Assembly: GCF_001633165.1 (NCBI RefSeq) | Contig: NZ_CP015418.1 | Coordinates: forward strand, 2,790,001-2,854,000 | Direction: 5' to 3' | Length of the DNA: 64,000 nt | Source of the DNA: Rhodovulum sulfidophilum DSM 1374 | Lineage (GTDB): Bacteria > Pseudomonadota > Alphaproteobacteria > Rhodobacterales > Rhodobacteraceae | Part shown: positions 1 through 64,000 of the stretch, piece by piece | Layout: each line of letters opens with the position of its first letter | How positions within the stretch are numbered: the first letter of the stretch is position 1 | Program-made: the position numbers and the translations under genes | The notes under the pieces: model-generated | The model's input: only the letters and a program-made list of their open reading frames with translations | Database searches by the model: none | What the model was told of the DNA's origin: nothing

Positions 1-1224
1 ATGTCGATGAAGATTGCGGTACTTGGCGGCGACGGTTTCTGCGGCTGGCCAACCTCGCTGCACCTGTCCAGCCTCGGTCACGAGATTCACATCATCGACA
101 ATCTCAGCCGACGCTGGATCGATACCGAGCTTGGCGTACAGTCGCTGACGCCGATGGATTCGATCCAGGAACGCTGCCGGATATGGAAGGAAACCTCGGG
201 CGAGCAGATCCATTTCCACCTGATCGACCTCGCCAAGGAATATTACCGCCTGCGCGACTGGCTGTCGGAAAACCGCCCCGACGCGGTGATCCATTTCGCC
301 GAGCAGCGCGCCGCGCCCTATTCGATGATCTCGGACCGCCACAAGATCTACACCGTCGACAACAACATCAACGCCACCCACAACCTTCTGGTGGCGATGG
401 TCGAAACCGGGCTCGACGCGCATCTGGTGCATCTGGGCACGATGGGGGTCTACGGCTATTCGACGGTCGGCGCGCCGATCCCCGAGGGCTATCTCGACGT
501 CTCGATCGACACGCCCGATGGGTCGAAGGAGATGGAGATCCTCTATCCGACCCGGCCCGGCTCGGTCTATCACATGACCAAGTCGCTCGATCAGATCCTG
601 TTCCAGTTCTACGCCCAGAATGACGGGGTGCGCGTCACCGACCTGCATCAGGGCATCGTCTGGGGCACCAATACCGACCAGACCCGGCGCCACCCGCAGC
701 TGGTGAACCGCTTCGATTATGACGGCGATTACGGCACCGTGCTGAACCGCTTCCTGGCCCAGGCCGCCATCGGCTATCCGCTGACAGTGCATGGCACCGG
801 CGGGCAGACCCGCGCCTTCATCCATATCCAGGACACGGTGCGCTGCATCGAGCTCGCGCTGAAGGATGCCCCCGCCAAGGGCGAGCGGGTCAAGATCTTC
901 AACCAGATGACCGAGACCCACCGGGTCCGCGATCTGGCCGAGCTGGTGGCGAAGATGACCGGCGCCGAGATCGCCTATCTGCCGAACCCCCGCAAGGAAG
1001 CCGCCGAGAACGAGCTGATCGTGAAGAACGACAATTTCCTCGGCCTCGGGCTCGATCCGATCACCCTGCAGGAGGGGCTTCTGGAAGAGGTGGTCGAGAT
1101 CGCGAAGAAATTCGCCCACCGGGTCGACCGCAAGCGCGTGCCCTGCGTCTCGGCCTGGACCCGCGATCTTGCCAGCCGGGTCGAGCGCGATCCCGAAGGC
1201 AAGCGCCTGAAATCGGTCTCGTGA
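1..1224 (+). CDS. sqdB: UDP-sulfoquinovose synthase SqdB
   Basis: A 407-aa extended short-chain dehydrogenase/reductase that makes UDP-sulfoquinovose from UDP-glucose and sulfite, the head-group donor of the sulfolipid SQDG. The N-terminus carries the NAD-binding glycine motif GGDGFCG (residues 9-15), followed by the family stretch NLSRRWID. The catalytic set is visible as TMGVYG and the YHMTK tyrosine-lysine pair near residue 190. Length and ends match full-length SqdB. The ATG is the first base of the window, so its ribosome site is outside; a second ATG lies two codons on. It leads a tight sqdB-sqdD-sqdC operon, 13 bp before sqdD. Family assignment is very secure; the reaction is inferred from the family. 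Confidence 0.96.
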   Translation: MSMKIAVLGGDGFCGWPTSLHLSSLGHEIHIIDNLSRRWIDTELGVQSLTPMDSIQERCRIWKETSGEQIHFHLIDLAKEYYRLRDWLSENRPDAVIHFAEQRAAPYSMISDRHKIYTVDNNINATHNLLVAMVETGLDAHLVHLGTMGVYGYSTVGAPIPEGYLDVSIDTPDGSKEMEILYPTRPGSVYHMTKSLDQILFQFYAQNDGVRVTDLHQGIVWGTNTDQTRRHPQLVNRFDYDGDYGTVLNRFLAQAAIGYPLTVHGTGGQTRAFIHIQDTVRCIELALKDAPAKGERVKIFNQMTETHRVRDLAELVAKMTGAEIAYLPNPRKEAAENELIVKNDNFLGLGLDPITLQEGLLEEVVEIAKKFAHRVDRKRVPCVSAWTRDLASRVERDPEGKRLKSVS

Positions 1225-1237
1225 CCGGGGCGTTCGC

Positions 1238-2080
1238 GTGACAGACGGATTGAGGCCCGCCCGTCCGGCGGGCAGCCCGAATGCCTATGTCACCCTGGTC
1301 ACCAACGCGGATTTCGCGTTGGGGGCCAGGGCCCTGCTGCGGTCCCTGAAACGGACGGACGGCCGGGCCTCGGACATATGCGTGCTGCATACCGGCGGCG
1401 TGGCCGAGGCCGATCTGGCGCCCCTGGCCGATCTGGGCGCGCGGCTGGTCGAGACCGACCTGCTGCCGACATCGGACGCCTTCAACGTTGCCCATGCCCG
1501 CGACAAGCTGCACCGGGACGCGCCATTCACCAAGGGAACCAAGCCCGCCTTTCACACGCCCCTCGACAATTTCTGCAAGCTCAGGCTCTGGCAGCTCGAT
1601 TACGAGCGGGTGATCTTTCTCGATGCCGATACGCTGGTGCTGCAACCGATCGACCGGCTGTTCGATTATCCCGAATTCTGCGCCGCGCCGAATGTCTATG
1701 AAAGCCTCGCCGATTTCCGGCGGATGAATTCGGGCGTCTTCAGCGCGCGCCCCGATCCCGCCACCTTCGAGGCAATGATGACGCGGCTCGATGCGCCGGG
1801 CGCGTTCTGGCGCAGGACCGACCAGACCTTCCTGCAGGCGTTCTTCCCGGACTGGCACGGGCTGCCGGTCTTCTGCAACATGCTGCAATATGTGTGGTTC
1901 AACCTGCCCGGGCTCTGGTCCTGGCCCGATATCCGCGTGCTGCATTTCCAGTATGAAAAGCCCTGGCAGGACCACGCCAAGGCCGACCGTCTCAAGCCGC
2001 TGATCGATCTCTGGCGCGCCCATGCCGAGGGCGCCGCCATCCCCGATACCACCACCCTGCCCGGACCGCCCGCGCCATGA
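1238..2080 (+). CDS. sqdD: Glycosyltransferase SqdD of sulfolipid synthesis
   Basis: A 280-aa glycogenin-like GT8 family glycosyltransferase with a GTG start. The metal- and nucleotide-binding DxD motif is seen as FLDADTLV near residue 129, and the C-terminal HFQYEKPW segment fits the GT8 histidine metal ligand. In the Rhodobacter sulfolipid operon the gene after sqdB is sqdD, proposed to transfer sulfoquinovose; order and size here agree with that. It starts 13 bp after sqdB and shares an ATGA overlap with the next gene, so translation is probably coupled. The symbol rests on gene order plus family; the acceptor cannot be read from sequence. Confidence 0.88.
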   Translation: MTDGLRPARPAGSPNAYVTLVTNADFALGARALLRSLKRTDGRASDICVLHTGGVAEADLAPLADLGARLVETDLLPTSDAFNVAHARDKLHRDAPFTKGTKPAFHTPLDNFCKLRLWQLDYERVIFLDADTLVLQPIDRLFDYPEFCAAPNVYESLADFRRMNSGVFSARPDPATFEAMMTRLDAPGAFWRRTDQTFLQAFFPDWHGLPVFCNMLQYVWFNLPGLWSWPDIRVLHFQYEKPWQDHAKADRLKPLIDLWRAHAEGAAIPDTTTLPGPPAP

Positions 2081-2952
2081 GCCTCGCCGTCACCGGTGCC
2101 ACCGGCCTTGTCGGGCGCTTCTTCGTCGAAGAGGCGCTGGCGGCGGGCGAGCCCGTCACCGTGCTGGGCCGCACGCCGCCGCCGCCCGGTTTCTTTTCCG
2201 CCCCGACCGGGTTTCGCCCCTACGCGCTTGGCGACCGCCCGGACCTGAGCGGCATCGACGCGCTGATCCATTGCGCCTTCTCGCATCTGCCGGGGCGATA
2301 CCGGGGCGGCGAGGGCAGCGACCCCGAGGGCTTCACCCGCGCCAATCTCGATGGCTCGGTCGCGCTTTTCGAAACCGCGCGCGCGGCCGGAACCGGTACC
2401 GTCCTGTTCCTGTCCAGCCGCGCGGTCTATGGCCGCTATCCGCCCGGCACCGGCCTGACCGAAACCCTGCCCCCCTATCCCGACACGCTTTACGGCAAGG
2501 TCAAGGCCGAGGCCGAACGCCGCCTCTTCGCCCTCGCCAGCGACTGCTTCGCCCCGGTCGCCCTGCGCGCCACCGGCATCTACGGCCCCGCAGGCCCCGG
2601 CCGGGCCCATAAATGGCAATCGCTCTTCGACGATTTCCGCCAGGGCCGCCCGATTTCGCCCCGCCGCGGCACCGAGCTTCATGGCGAGGACCTCGCCGCC
2701 GCCGCCCGGATACTGCGCGACACCGGCGCCCGCGGGATCTTCAACGCCTCCGACATCCTGCTCGACCGCCACGACCTCCTGGCGCTCATGGCGCGGGCCG
2801 AACGCATCGAGCGCCTCCTGCCGCCCCGCTCGGACAGCCCGGTCAGCGCCATGCGATGCGACCGCCTCGCCTCCCTCGGCTGGGAACCCGGCGGGATCGC
2901 CCGGCTGCACGCGACCCTCCCCGCGCTCTGCCGCCCCTGCCCGGCCGGCTGA
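2077..2952 (+). CDS. sqdC: NAD(P)-dependent epimerase/reductase SqdC
   Basis: A 291-aa extended SDR-type protein starting in an ATGA overlap with sqdD. It has an N-terminal Rossmann glycine motif (VTGATGLVG, residues 4-12), SSRAVYG and a YGKVK tyrosine-lysine pair near residue 140, and the RATGIYGP stretch common in NAD-dependent epimerases. Third place in the operon corresponds to sqdC of Rhodobacter, a reductase-like protein whose loss affects sulfolipid synthesis. The exact reaction is not settled by sequence. A 22-bp interspersed repeat follows its stop codon. Confidence 0.82.
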   Translation: MSLAVTGATGLVGRFFVEEALAAGEPVTVLGRTPPPPGFFSAPTGFRPYALGDRPDLSGIDALIHCAFSHLPGRYRGGEGSDPEGFTRANLDGSVALFETARAAGTGTVLFLSSRAVYGRYPPGTGLTETLPPYPDTLYGKVKAEAERRLFALASDCFAPVALRATGIYGPAGPGRAHKWQSLFDDFRQGRPISPRRGTELHGEDLAAAARILRDTGARGIFNASDILLDRHDLLALMARAERIERLLPPRSDSPVSAMRCDRLASLGWEPGGIARLHATLPALCRPCPAG

Positions 2953-2972
2953 TCCCCCGAAAGGCGCGGCCC

Positions 2973-2994
2973 CTTCTTCTTGGCGAAAATACCC
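2973..2994 (+). repeat. Interspersed 22-bp intergenic repeat, copy 1
   Basis: This segment begins CTTCTTCTTGG and ends AAAATACCC. Close copies lie at 23244-23265 (same strand, two mismatches) and 32489-32510 (opposite strand). It starts 20 bp after the sqdC stop. All three copies are intergenic and next to gene ends, which suggests a dispersed extragenic element rather than chance. No function can be assigned. Confidence 0.7.
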
Positions 2995-3093
2995 ATGACC
3001 CGGCCCGCCTGCCGTCCCGACGCCCGGGGATGGACCCGCGGCGGGACGTTCCTACATATTCTTCGAGACGTCATCAGCGAGGATCCCCGACCC

Positions 3094-3819
3094 ATGATCG
3101 ACATTACCGAAGAGACCGCCGAAGGCCTGCTCGAAATCCGGGCCACCGGTCGCGTCACCGAACAGGATTACGAAACCATCCTGATCCCCGCCCTCACCCG
3201 CGCCCTCGACTGGGGCGCGCCGGTCCGGCTGCTCTATCAGGTCGGCCCCGATTTCGAGGGCTATTCCGCAGGCGCGCTCTGGGCCGATGCCCGGCTCGGG
3301 CTGAAGCACTGGCGCGGTTTCGGAAAGATCGCCGTCGTCACCGACAGCGACAAGATCGAGGCCGGGGTCCGGATGTTCGGCTTCACCCTGCCCTGCCCGG
3401 TCCGGACCTTCGATCTGGACGAGATCGACGCCGCGCGGCTCTGGTTGCGCGAATCGCTCGGCACGATCCATTTCGAGGAAATCGGCGCGGACGCGCTTCA
3501 GGTCCAGCTCATCGGGCGGCTCGACAGCGCCAGCTACAAGACCCGCAGCCCCGATCTCGACGCCTATGCCGCCGCCCATGACCGGTTCCGCCTGATGGTC
3601 GACTTGCGCCGTTTCGAGGGCTGGCAGGGGCCGTCGGCGCTCGGCGAGCATGTCAACCTGGTCCGCCACCACCGCCATCAACCCTACCGGATCGCCGTCG
3701 TCGGCGACAAGTCGTGGATGAAGCTGGCCGAAACCCTGCTGCCCTTGATGCTCGACGCCAAGGCCAAGTATTTCGACGAGGACGATTATGCTGCCGGCCG
3801 GGCCTGGCTTCTGACCTGA
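3094..3819 (+). CDS. Tandem SpoIIAA-like (STAS-fold) domain protein
   Basis: A 241-aa cytoplasmic protein made of two SpoIIAA-like units of about 115 residues. Each has an opening beta strand (LLEIRATGRV and LQVQLIGRLD), a central segment followed by RxAVV (KIAVVTD and RIAVVGD), and a closing stretch with FD or FDEDD and a helix containing a tryptophan (ARLWL, GRAWLL). The family resembles anti-sigma-factor antagonist folds and lipid-binding CRAL-TRIO-like proteins; its role is unknown. The ATG at 3094 was chosen over an upstream in-frame ATG because homologous sequence begins there and AGGA lies upstream. A stem-loop follows the stop. Confidence 0.8.
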   Translation: MIDITEETAEGLLEIRATGRVTEQDYETILIPALTRALDWGAPVRLLYQVGPDFEGYSAGALWADARLGLKHWRGFGKIAVVTDSDKIEAGVRMFGFTLPCPVRTFDLDEIDAARLWLRESLGTIHFEEIGADALQVQLIGRLDSASYKTRSPDLDAYAAAHDRFRLMVDLRRFEGWQGPSALGEHVNLVRHHRHQPYRIAVVGDKSWMKLAETLLPLMLDAKAKYFDEDDYAAGRAWLLT

Positions 3820-3831
3820 GACGGTGCAGCC

Positions 3832-3865
3832 CCGGGGGTGTCGGACTGCGCTGCCGACGCCCCGG
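3832..3865 (+). terminator. Stem-loop after the SpoIIAA-like gene
   Basis: The arms CCGGGG-G-TGTCGG (3832-3844) and CCGACGCCCCGG (3854-3865) pair over 12 bp with one bulged G and one wobble pair around a 9-nt loop. TCTTC follows, so the T tract is poor. It begins 13 bp after the stop codon and probably terminates or stabilises the transcript. Confidence 0.5.
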
Positions 3866-3976
3866 TCTTCGCTGGGCGCTCCCGGCCGAAGATCACACCC
3901 GCAACACGCGGGACTCGACGGGGCGGCCGCCTTGCCGCATGATCGCTCAGGTAGCAAGGGCAACACGGCATAACGC

Positions 3977-6169
3977 ATGTATGTTGCATTCTTCGGACTG
4001 GCGCATCGACCGTTCGGCCCCGCGCCATGCCAGGGGTCCCTGCATTGGACCGACCCGCATTGGCATGACTTCGAGCGCCTGCGCCTGGCGCTGATCGACG
4101 GCGCGCCTCTGGCGCTGGTGCTGGGCAGGCCCGGCACCGGCAAGACCACCTTTCTGCGCGCGCTCCTTCGCGACGAAACCCTGACCGACATCTTCCGGCC
4201 GGCCTTCCACACCAATCCCACCGGAGATGGCCCCACACTCCTGCGCTGGATCCTCTCGGCCTTCGGCGCCGAAGCGGGCGCGGCCGATCCCGACAGGCTC
4301 CTGGCCCGGGTCGGGACCGTGCTGGCCGAGATCCGCGCTGCCGGCCGGTTGCCGCTGCTGGCAATCGACGAGGCACAGGGTCTGTCCGCTGCCGGTCTTC
4401 AGATGCTCGACCGGGTGGCGTGCCCCCGGCAAGGCGCCCTGCAAGGCGAAGGTGCGGCCCTCCAGATCGTGCTGGCCGGTCTGCCCGATCTCGAACCGCA
4501 TCTCGAACAGAGCCATCCCTCGCGTCTCGGCCTGTCACGGGACAGCATGGTCCGGCTGCAGCCGATGACCGCGGCCGAAACCGCCGATTACATCCGCAGC
4601 CGGATCGTGGCTGCCGGAGGCGATGCCGATGGGCTTTTCGACCCCGGGGCGCTGGCGCTGATCCATGACCAGGCCCATGGCCTGCCGCGTCTGGTCAATA
4701 CGATCTGCGACCGTAGCCTGAACGCCGCCTTCGGCGCGGGCCGGCCCCGCCTCGATGGCGCTTTCATCCGCGAGGTGCTGGCCGAATGGCAGGAGGATAG
4801 CGGCGACCCCCTCTGCCTGTTGGAGTGCCCCGCCCCCTCGCCGCCGCGGGCGCCACAGACGGCCCCACCCGGCGCCCGCCCGCGCCCCGTTGCGCAGCCT
4901 CCGCCGCCCGACGCGGCCGCGGTCCCCTCCATCCCGCCACCGCCGATATCTGCGCCGCTTTCCGCGTCATCTTCCGTATCGGCTTCCGGGGCGGTCTCTG
5001 CGCCTGGGCCCTCACCCGCGCCGCCGCCGCGCCGCCGTCCGCGCGGCAGGCGGCTTCTGGCGGCCTCGACCGGCGCCGGGCTCGGCCTTGCGGCGGTCTT
5101 CGTCGGAGGCGCCCTGATCGTCGGCTTGCCGAGCGGGCCCGGAACGCCGATCGACGCGACCTCCCCCCGCCTGGCCGGTGCGGGCGCGGTTCCCGAAAGC
5201 CGTCGCGCGGCGCGGCTTTCGGATCGGTCGCAGGCGGCGGGGACGGTCCCCGGCGCAGGAAGCGCCGAAACAGGGTCCACGGAAACAGGCTCTGCGGCCG
5301 AGCGGCTGGCCCGGACCCGAACCAGGATCGAGGCGGCAGAGACCCGGCTTGCGGACACCCTGAGCGAGCTTGAGCGGCTCGCGGCACGGCTGCGCGACGC
5401 CACCAAAGAAACCGGCGCGGCCGAAGCCAGGCGCGACGCGGCGCGGGACGCGGCCAAGCGCGCCGCGGCCGACTTCGCGCAATTGCAGGACCGGATCGCC
5501 GAAGCGGAACTGCGCCTCGACGCGCTGGACCGACGGCTGGCCGAGGGCGACGCCGACCGGCTGACCGGATTGCAGGCCACCGCCGCGCCGCCCGCCCCCA
5601 AGCCCCGGTCTGATCCAGCCCCGGCGCCGCTCCCGGCCACCTCGCCGCTTGAGCTCGACGCCGCGTCGGCCGATCCACGGGTGGCGCAGCGCCAGTACCG
5701 GCATGCGCTCGGCAGCACCGATCCGCTTGATATCGCCATCGCCTATTCCCGGGCGGCGGTGAACGGGCAGAGCCGCGCCGCCTATTACCTCGGCCAGATC
5801 TACGAGGTCGGCGACGGCGTCGAGCGCGATATCGACACCGCGCGGCAATGGTACCGGATCGCCGCGGCCGAGGTGGCAGCGGCTCAGGTCAGGCTCGAGG
5901 ACCTGCCCGAAGCTCCCGCCGATCCCGACCGGGCCACGGCCCGGCCGCTGGCCTCAAGCCGGAGCGATGGCGTGATCGAACTGGTCTGGCAGGGAAGCGG
6001 TCCCTTCGTGGTCGAACTGGCCGCCGAGCCCGGCCCGCCCGCGGCCCGCTTCGCAACGGCTCTGACGGCGGCGCGCCTGACCCTGCCCGCGCACCCGTCC
6101 CTGCTGTGGTGGCGGATACGCGCCGGGCGCAGCGCCCCCACCGAGTGGCAGAGGATCGACCCGCGCTAG
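3977..6169 (+). CDS. ExeA-like AAA ATPase with coiled coil and Sel1 repeats
   Basis: A 730-aa multidomain protein. Residues 1-265 form an ExeA/GspA-like AAA ATPase: the FFGLAHRPF opening, Walker A GRPGTGKTT, Walker B LLAIDEAQ and the C-terminal GLPRLVNTICDRSL helix motif. A Pro/Ala/Ser-rich linker follows, then one transmembrane segment around residues 360-385, an Ala/Glu/Arg coiled coil (about 425-520) and a Sel1-like region near 570-640 (AAYYLGQIYEVGDG, ARQWYRIAA). Thus the ATPase is cytoplasmic and the C-terminus probably periplasmic. ExeA proteins help assemble secretins by acting on peptidoglycan; no secretin is nearby. The start is the first ATG in frame; its ribosome site is weak. Function beyond domains is inferred. 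Confidence 0.82.
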   Translation: MYVAFFGLAHRPFGPAPCQGSLHWTDPHWHDFERLRLALIDGAPLALVLGRPGTGKTTFLRALLRDETLTDIFRPAFHTNPTGDGPTLLRWILSAFGAEAGAADPDRLLARVGTVLAEIRAAGRLPLLAIDEAQGLSAAGLQMLDRVACPRQGALQGEGAALQIVLAGLPDLEPHLEQSHPSRLGLSRDSMVRLQPMTAAETADYIRSRIVAAGGDADGLFDPGALALIHDQAHGLPRLVNTICDRSLNAAFGAGRPRLDGAFIREVLAEWQEDSGDPLCLLECPAPSPPRAPQTAPPGARPRPVAQPPPPDAAAVPSIPPPPISAPLSASSSVSASGAVSAPGPSPAPPPRRRPRGRRLLAASTGAGLGLAAVFVGGALIVGLPSGPGTPIDATSPRLAGAGAVPESRRAARLSDRSQAAGTVPGAGSAETGSTETGSAAERLARTRTRIEAAETRLADTLSELERLAARLRDATKETGAAEARRDAARDAAKRAAADFAQLQDRIAEAELRLDALDRRLAEGDADRLTGLQATAAPPAPKPRSDPAPAPLPATSPLELDAASADPRVAQRQYRHALGSTDPLDIAIAYSRAAVNGQSRAAYYLGQIYEVGDGVERDIDTARQWYRIAAAEVAAAQVRLEDLPEAPADPDRATARPLASSRSDGVIELVWQGSGPFVVELAAEPGPPAARFATALTAARLTLPAHPSLLWWRIRAGRSAPTEWQRIDPR

Positions 6170-6268
6170 CAGGCCGCGTCCCCAGTTGGAGACCGCCCCG
6201 GCGCGCTCAGATCCGAGCGCGGAAACGGCACGCCCTGCTTCGGACTGCCGACTTGCAGCGCGCGCGGA

Positions 6269-7339
6269 TCAGCAGCCGCCGATGGCGGCGCAGACCCGGC
6301 GGCGATAGAGCGCATTTGCCTCATTCGCACCGGGACCGGCTGTGGCGTCCTCACGCGTGCAGGGCAGCGAGAATTCGGGATCTATCCCCATATTGACGCA
6401 GGCTGCGACCTCCCAGCCGGGCGGAATATCGGTCAGGTCCACCTGGCTCCATTTCGAGTGGCCGGTCTCCTTCAGCGCATCGAACCTCCTCAGCACCAGA
6501 TGCGAGATGCTGCGGACCGCGTCGCAGCTTGCCCGGTGATAGCGGTTCTTGCGGATCCGGTAATCATAGGTCATCAGCACCGCCTTGACCGCCACCGCCT
6601 CGACCGGCCCGGTCTGGAACGGATAGGTGCCCTCGGGGATCGTCGCGGGCGTATAGACCGCCTGCAGCACCGGGTCCGTCAGCGCCAGAAGATGGAACTG
6701 CCCGGCCGCGATCTCGGGGGTCTGGAACAGCTTCGTCGGCGCCCCAGCGACATAGAAGAAGGCGTCGATCTCGCCTGCCAGCAGCTGGCGCAGCGACTCG
6801 TCGGGACCGATCTGCACGCGCTCTGCCGCCACTTCGGCAAGGTCGAGCACCAGCGTCGCGGTGACATGGGTGCCGCTGTTCTCGACGCCCACCGCGACGC
6901 GCCTGCCCGCCAGATCGGCAAGGCTGCCGATATCGGCGCGGGCCAGCAGATGGACCTCTTCGTTGTAAAGCGGAAAGGCGATCCGCACGCCGGCGATGGT
7001 GCGCGCCATCTCGGGATCGTTCGCGGCATAGGTGCGCAGATATTCCAGCACGTCGCTCTGGACGATGCCGAACTGGGTAAAGCTCCGTTGCCGGACGCCG
7101 ACGAAATTCTCGAGCGAGCCGGCGCTTTCCCGGACATTGAGCGTAATGCCGCATTCCGCGGCGATACCGGCGATGTCGCGGCCGAACTGGATATAGGTGC
7201 CGGTCGGGCCGCCGGTCAGGATGTTCTTCTCGAAGGTCTGGGCCGGGACGGACGTCGCCGTAACCAGGCCCGCGATTGCGGTGAAAATGACAAGAAGGCC
7301 TGCCTGCAGGCCGGAAAAGGGACGACTGAAAAGGGACAT
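6269..7339 (-). CDS. TAXI-family TRAP transporter substrate-binding protein
   Basis: A 356-aa periplasmic binding protein with a signal peptide (residues 1-34, ending PAQ). The TAXI family opening is visible as ILTGGPTGTYIQFGRDIA, followed by VRESAGSLENF and the FGIVQSDVLEYL segment. TAXI proteins normally deliver small acids to a fused 4TM-12TM permease, but no permease is present here, so it is an orphan. The C-terminus carries several cysteines, including a final GGC. It lies 42 bp downstream of the coiled-coil gene and is probably co-transcribed with it. The ribosome site is AGGAG nine bases before the ATG. The ligand is unknown. Confidence 0.88.
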   Translation of the reverse strand: MSLFSRPFSGLQAGLLVIFTAIAGLVTATSVPAQTFEKNILTGGPTGTYIQFGRDIAGIAAECGITLNVRESAGSLENFVGVRQRSFTQFGIVQSDVLEYLRTYAANDPEMARTIAGVRIAFPLYNEEVHLLARADIGSLADLAGRRVAVGVENSGTHVTATLVLDLAEVAAERVQIGPDESLRQLLAGEIDAFFYVAGAPTKLFQTPEIAAGQFHLLALTDPVLQAVYTPATIPEGTYPFQTGPVEAVAVKAVLMTYDYRIRKNRYHRASCDAVRSISHLVLRRFDALKETGHSKWSQVDLTDIPPGWEVAACVNMGIDPEFSLPCTREDATAGPGANEANALYRRRVCAAIGGC

Positions 7340-7381
7340 TCGGCAACACTCCTCACGGTGCGGCCGGGCGGCACCAGATAG

Positions 7382-8848
7382 CTAGCACCGGCCGAGACCG
7401 CGGATCAGCGAAACGAGAGTCTGGCGGTTGATCCCGCCGAACACGGTGCGCAGCGCGTCGGGCGCGCACATGCCCTCGCCGAGCAGCCGTTCAAGCTCGG
7501 CACGTTCGGCCGCGCTGGCCTCGCCAAGCCCGGGCGCCTCGGAGACCGCCCGGGCGACCGCCTCGGCCGAGGGCGCGGGTCCGGCACGAAAGGCCGGCCG
7601 CGCGCCCGGCGCGCGGGCAGCAGGCGCCGGTGGTTCAGGCGGCGCGGCCTCCGCGGCTTCGGTCATGTCTGCACCGGTTGCGGGCAGCAGGCGCCGCGCG
7701 GCCTCGATATCGGCGGCAAGCTGTGCTGCCCGCGCCTCGAGTGCCGCGACCTTCGCCTCGGCCGCCCGCTCGCGCTCTTCGGCCATGACCCGCGCCTCCT
7801 CGACCAGCGTCGCGGCCCGGGCGCGGCCGTCTTCCGCCGCGGTCTCGGCCGCCTGCCGTGCCGCCTCGGCCGCATCGCGCGCCCCGGCCGCCGCCTCGAG
7901 CTCTTCGCGCAAGGCCGCCAGAGCGGTTTCGGTCTCTTGTCCTTCCGCCAGCAGGGCCTCTTGCCGGGCCTCGGCCTCGGCGATCTTCCGGGCCTGTGCG
8001 GCGGCCCTGGCTTCGGCCGCATCGGCCGCCGCCGAGGCGGTTGCCGCGCGTTCCCGAGCGGCGCGTTCGGCCTCGGCCGCCTTTTCCTGCGCGGCCTCAA
8101 GAGCGGCCAGTCGGCTCTCTGCCGCGCTGCGATCCGACCCGGCCTGTCTTGCCGCGGCCTCGTTCTCCTCCCGGAGTGTCTCGGCCGTCTCCAGCGCCGT
8201 CCGGGCGTCGGCAGTCTGCGCGCGGATCGTCTCGAATGCGGCCCGGGCCTCGGCCATCCGCGCGGTTTCGGCCTCGAGCCGGGCCTGCATATCGGCCAGC
8301 GCCGCCTCGGTCTCGCGCCGTTCCGCCTGCGCGGTCTCGGCCGAGGCCTTCGCCCGTTCAACCGTTTCGGCAAGATCCGCCGCCTCGGTTCCGGCGGCAT
8401 CGCGCGCGGCGCGGGCCTCGTCAGCCGCACGCTCCGCCGTCTCGGCGGCCCCGGTCGCGGTCTCGATCCGGGCCGTCAGCGCGGAATGCTCGGCCTCCAG
8501 ACCGGCCAGCTCGGCGCGCGCGGCCTCGATACGGGCCGTCAGCTCCGCGAGCCGGGCCTCTCCCGCCGCCTCGGCCTCGGACTGGTGCCGGGTGGTCTGT
8601 TCCAGCTCGGCCTCGGCCTCGGCCAGCGCGTTCAGCGCCTTGCGCAAACGCTCCTGCGTCTTTTCCAGAACCGCCTCGGCCTGGGCGCTCTCTTCGGAAA
8701 GGGCCGCGATGATGCGTCGGTAAGAGGCCGCCTGTTCCGACAAAGCGCCGACACCGGCCTCGCCCGGCGTTTCGGTCTCCTGACAGTTTCCGATCGTGCC
8801 CGATACGGACAGCACGGCCGCCGCCGCGGCCAGCCAAGCGTAACGCAT
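7382..8848 (-). CDS. Exported Ala/Glu-rich coiled-coil protein
   Basis: A 488-aa protein with an N-terminal hydrophobic signal-like segment (residues 1-20) and then about 360 residues of near-continuous Ala/Glu/Arg heptads, strongly predicted to be a long coiled coil. An Ala/Pro-rich linker (about 390-435) precedes a compact C-terminal domain of some 50 residues (ELERLLGEGMCAPDALRTVF, ending GRC) with two cysteines. No known enzyme domain is recognised. The gene is immediately upstream of the TAXI binding-protein gene on the same strand, and the two may act together in the periplasm. Low-complexity composition makes homology calls unreliable. Confidence 0.75.
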   Translation of the reverse strand: MRYAWLAAAAAVLSVSGTIGNCQETETPGEAGVGALSEQAASYRRIIAALSEESAQAEAVLEKTQERLRKALNALAEAEAELEQTTRHQSEAEAAGEARLAELTARIEAARAELAGLEAEHSALTARIETATGAAETAERAADEARAARDAAGTEAADLAETVERAKASAETAQAERRETEAALADMQARLEAETARMAEARAAFETIRAQTADARTALETAETLREENEAAARQAGSDRSAAESRLAALEAAQEKAAEAERAARERAATASAAADAAEARAAAQARKIAEAEARQEALLAEGQETETALAALREELEAAAGARDAAEAARQAAETAAEDGRARAATLVEEARVMAEERERAAEAKVAALEARAAQLAADIEAARRLLPATGADMTEAAEAAPPEPPAPAARAPGARPAFRAGPAPSAEAVARAVSEAPGLGEASAAERAELERLLGEGMCAPDALRTVFGGINRQTLVSLIRGLGRC

Positions 8849-9128
8849 CCGTCCCTCGCCTCGTCAAAGCGGTCCCCCCGGACCGGATGCCGAAAAGTGT
8901 GACCTCAGGCAGGGATCAAGGCAAGGGCCGAAACCCCGACCCGGCCGCTGTACCTGCCGCCCCGCATCGGACAGCTCGAATTGTCCGGGCTTTCTTCGGG
9001 CGCGTTAAGACTGCGCCAAATCCCGTACCGCAGGATGGCCGGGCGAACAAATTGTGAACGGAAATGCCCCGCCACCGCCCGCCCCCCACCGACCGGTCCG
9101 GCGCGCATCGACCGGCCATGCCGTTCCG

Positions 9129-11720
9129 ATGACCCGGCTCGATGTCGACCGAAGGTTCCTGCTGCTGACGGCGGCGGGTTATCTGACAGCCTTGGCCGCG
9201 ATTGCCGCGGCGCTGTGGCTGGTGGCCATACCCACGCTGCACAAGCTGCACCGGGCCGCGCTCGAGACCCAGGCCCAGACCCGTGCGGCCGGAGTGCAGG
9301 ATGCGCTGACGCTGGTTCTGGCGGATGCCCGGACGCTGGCCGAGGCCCCGGGTACGGCCGCCTATCTTGCCGGGTCGGGCCGGGTTCGTCCCGCACAGAT
9401 GCGCCGCGACCTCGAACGGCTTGTCGACGGGGTGACGGCGCAGGCCTTGCTGTTCGACCGTCGGGGCAATGTCCGGCTGAGGGTGCCGGGCCGGATCGGG
9501 CATCCGGTCTTCGGCCTGGCCGAAACCCGCCAGGGGCTCAGCCTTCTCGAAAGCGGGCGCCTCGGCGGCGCGCCCATCGTGTCGTACCGGCCCGGCAAGA
9601 CCCCGGTCGAATCGGCCTTCCTGATTTCGCTGCCCATCCTGTCCGACGGCCAGCCGCGCGGCATGCTGGTGATCGAGAAGCATCTCGACCTCAGCCGGAT
9701 TCTGGCGGGCGACGCGGTCTCGGCGGCAACACGGCTGGCCACCGGGTTTCAGGTCCGGATGTATCCCGACTGGAGCGGCGACCGCGACGATCTGATCGCC
9801 GCGCCGGTCGCAGGCACCGATTTTTACGTGATGATCGCGCGCAATACCGGGCTGACCGCCCGGCTCGCCTGGGAAATGGGAAGCGAGGTCTTCCTGTTCA
9901 CCGGTCTCGCATTGCTGCTGCCCTTCATGGCGATGGGGCTGGCCGGGCACCGCTTTATCGTCGCGCCGCATCGCGCGCTGGAAGACAGCCGACGACGCCT
10001 GACCGCACAAAAGGCGGAACTGGCCGAACTGGCGCAGATCGCCAGGATGTCCCACGATTCGATCATGGTCTCGGACCGCGACCGGCGTATCGTCTGGACC
10101 AATCCGGCCTTTCTGACCCTGACAGGCTACGCGGCGGAAGAGGTGCTCGGCCGGGATGCGGACGCGCTGCTTCAGGGGCCCGGCTCCGACCCGGCCGTCA
10201 GCCGCACCCTGCGCGAGGCGATCGCGGAAAAACGTCCGGTTCGCGCCGAAATCCTGAATTACCGCCGCGACGGCACGCCGTTCTGGGCCTATCTCAGCAT
10301 CACGCCGATCTTCGACAATCACGGGCAGGTGACCCGTTTCGCGGCGATTTCCTCCGACATCACCCGCCGCAAGGCCTATGAAGCCCAGCTCGAGGCCGCC
10401 CGGCACAAGCTTGAACAGCAGGCCCTGCAAGACAGCCTGACCGGCCTGCCGAACCGGCGCGCGCTTGAAAACCTGTTCGAGGAGCTCGCTTCGGAGGCGG
10501 ATCCCCGCACCATCATCCGCATCGATCTCGACCATTTCAAGAACGTCAACGATACCCATGGCCACGCCGCGGGCGATCATGTGCTTATCCGGATCGCCGA
10601 GATCCTGCGCGAGGGCATCGCGCCGGGCGATGTCGCGGCACGGATCGGCGGCGACGAATTCGTGATCCTGCTCGGCCCCGGGCGCGATGCCCTTGAGGCG
10701 CAGGCCATGGCCGAGCGGCTGCGCGACGAGATCCTGCGCGACATCCCGTTCCAGAACAAGACCTGTCGGATCGGGGCCAGTTTCGGCATCTGCGCCGCGG
10801 ACAAGCGGCTGGTCGACAATTCCGCGCTGCTGGTCAGTGCCGATGCCGCGCTTTACGCATCGAAGGACGGCGGACGCAACGCGATCACGCTCTACACCCC
10901 GTCCCTGCACCGCGACGTCCAGCAAAAGCGCCGCCTTGCCCTCGAGATCGAGCATGCCGTGCTGCGCGAGGAATTCCTGCCCTATTTCCAGCCCCAGTTC
11001 GATGCCGCGACCCATGCCCTGGTCGGGATCGAGACGCTGGCGCGCTGGCGCCATCCCTTGCGCGGCATCCTGACCCCGGCGGCGTTTCTCGGGCTGGCGG
11101 GGCAGATGTCGGTGCTGCCCGAGATTGATCGCATCATCTATCGCAAGGGGCTGGAGGAGGTCGCCGCGATGAACCGCGCGGGCTTCTCGATCCCGAAAAT
11201 CTCGTTCAATGCGGGCGTCGCCCAATTGCGCGATACCGACCTGCCCGGCATCGCCGCGACCATCGATATCGGGCCCACGCGGATCGCGCTCGAAGTGCTC
11301 GAAAGCGTGCTGGTCGAAGAACAAAGCGACGAATTCGGCTTTCACATAGATCTCTTGCGCGAACAGGGCTTTGGCATCGAGATCGACGATTTCGGATCGG
11401 GCCATGCCTCGGTCGTGGGGCTGATGCAGCTTGCGCCCGATGTGATGAAGATCGACCAGCGTCTGGTCGTTCCCGTCACCCGGACAGAGCGCGCCCGACG
11501 GCTGGTGCGCAGCATCGTCGATATCGGCCGGACCTTCGGGATCGGGGTGACGGCCGAAGGTGTCGAGACCTCCGCCCATGCCGAGATCCTGGCCGGGCTC
11601 GGTTGCGACACGTTGCAGGGCTTTCATTTCGCCCGGCCGCTGGCGGCGGACGATTTCTGCGCCCGGCTGGCCGCGGGCCGGTTCGGCGACCGCCGCCCGG
11701 GCGCTTCCTCGGTCGCCTGA
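9129..11720 (+). CDS. Membrane PAS-GGDEF-EAL cyclic-di-GMP enzyme
   Basis: An 863-aa sensor with a transmembrane helix at about residues 8-32, a periplasmic region of some 220 residues, a second helix near 255-280, a PAS domain (about 310-420), a GGDEF domain and a C-terminal EAL domain. The cyclase site is intact (RIGGDEFV), but the inhibitory RxxD site five residues before it lacks its arginine (APGD). In the EAL domain the signature reads ETLARWRHP, with the later DDFGSG, lysine of MKIDQ and AEGVET motifs retained, so phosphodiesterase activity is plausible. It stands alone, divergent from the coiled-coil gene. A GTG at 9054 is an alternative start; the ATG was preferred because the first helix follows it directly. 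Confidence 0.9.
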   Translation: MTRLDVDRRFLLLTAAGYLTALAAIAAALWLVAIPTLHKLHRAALETQAQTRAAGVQDALTLVLADARTLAEAPGTAAYLAGSGRVRPAQMRRDLERLVDGVTAQALLFDRRGNVRLRVPGRIGHPVFGLAETRQGLSLLESGRLGGAPIVSYRPGKTPVESAFLISLPILSDGQPRGMLVIEKHLDLSRILAGDAVSAATRLATGFQVRMYPDWSGDRDDLIAAPVAGTDFYVMIARNTGLTARLAWEMGSEVFLFTGLALLLPFMAMGLAGHRFIVAPHRALEDSRRRLTAQKAELAELAQIARMSHDSIMVSDRDRRIVWTNPAFLTLTGYAAEEVLGRDADALLQGPGSDPAVSRTLREAIAEKRPVRAEILNYRRDGTPFWAYLSITPIFDNHGQVTRFAAISSDITRRKAYEAQLEAARHKLEQQALQDSLTGLPNRRALENLFEELASEADPRTIIRIDLDHFKNVNDTHGHAAGDHVLIRIAEILREGIAPGDVAARIGGDEFVILLGPGRDALEAQAMAERLRDEILRDIPFQNKTCRIGASFGICAADKRLVDNSALLVSADAALYASKDGGRNAITLYTPSLHRDVQQKRRLALEIEHAVLREEFLPYFQPQFDAATHALVGIETLARWRHPLRGILTPAAFLGLAGQMSVLPEIDRIIYRKGLEEVAAMNRAGFSIPKISFNAGVAQLRDTDLPGIAATIDIGPTRIALEVLESVLVEEQSDEFGFHIDLLREQGFGIEIDDFGSGHASVVGLMQLAPDVMKIDQRLVVPVTRTERARRLVRSIVDIGRTFGIGVTAEGVETSAHAEILAGLGCDTLQGFHFARPLAADDFCARLAAGRFGDRRPGASSVA

Positions 11721-11796
11721 CCCATGTGGCGGCGGCCTGTTCCGCCAGGCTTCAAGACTTTCGTAACCCATTGGGCGTACCACCGGGAGTGACTGG

Positions 11797-13338
11797 ATGA
11801 GCAGGGAGAATCCCGTGACTGGTTTTGCGAACGAGATGTCCCCGGCGTCGGCAAGCTCCGGCCCGGACAGCGCGGCCGCGGCGGCGGATGCCACCGTCGA
11901 GCCTCGGCCCACACACCTTCTGACCATGTCGCGCGGCGCGCCAGAGGCGGTTCCGGCCTCGGCGATGCGCGTGCTCCGCGCGATGGGCGTCGAGGCGGTG
12001 ATGATGCCCGGCGAGGGCGTCGGCCTGACCTTCCGGCGCGAGATCCCGAATTTCCTGCGGCTCGACCCGTTCCGGCTTACCGATCTGGCCCCCGCGCCCG
12101 CCGCCGAAGATGAGGCAGGGGTCGTCCCCGATGATCCCAGTGATGATCCCGGTCTCGAGGCGGGCCTGCGCGAAGAGGAGGCCGAGACCGCCCCTGTCGG
12201 GGATGCGGACGAAACGGCTGGAATGCGCGACGAAATCGCCGCTGATGCCGCCGCAGAGGATGAGCTTTCCGACCCCGGGCTCCCGATGCCCGAAGAGGCG
12301 GAAGACGAGGCCGCCTCCGAGACAGTCGTCGCGGAGGAGGACGCAGCCGATTTCGACAGCTCGGAAGGCCAGGACGTCGACGCGCCCGACACGGAAGCCT
12401 CCCTCGCCGACCCGACGCCCGAAGCGGGTGCGGAGGAAGAGTTGCCGAATGCCCCGGAGCCCGAGACCGGGGACGAAACCGCCACCGGCCTGGCCGACCT
12501 CCCGAAGGAGGCCGGTCCCGGGCCCGACATCGGGCTCGGAGAAGACGACATCCTTCCCGACATGCCCGAGGCCGAGGCAGCGGCCGAAGATGATCTGGCC
12601 GCAACCGACAGCTCGGACATCGCGGCACTGGACGAAACCGGGAACGAAAGCCCCGATGACACTGCCGAACCGGCAGAAGCTTCGGATGAGACGTTCGGCG
12701 CGGCTCTCGACCGGGTGATGGACAGGCTCGACCTGATCGAATTCATGCTCGGCAGTCCGCGCGACGATCTGGGCGACGCTGATCCCGGCGAAAGCCTCGG
12801 AACGCGCATCGCGACCATCGAGGCCGCAATGGCACGGGTCGAGGCCAACCAACAGCGTCTGGCCGAGGGCCTCGAACGGGTCGAAGTCGCCGTCGCGCGG
12901 ATCGAAGCGGCGCTTGACACGCTCGCCCAACCGTCGACCGCCCCGGAAGAAGATGCCGACGATACCGACAATTCGCAGGCCGCCATCGAAGCGATCGAGG
13001 AGCGGATCGAAGCCATTGCCGAACGTCTGGGCGACGTCCAGTCCTCGCATTCGGGCGAGATCGCGGCCCTGCTCGAACGGATCGAGCGACTGGCCGAGGC
13101 CCAGCCCGAGGGCAGCGTCAGTGCCGACGATATCGCCGCCCGAGCCATCGAGATCGATGCCTTGTCAAGCCTCGTGACCGCGCTGTCGGAACAGCTGATG
13201 GCCGGCCGGGGAGAAGAGCGGCAGGGCAATCTCGATGCCGTGCTCGACCGGCTGAACGCGACCCAGGAGAGCATCGCTGCGATGGTCAGTCAGTTGCTCG
13301 AAGGCAGTTCCGCGGCCGAACGGCGGTTCGGCGCCTGA
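11797..13338 (+). CDS. Highly acidic coiled-coil protein of unknown function
   Basis: A 513-aa protein not recognised by family. Residues 30-100 form a compact, probably conserved unit (MSRGAPEAVPASAMRVLRAM, then FRREIPNFLRLDPFRL). Residues 100-300 are extremely rich in Asp, Glu, Ala and Pro and look disordered. Residues 300-500 show coiled-coil heptads (LDRVMDRLDLIEFML, RIATIEAAMARVEANQ). There is no signal peptide or membrane segment. The ATG has GGAG eight bases upstream. The gene is 76 bp after the GGDEF-EAL gene on the same strand. The high GC wobble pattern supports real coding on this strand rather than on the long antisense frame. Confidence 0.72.
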   Translation: MSRENPVTGFANEMSPASASSGPDSAAAAADATVEPRPTHLLTMSRGAPEAVPASAMRVLRAMGVEAVMMPGEGVGLTFRREIPNFLRLDPFRLTDLAPAPAAEDEAGVVPDDPSDDPGLEAGLREEEAETAPVGDADETAGMRDEIAADAAAEDELSDPGLPMPEEAEDEAASETVVAEEDAADFDSSEGQDVDAPDTEASLADPTPEAGAEEELPNAPEPETGDETATGLADLPKEAGPGPDIGLGEDDILPDMPEAEAAAEDDLAATDSSDIAALDETGNESPDDTAEPAEASDETFGAALDRVMDRLDLIEFMLGSPRDDLGDADPGESLGTRIATIEAAMARVEANQQRLAEGLERVEVAVARIEAALDTLAQPSTAPEEDADDTDNSQAAIEAIEERIEAIAERLGDVQSSHSGEIAALLERIERLAEAQPEGSVSADDIAARAIEIDALSSLVTALSEQLMAGRGEERQGNLDAVLDRLNATQESIAAMVSQLLEGSSAAERRFGA

Positions 13339-13401
13339 CGCTACGCCCTGCCTCTTCGTCCGCGACTGGCGTCATCCCCATTGCGCCCCGGACAGACCGG
13401 T

Positions 13402-13427
13402 CCCCGATCCCGGACAAAGGATCGGGG
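13402..13427. terminator. Perfect 9-bp stem-loop between convergent genes
   Basis: CCCCGATCC (13402-13410) pairs exactly with GGATCGGGG (13419-13427) around an 8-nt loop. It sits between the acidic coiled-coil gene and the 3' end of coxM, which run towards each other, so it may serve both. There is no clear T tract on either side. Confidence 0.5.
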
Positions 13428-13501
13428 GCCTTGTCTGGTCTGCCCCGCGTATGGTCTGCCCGGGCGGCATGCCACCGCTCCATGAAGGGGCGGCCCAAGG
13501 C

Positions 13502-14293
13502 TCAGGAGGCCCCGGCCACCGCCCGTCCGGTCAGCACCCGAACCAGATGCGCGCGGTAGTCGGGACTGCCATGCAGATCGCCGATCATGCCCTCGGCTGC
13601 GACCGTCAGTTCCGACACCGCCTCGGGCCGGAAATCCGCCGACAGCGCCTCTTCCGCATCTCCCCAGCGGAACACCCCTTCCTCGGCGGCGCCGGTAACG
13701 GCCACCCGCACCCCGTCGGCGAAACGTGCCACGAAGACGCCGACCAATGCAAAACGCGAGGCCGGCTGGACGAATTTGACATAGGCCGCCTGCCGGGGCA
13801 CCGGAAAGCGGATCTCGGTGATGATCTCGCCCTCTTCCAGCGCAGTGGCGAACATGCCGTCGAAATAATCCCCGGCCGCGATCTCTCGGGTATGGGTGCG
13901 GATCGTGGCATCCGAGGCCAGCACGGCCGCAGGGTAGCAGGCCGAGGGGTCGTTATTGGCCAGCGATCCGCCGATGGTGCCGCGATTGCGCACCGCCGGA
14001 TCGCCGATATGCCCCGCGAGATCGGCAAGCGCCGGGTAGGTCTCGGCGGCCTCGGCCGCCACCACCGCATGCGGTGTCGCGGCGCCGATGCACAGAACGC
14101 CGTCGGCCGTGTTGCGGACCCCCTTCAATTCTTCGATGCCGGTCAGGCTGACCAGCCGCGCCGGGCTTGCCAGGCGTTGCTTGAGCGCCGGGATCAGGGT
14201 CTGCCCGCCCCCCAGCGCCTGCGCCTCTTCCTGCCCGAGTGCGGCGACGGCCGCATCGAGCGTGGTCGGACGGTCGAATTCGAACGCGTACAT
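13502..14293 (-). CDS. coxM: CODH-type FAD-binding medium subunit
   Basis: A 263-aa FAD subunit of the xanthine-oxidase/CO-dehydrogenase family that passes electrons from the Fe-S subunit to FAD. Both FAD pyrophosphate-binding motifs are present: [11 protein letters not shown] near residue 28 and [13 protein letters not shown] near residue 106. Length is slightly short of typical CoxM (about 280-290). It is the last gene of coxG-coxS-coxL-coxM, starting 10 bp after coxL. The family is certain; the symbol follows the cox naming of the operon, although the substrate of form II enzymes is not settled. Confidence 0.88.
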
Positions 14294-14303
14294 GGTCCCC
14301 TCC

Positions 14304-16670
14304 TCAGCCCTGCATCGCCGCCCAGACGCGCGACGGCGTCAGCGGCATGTCGATATGCGCCACATCGGTGAAACCGCCGCGATGGAGCGCGTCGATCACC
14401 GCGTTGACGACGGCGGGCGGCGCCCCGATCGCGCCCGCCTCGCCACAGCCCTTCACGCCCAGCGGGTTATGGGTGCAGGGCGTCGCGCAGGAATGATCGA
14501 CCCGGTAGAAGGGCACATCATCCGCGCGCGGCATGGCATAATCCATGTAGGAGCCCGACAGAAGCTGGCCGTATTCATCATAGGCCGCCGCCTCCATCAG
14601 CGCCTGGCCGATGCCCTGCGCCACCCCGCCATGGACCTGCCCCGAGACGATCATCGGATTGACGATATTGCCGAAATCGTCGGCCGCGGCGAAAGAGCAG
14701 ATAGTGACCTTGCCGGTCTCGGGATCGACCTCGACCTCGCAGGCATAGGCCCCGGCGGGATAGGTGAAGTTGTTGGGGTCGTAGAAGGCGGTCTCCTCAA
14801 GCCCGGGCTCGAGTTCCTCCAGGGGGTAGTTGTGAGGGACATAGGCCGCGAGGGTCACATCGCCCCAGGCCACGGACTTGTCGGTGCCGGCGACGGTGAA
14901 TCTGCCATCCTTCAGCTCGATGTCTTCGGGCGCGGCCTCCATCATGTGGCCCGCGATCTTCTTCGCCTTGGCGATGATCTTGTTGGTCGCCCGCACCATG
15001 GCGGACCCGCCGACCGCGAGACTGCGCGAGCCGTAGGTGCCCATGCCCATCGGCGTATTGGCGGTGTCGCCATGGACGATCTCGACCATGTCCTCGCCGA
15101 TGCCGATCATGTCGGCCACGACCTGGGCAAAGGTCGTCTCGTGCCCCTGGCCGTGGCTGTGCGAGCCCGTCATCACCACCAGCCCGCCGGTGGCATTGAC
15201 CCGGACGGTCGCGCTTTCGTAAAGCCCGGCGCGGGCGCCGAGCTGACCGACAAGCTGGCTGGGCGCGATACCGCAGGCCTCGATATAGCAGTTGAGCCCG
15301 AGCCCGCGCAGCCTGCCCCGGGATTTGCTATCGGCCCGGCGCGTCTCGAAGCCCGCGACATCGGCGATCTCGAGAAGCTTGTCCATGGTCGCATGGTAAT
15401 CGCCGGTATCGTATTCGACCGCGACGGGCGTCGAATAGGGAAACTCGGTGACGAAGTTCCGGCGCCGGATCTCGACCGGGTCGATCCCCATCTCGCGGGC
15501 GGCCTTGTCGATGACACGCTCGAGCTGGAAGGTGGCCTCGGGCCGTCCGGCGCCGCGATAGGCATCGACCGGTACGGTATTGGTGAAGACCGCCTTGACG
15601 TTCACATAGATCAGAGGCGTCCTGTAATTGCCCGCCATGAGCGTGCCATGCAGCCAGGTCGGGACCGAAGGCGCGAAGGTCGAGAGATAGGCCCCCATAT
15701 TGGCATGGGTCTCGGTCCGGAGCGCCTGGAAATGACCCTCGGCATCCAGCGCAAGCTCGATCCGGGTGACATGGTCGCGGCCATGGGCGTCGGAGATGAA
15801 GGCCTCGGACCGGGTGCAGGTCCATTTCACCGGACGCCGGAGTTGCTTGGCGGCAAAGGTGCAGAAGGCCTCTTCGGCATAATGAAAGATCTTCGAGCCG
15901 AACCCGCCGCCCACATCGGGGGCGACGACGCGCAGCTTGTGCTCGGGGATACCCAGCACGAAGGCGCCCATCAGAAGCCGGATCACATGCGGATTCTGCG
16001 AGGTGGTGTAAAGCGTCGAATCCTCGGTGGCCGGGTTGAAATCGCCCAGCGCGACGCGCGGCTCCATCGCGTTCGGTACCAGACGCTGGTTGACCAGATC
16101 GAGGGTGGTGACATGGGCCGCGGTCTCGAAGGCGGCATTCACCGCCTCGCGGTTCTCCTCGACGAAGCCCCAATCGTAGCAGAGGTTGTTCTTGAGTCCG
16201 TCATGGACAAGCGGCGCGTCGGCTGTGAGCGCGGCCCTCATGTCGAGAACGGCCGGAAGCTCGTCGATCTCGACCTCGACCGCCTCGGCGGCGTCGCGGG
16301 CCTGTTCCGCGGTTTCGGCCACGACCACCGCGACCGGATCGCCGACATGGCGGACCTTGTCCCTGGCCAGCACCGGATGGCCCGGCTCCTGCATCGGCTG
16401 GCCGAACCGGTCGGTGATGAGCCAGCCGCAGGGCAGACCGCCAACGCCCTCGAAATCGGTGCCGGTGAAGACGCGCAGCACGCCCGGCATGGCCTCGGCC
16501 TCGGAGGTGTCGACGCTGGTCAGCCGGCCATGGGCGACCTGCGATCGCACGAACCAGGCATGAGCCTGTCCGGGCAGGTTGATGTCGTCGGTATAGCGAC
16601 CTTTCCCGGTCAGGAACCGCTTGTCCTCGCGCCGTTTCGAACTGGCGCCGATGCCGTGGTCTTTCGGCAT
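14304..16670 (-). CDS. coxL: Form II CoxL-type molybdopterin large subunit
   Basis: A 788-aa molybdenum hydroxylase large subunit. It has the pterin-binding VGGGFGSK stretch (residues 253-260), the GQGHETTF motif and the catalytic glutamate loop [11 protein letters not shown] near the C-terminus. The active-site loop reads AYRGAGR (residues 370-376), the form II signature; true high-affinity form I CO dehydrogenases carry AYxCSFR with a cysteine that holds copper. CO may be a poor or non-physiological substrate, and purines, aldehydes or other heterocycles are possible. The gene lies between coxS and coxM. No MobA/XdhC-like maturation gene is in the window. Confidence 0.9.
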
Positions 16671-16740
16671 TGTTCTCCTCCCTGATACGATCTTTCAGCG
16701 AAAGATCGGTCCGAATTTTCGACGAAAATTCGTGCCCGCC

Positions 16741-17241
16741 CTATTCCGCGGCGATCGCGTCGCCGCCGATGCCGCTGACATCCTGGCCCGAGGCGGCGAG
16801 GATCGCCTTGACGATATTATGATATCCGGTGCAGCGGCAGATATTGCCCTCGAGATAGTGCCGCACCTCGGCCTCGCTCGGCTTCGGCGTTTCGGCCAGA
16901 AGTGCTGCGGCCGACATCACCATGCCGGGCGTGCAAAAGCCGCACTGCAACCCGTGATGGTCCTGAAAGGCCTGCTGGATCCGCGACAGCGAGCCGTCGG
17001 CATTGGCCATACCTTCGATCGTCGTCACATCTCGGCCTTCCGCCTCGGCCGCGAACATGGTGCAGGACTTGACGGCCTTGCCATCGACATGCACCACGCA
17101 GGCGCCGCACTGGCTGGTATCGCAGCCGACATGGGTGCCGGTCAGCCCCAGATTGTCGCGCAGGAAGGACACCAGCAGCGTCCTGCCCTCGATCTCGCCC
17201 GAGACGGGCTTGCCGTTCACCTTCATGCTGACCTTGGTCAT
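16741..17241 (-). CDS. coxS: CODH-type 2Fe-2S small subunit
   Basis: A 166-aa iron-sulfur subunit with the two [2Fe-2S] cluster motifs of the family: a plant-ferredoxin type [16 protein letters not shown] near residue 40 and the C-terminal CGFCTPGM with [13 protein letters not shown]. It carries electrons from the molybdenum site to FAD. The length is typical. It starts 22 bp after coxG and is followed, after 70 bp, by coxL, giving the order G-S-L-M. Confidence 0.93.
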
Positions 17242-17263
17242 TCCTGTCCTCCCTGGGTCCCCG

Positions 17264-17803
17264 TCATTCCGCCTCGGCCTTGCGGGTCATCATCCGACCG
17301 AGCCAGCCCTTGCCCTTGGGCGCCTCCGCGCTCTCTTCGGCGGCGGGGTCTTCCGCCTCTTCGGGGCCTTCGACCACCTCCTTGAAACGGGTGAAGAACT
17401 GGTCGCTCAGCTTGTGCGCCACGCCATGGATCATCCGGCTCCCGAGCTGCGCGAGCTTGCCGCCGATCTCGACATCGACATCGTAGGCAAGCCGCGTGCC
17501 TTCGGCGATCTCCTCAAGCGTGACCCGGGCGCTGCCCTTGGCAAAGCCCGCCGCGCCGCCCTTGCCCTCTCCCGACAGGGTCAGCGCCGAAGGTGCCTCC
17601 ATGTCGCTCAGGCTGACATGGCTCTTGAAGGTCGCCTTTACCGGGCCAATCTTCTGGACCACCGTCGCCTCGAAGCCGTCCTCGGCCGTGCCCGACAATT
17701 CGCGGCAGCCCGGCAGGCACTCCTCCAGCACCGCCTCGGACAACAGCGCCTCCCAGACCGTCGCGCGCGGTGCGGCGATGTCATGCGTGGCGGCGAATTT
17801 CAT
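17264..17803 (-). CDS. coxG: CoxG-like SRPBCC protein
   Basis: A 179-aa START/SRPBCC-fold protein of the carbon monoxide dehydrogenase subunit G family ([46 protein letters not shown]). CoxG proteins are thought to anchor the enzyme at the membrane or ferry quinones. The tail from about residue 140 is Glu/Ala-rich and ends in a basic amphipathic segment ([13 protein letters not shown]) that could touch the membrane. It is the first gene of the operon, with GAGG before its ATG. The 208-bp gap to the divergent response regulator gene should hold the promoters. Confidence 0.88.
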
Positions 17804-18011
17804 CTGCGCCTCTCCCCCTTCGTCCTCCCCGTCCCGGTGCTCAGACTAGGACCTGCCCGCCCGGCCTGCTATTCGACCAATGGATTAGAGCCGCCGCACC
17901 GCGCTTCGACCTTGGTGCCGATGGGCGCCGCTCAAGCCGCGTGCTAGGCTTCGATCCTACCCGGGTCCCTGCTCGGTCCTGACGTCCGACCAGCCGAAAG
18001 GCAGATGCCCC

Positions 18012-18713
18012 ATGAGCCCCGATCCGATCCGCCCGACCGTCCCCAGACGCTTCGCCAGCGCGATGGTGATCGACGATCACCCCCTGTTCTGCGACGCCCT
18101 GTCGATGACGCTGAAATCGGCGGTCGGCATCGGCAAGGTCGAGACCAGCGACCATCTCGAGGATGCGCTCAGCCGGCTCGACAGGGCGCCGCGGCCCGAT
18201 ATCGTGCTGCTCGATCTCAACCTGCCCGATGTAAGCGGGCTCGACGGGCTGATCCGGCTCAAGACCGCGGTCGGGGACATACCGGTGATCGTCGTCTCCT
18301 CGATGGCCGATCCACGGATCATCGGCTCGGCGATCCGGGCCGGCGCGATCGGCTTCGTGCCCAAGCACAGCCCGCGCGATGTGTTCCGTGCCGCCTTCGC
18401 CGCCATTGCCGAGGGCAGGGTCTATGTGCCCGAGGGCATCGAGCTCGGCGATCCCGGACAAACCGCCGCCACCGGCCGCGACGATGCGATCCGGCGGCTG
18501 GCGCTGCTGACGCCGCAGCAGGGACGGATCCTGCAGGCGATCTGTGCAGGCAAGCTCAACAAACAGATTGCATTCGACCTCTCGATTGCCGAAACCACTG
18601 TTAAGGCCCATGTCACCGCGATCATGCGCAAGCTCGGGGTCCAGAGCCGCACCCAGGCGGTGCTGATCGCCCAGGAGGCCAGCTTCTCCGGGGTGATGAG
18701 CGATCCAGGCTAG
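18012..18713 (+). CDS. LuxR/NarL-type response regulator
   Basis: A 233-aa two-component regulator. The receiver domain (residues 17-135) has the acidic pair in VIDDHP, the phospho-acceptor Asp in VLLDLNLPD and the conserved lysine in GFVPKHSP. The C-terminal LuxR helix-turn-helix (about 160-220) reads LLTPQQGRILQAICAGKLNK with TTVKAHVTAIMRKL. It heads an apparent operon with the FIST sensor (58 bp away) and the hybrid kinase. This layout resembles the NosP/NahK neighbourhood of pseudomonads, where a LuxR regulator is nearby. Targets are unknown. Confidence 0.9.
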   Translation: MSPDPIRPTVPRRFASAMVIDDHPLFCDALSMTLKSAVGIGKVETSDHLEDALSRLDRAPRPDIVLLDLNLPDVSGLDGLIRLKTAVGDIPVIVVSSMADPRIIGSAIRAGAIGFVPKHSPRDVFRAAFAAIAEGRVYVPEGIELGDPGQTAATGRDDAIRRLALLTPQQGRILQAICAGKLNKQIAFDLSIAETTVKAHVTAIMRKLGVQSRTQAVLIAQEASFSGVMSDPG

Positions 18714-18771
18714 GCGCATCCCGCGAAGACGGCGGCCGTTTCTGGCGAAGACCGTCTTTGGGAGGGGATGG

Positions 18772-19980
18772 ATGGACCGGAACGCGACGCCCGCGCGGAC
18801 GCTCTCGCGCCAGCCGCCGCTGGTGCGCGAAGCCGTTGCCGACAGCCGCGACCCCGGGGCCGTCGGGCATCTGAGGCGCGGGCTCGGTCCCGGTCCCTTC
18901 GCCCTCATCACCCTCTTCGTCAGCCCCGATGCCGATTTCGCCGCGGTGATGGCCGGGACCCAGGAGGCCTATCCCGATGTCTCGGTGACCGGCTGCACCA
19001 CCGCGGGCGAGATCGGGCCCGAGGGCTATGCCGAAGGCGCAATCATTGCCCTCGCCCTGCCCGCGGCGCATTTCCGGGCCGAGACGATGGTGATCGAGAA
19101 CCTCGCCGCGCTCGACCCGCAAACGCTGATCGGCGAAATGATCCGCCGCCGGGTGGCGCTGGCCCGGGCCGCGCCCGGCTGGCCGCAGGATTTCGCCTTC
19201 CTGATGGTCGACGGGCTGTCGCTTTGCGAGGACGCCCTGACCTCGGCGATGCTGGCCGGGCTTGGCACCGCGCCGCTGATCGGCGGCTCGGCGGGCGACG
19301 GCACCCGGTTCGGCCGCACCCTGGTCGGCGCGGGCGGGCGCGCCTTCCGCTCGGCTGCGGTGCTCAGCTTTGTGCGGACCGACTGCCCGGTCCGGGCCTT
19401 CAGCCACGACCACCTGATGCCCGGCCGGGTGCGGATGGTGGTGACCGCGGCCGATCCGAAGCGCCGCATCGTCGAGCGCATCAATGCCGAGCCCGCCGCG
19501 CGCGAATATGCAAGGCTGCTGGGCAAGGACCCGAACCAGCTTTCGCCGCTGACCTTCGCTGCGCATCCGGTCGTGGTACGGATCGGTGGACGGCACCATG
19601 TCCGCGCGATCCAGCGCGTCGCCGAGAACGGCGATCTGGTCTTCTTCTCGGCCATCGACGAGGGGCTGGTGCTGACCCTGGCCGAGGCCCTGCCGATGGC
19701 CGACCGGATCGAGGCGGAACTGGCCGGGCTGGCCCGGCACAAGCCGCCCGACGTGATCCTGGGCTGCGATTGCGTGCTGCGCCGGATCGAGGCCGAGGAA
19801 CGCCAGCTGCGCCCGGCGCTGTCCACGATCCTGGCGCGCCACCGGGTGCGCGGCTTTTCCACCTATGGCGAACAGATCAGCGGGCTGCATGTCAACCAGA
19901 CCCTGACCGGCCTCGCGATCTACCCGCCACCGGCCTCCGGCCCCGATCCCGAGCAGGCCCCGCCATGTCCGACAGCCTGA
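18772..19980 (+). CDS. FIST-domain sensor, NosP-like candidate
   Basis: A 402-aa soluble protein with FIST-N (about residues 30-225) and FIST-C (about 230-380) domains, recognised by GCTTAGEIGPEGY, LMVDGLS, LIGGSAGDG and the C-terminal GFSTYGEQISGLHVNQT. FIST proteins are small-molecule sensors. A subset next to hybrid histidine kinases, NosP, bind haem and sense nitric oxide to inhibit the kinase. The gene overlaps the kinase start by 16 bp, implying coupled translation and a common pathway. The ATG has GGAGGGG upstream. NO sensing here is inference from context; the haem ligand cannot be assigned. Confidence 0.85.
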   Translation: MDRNATPARTLSRQPPLVREAVADSRDPGAVGHLRRGLGPGPFALITLFVSPDADFAAVMAGTQEAYPDVSVTGCTTAGEIGPEGYAEGAIIALALPAAHFRAETMVIENLAALDPQTLIGEMIRRRVALARAAPGWPQDFAFLMVDGLSLCEDALTSAMLAGLGTAPLIGGSAGDGTRFGRTLVGAGGRAFRSAAVLSFVRTDCPVRAFSHDHLMPGRVRMVVTAADPKRRIVERINAEPAAREYARLLGKDPNQLSPLTFAAHPVVVRIGGRHHVRAIQRVAENGDLVFFSAIDEGLVLTLAEALPMADRIEAELAGLARHKPPDVILGCDCVLRRIEAEERQLRPALSTILARHRVRGFSTYGEQISGLHVNQTLTGLAIYPPPASGPDPEQAPPCPTA

Positions 19981-22181
19981 TCGACCCGACCGACCCGCCC
20001 GAGCGCCAGGCCGAGAAGCTGCGCCAGATCGCCGAGGTGCTGATGCGCAGGGTCGAGCAGGCCACCGACGATGGCGGCGCGGCCTATGCGCAGTTCCAGC
20101 GCGCGGTGCTGCTCGAGGATCAGGTCCGCGCCCGCACCCGCGATCTGGAACATGCGCTCGATCTTCTCAACGAGTCGAATGCCCGGCTGGCCGAGGCCAA
20201 CCGCGCCACCGAAACCGCCCGCGCCGATCTTGCCAATGCCATCGAGACGCTGCAGGAGGGCTTCGCGCTGTTCGACCAGTCCGACCATCTGGTGCTGTTC
20301 AACAGCCGCTTCGTGATGCAGATGCCGGATGTGCGCGACCGGCTCTGCCCCGGGCTCCGCTTTCACGACTATGTCGAGGCGGTCTCGCGCTCGCGCTACC
20401 TGACCCTGCCCGAGGGCGAGACGCCCGAGATCTGGGCCAGCCGCCGCCGCGCCCGGCATCGCGACAACCCCCATACCGTGATCAATATCAGCCTGCTCGG
20501 CCATCGCTGGGTGCAGGTCAGCGACCATCGCACCGAAGACGGCAAGACGGTGATCCTGCAGACCGACATCACCGACATCATGCGCAGCGAACGGCGCGAG
20601 CGCAGCCGGATGCTGGACGATCAGGCCCGGCTGGTGCGCGCGACGCTCGACCATATCAACCAGGGGGTCTGCATCTTCGACAGCGCGCACCGGCTGGTGG
20701 GCTGGAACCGCAAGGTCGGCGCGATGCTCTCGATCCCGGTGGCGCAGTTCCGGCTTGGCGCCGATTTCGACCGGCTCTTCGGCCAGCTTGCCGCCGACCG
20801 GGCGCTGCGCTTCGACATCGCCCCGACCGAGCTGCTCGACTGGGTGCATCACATCGACCGCCGCCCGCCGCTGCGCTTCGGGCTCGGCCGGGGCGAGACC
20901 CTGATGCTGGACGTTCTGGCCGAGGAGATGCCCGACCGCGGCTTCGTGATCTCGGTTTCGGACATCACCGCCGAGCGCCGCGCCGCGGGCGCGCTGGCCG
21001 AGGCCAAGGCCCATCTCGAACAGCGCGTCCTTGCCCGCACGCTCGCTCTCGAGGATGCGCTCTCCGTCGCCGAGCGCGCCAATGCCTCGAAATCGCGCTT
21101 CGTCGCAGCCGCCAGCCACGATCTGCTGCAACCGCTCTCGGCCGCGCGGCTCTATGTCTCCTCCATCGCCGAGGACGCGACCCTGCCCGCCCATCGCGAG
21201 GTGCTGGGCCGGGCCGAGACCGCGCTGGAAAGCGTCGAGCAGATCCTCGAGGCGCTGCTCGACATCTCGACCCTCGACAGCGGCCAGGCGGCGGTCGCGC
21301 CGGGGCCGGTCCCGCTCCGCGAGCTGTACACCCGTCTTCAGACCGATTTCGCACCCCATGCCGCGCTGAAGGGGCTCGAGTTGCGGGTGCTGCCGCGCGA
21401 TCTGACGCTGCGGACCGATCCGGGCTATATCCGGCGGATCCTGCAGAACCTGGTCTCGAACGCGATCCGCTATACCGGGTGCGGCCGGGTTCTGGTCGGG
21501 GCGCGGCGTCAGGGCCAGTCGCTCCGGCTCGAGGTCTGGGATACCGGGCCCGGCATCGCCGAGGAGGATCAGGAGGCGATCTTCCGCGAGTTACATCGCC
21601 TGAACGCCCGCGCCTCGGCCAGCGAGGGGATGGGGCTCGGACTTGCCATCGTCGAGCGGGCCTGCGCCCGGCTCGGCCATCCGCTCGGGCTCTGGTCTCG
21701 CCCCGGGCATGGCAGCGGCTTTTTCGTGACCGTGCCGCTGGCCGAAACCGCCGCCCCGAAGCCCGCCCCGAAGGCCCCAGCCGCCGAGCCCTCGCCGGGA
21801 CTCGTCGCGCTGCTGATCGAGGCCGATCCCGAGATCCGCCGGGCCTTGCCGATGCTGGTGGGGAAATGGGGGGTCGATGTCATCGACGTCGCCGATATCG
21901 ACGAGGCGCTGACGCTTCTGGCCGAGATCGACCTCAAGCCCGATGCCGCGCTGATCGAACACCGCCATGGCGCCCAAACCGGGCCGGGCCATGGGCTCGG
22001 GGCGCTGAGCCTGATCGAGACCCGCTACGGCCCGATCCCGGCCTGCATCGTCAGCGCCGAGCGCAGCCCGGATCTTGCCGCCGCCTGCCGGGCGCGCGGC
22101 GCCGAGCTTCTGACCAAGCCGCTCTCGCCCGCGGCGCTTCGCGCCTTCTTCGCCGAGATCGCACAGCGCGAACGGGCCTGA
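19965..22181 (+). CDS. Hybrid histidine kinase with PAS domains, NahK-like
   Basis: A 738-aa cytoplasmic kinase. An N-terminal coiled coil (residues 15-80) is followed by two PAS-like domains (about 80-200 and 215-335; both contain the GVCIF/GFALF opening), a second coiled coil, HisKA with the phospho-histidine in AAASHDLLQPL, and a complete HATPase (NLVSNAIRYTG, WDTGPGIAEED, GMGLGLAIV). The SHDLLQPL H-box is that of the NahK/ErcS group. The C-terminal receiver-like domain (about 605-735) keeps the acidic residue cluster and the lysine of LTKPLSP, but has Glu where the phospho-Asp should be (AALIEHRHG). No membrane segment was seen. It is probably controlled by the preceding FIST protein. Confidence 0.9.
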   Translation: MSDSLIDPTDPPERQAEKLRQIAEVLMRRVEQATDDGGAAYAQFQRAVLLEDQVRARTRDLEHALDLLNESNARLAEANRATETARADLANAIETLQEGFALFDQSDHLVLFNSRFVMQMPDVRDRLCPGLRFHDYVEAVSRSRYLTLPEGETPEIWASRRRARHRDNPHTVINISLLGHRWVQVSDHRTEDGKTVILQTDITDIMRSERRERSRMLDDQARLVRATLDHINQGVCIFDSAHRLVGWNRKVGAMLSIPVAQFRLGADFDRLFGQLAADRALRFDIAPTELLDWVHHIDRRPPLRFGLGRGETLMLDVLAEEMPDRGFVISVSDITAERRAAGALAEAKAHLEQRVLARTLALEDALSVAERANASKSRFVAAASHDLLQPLSAARLYVSSIAEDATLPAHREVLGRAETALESVEQILEALLDISTLDSGQAAVAPGPVPLRELYTRLQTDFAPHAALKGLELRVLPRDLTLRTDPGYIRRILQNLVSNAIRYTGCGRVLVGARRQGQSLRLEVWDTGPGIAEEDQEAIFRELHRLNARASASEGMGLGLAIVERACARLGHPLGLWSRPGHGSGFFVTVPLAETAAPKPAPKAPAAEPSPGLVALLIEADPEIRRALPMLVGKWGVDVIDVADIDEALTLLAEIDLKPDAALIEHRHGAQTGPGHGLGALSLIETRYGPIPACIVSAERSPDLAAACRARGAELLTKPLSPAALRAFFAEIAQRERA

Positions 22182-22204
22182 AACACGGGCCCGAGCGCCC
22201 CGGA

Positions 22205-23191
22205 TCACCCGCCGTAAAGCCCCGCGACCCGCGCCCGCAGCGCAACCAGCGCCAGCACAGTGTCGATGGCGGGCGTCGGCGTACTGGTGATCCGGCCAAG
22301 CTCCTGCACCGAGCCCACCAGCGCGTCGATTTCCATCGGCCGCCCGAGATCGAGATCCTGCAGCATCGAGGTCCGGTGCGCCCCGACCGCGGCGCCGCCC
22401 TCGATCCGGCGCTCGACATCGATCGGGAATTTCACCCCCAGTTTCTCGGCAATCGCCTGCGCCTCCAGCATCATCGCCCGCGCCACGCTCCGCGTGCCCG
22501 GATCGGTGCACAGCACGTCAAGCGTGGCATGGGTCAGCGCCGAGATCGGGTTGAACGAGAGGTTGCCCCAGAGCTTGACCCAGATCTCGTCGCGGAGCTT
22601 CGGGCGCACCGGCGCCTTCAGCCCGGCCGAGGCCAGCGCCCGCGACAGCCGCAGCGCGCGCTCGGATCTGGACCCATCCGGCTCGCCTAGCGAAAAGCGG
22701 TTGCCCTCGATATGCCGGACGATGCCGGGCTCGATCACCTCGGCGGCCGGATAAACCACACAACCCAGCACCCGGTCGGGCCCGAAGCCGGTCCATTGCG
22801 CATCGCCCGGATCGACCGAGGCCAGCCGCGTGCCCTCAAGCGGGCCGCCGATCTTGTGGAAATACCACCAGGGCACGCCGTTCACCCCCGAAACGACGGT
22901 GGTGCCCGCGCCGATCAGCGGCTGCATCTTGCCCACCACCGGCGGCACCGAATGCGCCTTCAGCGTGACGATCACATAGTCCTGCTCGCCCAGCTCGGCC
23001 GCATCCTCCGCGACCCGCACCGGCACCGTCTCGTCGGTGCCGCTCTCCTCCTCGATCAGCCGAAGTCCCCGCGCCCGCATCGCCGCCAGATGCGGACCGC
23101 GCGCGACAAGGCTCACCTCGGCGCCCGCCTGCGCCAGCTTCGCCCCCATATAGCCGCCGATGGCGCCCGCCCCGAACACACAGATCTTCAT
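22205..23191 (-). CDS. 2-dehydropantoate 2-reductase family protein
   Basis: A 328-aa ApbA/PanE-type NADPH-dependent reductase. The Rossmann motif GAGAIGGYMGAKLAQAG is at the N-terminus, the conserved VTLKAH follows, and the catalytic lysine region reads EIWVKLWGNLSFNPISALT. The ATG at 23191 was preferred to one two codons upstream because AGGG is better spaced. True PanE makes pantoate, but many paralogues reduce other 2-oxo acids. Position at the end of a carboxylate-uptake operon, 103 bp after the CoA ligase, favours a catabolic or housekeeping paralogue, so no symbol is given. Confidence 0.85.
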   Translation of the reverse strand: MKICVFGAGAIGGYMGAKLAQAGAEVSLVARGPHLAAMRARGLRLIEEESGTDETVPVRVAEDAAELGEQDYVIVTLKAHSVPPVVGKMQPLIGAGTTVVSGVNGVPWWYFHKIGGPLEGTRLASVDPGDAQWTGFGPDRVLGCVVYPAAEVIEPGIVRHIEGNRFSLGEPDGSRSERALRLSRALASAGLKAPVRPKLRDEIWVKLWGNLSFNPISALTHATLDVLCTDPGTRSVARAMMLEAQAIAEKLGVKFPIDVERRIEGGAAVGAHRTSMLQDLDLGRPMEIDALVGSVQELGRITSTPTPAIDTVLALVALRARVAGLYGG

Positions 23192-23243
23192 GCACACATG
23201 TCCCTGATCCCGCCAGCGGGCCCGCGAGGCCCGCCGCTTCCAT

Positions 23244-23265
23244 CTTCTTCTTGGGAAAAATACCC
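23244..23265 (+). repeat. Interspersed 22-bp intergenic repeat, copy 2
   Basis: It matches the copy at 2973-2994 with two mismatches (CTTCTTCTTGGG then AAAAATACCC). It lies in the 100-bp gap between the CoA ligase and ketopantoate-reductase-like genes. Confidence 0.7.
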
Positions 23266-23300
23266 GCCGCGCAGCGTCCGGGCAAAGCCCGGAAACCGGC

Positions 23301-24836
23301 TCAGGCGGGTTCCGACAGGCCCAGTTTCTCGGCCAGGCCGATCCGCTGCAGCTTGCCGGTCGCCCCTTTCGGGATCTCGTCGAGGATCACCACCTTGCGC
23401 GGCACCTTGAAATCGGCCATGCGCGCGGCCGCGAACTCGCGGATCTCGCGCTCGTCGGCCTCGGCGCCTTCCTTCAGCACCACGGCCGCCGCGACCTCCT
23501 CGCCCAGCTTCGGATGCGGCAGCGCGAAGCTCACGCATTGGGCAATCGCCGGATGGTCCATCAGCACCCCATCGACCTCGAGCGGGCTCACCTTCTCGCC
23601 GCCCCGGTTGATGATCTCCTTGAGACGGCCGGTCAGATGCAGATAGCCCTCGGCATCGAACGCCCCCTGATCGCCGGTGCGGAACCAGCGCCGGCCCTCG
23701 GCCTCGAAGAAGCTCCTGGCATTGGCCTCGGGATTGCCCTCATAGCCCGGCGTCACGTTCGGCCCCGAGATCACCACCTCGCCGGTGCCCTCGATCAGCC
23801 GGCTCTCGGCCTCATGGGCGATGCGCACCTCGGGGCCCGCCGCCACGCCCACCGATCCGGGCTTCTGGGACCCGCGCGGCAGCGGGTTGCAGCACATCTG
23901 ATGCGCGGCCTCGGTCATGCCATAGGCCTCGATCAGCGGCGCGTCGAAGGTCTCGACCAGTTCGGTCATCACCTGCGCCGGCAGCGAGGCCGAGGACGAC
24001 CGCAGGAAGCGCAGCGGCACCGCCTGGATCACATCGCGGTTTCGCGCCGCGCGCGACAGAATCGCCTGATGCATGGTCGGCACGGCGGTGTACCAGCTGG
24101 GCCGCGCCTCGGACATCCAGCCGAAGAATTTCAGCGCATCGAAGCCCGGCGCGCACCAGATCGAGGCCCCCGCCGACAAGGACGCCGTCACCGCCGCCAG
24201 AAGCCCGTGAATGTGAAACAGCGGCATCACGTTCAGACAGCGATCCTCGGGCCTCAGCGCCAGCGAGTCGCGGATATGAACCGCCGAGGCCGCCACATTC
24301 GCCTGGCTGAGCGGAACGATCTTCGGCCGCGAGGTGGTGCCCGAGGTATGCAGGATCAGCGCCACATCCCCGGGACCCGGCGCGCCCGCGTCGCAATCGC
24401 CGCCCGCCCCTCCGGCGCTCAGCGAGAACCGCCCGGCGGGTTCGGACGGATCGACCGAAAGCCGCAGCACGATCAGCCCGAGCCGCTCGGCCGCGGCCGC
24501 CGCCGGACCGTCATAGCCCTCGGGCAGGACGATGGCCCGGGCCTTCAGATCCTCGAGATAGAAGGCGAATTCCTCCTCGCGATAGGCCGGGTTCAGCGGT
24601 GCCGTCACCGCCGCCTGCGCCAGGGTGACGAAGGCCGCGGCCATCTCGGGCCCGTTCGGCAGCACGATGGCCACCCGGTCGCCCCGGCCGATACCGGCGC
24701 CATGCAGCGCCTCCGCCACCCGCCGCGCCTGGTCGCGAAGCCCGGCGAAATCGAGCCAGTCGCGCCCCGGCGCCCCGATGGCGGGACGGTTGCCGTCCTG
24801 TCCCTGAAGAAGATCCGAGATGGTCTGCAAGGTCAT
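23301..24836 (-). CDS. Acyl-CoA synthetase, oxalyl-CoA-synthetase-like
   Basis: A 511-aa ANL-superfamily adenylate-forming ligase. The ATP-binding P-loop reads HTSGTTSRPKIVPLSQAN near residue 165. Further family motifs are MPLFHIHGLL, YGMTEAAHQM, WFRTGDQGAFD and the catalytic lysine GATGKLQR at the C-terminus. The TSRPK variant and the WYTAVPTMHQAIL segment are characteristic of the AAE3/Pcs60 group, which makes oxalyl-CoA. It starts 20 bp after tctA with AAAGGA upstream and so lies in a tripartite tricarboxylate transporter operon. Activation of an imported dicarboxylate such as oxalate is likely, but the substrate is inferred. Confidence 0.85.
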   Translation of the reverse strand: MTLQTISDLLQGQDGNRPAIGAPGRDWLDFAGLRDQARRVAEALHGAGIGRGDRVAIVLPNGPEMAAAFVTLAQAAVTAPLNPAYREEEFAFYLEDLKARAIVLPEGYDGPAAAAAERLGLIVLRLSVDPSEPAGRFSLSAGGAGGDCDAGAPGPGDVALILHTSGTTSRPKIVPLSQANVAASAVHIRDSLALRPEDRCLNVMPLFHIHGLLAAVTASLSAGASIWCAPGFDALKFFGWMSEARPSWYTAVPTMHQAILSRAARNRDVIQAVPLRFLRSSSASLPAQVMTELVETFDAPLIEAYGMTEAAHQMCCNPLPRGSQKPGSVGVAAGPEVRIAHEAESRLIEGTGEVVISGPNVTPGYEGNPEANARSFFEAEGRRWFRTGDQGAFDAEGYLHLTGRLKEIINRGGEKVSPLEVDGVLMDHPAIAQCVSFALPHPKLGEEVAAAVVLKEGAEADEREIREFAAARMADFKVPRKVVILDEIPKGATGKLQRIGLAEKLGLSEPA

Positions 24837-24856
24837 GTCCTTTCTGTCTCGTTACA

Positions 24857-26380
24857 TCACTCGGCCGGAGCCGGACGGGCGCTGCCATTGCGGCCCCGGC
24901 GCAGGGCCCGGATCAGCGGCAGCGCGAAAAGCAGCGCCGAGATCGCCACGAAGACCGCCGCGATCGGCCGCTCGACGAAGACGGTCACATCACCATGTTC
25001 GGCGATCATGGTCTGACGGAAGCTCTTTTCCATCAAGGGGCCCAGCACCAGCGCCAGCACCAGCGGCGCCAGCGGATAATCGGCCTTGCGCAACAGGTAG
25101 CCCGCGACCCCGAAGCCCGCGATCATCCAGACATCGTGCAGCCGCTGGCCGGGCGCGTAGCCGCCGACGATGCAGAGCACCAGCACCATGGCGCAGAGCA
25201 CCGTCAAAGGCATCCTCAACGCCCAGACGAAGACCGGGATCAGCGCGATATTGACCAGCACCGCCGCCACATTCGCGGTGTAAAGCGAGCTGATCAGCCC
25301 CCAGACGAACTCCTTCTGCTCGACGAACAGCATCGGCCCGGGCGTCAGCCCCCACATCACCATGCCCCCCAGCAGAAGCGCCGTGGTCGGCGAGCCCGGA
25401 ATGCCCAGCGTCAGCATCGGCAGGAGCGAGCCGGTCGAGGCGGCATTGTTGGCGGTCTCGGGCGCGGCCACGCCTTCGGGGTTGCCCCGCCCGAAGCTTT
25501 CGGGACGTTTCGAGATCGACTTCGCCACGCCATAGCTCATCAGCGCGGCCGGCGTCGCGCCCGCGGCCGGCAGGATGCCGACGAAGAAGCCCATGACCGA
25601 GCCAAGGCTCATGGTGCGCCACATGCCGCGCATCTTCGACAGCCCCGCGCGCAGTTCGGAAAAGGTCAGCCGCGCGGGCGTGACCATGGGCGCGTTGCGC
25701 GAGGTCTCGATGGTGTAAAGCACCTCGCCCACGCCATAGACCCCGATCGCCAGCACCAGAAACGAGATCCCCGAATAGAAGCCCGGCAGATCGCCGAAGA
25801 TCAGCCGCGGCTCGCCCGAGATGATGTCGAGCCCGACGGTCGAGAGTACGAGCCCCAAGCAGATCATGACGATGGTTTTGAGGATGTCGTCGCCGCCCAG
25901 CCCCACGAAGGTGGTGAAGGCCAGCAGGACCAGCGCGAATTCCTCGGCCGGGCCGAATGCCAGCGCCATGTCGGCCAGCGGCACCGCGAAGACGGTGAAC
26001 AGCAGGACCGAGATCGTGCCACCGATGAAGGAGGCGACGGCCGCCACGATCAGCGCCAGCCCCGCCTCGCCCTTCTGGGCCATCGGGCGGCCGTCGAAGG
26101 TGGTGGCCACGGCGGTCGAGGCGCCGGGAATGCCCAGCAGGATCGAGCTGATCGCGCCGCCATACATCGCCCCGTAATAGATCGCGGCCAGAAGGATGAT
26201 GGCCGATCCCGGCGGCACGATGAAGGTCAAGGGCAGCACGATCGCCACCCCGTTCACCGACCCGAGCCCCGGCATCGCGCCGATGAAGATGCCGACCGTC
26301 ACCCCGATCAGCACGATCATCAGGTTCAGGGGCGAGATCGAGGCGGCAAAACCGTCGGCCAGAAGCGCAAGAACGTCCAT
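24857..26380 (-). CDS. tctA: Tripartite tricarboxylate transporter large permease TctA
   Basis: A 507-aa polytopic inner-membrane protein with about 11-12 hydrophobic segments. It carries the TctA glycine-rich loop near residue 20-45 (GVTVGIFIGAMPGLGSVNG), the AIYYGAMYGGAISSILLGIPG motif and the second repeat motif GSLLPMLTLGIPGSPTTALLLGG. It works with TctB and TctC to import carboxylates by an ion gradient. It follows tctB by 12 bp and precedes the acyl-CoA ligase by 20 bp. Confidence 0.95.
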   Translation of the reverse strand: MDVLALLADGFAASISPLNLMIVLIGVTVGIFIGAMPGLGSVNGVAIVLPLTFIVPPGSAIILLAAIYYGAMYGGAISSILLGIPGASTAVATTFDGRPMAQKGEAGLALIVAAVASFIGGTISVLLFTVFAVPLADMALAFGPAEEFALVLLAFTTFVGLGGDDILKTIVMICLGLVLSTVGLDIISGEPRLIFGDLPGFYSGISFLVLAIGVYGVGEVLYTIETSRNAPMVTPARLTFSELRAGLSKMRGMWRTMSLGSVMGFFVGILPAAGATPAALMSYGVAKSISKRPESFGRGNPEGVAAPETANNAASTGSLLPMLTLGIPGSPTTALLLGGMVMWGLTPGPMLFVEQKEFVWGLISSLYTANVAAVLVNIALIPVFVWALRMPLTVLCAMVLVLCIVGGYAPGQRLHDVWMIAGFGVAGYLLRKADYPLAPLVLALVLGPLMEKSFRQTMIAEHGDVTVFVERPIAAVFVAISALLFALPLIRALRRGRNGSARPAPAE

Positions 26381-26392
26381 CTCCGGGCCTCC

Positions 26393-26884
26393 TCAGAAGA
26401 ACATCGCGTAAAGCGGATAGAACAGCGGCTCGGTAACGCCCTTGGGCAGCAGGATCTTCAGCGTCACCTCGAAGAAGAAGAACAGGAAGACCGGCGTCGT
26501 CAGCGTCAGGATGCCGGTCAGCAGCCAGCCATGCCCGCCCATGAGCCTGAGATAGGCCAGCAGGAACAGCATCAGCGCGATATAGGCGCCCAGCAGCGGG
26601 ATCAGCGCGATCGCCCCCAGCAGCAGCCCGACCACGCCCAGAACCTGCGGGATCGCATCGGCATCGGGGATGAAGGTCTCGCCCGAATGCGGCCGCGTCA
26701 CGAAGCTGCGCGCCAGGATCGCCCCCGAGGCCAGCAGCATCCCGAGGCCCAGCCAGAACGGAAACGCGCCCGCCCCCGGTCCGGTCTCGGCCTCCCAGCC
26801 GACCGGCAACCGCTGGGCATACCACATGACGATGACGGAAAAGCCCATCAGGGCCAGGGCGATGAGACGGTCGGCGGCAAGCAT
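26393..26884 (-). CDS. tctB: Tripartite tricarboxylate transporter small permease TctB
   Basis: A 163-aa membrane protein with four hydrophobic helices, the TctB layout. The ATG at 26884 is favoured because AGGAGG stands nine bases upstream and the first helix (RLIALALMGFSVIVMWYAQR) follows directly; an upstream in-frame ATG would add 41 residues without similarity. It lies between tctC and tctA. Confidence 0.88.
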   Translation of the reverse strand: MLAADRLIALALMGFSVIVMWYAQRLPVGWEAETGPGAGAFPFWLGLGMLLASGAILARSFVTRPHSGETFIPDADAIPQVLGVVGLLLGAIALIPLLGAYIALMLFLLAYLRLMGGHGWLLTGILTLTTPVFLFFFFEVTLKILLPKGVTEPLFYPLYAMFF

Positions 26885-26921
26885 GGGCGTCGGTCCTCCT
26901 TCTGCCGGGGATGCCAGACCT

Positions 26922-26949
26922 GCGGGCGCGCTATGATGCGGGCGCCCGC
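26922..26949 (-). other. Intercistronic stem-loop between tctC and tctB
   Basis: GCGGGCGC (26922-26929) pairs with GCGCCCGC (26942-26949) around a 12-nt loop, 20 bp after the tctC stop. It could protect the binding-protein message or partly terminate, giving more TctC than permease. Confidence 0.5.
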
Positions 26950-26969
26950 CAGCTCGGGCCGGGTCAGGC

Positions 26970-27947
26970 TCAGCTCGACGAGGCCATGCCGCGCAGGATC
27001 TCGGCATGCTTGTCGCGTTCCTTGAGGAAATAGTCCTGCAGCGCCTCGCCGGTCAGGAAATCGGCCAGCAGTGCCTGTTCCTCGGTATAGGTCCGCCATT
27101 GCTGGGTCTCGCTGAGCTGGCGGAACATCTCGGTATAGTAATCGACCGCGCCCGCGGGCATGTCCTTCGGCCCGACGAAGGAACGCTGCATGGTATAGAC
27201 CAGCGGATGGCCAAGCTCGGTGAAGGTCGGCAGATCGGGGAAGCGGGTCAGCCGCTCGGCGGTCAGCGCGGCAATGGGGCGCGACTTGCCGGCGCGGTAA
27301 AAGCCCATCTGTTCCGAGGGGTTGTTGACGGTCGAGGAGACATGCCCGCCGATCAGCGCGGTCGCGACGTCGCCGCCGCCCTTGTAGGGCACATAGGTGA
27401 CGTCGATGCCGAATTCCTTTTCCAGCATCGCGGTGACCAGGCTGTCCTCCTGCCCGGTGCCGGTGCCGCCCATCTTCCAGCCGCCGCCGGCCTCCTTCAC
27501 CGCGGCGACATAATCGTCGAGGCTGTGAATGTCGCTGTCGGCCGAGACCCACAGCACGAAACTGTCCAGCGCCATTCGCGCGATCGGCGTGAACTCGGCG
27601 ATATCGACGCCGATATCGGTGCGCAGAGGCGTCGTGTAATAGCTGTTCAGCGTCGCCATGATGGTATGGGCATCGCCCTCGCGGTCCTTGAGATAGCGCA
27701 GCGCCTCGGCCCCCGAGCCGCCGCCCTTGTTGACCGGCAGGATCGGCATCCGCGACAGGCCCTGTTTCTGGATGATCGCCTGGAACAGCCGCGCCAGCTG
27801 GTCGGCGCCGCCGCCCTGCCCGGCCATGATCACCATCTCGACCGGCTTGATCGGCTTCCAGTCATCGGCAAGGGCGGGGGCTGCGGCGGTCAGGGCCGCG
27901 GCGCTCATCAGGGCGAGGCTTGCCCGACGTGTGAGGTGCTGTGTCAT
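26970..27947 (-). CDS. tctC: Tripartite tricarboxylate transporter binding protein TctC
   Basis: A 325-aa periplasmic binding protein of the Bug/TctC family. The signal peptide (residues 1-27) has an RRASL stretch and ends in ALA. Mature motifs include the ligand-loop PVEMVIMAGQGGGADQLAR and NKGGGSGAEAL, and VTYVPYKGGGDV. The ribosome site GGAGG is six bases from the ATG. It heads the tctC-tctB-tctA-ligase operon and is divergent from an XRE/ScfR-type regulator, which probably controls it. The ligand is a carboxylate of unknown identity. Confidence 0.93.
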   Translation of the reverse strand: MTQHLTRRASLALMSAAALTAAAPALADDWKPIKPVEMVIMAGQGGGADQLARLFQAIIQKQGLSRMPILPVNKGGGSGAEALRYLKDREGDAHTIMATLNSYYTTPLRTDIGVDIAEFTPIARMALDSFVLWVSADSDIHSLDDYVAAVKEAGGGWKMGGTGTGQEDSLVTAMLEKEFGIDVTYVPYKGGGDVATALIGGHVSSTVNNPSEQMGFYRAGKSRPIAALTAERLTRFPDLPTFTELGHPLVYTMQRSFVGPKDMPAGAVDYYTEMFRQLSETQQWRTYTEEQALLADFLTGEALQDYFLKERDKHAEILRGMASSS

Positions 27948-28092
27948 GTTGATCCTCCCGAACTGAGCGCGGCACAGAACCTGCGGGCGTGTTCCCTCCC
28001 TGCCCGCAGATCCCGTCGCGACGCCGTGTCGAGAATAGGCATGGCGCCTGATTTTTCACACGAAACCGCGTTGATCTGTTAAGGTCGGAGTT

Positions 28093-28109
28093 CACAAGCG
28101 CCAGTTGTG
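28093..28109. promoter_or_regulatory. Inverted repeat in the tctC/regulator divergent promoter
   Basis: CACAA-N7-TTGTG, flanked by TT and TAA, lies 15 bp before the regulator start in the 176-bp divergent gap. It is the only obvious dyad there and is a candidate operator for autoregulation and control of tctC. Binding is inferred. Confidence 0.4.
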
Positions 28110-28123
28110 TAATGTTGTAAATC

Positions 28124-29530
28124 ATGCGGAAAGCGTTAATCGGATCGAAACTGCGTCAGTTGCGGCGCGATCATGGTCAGACCCAGGCCGAAATGGCGCG
28201 GCAGCTGAATATCAGCCCGGCCTATGTCAACCTTCTGGAAAACAATCAGAGATCATTGTCGGTCAAGGTGCTGATGGCGCTGGCCGAGGCCTATGGCATC
28301 GAGATCCGCGAGCTGCTGAGCGACCGCAATGCCGGACGGCTGGCCGATCTGCGCGCGGCGGTCGCCGACCCGGCCTTCGGCCGCGACCGTCCCGACCTGC
28401 AGGAGCTGCGCGGCGCGGTCGATCACGCCCCCCGGCTCGTCGATCTGTTCCTGCAGCTCTATCGCAGCCACCGCACCGCCGTCGACCGGATCTCCCGGAT
28501 CGGCGGCAGTGGCACCGAGCCCGCGCTGCTGGTCACCTCGCCCGAAACCGCGGTGCATGATTTCTTCCGCGACAACCGCAACTATTTCGACGCGCTGGAA
28601 ACCGCGGCAGAGAATGTGCGCGGCCAGTTCGCGGGCGATGCCGATGACATATATGCCCAGCTCAAGCGCTACCTGCGGCAGAAGCTCGGCATCGAGGTCC
28701 GGCTCGCCCCCGCAGATGACATGCCCGACGCGCTGAGGGTGTTCGACCGGCAGGCGGGCGAGGTCCGGCTGTCGCAGGCGCTCGACCATGCCAACCGGGC
28801 GTTCCAGCTGGCCCATGTCCTGGCGCTGGCCGACATTCCCTATCTGCTCGACTCTATGATCGGCGAAGGCGGTATCGACGGCGATCTGGCCGCCGCCCGC
28901 TGCCGGGTCGAGCTGGCCAACTACTTCGCGGCAGCCCTGTTGATGCCCTATGCCCCCTTCCTCGCCCTGGCCGAAGCGACCGGCTATGATGTCGACCGGC
29001 TGGGGGCGGCCTTCGGCACCTCCTTCGAGCAGGTCAGCCACCGACTGACCGCGCTGCAGCGCGACGGCGCGCGCGGCGTGGGCTTCTTCCTGATCCGGGT
29101 CGACAAGGCCGGCAACGTCACCAAGCGGGTCAATGCCACCCCCTTCGCGCTGGCCGAAAAGGGCGGGTCCTGCCCGGTCTGGAACGTGCATAACGCCTTC
29201 GCGACGCCCGGGGTGATCCTGCCGCAGCTGGTCGAGATGCCCGATGGCAGCCAGTTCTTCACCCTCAGCCGCACCGTCAAGCGCCCGGTCTTCAGCCCGC
29301 ATCTGCAGGACAACCGGCTGGCGGTGGCGCTGGGCTGCGAACGCGGCGAGGCGCATCGGATCGGCTATGCCCAGGCGGTCAATCTGGACGCCGAGGGGCC
29401 GGTCGCGAAGATCGGGGTCAGTTGCCAGCTCTGTCCGCGCCAGGCCTGTTCGCAGCGCGCCCACCAGCCGCTGCACATGGACCTGCCGATGGATGCCGAC
29501 CGGCGCGGCAAGACCCGCTATGAGAGCTGA
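28124..29530 (+). CDS. XRE-family regulator of the ScfR (RamB/MccR-like) type
   Basis: A 468-aa cytoplasmic regulator. Residues 5-65 form a Cro/C1-type helix-turn-helix (KLRQLRRDHGQTQAEMARQL, SPAYVNLLENNQRSL). A middle IrrE/ImmA-like domain lies at about 180-280; its metallopeptidase HExxH is not retained. The C-terminal DUF2083 domain shows SCPVWNVHNAF and the cysteine cluster CQLCPRQACSQRA. Relatives regulate short-chain acyl-CoA pathways such as the methylcitrate cycle and glyoxylate bypass and may sense acyl-CoA. It is divergent from tctCBA and an acyl-CoA ligase, a fitting target. No clear ribosome site is seen. Its 3' end overlaps the convergent sugar transferase frame by 113 bp. Confidence 0.9.
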   Translation: MRKALIGSKLRQLRRDHGQTQAEMARQLNISPAYVNLLENNQRSLSVKVLMALAEAYGIEIRELLSDRNAGRLADLRAAVADPAFGRDRPDLQELRGAVDHAPRLVDLFLQLYRSHRTAVDRISRIGGSGTEPALLVTSPETAVHDFFRDNRNYFDALETAAENVRGQFAGDADDIYAQLKRYLRQKLGIEVRLAPADDMPDALRVFDRQAGEVRLSQALDHANRAFQLAHVLALADIPYLLDSMIGEGGIDGDLAAARCRVELANYFAAALLMPYAPFLALAEATGYDVDRLGAAFGTSFEQVSHRLTALQRDGARGVGFFLIRVDKAGNVTKRVNATPFALAEKGGSCPVWNVHNAFATPGVILPQLVEMPDGSQFFTLSRTVKRPVFSPHLQDNRLAVALGCERGEAHRIGYAQAVNLDAEGPVAKIGVSCQLCPRQACSQRAHQPLHMDLPMDADRRGKTRYES

Positions 29531-30152
29531 CTATCAGCGGCACCCTCCCGGACAGGAGTGCGAGGTCCGGCTGAGGCCTGCCCGACCGCCATCGGCGCAT
29601 CAGGGCCGCCGCGATCAGCCCCAGATCGACCCTGGGGCTGGCGATCCGGCCGTAGCGCAGATCGTCATGGACCCGGTCGCAGAAACGCCCGCCGTCCCGG
29701 GCATCGGCAAGCCCGGTCAACCCCGGCCGCATCGCCAGATAGCCGCTTTGCGCCAGACCGTAACGCGCCAGATCCGCGCGCGTGGCCGGGCGCGGGCCGA
29801 CAAGGCTCATCTCGCCCCGAAGCACCGACCAGAGCAGCGGCAGCCCGGACAGCCCGGCGCGCCGCACCCAAAGGGCGACCGGCCCCGCCAGCATCGCGCC
29901 GCGACGCTCAACGTGAAAGACGAGACAGCGGATGTGTCTGCCGCCACGCCCGATCCGCAGGCGGCGGGCGAAGCCCTGCCCGGTTTCCGCCCACAGAAGC
30001 AGCCAGATCGGCAGCATCAGCGGTGCCGTCAGCGCCAGAAGCAGCGCCGCGGCCAGCAGGTCGAGCGCCCGCTTGCCCTGATAGCCGCCCAGCCGGTCCG
30101 TCGGTATCGCCCCCGCCTTGGCGGCAGGCGCCTGCAACGCTGCGATACTCAT
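29418..30152 (-). CDS. Degenerate bacterial sugar transferase
   Basis: A 244-aa protein related to the polyisoprenyl-phosphate hexose-1-phosphate transferases that start exopolysaccharide synthesis. It keeps the membrane hairpin after KRALDLLAAALLL, the GEMSLVGPRPATR motif and MRPGLTGLADA. However the catalytic segment, normally SLDELPQ, reads GLSGLPL, so the Asp-Glu dyad is missing, and the upstream K-R-SM stretch is replaced by CLVFHVE. The last 65 or so residues are low-complexity and overlap the convergent regulator gene by 113 bp. The ribosome site GAGGAGG before the ATG is good. It may be a decaying gene or a non-catalytic homologue. Confidence 0.7.
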   Translation of the reverse strand: MSIAALQAPAAKAGAIPTDRLGGYQGKRALDLLAAALLLALTAPLMLPIWLLLWAETGQGFARRLRIGRGGRHIRCLVFHVERRGAMLAGPVALWVRRAGLSGLPLLWSVLRGEMSLVGPRPATRADLARYGLAQSGYLAMRPGLTGLADARDGGRFCDRVHDDLRYGRIASPRVDLGLIAAALMRRWRSGRPQPDLALLSGRVPLIVSSHSGSCRAGRHPSAGPCAAAGGRAANRPGADRAGN

Positions 30153-30280
30153 TCCGATCCTCCTCGGGACGCGGGTTGCGCCCGAACCGAGGATCAGGGG
30201 AAACAGGTAAGTCAGGGGTTAATGAAGCCCCAGTTTCTATGAATTATATTCATTCATTTACATAAACTTACGAATAATAT

Positions 30281-30521
30281 CTAAGGTATTGAATGAGATT
30301 GGGTGCCCGCGACCAGTTTGCCCTTCTCGGCATAAAACCGAAACAGAACGCCATGCCGGGTATCGGTACGTGGAAGCTCCTGATCGGGAAAGACGGTCAT
30401 CCGGCTCTCATCCCGGGTCTCGCGCTCCCGGCTGACCTCGCGACGCCGGACCCGCAGCCCGAAGAACAGAATCGCGCAGACGATGGTGCCTAGACCATAG
30501 ACGCGGGCCTTGGGATTGCAT
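30281..30521 (-). pseudogene. Small membrane-protein gene with possible frameshift after the start
   Basis: A minus-strand frame of 79 codons ending at the TAG at 30281-30283 has coding-like composition and reads as one hydrophobic helix (YGLGTIVCAILFFGLRV) followed by a charged cytoplasmic part (RRREVSRERETRDESR). It lacks an in-frame start. An ATG at 30519-30521 is one base out of frame, as if a single C had been inserted after it. Either the gene is inactivated or it uses an unseen start. No family was recognised. Confidence 0.35.
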
Positions 30522-30854
30522 CTGGCTGTTATGGATGCGGGTCAGGCAGGTGGCACAAGCCATGCTCGGTTTCATCACCACGCGCCCCTTCACAGCGATG
30601 CAGCCCCTGGCACCGATGTCGGTCAGGTCGCCAGCCAGAGAGATTATGGCAATGCAGCCTTAGGCGGTCGGATCGAGCCCGCCCTTGCAGTCTAGCACAC
30701 CCGCGAAACCATCTTCAGGCGAGCACCACTGTCGGCGGTGAGGCTCAGGCAGGACCGGCGGATGGCTCTGGCCATGGGCTTCAGCACCTGTCAGCGGGCG
30801 CGGAAACGGGCCGAAGCCCCGATCCCGCGCCCTGCTCATGGGCCCTGCGCCGCC
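30522..30854. other. Intergenic stretch with no supported gene
   Basis: About 330 bp between the small decayed gene and the 3' end of guaB. Short open frames exist on both strands but none has a ribosome site, recognised motif or convincing codon use. Together with the AT-rich patch at 30200-30300 it looks like a region of gene decay. Confidence 0.4.
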
Positions 30855-32345
<1,491 letters not shown>

Positions 32346-32488
32346 TCACGCAAGGGAAGAAAAGAAAAGGGCCAATCGGCCGGAAAGCTCTCGCGCCCCC
32401 GGCCTGCACGGCGCCGGTGGCGCCGCTGGTCCGGCCTTGGGCCGGGCCTTGCGGCCCCGTTCCGGGGACCGCAAGGCGCCTCCGGCGG

Positions 32489-32510
32489 GGGTATTTCGGC
32501 CAAGAAGAAG
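32489..32510 (-). repeat. Interspersed 22-bp intergenic repeat, copy 3
   Basis: On the minus strand it reads CTTCTTCTTGG then CCGAAATACCC, matching the copies at 2973 and 23244 except for a few bases. On the plus strand it is preceded by GCGCCTCCGGCGGGG. It lies between guaB and cowN, just after the cowN stop. Confidence 0.7.
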
Positions 32511-32536
32511 ACCGGGCTTTAGGGTGGGCGTCCGGG

Positions 32537-32815
32537 TCAGCAGCAGGTCTGTTCGAGATCGTAGAGCAGATCTTCGGCGGCGCTGTCGCCCAGTTCCTCG
32601 AAGAAGGCCGAGAGGCTGTTCACCTGGCTGCCCACGAAATGCAGGTTGTCATTGCCCATGCGGGCCTTCTCGGCGAGCTTCTGCTCGAAATAGCCGACCC
32701 AGCGGGACTGGCTTTCGGCCATATGCGCCGCCAGCATCGCCATCAGGCGGTCGGCCTTGCGGTCGCACTCGATCCCGCAGAAGCTCACGTAACGGTCGGG
32801 GGTCTGGTCGGTCAT
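32537..32815 (-). CDS. cowN: N2-fixation-sustaining protein CowN
   Basis: A 92-aa protein with the CowN family pattern: the opening DRYVSFCGIECD, a conserved histidine (MLAAHM), W.GYFEQKL, a central segment around SQVNSLSAFFEELGD and a terminal LEQTCC. CowN lets diazotrophs fix nitrogen when CO is present by protecting Mo-nitrogenase. A second ATG two codons upstream (32821) is possible; the ATG at 32815 has AGGAG at the better spacing. Immediately upstream lies a CooA-like CO sensor gene with a CooA-type operator, so expression is expected to be induced by CO. No nitrogenase genes are in the window. Confidence 0.9.
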   Translation of the reverse strand: MTDQTPDRYVSFCGIECDRKADRLMAMLAAHMAESQSRWVGYFEQKLAEKARMGNDNLHFVGSQVNSLSAFFEELGDSAAEDLLYDLEQTCC

Positions 32816-32862
32816 GGCCATGCGCTCCTCTTCCGGCCCGGAGGTCGCCCGGGGACCGGGTG

Positions 32863-32905
32863 CTGATAGGCGATGGCGGCGAGCGGTTCTGTCAGCCGGC
32901 CGACA
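32863..32905 (-). promoter_or_regulatory. CooA-type operator and promoter for cowN
   Basis: On the plus strand 32890-32905 reads TGTCA-GCCGGC-CGACA, exactly the TGTCR-N6-YGACA dyad bound by CooA. It covers the stop codon of the CooA-like gene. Towards cowN a TATCAG -10-like hexamer lies at 32863-32868. That would place transcription start near 32856, about 41 bp from the dyad centre, the spacing of CRP class II activation and of known CooA promoters. The match is seen in the sequence; activity is inferred. Confidence 0.7.
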
Positions 32906-33545
32906 GGTCGACCATGGCCTCGAGCCGGGCGATGTCGAGAAGCCTCAGATGGCGGCGGTCCGGGCGGGCCAGCACGCCCTCGCGGATCAGCCGGTTGATC
33001 AGGGTCGAGAGCGTCTGCCGCGAGGTGCCGAGCGCCGCGGCGAGGGATTCGGTGCTGTCGATCTGCCGGATCAGATCGCTATTTTGCAGGGCGCGTTCGT
33101 TCAGCAGGAACCGCGCGAAGCGCGACTCGACCGGCCGGAAGGCGAGATCCTCGATCAGGTTCAGCGCGCCGTGCAGAAGCTGGCCCACCTCGCGAAAGGC
33201 GGCGAGGCCAAGCGCGGGCTGGCGGGTCAGCAGCGCCAGCATCTCGCCGACCGGCCAGGAGATCACGGTGCAGGGGCTGACCGCCTCGACCCAGGCCCGG
33301 GTATGGGTGACATAGGCGCCGCCCGGGCGCAGGTAGCCGATGGTCAGCGCGCGCGCCGCGCCGTTCAGGCAGATCCGGGCAAGCCCCTCGTCCAGAACGA
33401 AAAGCCGGTCGGGGCCCTTTCCATCGCCGTATCCGTCCACGTCGCCGGGCCGCGCGATGGCCGCGCCCGGCTCGAACCGGCGGCGGAGCCCGCCGGGCAG
33501 CTCGCCGATCCAGGCGGAATGGGGACATGTGGCGACATCCTGCAT
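32892..33545 (-). CDS. CooA-like CRP/FNR-family CO sensor
   Basis: A 217-aa CRP/FNR-type regulator. The N-terminal beta-roll domain (1-120) includes LTIGYLRPGGAYVTHTRAWV, which aligns with the CooA haem loop: His81 matches the ferrous haem ligand His77 of Rhodospirillum CooA, while Val79 replaces its redox ligand Cys75. The C-helix keeps a glycine (EVGQLL) where CooA has Gly117, and the hinge reads NLIEDLAFRPVESR. The C-terminal helix-turn-helix is GTSRQTLSTLINRLI, close to CooA. It precedes cowN by 70 bp with a CooA-type operator between them. A CO-sensing haem activator is the best inference; the symbol is withheld pending proof. Confidence 0.82.
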   Translation of the reverse strand: MQDVATCPHSAWIGELPGGLRRRFEPGAAIARPGDVDGYGDGKGPDRLFVLDEGLARICLNGAARALTIGYLRPGGAYVTHTRAWVEAVSPCTVISWPVGEMLALLTRQPALGLAAFREVGQLLHGALNLIEDLAFRPVESRFARFLLNERALQNSDLIRQIDSTESLAAALGTSRQTLSTLINRLIREGVLARPDRRHLRLLDIARLEAMVDLSAG

Positions 33546-33588
33546 GGTCAGATCCTAGCGCGCCTCGGCGGCCCAAGGCCAGAGCCGC

Positions 33589-34566
33589 TCAGGCGCACGC
33601 GGCATTGGTCTGCGCCGCGAGCCGGCCTTTTGCCCAAAGCTGCATCACGAAAACGAGGATCGGCGGAATTGCCAGCGTCGCCGCGACCAGCGCGATGCCG
33701 CCCGCGATGCGGAAGGCCTCGCCCGGGGCCTGACCCTCGAGCGCCGCGGCCAGCGCCAGCATCAGGCTTGCGAAGGCCGCCATCGGAAAGCTCAGCGCGC
33801 CCCAGAGCGGCGAGACCCCCGCCGCCAGCAGCCAGCGCGCCGATACCAGCAGAGCCGCCAGCAGCGCCACCGCGACCGCCGCCGCAGCCAGCGCAAGCGG
33901 CATCAGGCCCAGCGATGCGGCCACGCTGCCGATCAGGCAGGCCGGGGCCAGATGGATCGCCAGCAGCGGGCGCAGCGGCGCGGGCAGCCTCTGGCGCAGC
34001 ATCTGTACGAGGCTCGCCGCCCAGATCGCCAGCGCGACGCCGGTCGTTGCGTAAAGCAGGACGGTGGCCAGCCCCGTATGGCCAAGCGGCACGGCGGAAA
34101 GACAGGCGAGGATGAAGCCCACGAAATGCAGGTGCCAGACCGGCGTGACCCGGCGTTGTTCGGCCGGGCCGGTGGCGAAAAGCCATAGCAGCAGCCCCAC
34201 CAGCCCGGCCTGCAGCAAAAGCCCCGCCCAGAGCAGGATCTCGGCCAGCGCCGGGATCAGCGGTACCAGCGCCGCCGACAGCAGATATACCGACAGCACC
34301 GCCGCCGAGAGCCCGGCCCGGCCCGGCAGGACCCGCAGATCCTCGGCCACGACCTTCGGGCGACGCCAGAGCTTCAGCCCGTAAGCCACTATGATAAAAA
34401 TAAAAAGCATGGTGATTGCACCAAGGATCAGATCGCCCGCGGCCGAGGGCATCCCGAAGGGGTCTGCCGCCCGCCGCCAGGCAAGCCCGAGCCCCAAGGC
34501 GCCCAGGACCGGGGGGAAGATGGCGGGCGGGGTCTGGCTGCCGAAACGCGGGCGCGGGGCGAACAT
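33589..34566 (-). CDS. TehA/SLAC1-type anion channel family protein
   Basis: A 325-aa membrane protein with about ten hydrophobic helices and the family opening PPAIFPPVLGALGLGLAWR. TehA/SLAC1 proteins are anion channels or carriers for malate, tellurite or nitrate-like ions. The ATG at 34566 has AAGGAGA ten bases upstream and leaves the conserved motif near the N-terminus; a start 13 codons upstream is less likely. It ends 43 bp before the CooA-like gene, so it may share a transcript with it. The ion carried cannot be deduced. Confidence 0.82.
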   Translation of the reverse strand: MFAPRPRFGSQTPPAIFPPVLGALGLGLAWRRAADPFGMPSAAGDLILGAITMLFIFIIVAYGLKLWRRPKVVAEDLRVLPGRAGLSAAVLSVYLLSAALVPLIPALAEILLWAGLLLQAGLVGLLLWLFATGPAEQRRVTPVWHLHFVGFILACLSAVPLGHTGLATVLLYATTGVALAIWAASLVQMLRQRLPAPLRPLLAIHLAPACLIGSVAASLGLMPLALAAAAVAVALLAALLVSARWLLAAGVSPLWGALSFPMAAFASLMLALAAALEGQAPGEAFRIAGGIALVAATLAIPPILVFVMQLWAKGRLAAQTNAACA

Positions 34567-34712
34567 CGGACCGTCTCTCCTTGTTGTGCGGCTCCGATGT
34601 GCCATGGCGGGCCGCTCCGGGCAAGCGCATCGCCCGGGCGCCAGTTTTTGCTTTACCGATGCGCGCGGCCGGTTACTCTCGATCGGACAGGGAGATCAGG
34701 GAGGATCCACCG

Positions 34713-35717
34713 ATGAAAGCTGCGATCGGCGCCATGACGCTGGGCGCTTTCGGCTGCTGTCTGGCGGGCGAGGCGCTGGCCGAGACCTGGAATGTCTCGC
34801 TCTGGGGCAAGCGGCGCGCATTCACCGAGAATGTCGAGAAGCTGGCCGAGCTGGTCAGCGAGAAGACCGGCGGTGAATTCACGCTGTCGCTGTCTTATGG
34901 CGGGCTGTCGAAAAGCACCGAAAACCTCGACGGCATCGAGATCGGCGCCTTCGAGATGGCGCAGATCTGCGCCGGCTATCACCGCGACAAGAACCCGACG
35001 CTGACCGTGCTGGAGCTGCCCTTCCTCGGCGTCGACAGCCTGGAACAGGAACGCGACCTGTCGATGGCGCTGTACCGGCATCCGGCGGTCGAGGCCGATC
35101 TGGCGCGCTGGAACGCGACCCTGCTGATGCCGACACCGATGCCGCAATACAATTTCGTGGGCGTCGGCGCGCCGCCCCGGAGCCTTGCCGATTTCAAGGG
35201 CATGACCGTGCGCGCAACCGGCGGTATCGGCGAGGCGATGGAGATCGTCGGCGCGGTGCCGACCTCGATGGGTGCGACCGAGGTGCGCCAGGCGCTTGAT
35301 TCCGGCGTGGTCAAGGCGGTCTCCTTCGCGCCGCATGCGCATATGTCCTTCGGCACCATCGACACCGGCAGCTGGTGGACGACGAACCTCAACCCCGGCA
35401 CGGTCAACTGCCCGGTCGTGGTCAACAGCGACGCGCTGGCAGCGCTGTCCGAGGACCATCGCGCGGCCCTTCTGGGCTCGGTCGACGAGGCGCTGGCGCA
35501 TTACATCGATTATTACAACAGCGAGACGATGTCGCGCTGGGGCCCGGCGCTTGACGAGCGCGGGATCGAGCGGATCACCTTCGCGCCCGAGGCGATGGCC
35601 GAGTTCCGCGAGGCGGCGGCAGGCCCGGTGGCCACGGCCTGGATCGAGGAGATGAGCGCACGCGGCCTGCCCGCGCAGGAGCTTTACGACAGCGTGACCG
35701 GGCAGATCGGACAGTAG
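34713..35717 (+). CDS. TRAP transporter substrate-binding protein, DctP type
   Basis: A 334-aa periplasmic binding protein with a cleavable signal peptide (residues 1-22, ending ALA). The carboxylate-anchoring arginine lies in MTVRATGGIGEAM near residue 165, followed by PTSMGATEVRQALDSGVVKAV, both typical of DctP proteins. GGAGG precedes the chosen ATG; upstream in-frame starts lack a signal sequence. It is followed by a stem-loop and then DctQ and DctM genes. The substrate is a small carboxylic acid of unknown type. Confidence 0.92.
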   Translation: MKAAIGAMTLGAFGCCLAGEALAETWNVSLWGKRRAFTENVEKLAELVSEKTGGEFTLSLSYGGLSKSTENLDGIEIGAFEMAQICAGYHRDKNPTLTVLELPFLGVDSLEQERDLSMALYRHPAVEADLARWNATLLMPTPMPQYNFVGVGAPPRSLADFKGMTVRATGGIGEAMEIVGAVPTSMGATEVRQALDSGVVKAVSFAPHAHMSFGTIDTGSWWTTNLNPGTVNCPVVVNSDALAALSEDHRAALLGSVDEALAHYIDYYNSETMSRWGPALDERGIERITFAPEAMAEFREAAAGPVATAWIEEMSARGLPAQELYDSVTGQIGQ

Positions 35718-35730
35718 TCCCCCGCCCGGC

Positions 35731-35759
35731 CCCGAAACTGATCCGGAAACAGGTTCGGG
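35731..35759 (+). other. Intercistronic stem-loop after the TRAP binding-protein gene
   Basis: CCCGAAACTG (35731-35740) pairs with CAGGTTCGGG (35750-35759), ten positions with one mismatch and a 9-nt loop, 13 bp after the stop. No T tract follows, so message stabilisation or partial termination before dctQ is likely. Confidence 0.5.
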
Positions 35760-35821
35760 ACGGGCGCCCCCGGCCCGGCCCAAGCCACAGCCCGCCCTGA
35801 GAACCTGCGAGGATACCGCCC

Positions 35822-36454
35822 ATGGCCATCCATGCCCCGGTGCTGGAGGATGACAGCCCGCTCTCGCGGCTCGATCGCGGGCTTTACCGGCTTGAACGCC
35901 AGCTTGCGCTGGTCGCCGGGCTCACCGTCTTCGTCTTGATGCTGCTGGCGGTGATTTCGGTCGGCGGGCGACATTTCTTCAACCAGCCGCTGCCCGGCTC
36001 TGTCGACTGGATCCAGCAGGGCATGCCGCTGATCGCCTTTCTGGGTATCGCCTATACCCAGAGGGATGGCGGCCATATCCGGATGGATATCCTTGTCTCG
36101 CGGCTGTCGGGCCGGGCCCTGTGGGCGGCCGAGACGGTGACGACGCTGGCGATGCTGGTTGTCATGGCGCTGCTGGTCTGGGGCAGTTTCGCGCATTTCC
36201 AGCGCAGCTTCGACTGGGGCGCGCCGCTCTTCAGCCGGGACAGCTCGATCGACATCAACCTGCCGCTCTGGCCCGCCAAGCTGCTGGCGCCGGTCGCCTT
36301 CTCGGTCCTGTGCCTGCGGCTTGCGCTTCAGCTCTGGGGCTATGGCCGGGCCTTCCTGCTGGGGCTGAGCGCCCCGGTGGCGGTGCCGCTGGTGGTGTCG
36401 GTGGCCGATCAGGCGGCGTCCGAGGCGACCCATGTCTCGGGCGCGGACGACTAG
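35822..36454 (+). CDS. TRAP transporter small permease, DctQ type
   Basis: A 210-aa membrane protein with four predicted helices (about residues 30-55, 65-85, 105-130 and 150-175). The DctQ hallmark is visible as VGGRHFFNQPLPGSVDWIQQGMP followed by GIAYTQRDGGHIRMDI. It pairs with DctM to form the transporter membrane unit. GAGGA precedes the ATG. It lies 104 bp after the binding-protein gene and 9 bp before dctM. Confidence 0.92.
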   Translation: MAIHAPVLEDDSPLSRLDRGLYRLERQLALVAGLTVFVLMLLAVISVGGRHFFNQPLPGSVDWIQQGMPLIAFLGIAYTQRDGGHIRMDILVSRLSGRALWAAETVTTLAMLVVMALLVWGSFAHFQRSFDWGAPLFSRDSSIDINLPLWPAKLLAPVAFSVLCLRLALQLWGYGRAFLLGLSAPVAVPLVVSVADQAASEATHVSGADD

Positions 36455-36463
36455 GAGGCTGCC

Positions 36464-37864
36464 ATGGATCCGATCCAGATCGGCCTCGCGGTCACAGGGT
36501 TTCTTTTCGTCACGGTCCTGCTGGGCATGCGGGTGGGCTTTGCCGCCGCGCTGGCGGGGCTGGTCGGGCTGGTCTGGATCTTCTGGTCGAAGAAGGGCTA
36601 TGATCCGGAGGCCTTCGGCTGGGCGCTGACGGTCGCGGTCAAGACCGCAGGCCAGGTGCCGCATTCGAAGGTGGCAAGCCAGGCGCTGAGCCTGATCCCG
36701 ACCTTCATCCTGATCGGCTATCTGGCCTATTATGCGGGGCTCACCCGGGCGCTGTTCGATGCGGCGAAGAAATGGTTCGGCTGGCTGCCGGGCGGGCTTG
36801 CGGTCTCGACCGTCTTTGCCACGGCGGGCTTTGCCGCGGTGTCGGGCGCCTCGGTCGCGACCTCGGCCGTCTTCGCCCGGATCGCCATCCCCGAGATGCT
36901 GAAGATCGGCTATGAAAAGCGCTTTGCCGCGGGCGTCGTCGCGGCGGGCGGCACGCTGGCCAGCCTGATCCCGCCCTCGGCCATCCTTGTCATCTATGCC
37001 ATCATCGTCGAGCAGGATGTGGGCAAGCTGCTGCTGGCGGGCTTCGTGCCGGGCATGGTCTCGGCCTGCATCTATGCGCTTCTGATCGTCGCGATGGCGC
37101 TGGCCCTGCCCCGCTTCGGCCCGGCCGTCCGGGGCTTCAGCTGGGGCGAGCGGCTGCGCGCCCTGCCCAAGGCGCTGCCGATCCTCTTCGTGGTCTGGAC
37201 CATCGTCTTCTTCGTCTACAACCCGTTCGGCGGAGATGCCTGGGGCACGCCAACCGAGGGCGGAGCCATCGGCGCCTTCGTGGTCTTCCTGATGGCACTG
37301 GCGCACGGGATGCGCTGGCCGCAATTCAAGGACGCGCTGCTAGAGACCGCCAAGCTCTCGGCGATGATCTTCACCATCATCTGGGGGGTGCTGATCTATG
37401 TCCGCTTTCTGGGCTTCGCTGATCTGCCGGGCGCCTTTGCCGACTGGATCGCCGGGCTGTCCCACCCGCCGCTGCTGACGCTGGTGATGATCCTGCTGGC
37501 CTATGCGGTGCTGGGCATGTTCATGGATGCGATCGGGATGCTGCTCTTGACGCTGCCGGTCGTGTTTCCGGCGGTGATGGCGCTGAACGGGGGCGAATAT
37601 GTATCGGCCGCGGACAGCGCCTTCGGCATGTCGGGGCCGATGTGCGCGATCTGGTTCGGCATCCTCGTCGTCAAGATGGCCGAGCTTTGCCTGATCACGC
37701 CGCCGATCGGGCTGAACTGCTTCGTGGTGGCCGGGGTCCGCGACGATCTGACGGTTCAGGACGTCTTTCGCGGCGTCGCACCCTTCTTCCTGGCCGATGC
37801 CATCACCATCGCGGTGCTGATCGCGGTGCCGGGCATCGTGCTGTGGCTGCCGGGCCTCGCCTGA
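36464..37864 (+). CDS. TRAP transporter large permease, DctM type
   Basis: A 466-aa polytopic protein with about 12-13 helices. It contains the DctM glycine-rich motifs FAAVSGASVATSAVFARIAIPEM and GGTLASLIPPSAILVIYAI, and the later GMFMDAIGMLLLTLPVVFP and LCLITPPIGLN. It drives sodium-coupled uptake with the DctP and DctQ partners encoded just upstream. AGGAGG stands six bases before the ATG. A convergent lipoprotein gene ends 12 bp after the stop. Confidence 0.94.
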   Translation: MDPIQIGLAVTGFLFVTVLLGMRVGFAAALAGLVGLVWIFWSKKGYDPEAFGWALTVAVKTAGQVPHSKVASQALSLIPTFILIGYLAYYAGLTRALFDAAKKWFGWLPGGLAVSTVFATAGFAAVSGASVATSAVFARIAIPEMLKIGYEKRFAAGVVAAGGTLASLIPPSAILVIYAIIVEQDVGKLLLAGFVPGMVSACIYALLIVAMALALPRFGPAVRGFSWGERLRALPKALPILFVVWTIVFFVYNPFGGDAWGTPTEGGAIGAFVVFLMALAHGMRWPQFKDALLETAKLSAMIFTIIWGVLIYVRFLGFADLPGAFADWIAGLSHPPLLTLVMILLAYAVLGMFMDAIGMLLLTLPVVFPAVMALNGGEYVSAADSAFGMSGPMCAIWFGILVVKMAELCLITPPIGLNCFVVAGVRDDLTVQDVFRGVAPFFLADAITIAVLIAVPGIVLWLPGLA

Positions 37865-37876
37865 TCGCCCGGGCCG

Positions 37877-38422
37877 CTACGAGACGCCCGCAACGCCCCC
37901 GGCCCGTGCCTCGGCGCCAAGCGCACGCAGGAAGGCCGCGATATTCTCGCGCGCCGCGCCCTCATTGGCATAGCGCAGCCGCTCGGACCCGAGGAAGGCC
38001 TCGCCCAGCCGCGCGGTATGGCGGGTGACGATGCGCCGTTCCCAGCGGGTCTTGCCGGCGCGGTCCTGCAACCGGTAGCGCACCGTCAGCCCGACCTGCA
38101 TGTCGACCCCGAAAAGCGGCAGGGTGATGTCCTCGATCTCGGCGCTCAGCACATAGCGCCCCGAGGCCGACAGGGCGCCCGACAACAGCAGCGCGCTGCG
38201 CAGCGCCGCCTTGAAATCGGCATCGGCGATCTGCGAGGCCAGCGCCGGATTGGTCTCCTTGCCGCCCGCGGTCTCGATATCGGAAATCGCGCCGCGATGC
38301 GGGTTGCCCGGCGAGAGCGGCGCGATCGCGGCGGGGACCATCGCGGTCTCGTCCGCGCCATGGGCGCAGGCGACCAGAACCGCACAAAGCGCAAGCGGTC
38401 CGAAAGGACGGATCATAGGCAT
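37877..38422 (-). CDS. Putative lipoprotein, paralogue of the next gene
   Basis: A 181-aa exported protein with a lipobox LVAC at residues 16-19. The mature part shares its plan with the product of the 38521-39075 gene: a helix FKAALRSALLLSG, a beta-rich core with VGLTVRYRLQDRAGKTRWE, and the C-terminal SERLRYANEGAARENIAAFL. Such small outer-membrane or periplasmic lipoproteins are common in Rhodobacteraceae; the function is unknown. The two genes are 98 bp apart on the same strand. Confidence 0.75.
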   Translation of the reverse strand: MPMIRPFGPLALCAVLVACAHGADETAMVPAAIAPLSPGNPHRGAISDIETAGGKETNPALASQIADADFKAALRSALLLSGALSASGRYVLSAEIEDITLPLFGVDMQVGLTVRYRLQDRAGKTRWERRIVTRHTARLGEAFLGSERLRYANEGAARENIAAFLRALGAEARAGGVAGVS

Positions 38423-38520
38423 GGCCCTCTTCCGTCACGGGCCGCGCCGGGCGGCGTCTCAAATAGAATGCCAGACCCGAGCCACCCCGCGAGACGACCG
38501 CTTGCCGCAACCGGCCGGGC

Positions 38521-39075
38521 TCAGAACGGCCCACCCGTTGGCGCGCCCTCGGCGCTGGCGCCAAGCGCATGCAGGAGCAGCGCGATATTGTCCTTGGCGG
38601 CGTTTTCGCTGGCAATCCGCAGCCGGTCGATGCCGCGCACCGACTGCCCCAGCGGCGAGGTATAGGAGGTCGTCACGGTCTGGTCGAACACGGTCCGGCC
38701 GGTCGCGTCATGGATGGTGTAATGCACCACCATCGTCACCTGTACCTTCGTCCAGGTCTGGGGCTGGGTCACGCTTTCGACATCGGCATTCAGCCTGTTG
38801 GTCCCGCCCGGGGTCATTATCCCCGCCCGCGTCAGCGAGCTTGCCAGATCCGACCGGAAGCCCGGCTCCGAGAATTCGGCCGTCCAGAGCGGATTGTCGA
38901 CCATCCCGTCGGTGCCGGTGACACGGCCGATCCGGCCCGCCCAGATGCTGCCGGGCGCCACCGGGCCGATCACCCCGGGCGCCATCGAGCCCATCGGCCC
39001 GGTCTGGACACAGCCCCCCAGAAACAAGAGCGGAAGCGCGGCAAGCAGCGACCGGCGGGCCATAGAACGCGGCAT
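38521..39075 (-). CDS. Putative lipoprotein, paralogue of the downstream gene
   Basis: A 184-aa exported protein with signal RRSLLAALPLLFLGGC, where the cysteine is the lipid anchor. The C-terminal half aligns with the neighbouring lipoprotein: FRSDLASSLTRAG, VQVTMVVHYTIHDATGRTVFD, IDRLRIASENAAKDNIALLL. The ATG at 39075 was chosen for its AGGA upstream; two others lie at 39096 and 39063. Function is unknown; the pair looks like a tandem duplication with considerable divergence. Confidence 0.75.
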   Translation of the reverse strand: MPRSMARRSLLAALPLLFLGGCVQTGPMGSMAPGVIGPVAPGSIWAGRIGRVTGTDGMVDNPLWTAEFSEPGFRSDLASSLTRAGIMTPGGTNRLNADVESVTQPQTWTKVQVTMVVHYTIHDATGRTVFDQTVTTSYTSPLGQSVRGIDRLRIASENAAKDNIALLLHALGASAEGAPTGGPF

Positions 39076-39195
39076 CGGAGGGGATCCTTCCTTCATGGTT
39101 GCCCGTCCCGGGCAGATCCGGCACCAGGAGGGCTTTCGCGCCCTTCTCGGCCCTGCCCCGCGCCCCGTCAAGCGCCGCCCGCGCGCCTCGGCGGG

Positions 39196-40290
39196 CTATC
39201 GCCAGAGCAGCGACCGCCCGCCGGCGAAAAGATGCACACGGCCCGGATCGGCGGTCATCCTGAGGGTCTTGCCGCGCAGCCCGGCATGGACCCCGGACAG
39301 CTTGGCGATCACCGGATCGGCCTCGGGGTCTTCGCGTTCGAAATAGAGCTGGGTGACCTCGCCCAGGGCCTCGAGGATCTCGACCCGGCCCTCGAAGGCG
39401 TAATCCGCGCCATCGGTCGCCGCCATGTCCTCGGGGCGGATGCCGACCCGGACCTTGCGGCCCTTGTCGCCGGGCTCGGTCGGCACCCGCGCCCGGATCG
39501 TGCCGCCGCCCGCCGTCAGCCGCACCTCGGTCGTCTCGCCGGTGCCCGAAATCGCGCCCTCCAGCAGGTTCATCGCCGGGCTGCCGATGAACTGCGCCAC
39601 GAATTCCGAGCGCGGCTTCTCGTAAAGCTCGAGCGGCGGGCCGACCTGGGCCACGCCCTTGTCGGCCAGCACCACGATGCGGCTGGCCAGCGTCATCGCC
39701 TCGACCTGGTCATGGGTGACATAGATCATCGTGCTGTCGGGCATCGCCTCCTTCAGCTGGGCGATCTCGATCCGGGTGGCCACGCGCAGCGCCGCGTCGA
39801 GATTGGACAGCGGCTCGTCGAAGAGATAGACCTTGGGGTCGCGCACGATGGCCCGGCCGATGGCCACGCGCTGGCGCTGCCCGCCCGACAGCGCCTTGGG
39901 CAGCCGGTCGAGATAGGGCTCCAGCTGCAGCATGCGCGCGGCCCGGGTCACGGCGGCGTCGATCTCGTCGCGCGACTGCCCCGCGATCTTCAGCGCGAAG
40001 GCCATGTTGTCGCGCACGCTCATATGCGGGTAAAGCGCGTAGGACTGGAACACCATGGCGATGCCGCGCTGCGCCGGCGGCACATCGTTCATGGGCACCC
40101 CGTCGATCGTCAGCCTGCCCGCGGTGATGCCTTCGAGCCCCGCGATCATCCGCAGAAGCGTGGACTTGCCGCAGCCCGAGGGCCCCACGAACACCACCAG
40201 CTCGCCGGTCTCGATCTCGAGGTCGATCCCCTTCAGCACCTCGACCGCGCCATAGCTCTTGCCCACGCCGCTGAGTGTCAGACCCGCCAT
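39196..40290 (-). CDS. aglK: Alpha-glucoside ABC transporter ATPase AglK
   Basis: A 364-aa ATPase of the MalK/UgpC type. Walker A is GPSGCGKST, the signature LSGGQRQRVAIGRA, Walker B VYLFDEPLSNLD and the H-loop YVTHDQVEAM. A C-terminal OB-fold regulatory domain (about 235-364) is present. It is the last gene of aglE-F-G-A-K and its start overlaps aglA by 13 bp. The name follows gene order as in Sinorhizobium, where this operon imports sucrose, maltose and trehalose. Confidence 0.9.
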   Translation of the reverse strand: MAGLTLSGVGKSYGAVEVLKGIDLEIETGELVVFVGPSGCGKSTLLRMIAGLEGITAGRLTIDGVPMNDVPPAQRGIAMVFQSYALYPHMSVRDNMAFALKIAGQSRDEIDAAVTRAARMLQLEPYLDRLPKALSGGQRQRVAIGRAIVRDPKVYLFDEPLSNLDAALRVATRIEIAQLKEAMPDSTMIYVTHDQVEAMTLASRIVVLADKGVAQVGPPLELYEKPRSEFVAQFIGSPAMNLLEGAISGTGETTEVRLTAGGGTIRARVPTEPGDKGRKVRVGIRPEDMAATDGADYAFEGRVEILEALGEVTQLYFEREDPEADPVIAKLSGVHAGLRGKTLRMTADPGRVHLFAGGRSLLWR

Positions 40291-41924
40291 CCCGTCTCCT
40301 TTCGCCGTATCATGAGCGAGGGCTGCCAGGGCCCCAGATGCACCAGCCCGTCCGCCCCCGGCCGGGCCGCGTTGATTTCGGCGCCCAGCGGCCGCCAGTC
40401 GCCGTCGGGGGCGGGCATGGCAGCCGGGTTTTCATCCAGATTGATCGCCACGAACATCTCGGCCGCATCGTCGCAGCGCCGGAAGGACAGCACGTTGCCC
40501 TCGGCGCGGACCTGTTCCATCCGACCCCGCGCCAGCACCGGATTGGCATGGCGAAAGGCGATGGCGCGGCGGTAATGGTGGATCGGCGCCTCGGGCGCAT
40601 GTTCCTGTGCCGCCACGGCCATCCCGATATGGGTCTCGGGGATCGGCAGCCAGGTGCGCGGCGCGCGCGAAAACCCGGCATGCAGGTCCTCGGCGGCCCA
40701 GACCATCGGCGTACGGCAGCCGTCACGGCCCTTGAATTCGGGCCAGAAGGCGATGCCGTAAGGGTCCTGCAGCGCCTCGAAGGGCACATCGGCCTCGGGC
40801 AGGCCCAGCTCCTCGCCCTGATAAAGACAGACCGTCCCCTTGAGGCAGAGCGTCAGGGTCAGGAACCCGCGAAGCGCTGCGGGCGACAGGTTCCAGCGGG
40901 TCGGGTGGCGGATGACGTCATGGTTCGACAGCGCCCAGCAGACCCAGCCATCGCCCGCGACCCGGTCGAGCCGCTCATAGACGGCGGCGATGCGCGCGGC
41001 GGTCAAAGGCGTCGAGGCGAGGAAATCGAAGGCATAGCACATCTGCACCTTGTCGCCGCCCGAGGTATATTGCCCGAGGATTTCCAGATCGCTTTGCGCA
41101 TCGCCCACCTCGCCCAGGGCGACGGCGCCGTGCTCATCCAGGATGGATCTGAATTTTTTCAGGAATTCAATATTTTCTGGCTGGTTCTTGTCATAAAGAT
41201 GCAGCTGGTGATTATAGGGGTTCACCCGTGGCGCGATATTGTCATTGCGGTCTTCGACCGGCAGCGCAGGATTGGATCTCAACTCCTTGTCACAGAAGTA
41301 GAAATTGATGGTGTCGAGGCGAAAGCCATCGACGCCGCGATCCAGCCAGAACCGCGCGGTCTCGAAGATCGCCTGCTGCACCGCCTCGCAATGCAGGTTC
41401 AGGTCGGGCTGCGAGGCCAGGAAATTATGCAGGTAATACTGTTCGCGCCCCGGGTCCCAGCTCCAGGCCGACCCGCCGAAGATCGACAGCCAGTTGTTGG
41501 GCGGCGTGCCATCGGGCCTCGGGTCCGACCAGACATACCACTCGGCCCTCGGATTGTCGCGGCTCGAGCGGCTTTCGACGAACCAGTGATGGCGGTCCGA
41601 GGAATGCGACAGCACCAGGTCGATCAGCACCCTCAGCCCCAGCCCATGCGCGGCCGCGACCAGCGCGTCGAAATCGGCAAGGCTGCCGAACATCGGATCG
41701 ACGTCGCAATATTCCGAGATGTCGTAGCCGAAATCCTTCATCGGCGAGGGAAAGAAGGGCGAGATCCAGATCGCGTCGACGCCGAGCGAGACGACATGCG
41801 GCAGCCGCGCGAGGATGCCGCCGAGATCGCCGATCCCGTCGCCATTCGAATCCTGAAAGCTGCGCGGGTAGATCTGGTAGATCACCGCGCCGCGCCACCA
41901 GTCGGGGTCCTCGCTCAGCGCCAA
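40278..41924 (-). CDS. aglA: Alpha-glucosidase AglA (GH13)
   Basis: A 548-aa cytoplasmic glycoside hydrolase family 13 enzyme. The (beta/alpha)8 barrel motifs are complete: VLIDLVLSHSSDRH, GFRLDTINF with the nucleophile Asp, GEVGD with the acid/base Glu, and LSNHDVIRH with the third carboxylate. It hydrolyses imported alpha-glucosides to glucose. No signal peptide is present. It starts 10 bp after aglG and overlaps aglK, so hydrolysis and transport are co-expressed. Confidence 0.93.
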   Translation of the reverse strand: MALSEDPDWWRGAVIYQIYPRSFQDSNGDGIGDLGGILARLPHVVSLGVDAIWISPFFPSPMKDFGYDISEYCDVDPMFGSLADFDALVAAAHGLGLRVLIDLVLSHSSDRHHWFVESRSSRDNPRAEWYVWSDPRPDGTPPNNWLSIFGGSAWSWDPGREQYYLHNFLASQPDLNLHCEAVQQAIFETARFWLDRGVDGFRLDTINFYFCDKELRSNPALPVEDRNDNIAPRVNPYNHQLHLYDKNQPENIEFLKKFRSILDEHGAVALGEVGDAQSDLEILGQYTSGGDKVQMCYAFDFLASTPLTAARIAAVYERLDRVAGDGWVCWALSNHDVIRHPTRWNLSPAALRGFLTLTLCLKGTVCLYQGEELGLPEADVPFEALQDPYGIAFWPEFKGRDGCRTPMVWAAEDLHAGFSRAPRTWLPIPETHIGMAVAAQEHAPEAPIHHYRRAIAFRHANPVLARGRMEQVRAEGNVLSFRRCDDAAEMFVAINLDENPAAMPAPDGDWRPLGAEINAARPGADGLVHLGPWQPSLMIRRKETGWRV

Positions 41925-41934
41925 GGCCGCCTCC

Positions 41935-43077
41935 TCATTTCACCGACCCGGCCAGAAGGCCGCGCACCAGATAGCGTTGCAGCGCGAAGAAGACGACCAG
42001 CGGCACCGCCATCGAGATGAAGGCCGCCGCCGCAAGGATGCCCCAGTCGCCCCCGTACGAGCCCAGGAGGTCATCGGCGATCTTGACCGTCATCACCTTG
42101 GTTTCCGAGGCGGCGGGCAGGAAGACCTTGGCCACCAGGAGGTCGTTCCAGGTCCAGAGGAACTGGAAGATCGCGAAGCTTGCCAGCGCCGGAAAGCTCA
42201 GCGGCAGCACGATCCGGGTGAAGACCTGGAAATCGGTGGCACCGTCGACCCTGGCGCTTTCGATGATGTCGCGCGGCAGACCGGCCATGTAGTTGCGCAA
42301 GAGATAGACCGCCAGCGGCAGACCGAAACCGGTATGGGCGAACCAGATGCCCATGAAGCTCTGGCCGATCCCCACCGTCTCATGCAGCCGCAGAAGCGGC
42401 ACCAGCGCCAGTTGCAGCGGCACCACCAGAAGCCCGACCACCGCCGCGATCAGAAGGCCCCGGCCCGGGAACTCCATCCAGGACAGCGCATAGGCCGCGA
42501 AGGCCGCGATCAGGATCGGGATGACCGTGGCCGGGATCGTCACCGTCAGCGTGTTGATGAAGGCCCGGTCCATGCCGTCGGCGCCCAGAACCATGCGGTA
42601 ATTGTCGAGCGTGACCTTGGGCGGGCTCGCGGCCTCGAAATAGATCGTGGGCCCGCGCCGGCCGAAGGGCGACCCGGCCTCGGCGGTGAAGCTGCCATCG
42701 GGCGCCACCGTCAGCCGGCCGCCGCCGCGCAGGGGCGCGCTCTCGCCCGGGGCGAATTCGGCGGGCGCGCGGCCCGTGACGCCGAAGCCCGTGACGGTGC
42801 CCGCCCCGGCGCTGTCCTCGCTGTCGAAGACATTGCCGCTGAGGATGACCCGCCCGTGGCGCTCGACCGCCGCCTCCGGATCGGTGCGGACCCGGTAGGT
42901 CTGTTCGACCGGCAGCGGCGCCTTCCACCAGCCCGAGGCCGAGATCTGGTCGCGATCGCGGAAGGAGGACACCAACAGCCCCACGGTCGGCAACAGCCAG
43001 ATCACGACCAGCGCCGCCACGCTCAGGTGCACCGCCCAGACCAGCCCCGATTTCCGCCCCGCATGTCCCGCCATCAC
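41935..43077 (-). CDS. aglG: Alpha-glucoside ABC transporter permease AglG
   Basis: A 380-aa permease of the MalG type. The inner-membrane EAA loop reads IIESARVDGATDFQVFTRIVLPLSFPAL. An N-terminal helix (about 14-34) is followed by a large external loop (about 50-140) rich in beta strands, as known for AglG proteins. Five further helices follow. It begins in an ATGA overlap with aglF. Confidence 0.92.
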   Translation of the reverse strand: MMAGHAGRKSGLVWAVHLSVAALVVIWLLPTVGLLVSSFRDRDQISASGWWKAPLPVEQTYRVRTDPEAAVERHGRVILSGNVFDSEDSAGAGTVTGFGVTGRAPAEFAPGESAPLRGGGRLTVAPDGSFTAEAGSPFGRRGPTIYFEAASPPKVTLDNYRMVLGADGMDRAFINTLTVTIPATVIPILIAAFAAYALSWMEFPGRGLLIAAVVGLLVVPLQLALVPLLRLHETVGIGQSFMGIWFAHTGFGLPLAVYLLRNYMAGLPRDIIESARVDGATDFQVFTRIVLPLSFPALASFAIFQFLWTWNDLLVAKVFLPAASETKVMTVKIADDLLGSYGGDWGILAAAAFISMAVPLVVFFALQRYLVRGLLAGSVK

Positions 43078-44054
43078 CGCATCTCCTTGCGGGCCTGAAG
43101 GATGTTCCAGACCATCACCGGCAGCACGATCAGCATGATCACGAAGGCCACGGCGGTGGCGCGGCCGTCATCCTTGAACATGTAGCTCATCATGTAGCTG
43201 GGCAGGATCTGGGTGCCGAAATTGCCGCCGGTCATGGTGTAGACGATGTCGAAGACCTTCAGCACCAGGATGGTGATGGTGGTCCAGACCACGAGGATGG
43301 TGCCGGTGATCTGCGGCACCATGATCCGGAAGAAGATCTGGAACGGATTGGCGCCGTCGAGGATCGCGGCCTCGATGGTCTCGTCGGGAATGCCGCGCAG
43401 CGCGGCCGACAGGATCACCATGGCAAAGCCGGTCTGGATCCAGATCAGGATCGCCATCAGGAAGAAGTTGTTCCAGAACGGGATCTGGATCACGTCTATC
43501 GGATCGTCGAATCCCAGCGCCGCCCGGATCGCGTTGAGAAGCCCGATATCGGCCTCGTTGGCGTAGACGAATTTCCAGATCAGCGAGGCGCCGACGAAGG
43601 AAATCGCCATCGGCATGAAGATGATCGACTTGGCGATGTTGCCCCAGCGGATGCGGTCGGTCAGCTGCGCCGCGACAAGCCCGAGGAAGGTCGAGGCCGC
43701 GGGCACCACCAGCACCCAGAGAAGGTTGTTGAGAACCGCGGTGCGGAAGGCCGGATCGGCGGCCAGGTCGGTGTAATTGCCAAGGCCGATGAAGCTCCCG
43801 CCGTCGCGGTTGAACAGCGAGCGCCAGAACGAGCCCAGGACCGGATAGACGAGGTAAAGCCCCAGCGCCGCCATCGCCGGCGCCATGAACAGCCAGGGCC
43901 TGACGGCATTCGCGCGCGAGATGTTGGCTCCCGGATCGCGGCCCGAGGGCGGAAAGATCACCCGGTCGAGCAGCAGATTGGCGCCGTAGAAATAGCCGAC
44001 GCAGCCCCCGACCCCGATCAGGATCGTCGCGATCCCCTGCAGCAGCGGCGACAT
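43074..44054 (-). CDS. aglF: Alpha-glucoside ABC transporter permease AglF
   Basis: A 326-aa permease of the MalF type with about eight helices and the EAA loop ETIEAAILDGANPFQIFFRI. The ATG at 44054 was selected because AAGGAG stands just upstream and the first helix follows (LLQGIATILIGVGGCVGYF); the longer frame adds 39 basic residues without similarity. It overlaps aglG by 4 bp. A gap of 143 bp with a short stem-loop separates it from aglE. Confidence 0.92.
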   Translation of the reverse strand: MSPLLQGIATILIGVGGCVGYFYGANLLLDRVIFPPSGRDPGANISRANAVRPWLFMAPAMAALGLYLVYPVLGSFWRSLFNRDGGSFIGLGNYTDLAADPAFRTAVLNNLLWVLVVPAASTFLGLVAAQLTDRIRWGNIAKSIIFMPMAISFVGASLIWKFVYANEADIGLLNAIRAALGFDDPIDVIQIPFWNNFFLMAILIWIQTGFAMVILSAALRGIPDETIEAAILDGANPFQIFFRIMVPQITGTILVVWTTITILVLKVFDIVYTMTGGNFGTQILPSYMMSYMFKDDGRATAVAFVIMLIVLPVMVWNILQARKEMR

Positions 44055-44101
44055 CGGCGCTCCTTTCGCGCGGCTTGCCGGCATCTCCGGCGTTGCTTCC
44101 C

Positions 44102-44125
44102 GGGCCCGCCCCTTTCTCCGGGCCC
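44102..44125 (-). other. Intercistronic stem-loop between aglE and aglF
   Basis: GGGCCCG (44102-44108) pairs with CGGGCCC (44119-44125), 7 bp with a 10-nt loop. It sits in the gap after the binding-protein gene, where a hairpin could raise the AglE to permease ratio. The match is short and in GC-rich DNA, so chance is possible. Confidence 0.35.
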
Positions 44126-44197
44126 CCTCCCTCGAACGCGCCCGCAGCCCCCGAGGCCAGCGCCCCGTCAAGGCGACCCCGGACAGGCGGGCGCGCT

Positions 44198-45562
44198 TTA
44201 GCGGATCGCGTTCCAGCGCCGCTCGATTTCCTGCGCCGCGGTCTCGGCATCGCTCCGGCCGGTGGTGTAGGCGACCATGCCCTTCCAGAACGCATCCGCC
44301 CCGATCTCGCCCGGCATCAGATCCGAGCCATCGAAGCGGAAGGTGGTGGCGCTGGTCAGGATCTCGCCCTGCGCCCGCATGCTGTCGGTCGCGTAGGCCT
44401 CGGGACTGGCGCCGGTGAAGGGCGTCAGGAAGCCCGACTGCGCCATCCAGACCTCATGCGCGATGGGGGTCTTCAGGAAGTCGATGAAGACATGCGCGGC
44501 CTCGCTCTCGCGGGTGATCGCCCAGAGCGTGCCCGCACCCAGAACCGGCCTGCCGAGATCGCGTTCGGCATAGGCGGGAAAGTAGAAGAAATCGACATCG
44601 AGCCCGATTTCGCTGCCTTCCGGAAAATAGGTGTCGATGAAGCTCGCTTGGCGGTGCATGTAGCAGCCCGGCGGGAAGGTGAAGAGCCCGGCCGGGCTTT
44701 CGCGGAAATCGGTGGTGGCGACTGCCTGCGCGCCGCCCTCGACATAGGCGTCGTTCCGCGCGAACCAGCCGTAATCCTCGATCGCGCCGACCACCGCGGG
44801 GTCGTTGAACGGGATCTGGTGGCTGACCCAGGCATCATAGGTCCCGGGCGCCTCGCGGCGCAGCATCAGGTCCTCGACCCAGTCGGTCGCGGGCCAGCCG
44901 GTGGCCGCGCCCGAGCCCAGCCCGATGCACCAGGGCGTCCCGCCCTCCTCGGCGATCCGCTCGGTCAGCGCCTTGAGATCCTCCAGCGTGTCGGGCACCT
45001 CGTAGCCTGCCTCGGCAAAGGCGTCCGGCACGTACCAGACCAGCGATTTCACGTCGATCTTGTAGAAGAAGCCGTACAGCGCCTCGGCGCCGATCTCGTC
45101 CTCGTAGGTGCCCAGATCGACCCAGCTCTCGCCCGCGGCGTAATTGGCCCGCACCCAGTCGGCCGTGTCCGCACCCAGCGGCGAAAGAAAGCCGCGCCGT
45201 GCCATGTCGGCGGCCAGCCCCGGCTGCGGGAATACCGCGATATTTGGCGCCGATCCGGCCTGGGCCGCGATGACGATATCCTGTTCGAAGCTTTCCGAGC
45301 CCGAATAGCGCACCCGGGCACCGGTCGCGGCCTCGAAATAGGCCAGCACGCTTTCCACCAGGTCCTTGTCGGGGCCGGTCCAGACCCCCGAGATGTCGAG
45401 CGTCTTCCCGCTCAGATCGTGGCTTTCGGCAAAGGCCTCATAGCTTGGCCACGAGAACCGGTCATCCTCGCCGGGGGTGAATACGAGGCCCTGCGCATGG
45501 GCCGCCCCCGCCGCAAGGGTCAGCGCGGCGGCCACAGGGCCCGCCATCGCGATCAGTTGCAT
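44198..45562 (-). CDS. aglE: Alpha-glucoside ABC transporter binding protein AglE
   Basis: A 454-aa family 1 periplasmic binding protein with signal peptide MQLIAMAGPVAAALTLAAG and a likely cut after AHA. The mature protein opens LVFTPGEDDRFSWPSYEAF and contains SAPNIAVFPQPG and WPATDWVEDLMLR, typical for AglE. The ribosome site is GGGAGG. It heads aglEFGAK. The AglR LacI-type regulator found upstream in rhizobia is not present in this window. A 13-bp tandem repeat lies about 40 bp before the start. Confidence 0.93.
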   Translation of the reverse strand: MQLIAMAGPVAAALTLAAGAAHAQGLVFTPGEDDRFSWPSYEAFAESHDLSGKTLDISGVWTGPDKDLVESVLAYFEAATGARVRYSGSESFEQDIVIAAQAGSAPNIAVFPQPGLAADMARRGFLSPLGADTADWVRANYAAGESWVDLGTYEDEIGAEALYGFFYKIDVKSLVWYVPDAFAEAGYEVPDTLEDLKALTERIAEEGGTPWCIGLGSGAATGWPATDWVEDLMLRREAPGTYDAWVSHQIPFNDPAVVGAIEDYGWFARNDAYVEGGAQAVATTDFRESPAGLFTFPPGCYMHRQASFIDTYFPEGSEIGLDVDFFYFPAYAERDLGRPVLGAGTLWAITRESEAAHVFIDFLKTPIAHEVWMAQSGFLTPFTGASPEAYATDSMRAQGEILTSATTFRFDGSDLMPGEIGADAFWKGMVAYTTGRSDAETAAQEIERRWNAIR

Positions 45563-46011
45563 ATCGACCTCCCCTCGGACCTGACCGAACCGGACAGGCC
45601 CCTGTCGTTTTATCTTGTCGTTTTATCTTGCCGTCATGTCGTCTTGCTCCCGTCCGGGGGCAGGCACGCCCCGGGGGGAGTCGCCTCAGAACGGTGGCCG
45701 ATGGTCGCGAAGCTGTCAACCGAGGCGCGAGGCATGGCCCTGCCGCATCCCGGAAAGACGTTGCAGCTGCCCGATTCGTCCGCCCCCTGCCCGCTTGCGC
45801 CGCTCCGCGTCTGTCCGCGCACGTCGCCCGTAACGGCCCGCTTTTCCCCGCTCTGTCCGGGAAACGCGGCGGCAGGCTTGACGCGCCCCGTCCCGAAGGC
45901 AAGCATGCAGGCGAACCAGATCGCAGCACCCCCGCCCAACGCCCCGGCCCCTTGACCCGCCGGGACCGGCCGAGGCAAAAGCCCGGCCCCCGGCCCGCCC
46001 CGGAGGAGCGC
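45563..46011. promoter_or_regulatory. Divergent promoter region of the agl and glucosidase operons
   Basis: A 449-bp gap between aglE and the GH1 gene. It holds the tandem repeat at 45603-45628 and, on the minus strand, a TTGACA at 45714-45719 that could be a -35 element for aglE, without a clear partner. The part from 45730 to 46000 is GC-rich and shows no gene on either strand that I can support. Confidence 0.4.
45603..45628. repeat. Perfect 13-bp tandem repeat upstream of aglE
   Basis: TGTCGTTTTATCT occurs twice head to tail (45603-45615 and 45616-45628), followed by a degenerate third unit TGCCGTCATGTCGTCT. It is AT-rich against its surroundings and lies 41-66 bp upstream of the aglE start, so it may be a direct-repeat operator or promoter element. 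Confidence 0.6.
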
Positions 46012-47355
46012 ATGATCCCGACCCGCGCCGATTTTCCGCCCGGTTTCCTGTTCGGAACCGCCACCTCGGCCTATCAGATCGAGGGCGCGGCCCAGGGCGG
46101 CGCCGGCCCCTGCCACTGGGACAGCTTCGCCGCCACGCCCGGCAATGTCGCGCATGGCGCGACCGGGGCACGGGCCTGCGATCACCTCACCCGCTACGAG
46201 GCCGATCTCGATCTGGTCGCAGCCGCAGGCTTCGACATCTACCGCTTCTCGACCTCCTGGCCGCGGGTGCTGCCCGAGGGGGCGGGGGCGCCGAATGCCG
46301 CCGGGCTCGACTTCTACGACCGGCTGGTCGACGCGACGCTGGCGCGGGGCTTGAAACCCGCGCTGACGCTCTATCACTGGGACCTGCCCTCGGCGCTGGC
46401 CGATCTGGGCGGCTGGGCCAATCGCGACACGGCGCTCCGCCTTGCCGATTTCGCGGCGCTGATGGCGGACAGGCTGGGCGACCGGGTCTGGTCCTGGGCC
46501 ACCGTCAACGAACCCTGGTGCGCGGGATGGCTCGCGCATTTCGAGGGCGGCCATGCGCCGGGCCTGCGCGACATCCGCGCCACCGCCCGGGCGATGCACC
46601 ACCTGGCGCTGGGCCACGGGCTGAGCCTCGCCGCGCTGCGCGCCTCCGGGGTCGGCGAGATCGGGATCGTGCTGAATTTCGAACCCGCCTTCCCGGCCGA
46701 ACCCGGCGAGGAAGCGCGTGCGGCGAGCCTGCGCTATGACGCGGTCTTCAACCGCTTCTTTCTGGGCGGCGTGACCCGCGGGCACTATCCCGAACCGGCG
46801 CTCGAGGGGCTCGGACCGCATCTGCCGCCGGGATGGCAGGCCGACATGGCGGCGATCTCGGCGCCGATCGACTGGCTCGGCGTGAATTATTACACCGTCA
46901 AGCGCATCGCCCATGCCCCCGGCCCCTGGCCCAACTGGGCCGAGAGGCCCGGGCCGGGGCGCAAGACCGACATGGGCTGGGAAATCGCGCCGATGGCCCT
47001 GCCGGACCTGTTGCGCTGGATCAGCGGCAGCCATACCGGCGATCTGCCGCTTTACGTGACCGAGAACGGCATGGCCGCGCCCGACGCCCTCGTCATGGGC
47101 AAGGACGGCCCCGAGATCCGCGACGAGGACCGCATCGCCTACCTGTCGAGCCATCTGGCCGCCGCGCGCGAGGCCATTGCCGGCGGGGTGCCGTTGAAGG
47201 GCTATATCATCTGGTCGCTGCTGGACAATTTCGAATGGGCCTTCGGCTATGACAGGCGCTTCGGCCTCGTCCATGTCGATTTCGAGAGCTTGCAGCGCAC
47301 CCCCAAGGCGTCCTACCACGCGCTGAGACGCATGCTGGAGGATGCCGCGCCGTGA
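46012..47355 (+). CDS. Family 1 beta-glucosidase
   Basis: A 447-aa GH1 enzyme that cleaves beta-glucosides in the cytoplasm. The N-terminal FLFGTATSAYQIEGA, the acid/base motif TVNEPWC near residue 165 and the nucleophile motif LYVTENGMA near 350 are all intact, with WSLLDNFEWAFGY at the end. GGAGG precedes the ATG. It shares a GTGA overlap with glucokinase and is divergent from aglEFGAK, so both sugar routes feed the same kinase. Confidence 0.95.
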   Translation: MIPTRADFPPGFLFGTATSAYQIEGAAQGGAGPCHWDSFAATPGNVAHGATGARACDHLTRYEADLDLVAAAGFDIYRFSTSWPRVLPEGAGAPNAAGLDFYDRLVDATLARGLKPALTLYHWDLPSALADLGGWANRDTALRLADFAALMADRLGDRVWSWATVNEPWCAGWLAHFEGGHAPGLRDIRATARAMHHLALGHGLSLAALRASGVGEIGIVLNFEPAFPAEPGEEARAASLRYDAVFNRFFLGGVTRGHYPEPALEGLGPHLPPGWQADMAAISAPIDWLGVNYYTVKRIAHAPGPWPNWAERPGPGRKTDMGWEIAPMALPDLLRWISGSHTGDLPLYVTENGMAAPDALVMGKDGPEIRDEDRIAYLSSHLAAAREAIAGGVPLKGYIIWSLLDNFEWAFGYDRRFGLVHVDFESLQRTPKASYHALRRMLEDAAP

Positions 47356-48293
47356 CATCGCTCGTTGCCGATATCGGGGGCACCAATACCCGTGTCGCTC
47401 TGGCCGAAGGGCCCGGTCTGATGCCGGATACGGTCCGGCGCTACCGCAATGCCGACCATGCCGACCTGACCGACGTGCTGACCGACTATCTGCGGGAAGC
47501 GGGCTCGCCCGAGATCGCGGGCGCCTGCGCGGCGCTGGCCGGGCCGGTCCGGCACGGGCGGGGGCGGCTGACCAATCTCGACTGGACGATCGAGGAAGCC
47601 GCCATCGCGCGGGTCAGCGGCACACCGCGGGTCAAGCTTCTGAACGATCTGGCCGCCCAGGGCCATGCGCTCGATCAGCTCGCGCCCGAGGCGCTGGTGC
47701 CGGTCCTGGACGGCCCCGCCCAGCCCGGCGCGACGCGGCTGGTGATCGGCATCGGCACCGGGTTCAACGCGGCGGCGGTGCATGCGCTGCCGGGCGGGCT
47801 GATGGTCGGCGAGGCCGAGGCGGGCCAGGTCTCGCTGCCGGTCGCCGATGCCGAGGCGCTGTCGCTGGCGCAATTCCTGGCCGGAGCCGACGGCTTCGCC
47901 GCGGTCGAAGAGGCGCTGTCGGGGCGCGGGCTCGGGCGCCTGTACGACTGGGCGACGGCCGGGGCCGGAACGCCACGCAAGCTGGACGGCCATGGCGTTC
48001 TGGCCGCGCTCGACACCGATCCCCAGGCGCTCCGGGCGGCCGAGACTTTCGTGCGGCTTCTGGGCACGGTCGCGGGCGATCTGGCGCTGCAGCATCTGCC
48101 CTATGGCGGGATCTACCTGATCGGCGGCATGGCCCGCGCGGTCACGCCCCATGCCGGGGCGATGGGCTTTGCCGGGACGTTCCGGCGCAAGGGCCGGTTC
48201 TCGGCGCTGATGGCCGAGTTCCGGGTCTCGACCGTGATCGACGATTTCGCGGCGCTGACCGGATGCGCAAGCTTTCTGGCAAGGACCGAGTGA
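47352..48293 (+). CDS. glk: Glucokinase
   Basis: A 313-aa ATP-dependent glucokinase of the bacterial Glk (ASKHA) family, with GTG start overlapping the glucosidase stop. The phosphate-1 motif is DIGGTNTRVAL (residues 7-17), the sugar-binding LLNDLAAQGHAL contains the catalytic Asp, and GIGTGFNAAAV and YLIGGMARAV form the adenosine site. It phosphorylates glucose released by AglA and the GH1 enzyme. Confidence 0.92.
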   Translation: MTSLVADIGGTNTRVALAEGPGLMPDTVRRYRNADHADLTDVLTDYLREAGSPEIAGACAALAGPVRHGRGRLTNLDWTIEEAAIARVSGTPRVKLLNDLAAQGHALDQLAPEALVPVLDGPAQPGATRLVIGIGTGFNAAAVHALPGGLMVGEAEAGQVSLPVADAEALSLAQFLAGADGFAAVEEALSGRGLGRLYDWATAGAGTPRKLDGHGVLAALDTDPQALRAAETFVRLLGTVAGDLALQHLPYGGIYLIGGMARAVTPHAGAMGFAGTFRRKGRFSALMAEFRVSTVIDDFAALTGCASFLARTE

Positions 48294-48377
48294 GACGACT
48301 GACCGCGTTTTCGCACCGGCACCGGGCAGGCGAAAAGACGGCGGGGTGGACAGGGTGAAGGAAAGGACCGAGGGGCC

Positions 48378-49481
48378 ATGAAGATCGACGGGACCCATTA
48401 TCGCTCCATCTGGCGCGAGGCCGATGGAACAGTGAAGATCATCGACCAGCGCTGGCTGCCGCACGAGCTGCGGATCGTGGCGCTGAGCAACCGGCAGGAT
48501 TTCGCCTCGGCGATCCGCGACATGTGGGTCCGGGGCGCGCCGCTGATCGGGGCCACGGCCGCCTATGGGGTGGCAGTGCAGATGGCCCATGACGCCTCGG
48601 ACGCGGCGCTGGCCGAGACCTGGGAGGTGCTGCACGCCACCCGGCCGACCGCGATCAACCTGCGCTGGGCGCTTGACGAGATGACACGGGTGCTGAAACC
48701 GCTGGCCCCGGCCGACCGCGCCGAGGCCGCCTTCCGCCGCGCCGCCGAGATCTGCGACGAGGATGTCGAGATCAACCGGCAGATCGGGCTGAACGGGCTC
48801 GAGCTGATCCGCGCCATCGCCGAGCGGAAGGGCGGCAGGCGGGTCAATGTGCTGACCCATTGCAATGCGGGCTGGCTGGCCACGGTCGACTGGGGCACCG
48901 CGACCTCGCCGATCTATCACGCGCTCGAGGCCGGCATCGATGTCCATGTCTTCGTCGACGAGACCCGGCCCCGCAACCAGGGCGCCCAGCTCACCGCCTG
49001 GGAGATGAACCATCACGGTGTCAGCCATGATCTGATCGTCGACAATGCCGGCGGCCACCTGATGCAGCATGGCGAGATCGACCTCTGCATCGTCGGCACC
49101 GACCGCACCACGGCGCAGGGCGATGTCTGCAACAAGATCGGCACCTATCTGAAGGCCCTGGCCGCGAAGGACAACGGCGTGCCCTTCTACGTGGCCCTGC
49201 CCTCGCCCACCATCGACTGGACGGTGCGCGACGGGGTGAAGGAGATCCCGATCGAGGAACGCGACGGCGGAGAAGTCACCCATGTCCAGGGCCGGATGCC
49301 GGGCGGCGTGGTCGGGCTGGTGCAGATCTCGCCCGATGGCACGCCCGCGCGCAACCCGGCCTTCGACGTGACGCCCGCACGGCTGGTCTCGGGGCTGATC
49401 ACCGAGCGCGGCGTGGCCGAGGCCAGCGCCGAGGGCCTGGCGCGCCTCTTTCCCGAACGCGCGGCGCTGAAGGTGGGCTGA
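48378..49481 (+). CDS. mtnA: Methylthioribose-1-phosphate isomerase MtnA
   Basis: A 367-aa eIF2B-related isomerase that converts methylthioribose 1-phosphate to methylthioribulose 1-phosphate. The signature [16 protein letters not shown], the catalytic cysteine region [18 protein letters not shown] and the catalytic Asp in [20 protein letters not shown] are present, with the related [16 protein letters not shown] loop. In many bacteria it serves methionine salvage; in Rhodospirillum-type organisms MtnA also works in MTA-isoprenoid or DHAP shunts. No other salvage gene is adjacent. A strong terminator follows. Confidence 0.95.
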
Positions 49482-49507
49482 GCCCCCGCCGCAACCGCGT
49501 TTCCCTG

Positions 49508-49544
49508 CAGGGGCGTGCCGGTCTGGCGCGCCCCTGTTTCGTTT
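49508..49544 (+). terminator. Intrinsic terminator of mtnA
   Basis: CAGGGGCGTGCC (49508-49519) pairs with GGCGCGCCCCTG (49525-49536), 12 bp with one wobble and a 5-nt loop, followed by TTTCGTTT. This is the most convincing rho-independent terminator in the window. Confidence 0.8.
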
Positions 49545-49791
49545 CGGCGTGGCGCCGAAGGGGCGGCCCCGGGGCAGTCGGGGCCAGTCGCGGGGCGGCC
49601 CGACGTTTATCCGAGAGAAAAACTCAGGTTGACTTATCCGAGCATTTTCGTCAGCTTTCTAGCCAACGCGAACACCGACCCGAACCCACCTGACGGAAGG
49701 CCCGGGCATTCTGACCGACCAGGACATGACGGTACAGGCAGGGCGGGTCAGCCCGGCTCCGGCCTGGCCGGATGCTGAGGAGAACCGACAG
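49545..49791 (+). promoter_or_regulatory. Promoter region of the iron locus with repeated TTATCCGAG
   Basis: The gap before the iron locus contains TTATCCGAG twice (49607-49615 and 49634-49642), 27 bp apart, in a short AT-richer patch; the second is preceded by TTGACT, a possible -35. The reverse complement of the first (TGAG, T-rich run, CTCGGATAAA) resembles the Iron-Rhodo-box described upstream of iron genes in Rhodobacterales, as I recall that motif. Iron-dependent control of the downstream genes is inferred. Confidence 0.45.
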
Positions 49792-50292
49792 ATGAATGCC
49801 GATCCAAATCGCCGCGGCAGCGCCGCCGTGGGCTTTCTCGACGATCTTGATCCGGTGGAGGCGGGCGCGGTGCGCTGTCTCCGGCTCTGGGCCGATGGCG
49901 ACGACGCGCAGGAGCGTCTGCGCAGCGAGTTCTCGGACCGGCTCGGGCCGCGTCAGGGCAGCGATGCGGCCGACAGCCTGCACATGATCTGTTCGCTCTG
50001 CGCCATGTATGGCCGACGGCCGCTGATGCGGCACTCGGCCTCCTGCCCCTGCCTGGGGGCAGACGAATCCTGTTTTGCAACCTTTGTCGCCGCCGCCGGC
50101 GCGGGAGATCGCGAAGATGCGATGCTGATGGCGACGATGCTGGTCCGGGCCGACATGGCGCCGGGCCTGGTCGATCCGGCGGCGCGGCTGGCGATGGCGC
50201 TCCGGCGCCTCGCGCTTGCCGCGGTATCGGCCCGAAGGGCGCCCGACAGCGCCCCGAACGTCCGGCCCTCGCGCCGGGCAACACTGCACTGA
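49792..50292 (+). CDS. Cys-rich protein of unknown function heading the iron locus
   Basis: A 166-aa protein without signal peptide or membrane helix, so cytoplasmic. Its centre holds a cysteine cluster, HMICSLC (Cys67, Cys70) and HSASCPCLGADESC (Cys85, Cys87, Cys94), with an additional Cys29 and flanking histidines; this looks like a metal or Fe-S site. A helical part follows (EDAMLMATMLVRADMAP). The ATG at 49792 has GAGGAGA upstream. It is 32 bp before the imelysin gene and is the first gene after the putative iron-responsive promoter. I do not recognise a characterised family; a role in iron sensing or handling is inference. Confidence 0.72.
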   Translation: MNADPNRRGSAAVGFLDDLDPVEAGAVRCLRLWADGDDAQERLRSEFSDRLGPRQGSDAADSLHMICSLCAMYGRRPLMRHSASCPCLGADESCFATFVAAAGAGDREDAMLMATMLVRADMAPGLVDPAARLAMALRRLALAAVSARRAPDSAPNVRPSRRATLH

Positions 50293-50324
50293 CGCAAGAC
50301 CCGAAGACAGAAGGAAGGGAACGC

Positions 50325-51596
50325 ATGACGAAACCGACGCTCGCCACCTGCACGCTGGCCATGGGACTGGCCGGGACGGCAGCCCTGGCCGACGCCCCGG
50401 CCCCGGATGCGGTGCTGTCCACCTATGCCGACATCGCCGCCGCCACCTATGGCGATGCGCTGACCGGCGCCGAGCGGCTGCAAAAGGCGGTGGACGCGCT
50501 GGTCGCCGAGCCCTCGCCGCAGGCGCTCGACGCCGCGCGCCGCGCCTGGCTGGCCGCCCGCGTTCCCTATCAGCAAAGCGAGGCCTTCCGCTTCGGCAAC
50601 CCGATCGTCGATGACTGGGAGGGCAAGGTGAATGCCTGGCCGCTCGACGAGGGGCTGATCGACTATGTCGATGCCGGCTATGGCGGCGCGACCGACGAGA
50701 ACCCGCTGGCCGCGATCAACGTCATCGCCTCGCCGAGCTTCGAGATCGCGGGCGAGACCGTCGACGCCTCGGAGATCACCCCCGAATTGCTGGCCGAGAC
50801 GCTGCATGAGGCCGACGGGATCGAGGCCAATGTCGCGACCGGCTATCACGCCATCGAATTCCTGCTTTGGGGCCAGGATCTGAACGGCACCGACGCGGGC
50901 GCGGGCCAGCGGTCCTGGACCGATTATGCCGAGGGCGAGGCCTGCACCAACGACAATTGCGACCGGCGCGGCGCCTATCTCAAGGCCGCGACCGACCTTC
51001 TGGTCTCCGATCTCGGCTGGATGGTGGCGCAATGGCAAGAGGGCGGCGAGGCCCGCGAGGCGGTGATGGCCGATAGCGCGGCCGGGCTTTCGGCGATCCT
51101 GACCGGCATGGGCAGCCTGTCCTATGGCGAGCAGGCCGGCGAGCGGATGCGCCTCGGGCTGATGCTGAACGACCCCGAGGAAGAGCATGACTGCTTCTCG
51201 GACAACACCCATAACAGCCATTACTATGACGGGCTGGGCATCCGGAACGTCTATCTGGGCAGCTATACCCGGATCGACGGCACCGAGGTCTCGGGGCCCT
51301 CGGTCTCGGATCTGGTCGCGGCGAAGGATGCCGATCTCGACGCCGAGATGAAGATGAAGCTCGACACCACCATGGCCGCGCTTGCCCGGCTGAAGACCGC
51401 CGCCGAGGCGGGCTTTGCCTATGACCAGATGCTGGCCCGCGGCAACGAGGCCGGCGAGGCGCTGATCATGGGCGGCGTGAACGGGCTGGTCGCCCAGACC
51501 GCCAGCATCGAGCGCGTGGTCGAGGCGCTCGGCGTCGGCGGGGTCTCGGTCGAGGGCTCGGACAGCCTCGACAACCCGACCGCCGTTTTCCAGTGA
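50325..51596 (+). CDS. Imelysin-family iron-regulated periplasmic protein
   Basis: A 423-aa imelysin (IrpA/ICMP-like) protein with a signal peptide ending ALA (residues 1-24). The hallmark GxHxxE is present as GYHAIEFLLWGQD, and NTHNSHYYD and a second helical bundle complete the fold. Imelysins are iron-regulated surface or periplasmic proteins probably involved in iron uptake. AAGGAAGGG precedes the ATG. It leads the bfd-bfr-DUF1111-imelysin-DUF1513 series. Confidence 0.92.
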   Translation: MTKPTLATCTLAMGLAGTAALADAPAPDAVLSTYADIAAATYGDALTGAERLQKAVDALVAEPSPQALDAARRAWLAARVPYQQSEAFRFGNPIVDDWEGKVNAWPLDEGLIDYVDAGYGGATDENPLAAINVIASPSFEIAGETVDASEITPELLAETLHEADGIEANVATGYHAIEFLLWGQDLNGTDAGAGQRSWTDYAEGEACTNDNCDRRGAYLKAATDLLVSDLGWMVAQWQEGGEAREAVMADSAAGLSAILTGMGSLSYGEQAGERMRLGLMLNDPEEEHDCFSDNTHNSHYYDGLGIRNVYLGSYTRIDGTEVSGPSVSDLVAAKDADLDAEMKMKLDTTMAALARLKTAAEAGFAYDQMLARGNEAGEALIMGGVNGLVAQTASIERVVEALGVGGVSVEGSDSLDNPTAVFQ

Positions 51597-51605
51597 GGTT
51601 CTGAC

Positions 51606-51633
51606 CCCGGGGCCCCGTTCGCGGGGCCCCGGG
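51606..51633 (+). other. Very stable stem-loop with TTCG loop after the imelysin gene
   Basis: CCCGGGGCCCCG (51606-51617) pairs perfectly with CGGGGCCCCGGG (51622-51633) around a TTCG loop. There is no T tract. It lies 9 bp after the stop and upstream of the bfd ribosome site, so it may protect the imelysin message or reduce read-through into bfd. Confidence 0.6.
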
Positions 51634-51655
51634 CCTTCCTGAAGGAGCCCCCCGC

Positions 51656-51931
51656 ATGATCGTCTGTCACTGCCAGTGCATCACCGATCACGACATCAAC
51701 GCCGCCATCGACTGGATGCGGGCGTCGGATCCCAAGACCATCGTCACCCCTGGCAAGGTATTCCGTTCGCTCGGCAAACGTGCCGACTGCGGCGACTGCA
51801 TGACTCTCTTCCTAGACACGATGCGCGCAAACGCTAATCTTGAGGTTCCACCGGACCTACAGAACCTCAGGCCCCAGCATCGAAAGGACAAGACCTCATG
51901 CAAGGCGACCCCAAGGTCATCGAATACCTGA
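51656..51931 (+). CDS. bfd: Bacterioferritin-associated ferredoxin
   Basis: A 91-aa Bfd-type [2Fe-2S] protein. Cluster ligands are Cys4 and Cys6 (IVCHCQC) and Cys45 and Cys48 (ADCGDC). It reduces stored ferric iron so that it leaves bacterioferritin. The spacing between the pairs and the C-terminal tail (from residue 60) are longer than usual, and the tail overlaps bfr by 34 bp. GGAG precedes the ATG. Location before bfr confirms the role. Confidence 0.9.
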
Positions 51932-52383
51932 ACAGCGCGCTCCGCAGCGAACTCACCGCCATCAGCCAGTACTGGCTTCACTACCGTCTGCAGGATGACT
52001 GGGGGCTCGGCCACATGGCCAAGAAGAGCCGCGAGGAAAGCATCGAAGAGATGAACCACGCCGACAAGCTGATGGCGCGGATCCTGTTCCTCGAAGGCCA
52101 CCCGAACCTGCAGAAGCTCGACCCGCTCCGGATCGGGCAGACCCCCAAGGAGACCCTCGAATGCGATCTGGCCGCCGAACAGGATGCCCGTGCGCTTTAC
52201 AAGGAAGCGCGGGAATACTGCGCCGAGGTCGGCGATCATGTCACCAAGGAGCTGTTCGATGAGCTTCTGGCCGATGAGGAAGGCCATATCGACTTCCTGG
52301 AAACCCAGCTCGACCTTTACGGCCGTGTCGGTGACGAGAATTACGCGCTGCTCAACGCCTCGAAGATGGACGAGGCCGGGTAA
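51898..52383 (+). CDS. bfr: Bacterioferritin
   Basis: A 161-aa haem-containing ferritin. All ferroxidase ligands are visible: Glu18, Glu51, His54, Glu94, Glu127 and His130, and Met52 for the inter-subunit haem ([10 protein letters not shown]). It oxidises and stores iron as a 24-mer. AAAGGA stands before the ATG, which lies inside the 3' end of bfd. Confidence 0.96.
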
Positions 52384-53881
52384 GGCCGCCCTTCTCGGGA
52401 TCTGGATGGGGTCGGCGGCCGTCGCCGGCCCCCTGACCCAGGTGGTCACCGGCCCGGCTCTGTCCCCCCTGCCTTTCACCGCCCTGCCCTTCACCGCCGC
52501 CGAACAGGCCCGCATCGCACAGGCAACCGCCCTGCCGCGCGATTTCACGCGCCCGCAGCCCTTCGAGGCGCTGGCAGGCGGGGCGGGCACGGTCGCGGGG
52601 GCGGCGGCCTTCTCTTCGCCGCTGGCAAACCTGCCCCCGGGCGAGGGGCTCGACTTTCGCGGCGGGCAGGCGCTTTTCGACCGCGGCTGGGTCTCGGCCC
52701 CCGCCTCGACCATCGCCTCGGACGGGCTCGGGCCACTGTTCAACGCGCGCTCCTGCCTGGCCTGCCATCCGGGCGGCGGCCGCGGCGCGGCGCCTGCGGG
52801 CCCCGGAGACCTGCCCGCAGCACTTATGCTTCAGCTCGGGGTCCCCGACCCGGCCGCCATCGAGGGCTATCTGAGCGCGCATCCCGACCCGGTCTATGGC
52901 CGCCAGATCCAGCCGCTGGGCCTGCCCGGGCAAACCGCCGAAGGCCGCCCCCGGGTCGCCTATGACGAGATCGCGGTCACGCTGTCCGAGGGCGAAAGCG
53001 CGACTCTGCGCCGGCCCCGCTATGAGCTGGCCGAGCCCGGTTTCGGCCCGCTGGACGAGGCCACCGTCATCAGCCCGCGCATCGCGCCCGGGCTGGCCGG
53101 GCTGGGGCTGCTCGAGGCGATCCCCGAACAGGCGATCCTTGCGCTGGCCGATCCCGATGATGCCGATGGCGACGGCATTTCCGGGCGGGCCAGTCTGCTG
53201 CCCGGCCCCGGGGGCCAGCCGGTCTTGGGCCGCTTCGGCTGGACCGCCGCGCAGCCGACGCTTCAGGCCCAGATCGCCCATGCCTTCGCCCATGACATCG
53301 GGCTGAGCTCGCCGCTTTACCCTTCGGGCCATGGCGACTGCACCCCGGTCCAGACCGGTTGCCGCGCCGCGCCCGATGGCGGCGATCCCGAACAGGACGG
53401 CTTCGAGATCTCGGCCACCGCGCTCGATCTGGTGACCCGGCATGCCCGCCATACCGCCGTGCCGGCCCGGCGCGACGCGGATGCGCCCGAGGTGCTGGCG
53501 GGCAAGAAGCTGTTCCACGATACCGGCTGCGCCGCCTGTCACCGCCCCGCCTTCGTCACCCGCCGCCTGCCCGAGGCGCCCGCGCTGAGCTTTCAGCTGA
53601 TCTGGCCCCATACCGATCTTCTGCTCCATGACATGGGCGAGGGTCTGGCCGGGGGCGGTGCCGGGGCCTCGGGGCGGGAATGGCGCACGCCGCCGCTCTG
53701 GGGTCTGGGGCTGGCCCGTGCGCTGGAACCGCAGGCGGGCTATCTGCATGACGGCCGCGCCCGGACCCTGCTTGAAGCCGTGCTCTGGCATGGTGGCGAG
53801 GCCGCCCCCGCCCGCGACCGGGTCGCGACGATGCCCGCCAGCGACCGTGCCGCCCTGATCCGTTTCCTGGAGAGCCTATGA
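52325..53881 (+). CDS. DUF1111 di-heme c-type cytochrome, thiol-oxidoreductase-like
   Basis: About 518 residues with two c-type haem motifs, CLACH near residue 145 and CAACH near 400. The family (DUF1111, related to di-haem peroxidases) regularly accompanies imelysin genes and is called thiol oxidoreductase, though its activity is unproved. A signal peptide is evident ([20 protein letters not shown]). The start is uncertain: a GTG at 52325 inside bfr gives a full signal, whereas the next in-frame ATG (52406) would cut it. The 3' end overlaps the second imelysin gene in ATGA. Confidence 0.85.
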
Positions 53882-54900
53882 TCCGAAGAACCGTCCTTGC
53901 CTTCGCGCTGGCGCTCGGCGCCACCCCCTTGGCCAGCCCTCTCGCTGCCGCGCCCGCCGATATTGCCGATGCGGTGATCGACCGCCATGTGCTGCCCGGT
54001 TTCGCCCGGTTCGAAGCCTCGACCGCCAAGCTGCAAGCCGCGGCCGAGGCCGATTGCGATCCCGGCTCCGAGCCGCTTCGCGCCGCCTGGAACGAGGCCT
54101 TCGATGCCTGGCTTGCGGTCAGCCATCTGCGGCTCGGCCCGACCGAGACCGACAATCGCGCCTTCGCGCTGGCCTTCTGGCCCGACTCGCGCGGGATGAC
54201 GCCGAGGACCCTGTCCGGGCTGATCGCCGATGCCGATCCGGTGGTGGAAAGCGAAGCGGACTTCGCCACCGTCTCGGTCGCGGCGCGGGGCTTCTACGCG
54301 CTCGAATACCTGCTTTACGATCCGGATTTCGCCGAGGCCTCGCCCTATGGCTGTGCCCTGATCCGGGCCGAGGCGCGCGACATCCATGCCCTCGCGTCCG
54401 CGATCCTGGCCGACTGGCAGAACGGCTATGCCGATCTGATGCGCAACCCCGGCCCCGGCACGCCCTACAAGACCGACAAGGAGGTGCTCAAGGCCTTCTT
54501 CACCGCGCTTCATGAGGGGCTGCAGGTCGATGTCGATCTGAGGCTCGGCCGTCCGCTCGGCACCTTCGAGCGGCCGCGCCCGAGCAGGGCCGAAAGCCGG
54601 CGCTCGGGCCGGTCGCTGCATAATGTGACGGTGACGCTGGCGGCGATGCGCGAGCTGGCGATGCTGATGGCCTCGGAAGACCCGGCCAGCGCCGCCGCGC
54701 TGACCGCCGATTTCGACCGGGCCGACCGGGTCGCGGCCGATCTGGACGATCCGGTCTTTGCCGGGGTGACGACGCCGCAGGGGCGGCTGAGGGTCGAGAT
54801 CCTGCAACAGGCGATCCACGAGATCGCCGAGGAAAGCCGGGCCAGCCTCGGCCCCGCGCTTGGCGTCGCCGCCGGGTTCAATTCGAGAGACGGAGACTGA
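53878..54900 (+). CDS. Second imelysin-family protein with altered metal motif
   Basis: A 340-aa exported helical-bundle protein with signal peptide [19 protein letters not shown]. It belongs to the imelysin/EfeO-like group found with DUF1111 genes. The motif position reads GFYALEYLLY, so the histidine of GxHxxE is replaced by tyrosine while the glutamate stays. It starts in an ATGA overlap with the di-haem gene and runs to one base before the DUF1513 start. Iron transport is inferred from context. Confidence 0.85.
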   Translation: MIRRTVLAFALALGATPLASPLAAAPADIADAVIDRHVLPGFARFEASTAKLQAAAEADCDPGSEPLRAAWNEAFDAWLAVSHLRLGPTETDNRAFALAFWPDSRGMTPRTLSGLIADADPVVESEADFATVSVAARGFYALEYLLYDPDFAEASPYGCALIRAEARDIHALASAILADWQNGYADLMRNPGPGTPYKTDKEVLKAFFTALHEGLQVDVDLRLGRPLGTFERPRPSRAESRRSGRSLHNVTVTLAAMRELAMLMASEDPASAAALTADFDRADRVAADLDDPVFAGVTTPQGRLRVEILQQAIHEIAEESRASLGPALGVAAGFNSRDGD

Positions 54901-54901
54901 C

Positions 54902-55990
54902 ATGGCCGATCGCCGAAGCTTCCTGACCGGGGCGCTTGCCGCCTCGCTCTGCCCCCGGGTCGGCTGGGCCGATGCCGGCAGCCCGGCCTTTCTGAGCGCC
55001 GCGCAGGAAAGCGACGGGCGGCAGATGCTGGTCGGGCTGGACGCGGCGGGGGCCGAACGGTTCCGCCTTCCCTTGCCCCAGCGCGGCCATGCCGCCGCCG
55101 CCCATCCGATCCGCCCCGAAGCCACCGCCTTCGCCCGCCGCCCCGGCACCTTCGCGCTGGTGATCGATTGCCGCGAGGGCCGGGTGAATGCCGTGCTCGA
55201 CGCGCCCGAGGGGCGGCATTTCTACGGCCATGGCGCCTATTCCGCCGACGGGCGCTACATGTACACCGCCGAAAACGACTACGACACGGCGCGCGGCGTG
55301 ATCGGGGTCTGGGATACCGAGGCAGGCTATCTTCGGGTCGGCGAATTCGAGAGCCACGGCATCGGCCCGCATGACATCAAGCTCATGCCCGACGGGAAGA
55401 GCCTGGTCATCGCCAATGGCGGCATCGAGACCCATCCCGACAGCGGCCGGACCAAGCTCAACATCCCGTTCATGGAACCGAACCTCGCCTATGTCAGCAC
55501 CGAGGGGACGCTGCTTGAAACCATCGCGCCGCCCGCCGACTGGCACATGAGCTCGATCCGGCATCTGGCGCTGGGACCGGGCGGAACCGTCGCCTTCGCC
55601 ATGCAATGGCAGGGCCCGAGGGCCGAGATGCCGCCGCTTCTGGGGCTGCACCGGCGGGGAACCGCGCCGGTCTGGCTGGACGCGCCGGAGGCGGAACATG
55701 CCGCGATGCAGGGCTATGCCGGCTCGGTCGCGATCTCGGAGGACGGGGCCGAGGCCGCGATCTCGTCGCCGCGCGGCGGCCGGGTGCATGTCTTCGACAT
55801 TGCCGGGGCGCGGTTTGCGGGCGCGATCGAGGCGCGCGATGTCTGCGGCCTCGCCCCTGCCGCGGGTGGCGGCTTCGTCGCCACGACCGGGACCGGGGCG
55901 GTGATGGGGCTGCGCGACCTGCATCCGGTCTGGACGACGCAGCAGGCCCGCGCCTTCGACAACCACCTGGTGACGGTGGGCGCCGCCTGA
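54902..55990 (+). CDS. DUF1513 beta-propeller-like periplasmic protein
   Basis: A 362-aa protein with an export signal containing twin arginine (ADRRSFLTGALAASL), suggesting the Tat route. Repeated short strands with GHGAYSADGRYMYTAEND, IGPHDIKLMPDGKSLVIANGG and HLALGPGGTVAFAMQWQ are typical of DUF1513 and fit a beta propeller. The family ends imelysin-DUF1111-imelysin clusters in many proteobacteria; the role is unknown but tied to iron. Confidence 0.88.
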   Translation: MADRRSFLTGALAASLCPRVGWADAGSPAFLSAAQESDGRQMLVGLDAAGAERFRLPLPQRGHAAAAHPIRPEATAFARRPGTFALVIDCREGRVNAVLDAPEGRHFYGHGAYSADGRYMYTAENDYDTARGVIGVWDTEAGYLRVGEFESHGIGPHDIKLMPDGKSLVIANGGIETHPDSGRTKLNIPFMEPNLAYVSTEGTLLETIAPPADWHMSSIRHLALGPGGTVAFAMQWQGPRAEMPPLLGLHRRGTAPVWLDAPEAEHAAMQGYAGSVAISEDGAEAAISSPRGGRVHVFDIAGARFAGAIEARDVCGLAPAAGGGFVATTGTGAVMGLRDLHPVWTTQQARAFDNHLVTVGAA

Positions 55991-56006
55991 CGGCCCGCCC
56001 CCCGGC

Positions 56007-56834
56007 TCAGCCGAGTTCCAGCGTCGCCACCGCCGCGATGACGGGACCCGGCTGCGGGGCCGGGCCGCGATACATCCGGGCCGTGCCGAAGACCGGGGCC
56101 AGCCCCAGCCCCGCACAATGCCCGGCAAGCCAGCGGCTCGGCTCGGGCACGTCGATCATCACCGGCGCGCCATGGGCGACGCGGCCGCAGGTCTCGAGCA
56201 AGGCCGCCGCGACCGCCGTGTCCCCGGTCACAAGCGGGCCGATCTTCCAGCCCTCGCGACAGGCCCGGATCGTGGCAAAACCCGCGATCTCTCCGGCGGC
56301 GCGGCAGACCAGCGTGCGCCGGGTCTTGGTATCGCTCGCCCAGGCCGACAGGAAGGCGCGCTTCTCGAAGCCGGTGGCCCCGGCCTCCATCGCGATCAGC
56401 GTCCCGAGATCGTCGCGCAGCACCGGCCCGATGCCGGGATGGGCGCGGCCCGGCAGCACTCCGGCATAGCGCACCGTCCGCCCGGCCGGTTCGAACCCGC
56501 TCTTGCGGTAATTGCCCTGCTGCGCCTCGACCCCGTCGAGCCCCACCGTCCGCGCCCCCGCATGGGCCAGCGCATGGGTCCAGAGCGCATGGCCGATGCC
56601 CTGCCCGCGCCAGTCCGGCCGGCAGAGGTAAAGCCCCAGGAAGGCCAGCGCATCGGTATGGTTCACAACCGAGATCGCGGCCACGATCCGGCCCTCGACC
56701 TCGGCCACGAAGAAGCCGCCGGGATCGGTCGCGTAGAAGGCCGCGGCATCGTCGAGCCCGGGGTTCCAGCCCTCCTCCGCGGCCCAGTCCAGCACCGCGG
56801 GCAGTTCCCCGGCCGTCATCCTGCGCAGTTTCAT
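56007..56834 (-). CDS. GNAT acetyltransferase with two GNAT-like halves
   Basis: A 275-aa cytoplasmic protein. The N-terminal GNAT domain (1-130) has the acetyl-CoA pyrophosphate loop RPDWRGQGIGHALW. The C-terminal half (140-270) has a second, divergent GNAT-like fold (KTRRTLVCRAAGEIAGFATI). The acceptor is unknown. It begins in an ATGA overlap with the GntR gene, so both are translated from one message, divergent from the ABC operon. Confidence 0.85.
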   Translation of the reverse strand: MKLRRMTAGELPAVLDWAAEEGWNPGLDDAAAFYATDPGGFFVAEVEGRIVAAISVVNHTDALAFLGLYLCRPDWRGQGIGHALWTHALAHAGARTVGLDGVEAQQGNYRKSGFEPAGRTVRYAGVLPGRAHPGIGPVLRDDLGTLIAMEAGATGFEKRAFLSAWASDTKTRRTLVCRAAGEIAGFATIRACREGWKIGPLVTGDTAVAAALLETCGRVAHGAPVMIDVPEPSRWLAGHCAGLGLAPVFGTARMYRGPAPQPGPVIAAVATLELG

Positions 56835-57541
56835 TCGCCTGTCAGAGCCTCCCTCAGCGTCAGCGGCACCGGCACGGGCTCGTGCAGATCGAGCAGCGAC
56901 AACAGGTCCAGCAGATGGCCCTTCATCACCTCTTCGGCCCGGTCGCCGTCGCGATCCTCCATCGCGCGCATCAGCGCGTGATGGGCATGGCTCTCGCACA
57001 TCGCCTGCGGTCGCCGCCAGTAGAGCGCGATCACCAGCGACGAGCGCGAGATCAGCTGCGCGATGAAGCCCGCGATGATGGCCTGATCGGCGATCCGCGC
57101 GATCTCTATATGGAACTGCCCCGACAGGCGCAGCGCCTGCCCGCTCCGGCCCGCCGCCAGCGCCGCGTGCTCCTGCGCGATATGGTGGCTGAGCAGCCCG
57201 ATATCCTGCGGCGTCGCGCGCAGGGCGGCCGAGCGCGCGGTGCGGGGTTCGACAAGGGCGCGCGCCTCGAACACCTCGCGCGCCTCGCGCACGGTCGGCT
57301 GGGCCACGAAGGCGCCGCGATGGGGCTCGATGGCGACCAGGTTGTCATGCGCAAGCTGCTGCAGCGCCGCCCGCACGATGGTGCGGCTGACCCCGAAGAT
57401 CTCGCCCACCTCATCCTCGGACAGCTTCATCCCCGGGCCCAGCCGGCGCTCGTGGATCGCCCGGGTCAGATGCTCGGCCAGGTCGCGGGCACGGCTGGCC
57501 CGCCTGCTTTCATGGCGCGGTGTCGGGGACCGGTCGGTCAC
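56831..57541 (-). CDS. GntR/FadR-type regulator (FCD domain)
   Basis: A 236-aa regulator with an N-terminal winged helix (RLGPGMKLSEDEVGEIFGVS, SRTIVRAALQQLAHDNLV) and a C-terminal FCD domain (about 90-225) that has the metal-binding histidines (QFHIEIAR, ESHAHHALM). The GTG at 57541 has GAGGAGAA upstream and was preferred over an ATG 17 codons earlier. The 239-bp divergent gap to the ABC transporter contains two dyads, likely operators. The effector is probably the transported compound or a carboxylate derived from it. Confidence 0.92.
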   Translation of the reverse strand: MTDRSPTPRHESRRASRARDLAEHLTRAIHERRLGPGMKLSEDEVGEIFGVSRTIVRAALQQLAHDNLVAIEPHRGAFVAQPTVREAREVFEARALVEPRTARSAALRATPQDIGLLSHHIAQEHAALAAGRSGQALRLSGQFHIEIARIADQAIIAGFIAQLISRSSLVIALYWRRPQAMCESHAHHALMRAMEDRDGDRAEEVMKGHLLDLLSLLDLHEPVPVPLTLREALTGE

Positions 57542-57625
57542 GGCGTTCTCCTCGTCTTCCCCTGTCTTGGCGCGTCCCGGACAGCCGGACAAGAATCCCT
57601 TGGGTTGTGAGGGATCGGCAAGCGG

Positions 57626-57666
57626 ATCGTATACAATCTTCGATCACCTCTCGGACAATATTGTCC
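57626..57666. promoter_or_regulatory. Two operator-like dyads between gntR and the ABC operon
   Basis: 57626-57637 reads ATCGTATACAAT, containing the GT-N-AC core common in GntR/FCD operators. 57653-57666 is the perfect palindrome GGACAATATTGTCC. Both lie in the middle of the divergent gap, 16 bp apart. The palindromes are visible; regulation by the adjacent GntR protein is inferred. Confidence 0.55.
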
Positions 57667-57780
57667 ACATCCGCCCAAAATACCGGCGCCCCGCGAAAGA
57701 CGGGGGCGGATCGCGCATCCGGGACTTTTCGTGGGCGGATCCGACCCGGAAAGGTGAGGCAATGGCTTCTGGGGAGCGGC

Positions 57781-58764
57781 ATGCGCACTGAACTCGATCT
57801 GGAACTCGTGGCCCTGACGAAACGCTATGGCGAAACCGTCGCGGTCGATGGCATCCAACACCTGTTCAGGGGCGGCACCTATGCCTGCCTGCTGGGCCCG
57901 TCGGGCTGCGGCAAGTCCTCGACGCTCAGGATGATCGCCGGGCATGAAGAGGTCTCGGACGGGGCCATCGTGCTGGCAGGCCAGGATATCTCGCATCTGC
58001 CGCCCGCCCGGCGCGGCACCGCGATGATGTTCCAGAACTATGCGCTGTTTCCGCATCTGTCGGTCGTCGACAATGTCGCCTTCAGCCTGAAGATGAAGCG
58101 GGTCGAGCGCGAGACCCGGCGCCGCCGCGCGATGGCGCTGCTGGAACTCGTGCACATGACCGATTACGCCGAACGCCTGCCCGCCCAGCTTTCGGGCGGC
58201 CAGCAGCAGCGGGTGGCGCTGGCGCGCGCGCTGATCACCGATCCGCAGGTCTTGCTTCTGGACGAGCCGCTCTCGGCGCTCGACCCGTTCCTGCGCATCC
58301 GGATGCGGTCCGAGCTGAAGAAGCTGCAGCGCGAGCTGGGCATCACCTTCGTCCATGTCACCCATGGCCAGGACGAGGCGCTGGCGCTGGCTGACGAGAT
58401 CGTGGTGATGAACGATGCGGTGATCGAGCAGGCCGGCCCCGCCCGCGAGGTGTTCAACAGCCCGCGCACCGAATTCGTCGCCCGCTTCATGGGCGGGCAT
58501 AATGTCATCGCCCTGCCGCGCGGCCATTTCGCGATCCGCGCGGACCAGATCGCCGTGACCGAGGCCGAGACCGGCAAGCTCGACGGCCATGTCACCGGGA
58601 TCGAGTACCAGGGCACCAGCGTCGCGCTGACGCTGATGACCGCGGGCGATCAGGAGCTTACCGCGATCATTCCCGAAGACCGGTATTTCGCCCGCCCGAT
58701 CCAGCCCGGAGACGGCGTGGGACTGAACTGGGACGAAGACCACCTCCACGCGCTTAACGCGTAA
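57781..58764 (+). CDS. Polyamine-type ABC transporter ATPase
   Basis: A 327-aa PotA-like ATPase. Walker A GPSGCGKSST, Q-loop FQNYALFPHLSV, signature QLSGGQQQRVALARA, Walker B VLLLDEPLSALD and the H-loop VHVTHGQDEA are intact; in the last, His replaces the usual Asp after TH (THGQ). A short TOBE-like domain ends the protein. GGGGAG precedes the ATG. It leads an operon with a binding protein, two permeases and a racemase. Confidence 0.92.
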   Translation: MRTELDLELVALTKRYGETVAVDGIQHLFRGGTYACLLGPSGCGKSSTLRMIAGHEEVSDGAIVLAGQDISHLPPARRGTAMMFQNYALFPHLSVVDNVAFSLKMKRVERETRRRRAMALLELVHMTDYAERLPAQLSGGQQQRVALARALITDPQVLLLDEPLSALDPFLRIRMRSELKKLQRELGITFVHVTHGQDEALALADEIVVMNDAVIEQAGPAREVFNSPRTEFVARFMGGHNVIALPRGHFAIRADQIAVTEAETGKLDGHVTGIEYQGTSVALTLMTAGDQELTAIIPEDRYFARPIQPGDGVGLNWDEDHLHALNA

Positions 58765-58792
58765 TCCCCTCAAGTCCAGCATGGAGACAGAG

Positions 58793-60067
58793 ATGACCAA
58801 AGCCACCAGGACCGGCCTGAGCCGACGCCGCCTGCTGAAGGGCGCCGCCGCGGGCGTCGCGGCCAGCGCCTTTCCGGCGCCGATGATCTGGGCGCAGAAC
58901 ATCAAGGACGTGACCCTGCGCCAGTTCGGCACCGGGGTCTCGAACATCAACGAAGTGGCGCAGAAGGTGAAGGAGGATCTGGGCTTCACGCTCGAGATGA
59001 CCGCGCTGGACAGCGACGCCGTCACCCAGCGCGCCGCGACCCAGCCCAAATCCTTCGACATCGCCGATATCGAATACTGGATCTGCAAGAAGGTCTGGCC
59101 GACCGGCAACCTGCAGGGGATGGATGTCGGCAGGATCAAGAATTACGACAAGATCGTCGGCATCTTCAAGGATGGCCGGCTGACGCCCGGATCGACCATC
59201 GCCCAGGGCACCTCGCCCAACAGCGTGGGCTTCACCGACGGCCCGGACGGGACCAGCTTTGCCGACCATGAAACCGGCTGGATGACCCTGATCCCGACGA
59301 TCTACAATGCCGACACGCTGGGCATCCGCCCCGATCTCATCGACCATCCGGTCGAGAGCTGGGCCGAGCTTCTGAACCCCGCCTTCCGGGGCAAGGCCTC
59401 GATCCTCGACATCTCGGCCATCGGCATCATGGATGCGGCCATGGTCTGCGAGGCGATGGGCGAGATCCAGTATGGCGACAAGGGCAACATGACCCGCGAC
59501 GAGATCGACAGGACCCTCGCGATCATGACCGAGGCCAAGAAGGCGGGCCAGTTCCGCGCCTTCTGGAAGACCTTCGACGAAAGCGTCAACCTGATGGCCT
59601 CGGGCGAGGTGGTGATCCAGTCGATGTGGTCGCCCGCCATCACCGCGGTCAAGTCACGCGGCATCCCCTGCGTCTACCAGCCGCTGAAAGAGGGCTACCG
59701 GGCCTGGGGCGGCGGGATCGGGCTGTCGAAGAACCTCTCGGGGATCGAGCTCGACGCGGCCTATGACTATATCAACTGGTATCTCGAGGGCTGGGTCGGC
59801 GGCTTCCTGATGCGGCAGGGATACTATTCGGCGGTGCCGGAAACCTCGAAGAATTACATGACCGAGAACGAATGGGGCTACTGGTTCGAGGGCAAGCCCG
59901 CGACCGAGGTCATCACCAACCCCTATGGCGACGCGATGGCGCAGCCCGGCGAGACCCGCGACGGCGGGTCCTTCGAGGAACGCATGGGCCATATCGCCTG
60001 CTGGAACGCGGTCATGGACGAGAACCGCTACATGATCCGCAAGTGGAACGAGTTCATCGCCGCCTGA
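58793..60067 (+). CDS. Polyamine-type ABC transporter binding protein
   Basis: A 424-aa periplasmic binding protein with a Tat-like signal (SRRRLLKGAAAGVAASAF). The PotD-type fold is suggested by FDIADIEYWICKKVW, FRGKASILDISAIGIMDAAM and SVNLMASGEVVIQSMWS. The ATG at 58793 has GGAG at good spacing; another ATG four codons earlier lacks one. The ligand may be a polyamine, amino acid or ureide. A stable stem-loop follows. Confidence 0.9.
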   Translation: MTKATRTGLSRRRLLKGAAAGVAASAFPAPMIWAQNIKDVTLRQFGTGVSNINEVAQKVKEDLGFTLEMTALDSDAVTQRAATQPKSFDIADIEYWICKKVWPTGNLQGMDVGRIKNYDKIVGIFKDGRLTPGSTIAQGTSPNSVGFTDGPDGTSFADHETGWMTLIPTIYNADTLGIRPDLIDHPVESWAELLNPAFRGKASILDISAIGIMDAAMVCEAMGEIQYGDKGNMTRDEIDRTLAIMTEAKKAGQFRAFWKTFDESVNLMASGEVVIQSMWSPAITAVKSRGIPCVYQPLKEGYRAWGGGIGLSKNLSGIELDAAYDYINWYLEGWVGGFLMRQGYYSAVPETSKNYMTENEWGYWFEGKPATEVITNPYGDAMAQPGETRDGGSFEERMGHIACWNAVMDENRYMIRKWNEFIAA

Positions 60068-60144
60068 CCCCCAGGGCGGCGCCCCGAGCCCGACACTGAC
60101 GGGACCGGCGCGGGTTTCACGCCTTCCGTGGCGCCCGGTCCCTG

Positions 60145-60172
60145 CCCTTCCCCCGGACCCCCGGGGGAAGGG
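60145..60172 (+). other. Perfect 12-bp intercistronic stem-loop after the binding-protein gene
   Basis: CCCTTCCCCCGG (60145-60156) pairs perfectly with CCGGGGGAAGGG (60161-60172) around an ACCC loop, with no T tract. It sits between the binding-protein and permease genes and probably shields the upstream message from 3' decay or partly terminates. Confidence 0.65.
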
Positions 60173-60200
60173 CTCCGTTCCGGAAAAGAAGAGAGCGCGC

Positions 60201-61109
60201 ATGTCCGCCCATCCGACGACCTCCCCCGCCGCCCCGGGCTCGCTGCCCGGCGCGCTTTTGAAGAACCGCCATGTCTCGGGCTGGTTGCTGGCCTCGCCGC
60301 TGGGGCTGGTGCTTGCGGTCTTCCTGCTGCTGCCGATCGCGATGATCGCGGTCGTCAGCTTCTGGGGCGCGACCGAATTCTCGATCTATCCGGATTTCCA
60401 GTGGGACAATTACGCGTTCCTGCTGAGCTCGCCCGTGACCTACAAGGTCTTTCTCAACACCTTCAAATACGCGGTCCTGACCTGGATCTTCACGCTGGGC
60501 ATCGGTTTCACGGTGGCCTATTTCCTGGCCTTCCATATCCGCAGCCTGACCTGGCAGATCGCGCTGTTCCTGCTGTGCACCATTCCGTTCTGGACCTCGA
60601 ACATCATCCGGATGATTTCCTGGATCCCGTTTCTGGGGCGCAACGGCATCGCCAATTCGACGCTGATGTCGATGGGCGTGATCGACGCCCCTCTGGACTG
60701 GCTGTTGTATTCCGATTTCTCGGTGATCCTTGCCTTCGTCCACCTTTACACGTTGTTCATGGTGGTGCCGATCTTCAACAGCATGATGCGGATCGACCGC
60801 GCGCTGATCGAGGCCGCCTATGATGCCGGCGCGACCGGATTCCAGACGCTGACCAATGTCATCATCCCGCTCTGCAAGCCCGGCATCATGATCGGCTCGA
60901 TCTTCGTGGTGACGCTGGTGATGGGCGATTTCATCACCGTGCGCTTCATGTCGGGCTCGCAATCGGCCAATGTGGGCAGGCTGATCTCGAATGACATCGC
61001 GCTTCTGCAATACCCCTCGGCCGCCGCCACCGCCGTCATCCTGCTGATCACGGTGCTGATGGTGATCGGCATCCTGCTGCGTTTCGTCGACATCCGGAAG
61101 GAGCTTTGA
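60201..61109 (+). CDS. Polyamine-type ABC transporter permease, PotB-like
   Basis: A 302-aa inner-membrane permease with six helices and the EAA loop LIEAAYDAGATGFQTLTNVIIPL. The pattern LLASPLGLVLAVFLLLPIAMI near the N-terminus marks the first helix. It ends one base before the next permease gene, so the two are translationally linked. Confidence 0.92.
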   Translation: MSAHPTTSPAAPGSLPGALLKNRHVSGWLLASPLGLVLAVFLLLPIAMIAVVSFWGATEFSIYPDFQWDNYAFLLSSPVTYKVFLNTFKYAVLTWIFTLGIGFTVAYFLAFHIRSLTWQIALFLLCTIPFWTSNIIRMISWIPFLGRNGIANSTLMSMGVIDAPLDWLLYSDFSVILAFVHLYTLFMVVPIFNSMMRIDRALIEAAYDAGATGFQTLTNVIIPLCKPGIMIGSIFVVTLVMGDFITVRFMSGSQSANVGRLISNDIALLQYPSAAATAVILLITVLMVIGILLRFVDIRKEL

Positions 61110-61110
61110 C

Positions 61111-61950
61111 ATGGACCGCCGCCCCCGTTCCTTCTACCTGCTGGCCGCCTTCTTCGCGCTGTTCCTGCTGTTTCTCTACGGCCCGACCTTCACCATCGCC
61201 ATTCTCAGCTTCCAGGGCCCCGAAGGCGGGCTGACCTTCCCGATGCGGGGCGTCTCGCTGCACTGGTTCCGCGATCTGTTCGAACAACAGGCCGTCGGCG
61301 ACATCTGGGGCAGCTTCGGGCGGTCCTTCACGCTGGGGCTGATGGTGATGGTGACGACGGTCATCGTCTCGGTGATGGGCGGGCTTGCCTTCCGCAAGCG
61401 CTTTGCCGGGTCGGGGGTCCTGTTCTACATGGTGGTGACCTCGCTCGTGATTCCCTCTATCCTTGTCTCGCTGGGGGTCGGGCTGATCTTCAGCCAGTCG
61501 GGGCTTGACGTGCACTGGGCGACATCGGGCTTCGGGGCGCAGCTGACCTGGACCCTGCCCTTCGGGCTTCTGATCATGTTCGCGGTCTTCAACCGCTTCG
61601 ACAAAAGCTATGAGGAGGCCGCGCGCGACCAGGGAGCCACCGCCTGGCAGACGATCCGCCATGTGGTGCTGCCGATCATCGCGCCCTCGCTGATCGGGGT
61701 GGCGCTGTTCGGCTTCACCCTCAGCTATGACGAATTCGCCCGCACCCTGCTGACCGCGGGCAGCCACAACACCCTGCCGCTGGAGATCTACGGCATGACC
61801 ACCAATGTCACGACCCCGGTCATCTTCGCGCTCGGCACGCTGACCACGGCCTTTTCGCTGGCGGTGATCGGCGTCTTCCTCGCCACGGTCTGGACCATGA
61901 ACCGCCGCCGCGCGCGGCGGGGCTCGGATGCCGGTCAGGGGATGGTCTGA
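61111..61950 (+). CDS. Polyamine-type ABC transporter permease, PotC-like
   Basis: A 279-aa permease with six helices; the EAA loop is YEEAARDQGATAWQTIRHVVLPI. The N-terminal helix contains FLLFLYGPTFTIAILSF, typical of PotC/PotI. It forms a heterodimer with the preceding permease. The racemase gene follows after 3 bp. Confidence 0.92.
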   Translation: MDRRPRSFYLLAAFFALFLLFLYGPTFTIAILSFQGPEGGLTFPMRGVSLHWFRDLFEQQAVGDIWGSFGRSFTLGLMVMVTTVIVSVMGGLAFRKRFAGSGVLFYMVVTSLVIPSILVSLGVGLIFSQSGLDVHWATSGFGAQLTWTLPFGLLIMFAVFNRFDKSYEEAARDQGATAWQTIRHVVLPIIAPSLIGVALFGFTLSYDEFARTLLTAGSHNTLPLEIYGMTTNVTTPVIFALGTLTTAFSLAVIGVFLATVWTMNRRRARRGSDAGQGMV

Positions 61951-61953
61951 GCC

Positions 61954-62592
61954 ATGACCGTCATCGTCATCAACCCCAATTCCACCGCCGCCATGACCGG
62001 TTCGATCCTCGCCATGGCCGAGACGGCGGCCCCGGGCGTGGCCTTCGAGGGCTGGACCTCGACCCTGGCCCCGCCCGCGATCCAGGGCCCCGAGGATGTC
62101 GCGGCCGCGACGCCGCCCCTGCTGGAACTGGTCGCCCAGGCCGCCCGGCGCGGTGCCGGGGGCGTCATCCTCGCCTGTTTCGACGATCCGGCGCTGGCCG
62201 AGGCGCGGGCCTGCGCGCCCTGCCCGGTGATCGGCGTGGGACAGGCGGCCTTTCACCATGCCGCGCTGAGGGGCTGGCGGTTTTCGGTGGTGACCACCCT
62301 GCCCGCCGCCATCCCGGCGATCGAGGCCAATATCAGGAATTACGGGCTGTCGCAGCATCTGGCCCGGGTCCGGGCCAGCGACGTGCCGGTGCTGGCCCTC
62401 GAGGACGACACCGAGGCCGCCTGCGCCCGGATCGCCGAAGAGGCCGAACGCGCCGTGGCCGAGGACGATATCGAGGCGGTGATCCTCGGCTGCGCCGGCA
62501 TGGCCAAGGTCACAGGCCATCTGCGCACCCGGCTTCCGGTACCGGTGATCGACGGGGTCGAGACCGCCGCCCGCTTCGTCTCGGTGCTCTGA
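61954..62592 (+). CDS. Asp/Glu/hydantoin racemase family protein
   Basis: A 212-aa cytoplasmic enzyme of the hydantoin/aspartate racemase fold. It opens with VIVINPNSTAAMTGSI; the two catalytic cysteines are in ILACFDDPAL and ILGCAGM. Members racemise hydantoins, allantoin or amino acids. Last place in the ABC operon suggests it acts on the imported compound, making a D/L ureide, hydantoin or amino acid plausible. The exact substrate is inferred only. Confidence 0.9.
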   Translation: MTVIVINPNSTAAMTGSILAMAETAAPGVAFEGWTSTLAPPAIQGPEDVAAATPPLLELVAQAARRGAGGVILACFDDPALAEARACAPCPVIGVGQAAFHHAALRGWRFSVVTTLPAAIPAIEANIRNYGLSQHLARVRASDVPVLALEDDTEAACARIAEEAERAVAEDDIEAVILGCAGMAKVTGHLRTRLPVPVIDGVETAARFVSVL

Positions 62593-62630
62593 GGCAGCGG
62601 CCCGGCGCCGGGATGGTCCCGGCAACGGAG

Positions 62631-62718
62631 GGCCGTTTCGAGACCGGGCGTCGGCGCCCGAAGGCCGTTTCGGAAGCCGGGCGTCAGCGCTGTCGAGGCC
62701 GGGCGTCAGCGCCCGGCG
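62631..62718. repeat. Three imperfect repeats over the malQ 3' end
   Basis: The core CCGGGCGTC(A/G)GCGC recurs three times at about 62644, 62677 and 62698, the first two preceded by GGCCGTTTCG. Copies one and three contain inverted arms (GGGCG/CGCCC) and can form small hairpins. The third copy spans the malQ stop codon. The array lies between convergent genes and may act in termination for both. Confidence 0.55.
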
Positions 62719-64000
62719 CGGACCATGATCCGGGCCGCGCGCCGGACCGGCTCGCTGTCGGCCAGATCGGCGGCGGCCGGACCGATCCGGCGGCGCCAGT
62801 TGGGATGGCTGTCGACGGTGCCGGGCAGGTTCGCCTGCTCGGTCGCGCCCAGCATGTCCTCGGTCTGCAGCGCGATCAGCCGGGCCGGACTGGCCGCGAG
62901 CGCGGCATGCAGCGCATCCACCCCGGCCCCGCCGATCCGGACGCCGAGCGCCTGGGCCTGACCCGTGCGTTCGGCCGCAAGCGCCTCGGCACGTTCGGGC
63001 GGAATATGGCCAAGCCTCCGATGCCAGTCGATGTCGCGCCCCGCGCCCCAGGCGGCAAAGGGCGGCAGATCGTGGCTGCCGAAACTGCCCAGAACCGGCT
63101 CGGGCCAGCTGGCGATCTCGGGATCGAACATCGCCAGACGACAGCCCAGAAGCCCGGAGGCCGCCAGATCCTCGCGCAAGCCCTCGGGCACATTGCCCAG
63201 ATCCTCGCCCACGATCACTGCGCCCTCCCGCGCCGCCTCGATCCGCGCCACCGCCAGCAATGCGGCGCGCGGCATCTTCACATAACCGCCCGGCGCGCCG
63301 CCCTCGGGCACCCAGAAGGTGCGCTCGAAGCCGAGGATATGGTCGATCCGCAAGAGCCCGGCAAAGCGCAGCTGGGCGCGCAGGGTCTCGGCCAGCGGGC
63401 GGAAGCCGCGCGCGGCCAGCACCCCCGGCAGCATCGGCGCCAGCCCCCAGCTTTGCCCCTGCGGCGCGAAGGCATCGGGCGGCGCACCGAGCGAGACGCC
63501 CTGCGCGAACAGCCCCGGATCGGCCCAGGTCTCGGCCCCGGCCGGATGGGTGCCGACGGCAAGGTCGAGATACAGCCCCTGCGCCATCCCCGCCGCGGCG
63601 CCCGCCTCGCGGATCGCGGCCAGCTGGGTCTCGGCCAGGAACTGCAGCCAGGCATGGAACGCCACGGCATCGCCATTGGCCGCGGCGAAATCCGCGACTG
63701 CCGGGGCGGTGCAGGTGCGGTACTCGGCGGGCCAGTCGGGCCAGTAGGGGCCGAAGCGGTCGGAAAGCGCCTGATGGATGGCGAAAAGCTCCAGCTCCGG
63801 GCCGCGGGCGGCGCGGAACGCGGCCAGTTCGGACAGGGCTGCGGCGTCAAGCCCGGCGAAGGCGGCCTTCAGCGCCGCGAGACGCGCGGCGATGGCGGGC
63901 GGGTAATCGACCAGCTCGCCCCCGGGCGAGGCGGCCTCGCCGGGCACCGCCAGATGCGCGACGTTGAACCGGCGCCGGTGCGAGGGCGAATAGGGGCTGA
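62706..64000 (-). CDS. malQ: 4-alpha-glucanotransferase (MalQ), 5' part cut by window end
   Basis: At least 431 C-terminal residues of a GH77 amylomaltase; the frame runs open to the window edge, where SPYSPSHRRRFNVAHL is visible, so the true start is outside. The barrel motifs are LRIDHILGFERTFW with the nucleophile Asp, IVGEDLGNVPEGL with the acid/base Glu and FGSHDLPPFA with the third carboxylate. It disproportionates maltodextrins and would work with glycogen enzymes expected beyond the edge. It converges on the racemase gene. Confidence 0.93.
   Translation of the reverse strand, partial: SPYSPSHRRRFNVAHLAVPGEAASPGGELVDYPPAIAARLAALKAAFAGLDAAALSELAAFRAARGPELELFAIHQALSDRFGPYWPDWPAEYRTCTAPAVADFAAANGDAVAFHAWLQFLAETQLAAIREAGAAAGMAQGLYLDLAVGTHPAGAETWADPGLFAQGVSLGAPPDAFAPQGQSWGLAPMLPGVLAARGFRPLAETLRAQLRFAGLLRIDHILGFERTFWVPEGGAPGGYVKMPRAALLAVARIEAAREGAVIVGEDLGNVPEGLREDLAASGLLGCRLAMFDPEIASWPEPVLGSFGSHDLPPFAAWGAGRDIDWHRRLGHIPPERAEALAAERTGQAQALGVRIGGAGVDALHAALAASPARLIALQTEDMLGATEQANLPGTVDSHPNWRRRIGPAAADLADSEPVRRAARIMVRAGR

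Follow-up and report, generated by a model that had tools for sequence, protein, structure and literature searches.

Does the regulator gene that precedes cowN in this Rhodovulum genome switch cowN on in response to CO? CowN sustains nitrogenase under CO, according to the accessible text of PMC8047169. In the window, which is the whole stretch of 64,000 nucleotides analysed, transcription on the minus strand runs from a TDT/SLAC1 transporter gene (33589-34605, −), lying 43 bp from the next gene, through a putative cooA-type CO/haem-sensor regulator gene of the CRP/FNR family, assigned by sequence comparison (32892-33545, −), to cowN, encoding the nitrogenase CO-protection protein (32537-32821, −), and guaB, the IMP dehydrogenase gene (30855-32303, −). 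A divergent transporter set, assigned as TRAP-type by eye, occupies 34716-37864. CowN matches PF20543 with 115 bits (cut-off 27) and the equivalog model NF033689 with 109 bits (cut-off 48), both over the full profile length. Homologues begin at its second in-frame ATG, at 32815, which suits them better than the first and is the probable start.

We consider it very probable that cooA and cowN constitute a two-gene CO-response unit, in which CooA, once it carries CO, activates cowN by binding at a class II position and CowN protects nitrogenase. CooA control of cowN is supported by comparison, namely by dyad conservation, −10 spacing and the pattern of gene loss. In the unit, placed between the TDT/SLAC1 gene and guaB, a CooA dimer would bind CO through a haem coordinated by His81 and thereby take its DNA-binding form, sit on the dyad at 32890-32905 with its centre near −41.5, and recruit σ70 RNA polymerase in class II fashion to the −10 element at 32868-32863. 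cowN would then be transcribed when CO is present, and CowN would keep Mo-nitrogenase working under CO. For this organism, we infer that the regulator binds haem, CO and DNA, that CO induces cowN, and that CowN protects nitrogenase.

The initial annotation described the regulator as a CooA-like sensor, and profile placement agrees. Among PDB proteins, CooA is much the nearest, scoring 113 bits where the best non-CooA regulator reaches 54, and on sequence the protein appears clearly placed with CooA. The haem-ligand histidine is His81 in the motif VTHTR, equivalent to His77 of Rhodospirillum rubrum CooA (RrCooA), and is invariant in 9/9 Rhodovulum orthologues. The recognition-helix motif RQT..S is retained as well. 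A structural search supported the CRP/FNR fold and did not by itself single out CooA (model pLDDT 72.9, pTM 0.50). The N-termini of the orthologues vary and their start codons are uncertain, which bears on the N-terminal amine as the ligand displaced by CO.

It is conceivable that the regulator responds to a different signal, such as NO or redox state, with the same or another cofactor. The cysteine that serves as the ferric-state ligand (Cys75 in RrCooA, also present in C. hydrogenoformans CooA) is replaced by Val79 in 9/9 Rhodovulum orthologues, and the Pfam cNMP domain scores under its cut-off in the regulator. However, both R. capsulatus CooAs also have Val at the Cys75 position, with a CO response reported in cited work, so the cysteine was not treated as defining CooA. 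With the profile placement being clear, the haem-His motif THTR being common to the regulator and C. hydrogenoformans CooA, and the regulator gene adjoining a CO-protection gene, sensing of a non-CO signal is very unlikely, and CO remains the preferred signal.

The putative operator is a CooA-type dyad at 32890-32905. It reads TGTCAGCCGGCCGACA on the plus strand, which is TGTCA-N6-CGACA, and TGTCGGCCGGCTGACA on the minus strand towards cowN. The dyad overlaps the stop codon of cooA, as the regulator's TGA (32894-32892) makes up dyad positions 12-14; 11 of the 16 dyad positions are coding and 3 are the stop codon. The initial annotation had given both the coordinates and the overlap correctly. 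Its term ‘exact CooA box’ suggests more specificity than the motif has, because the NifA-type sites at nifE in the genus have the same half-sites. By a first-order model, the strict box is expected 1.3e-4 times in 160 bp and 0.05 times in the 64-kb window, and the relaxed form TGTC-N8-GACA occurs once in the window against 0.4 expected. Genome-wide, the strict pattern occurs 5 times, compared with 0 for a reversed-pattern control, and TGTCR-N6-YGACA has 10 sites against 4 for the control, and 9 against 7 in the relative G008. The motif alone is not rare; its position and conservation bear the claim.

Conservation was examined in a genus set of 16 Rhodovulum-group genomes, including G010, a Rhodobacteraceae MAG (L051). 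The Rhodovulum loci L040-L046 and L048-L050, together with L051, are identical around cowN to 11 genomes of the set. cowN is found in 15/16 genomes, all 15 with nifD above cut-off, and the sixteenth, G004, has neither cowN nor nifD above cut-off. cooA adjoins cowN in 9 of the 15 cowN-bearing genomes; the cooA profile at E 1e-15 finds no match in the other six or in G004. Wherever cooA is linked in the genus (9/9), TGTC-N8-GACA lies in frame on the cooA stop. Within 300 bp of cowN, the same pattern is absent in 6/6 cooA-less genus genomes; among these, G007 carries a version with one mismatch. Because cooA and the dyad physically overlap, their joint absence is not independent evidence.

Beyond the genus, the dyad is on the cooA stop in 8/8 loci, from Phaeovulum vinaykumarii, Afifella marina, R. 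capsulatus (two loci), Mangrovicoccus, Cereibacter changlensis, L038 and a megaplasmid of Rhodobacter sp. CZR27. Conservation upstream of cowN in related genomes, a check suggested with the initial annotation, was thus seen at every linked cooA-cowN locus examined: the dyad has an in-frame cooA TGA at positions 12-14 in 17/17, with L038 counted despite its partial cooA. At L038 (1164-1432) a cooA remnant matches only in residues 129-217, and the dyad on its stop is intact before cowN; the sensor domain seems to be missing. cowN itself occurs in 5 of 394 sampled genomes of the family, including the window's genome and G003.

Since most of the dyad is coding or stop codon, it could be conserved only as code for the regulator C-terminus (L/V-S-x-G/S/V-stop) rather than as an operator. 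This is extremely improbable. The non-coding end of the dyad, CA, and the G that follows it are kept in 16/16 aligned loci, and the half-sites stay intact where the encoded residues differ (L to V, G to S or V). Moreover, a dyad is found 65-70 bp before cowN in R. maris, R. aestuarii and Rhodobacter sp. TJ_12, where no cooA is alongside.

These three free-standing loci (L056, Rhodobacter maris; L057, Rhodobacter sp. TJ_12; L058, R. aestuarii) also have a strong σ54 core (10/11; 0/100 shuffles) 135-140 bp before cowN, with the dyad downstream of the core. TJ_12 has a CooA-like gene elsewhere in its genome with the His motif kept, R. aestuarii has only a weak CooA hit in which the His motif is absent by eye, and no CooA hit was found in the R. 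maris genome at E 1e-10. Beside cowN of Neiella holothuriorum, neither cooA nor TGTC-N8-GACA was found.

The −10-like hexamer TATCAG lies at 32868-32863 on the minus strand. A distance of 29.5 bases separates its first T from the dyad centre; with this T taken as −12, the centre falls at −41.5. This agrees with the class II spacing proposed in the initial annotation. In a dyad-anchored alignment of 16 linked loci, an invariant G follows the dyad, and CTA appears about 21 bases further on. CTA at +21 (±1) after the box was found in 11/14 loci, which 0/5000 shuffles matched at any offset; it is absent in L007, L038 and L059. This 14-locus test omits L014 and L054 as near-copies and also leaves aside the free-standing dyads of L056-L058. 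L132, also outside the test, has CTAT at +21 by eye.

The dyad fits another consensus too, TGT-N10-ACA of NifA. It could therefore be chiefly a NifA upstream activator site, in which case nitrogen status rather than CO would set cowN expression, and CooA would be secondary. At nifE promoters of the genus, TGTC-N8-GACA stands ahead of a σ54 core in 13 of the 14 genomes examined, whether cooA is present or not, so the motif alone cannot separate CooA from NifA. An overlapping CooA/NifA site and NifA-dependent cowN have also been described for G. diazotrophicus in the accessible part of PMC8047169. On the other hand, the σ54 core is absent at cowN: in 14 loci with linked cooA, the best match covers 4-8 of 11 positions, a score attained by 11 or more of 100 shuffles in every case. 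At the window's own cowN promoter, the best −24/−12 element (GG-N10-GC) scores 5/11 with 90/100 shuffles as good, compared with 10/11 at nifH and nifE. What is conserved at cowN instead is the −10 at class II spacing. Furthermore, the dyad is missing at cowN in 6/6 cooA-less genomes, although the nifE site is kept in 5 of those 6. Promoter anatomy and the gene-loss pattern thus appear to favour CooA at cowN, and predominant NifA control is improbable.

In the nifE survey, the identity of nifE in the window's genome was given by TIGR01283 (593 bits against cut-off 505), and in the other 13 genomes nifE was taken as the position of the second-best match to the nifD model; G004, with no such gene match, and G013, where it falls at a contig start, were omitted from the count. 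The site in the window's genome, TGTCGGAGACCCGACA at G000:C1:3217132-3217147 (L064 and L118, the nifE promoters being L118-L131), is a NifA-type site before a σ54 core and fits the CooA consensus too. A nifE box was considered as a CooA site and read as a NifA site instead, being kept in 5/6 of the cooA-less genomes examined. The base before GACA is C in 12/14 nifE sites, compared with T in 15/15 linked cowN boxes, in which, however, the cooA stop codon begins with this T.

As the nifE sites are mostly TGTCG-N6-CGACA and fit the CooA consensus, CooA carrying CO could bind at nif activator sites. We regard it as unlikely that a single operator code serves both CooA and NifA in the genus, with mutual occupancy of nif and cowN sites. 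If it did, CO would directly tune nif transcription besides switching on cowN. A literature search on CooA-type sites at nif promoters yielded only PMC8047169, and the accessible part of PMC4999443, on comparative NifA regulation in Alphaproteobacteria, makes no mention of CooA or cowN.

NifA might also act on cooA itself. In R. capsulatus, cooA is reported to be activated by NifA and lies near nifHDK. Upstream of cooA in 12 loci (600 bp) and in the window (1500 bp), a scan for a σ54 core of at least 9/11 found one only in Mangrovicoccus. This negative is uninformative, since the same scan finds none in R. capsulatus.

How cooA came to be present in some relatives was addressed with a tree of the rpoA region of the 16 genomes, on which the cooA label needs 4 changes, 3 of them forced by well-supported branches. 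The sister species R. steppense (G012), which has cooA, and R. tesquicola (G014), which lacks it, differ along the entire segment that starts directly behind TDT and ends at the beginning of cowN. Because linked cooA occurs in several other genera, repeated loss of cooA would be a simpler reading than gain. As the operator lies within the stop codon of the regulator gene, the site comes and goes with the regulator. In cooA-less R. bhavnagarense (L050, about 4879-4903), a long inverted repeat, TATGAAAAATCGCCGATTTTTCATA, was seen upstream of cowN.

None of the 16 genus genomes matches the CooS model, so CooA probably serves nitrogenase protection rather than anaerobic CO metabolism. The TDT gene adjoins cowN or cooA in 14/15 cowN genomes, and in G004, where the pair is lacking, TDT is followed by guaB about 85 bp on. 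A place for the TDT/SLAC1 gene in the CO unit was rejected, as TDT still adjoins guaB in G004, which has neither cowN nor an above-cut-off nifD; judged from gene order, TDT is taken as a resident neighbour outside the unit.

Is cowN the only target? G008 has five of the genome's 10 relaxed boxes at corresponding positions: those at cowN, at nifE, in a SIR2-like gene, before an acetate-CoA-ligase gene, and in one other intergenic region. The acetate-CoA-ligase box, a near-perfect palindrome TTGTCAAAAATTTGACAA, lies upstream of the gene near position 1501 of L061 (G000:C1:1128706) and at the same place in G008 (L067). The intergenic box TGTCGATTTGACGACA, near 1501 of L063 (G000:C1:2998508), is identical in G008 (L071), where the 3-kb locus is 84% alike; it is a possible further operator. 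The SIR2-like box, 5′ of nifH (G000:C1:3178737), was rejected as an operator because the sequence around it codes for a protein with a SIR2-like domain. Because the acetate-CoA-ligase and intergenic boxes are also shared with G008, a single-target CooA regulon is not proven, and the ‘self-contained’ switch of the initial annotation stands only as adjacency of cooA and cowN.

Another CO regulator, RcoM (PAS-LytTR), was looked for by its LytTR domain, which has no match in the window's genome. RcoM replacing CooA in the cooA-less genomes was rejected: of the 12 LytTR matches, in 8/16 genomes, two were scanned with Pfam and gave one MHYT-LytTR and one LytTR only, with no PAS, and the others were inspected by eye. 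Five Rhodovulum genomes (L103-L107) have one LytTR protein type, in which the scanned L105 is MHYT plus LytTR, an architecture resembling that of CoxC-type regulators of CO oxidation.

The cooA-cowN arrangement has been described before, in Rhodobacter capsulatus and Gluconacetobacter diazotrophicus, and Rhodovulum is a further example. The R. capsulatus cooA-cowN pair is reportedly the subject of work by Hoffmann and colleagues (Hoffmann et al. 2014 J Bacteriol). As in the window, R. capsulatus has linked cooA and cowN, the dyad TGTCATCCGGCTGACA on the cooA stop (L053 and L054), Val at the Cys75 position and, in L053, the CTA −10-like element; unlike in the window, there is no TDT or guaB match within the 5-kb flanks of cooA-cowN. 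R. rubrum CooA, of the same family and with the haem His, binds a TGTCA-N6-CGACA type site. Its Cys75 is Val in Rhodovulum, and CooS is unmatched in the genus. In R. rubrum, unlike in the window, cooA belongs to a cluster with CO dehydrogenase genes, and cowN has rcoM as its neighbour, according to the accessible text of PMC4257681.

The same text, which describes no operator for this pair, states that cooA adjoins cowN in Rubrivivax gelatinosus CBS, as in the window, and that cowN and CooA also occur in relatives without anaerobic CO metabolism. G. diazotrophicus is described, in the accessible part of PMC8047169, which also cites the R. capsulatus work, as having the same arrangement in algH-cooA-cowN. 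Its CooA site, tGTCg-N6-tGACa, is about 60 bp upstream of cowN, much like the one in the window, and overlaps TGT-N10-ACA according to its authors; algH and a second CooA site are differences from the window. No literature combining Rhodovulum, carbon monoxide and CooA was found, and the accessible parts of PMC9603854 and PMC12903952 added nothing on mechanism.

Rhodovulum, a genus in which CooS was not found, thus joins the bacteria that seem to guard nitrogenase from CO via a dedicated CooA. Its 9 genomes with cooA and 6 without offer a natural comparison between CO-inducible and other control of cowN. Two observations go beyond the initial annotation: the operator is embedded in the regulator stop codon across genera, and TGTC-N8-GACA is common to CooA and nifE NifA-type sites, a caution that this motif is ambiguous when CooA or NifA regulons are predicted.
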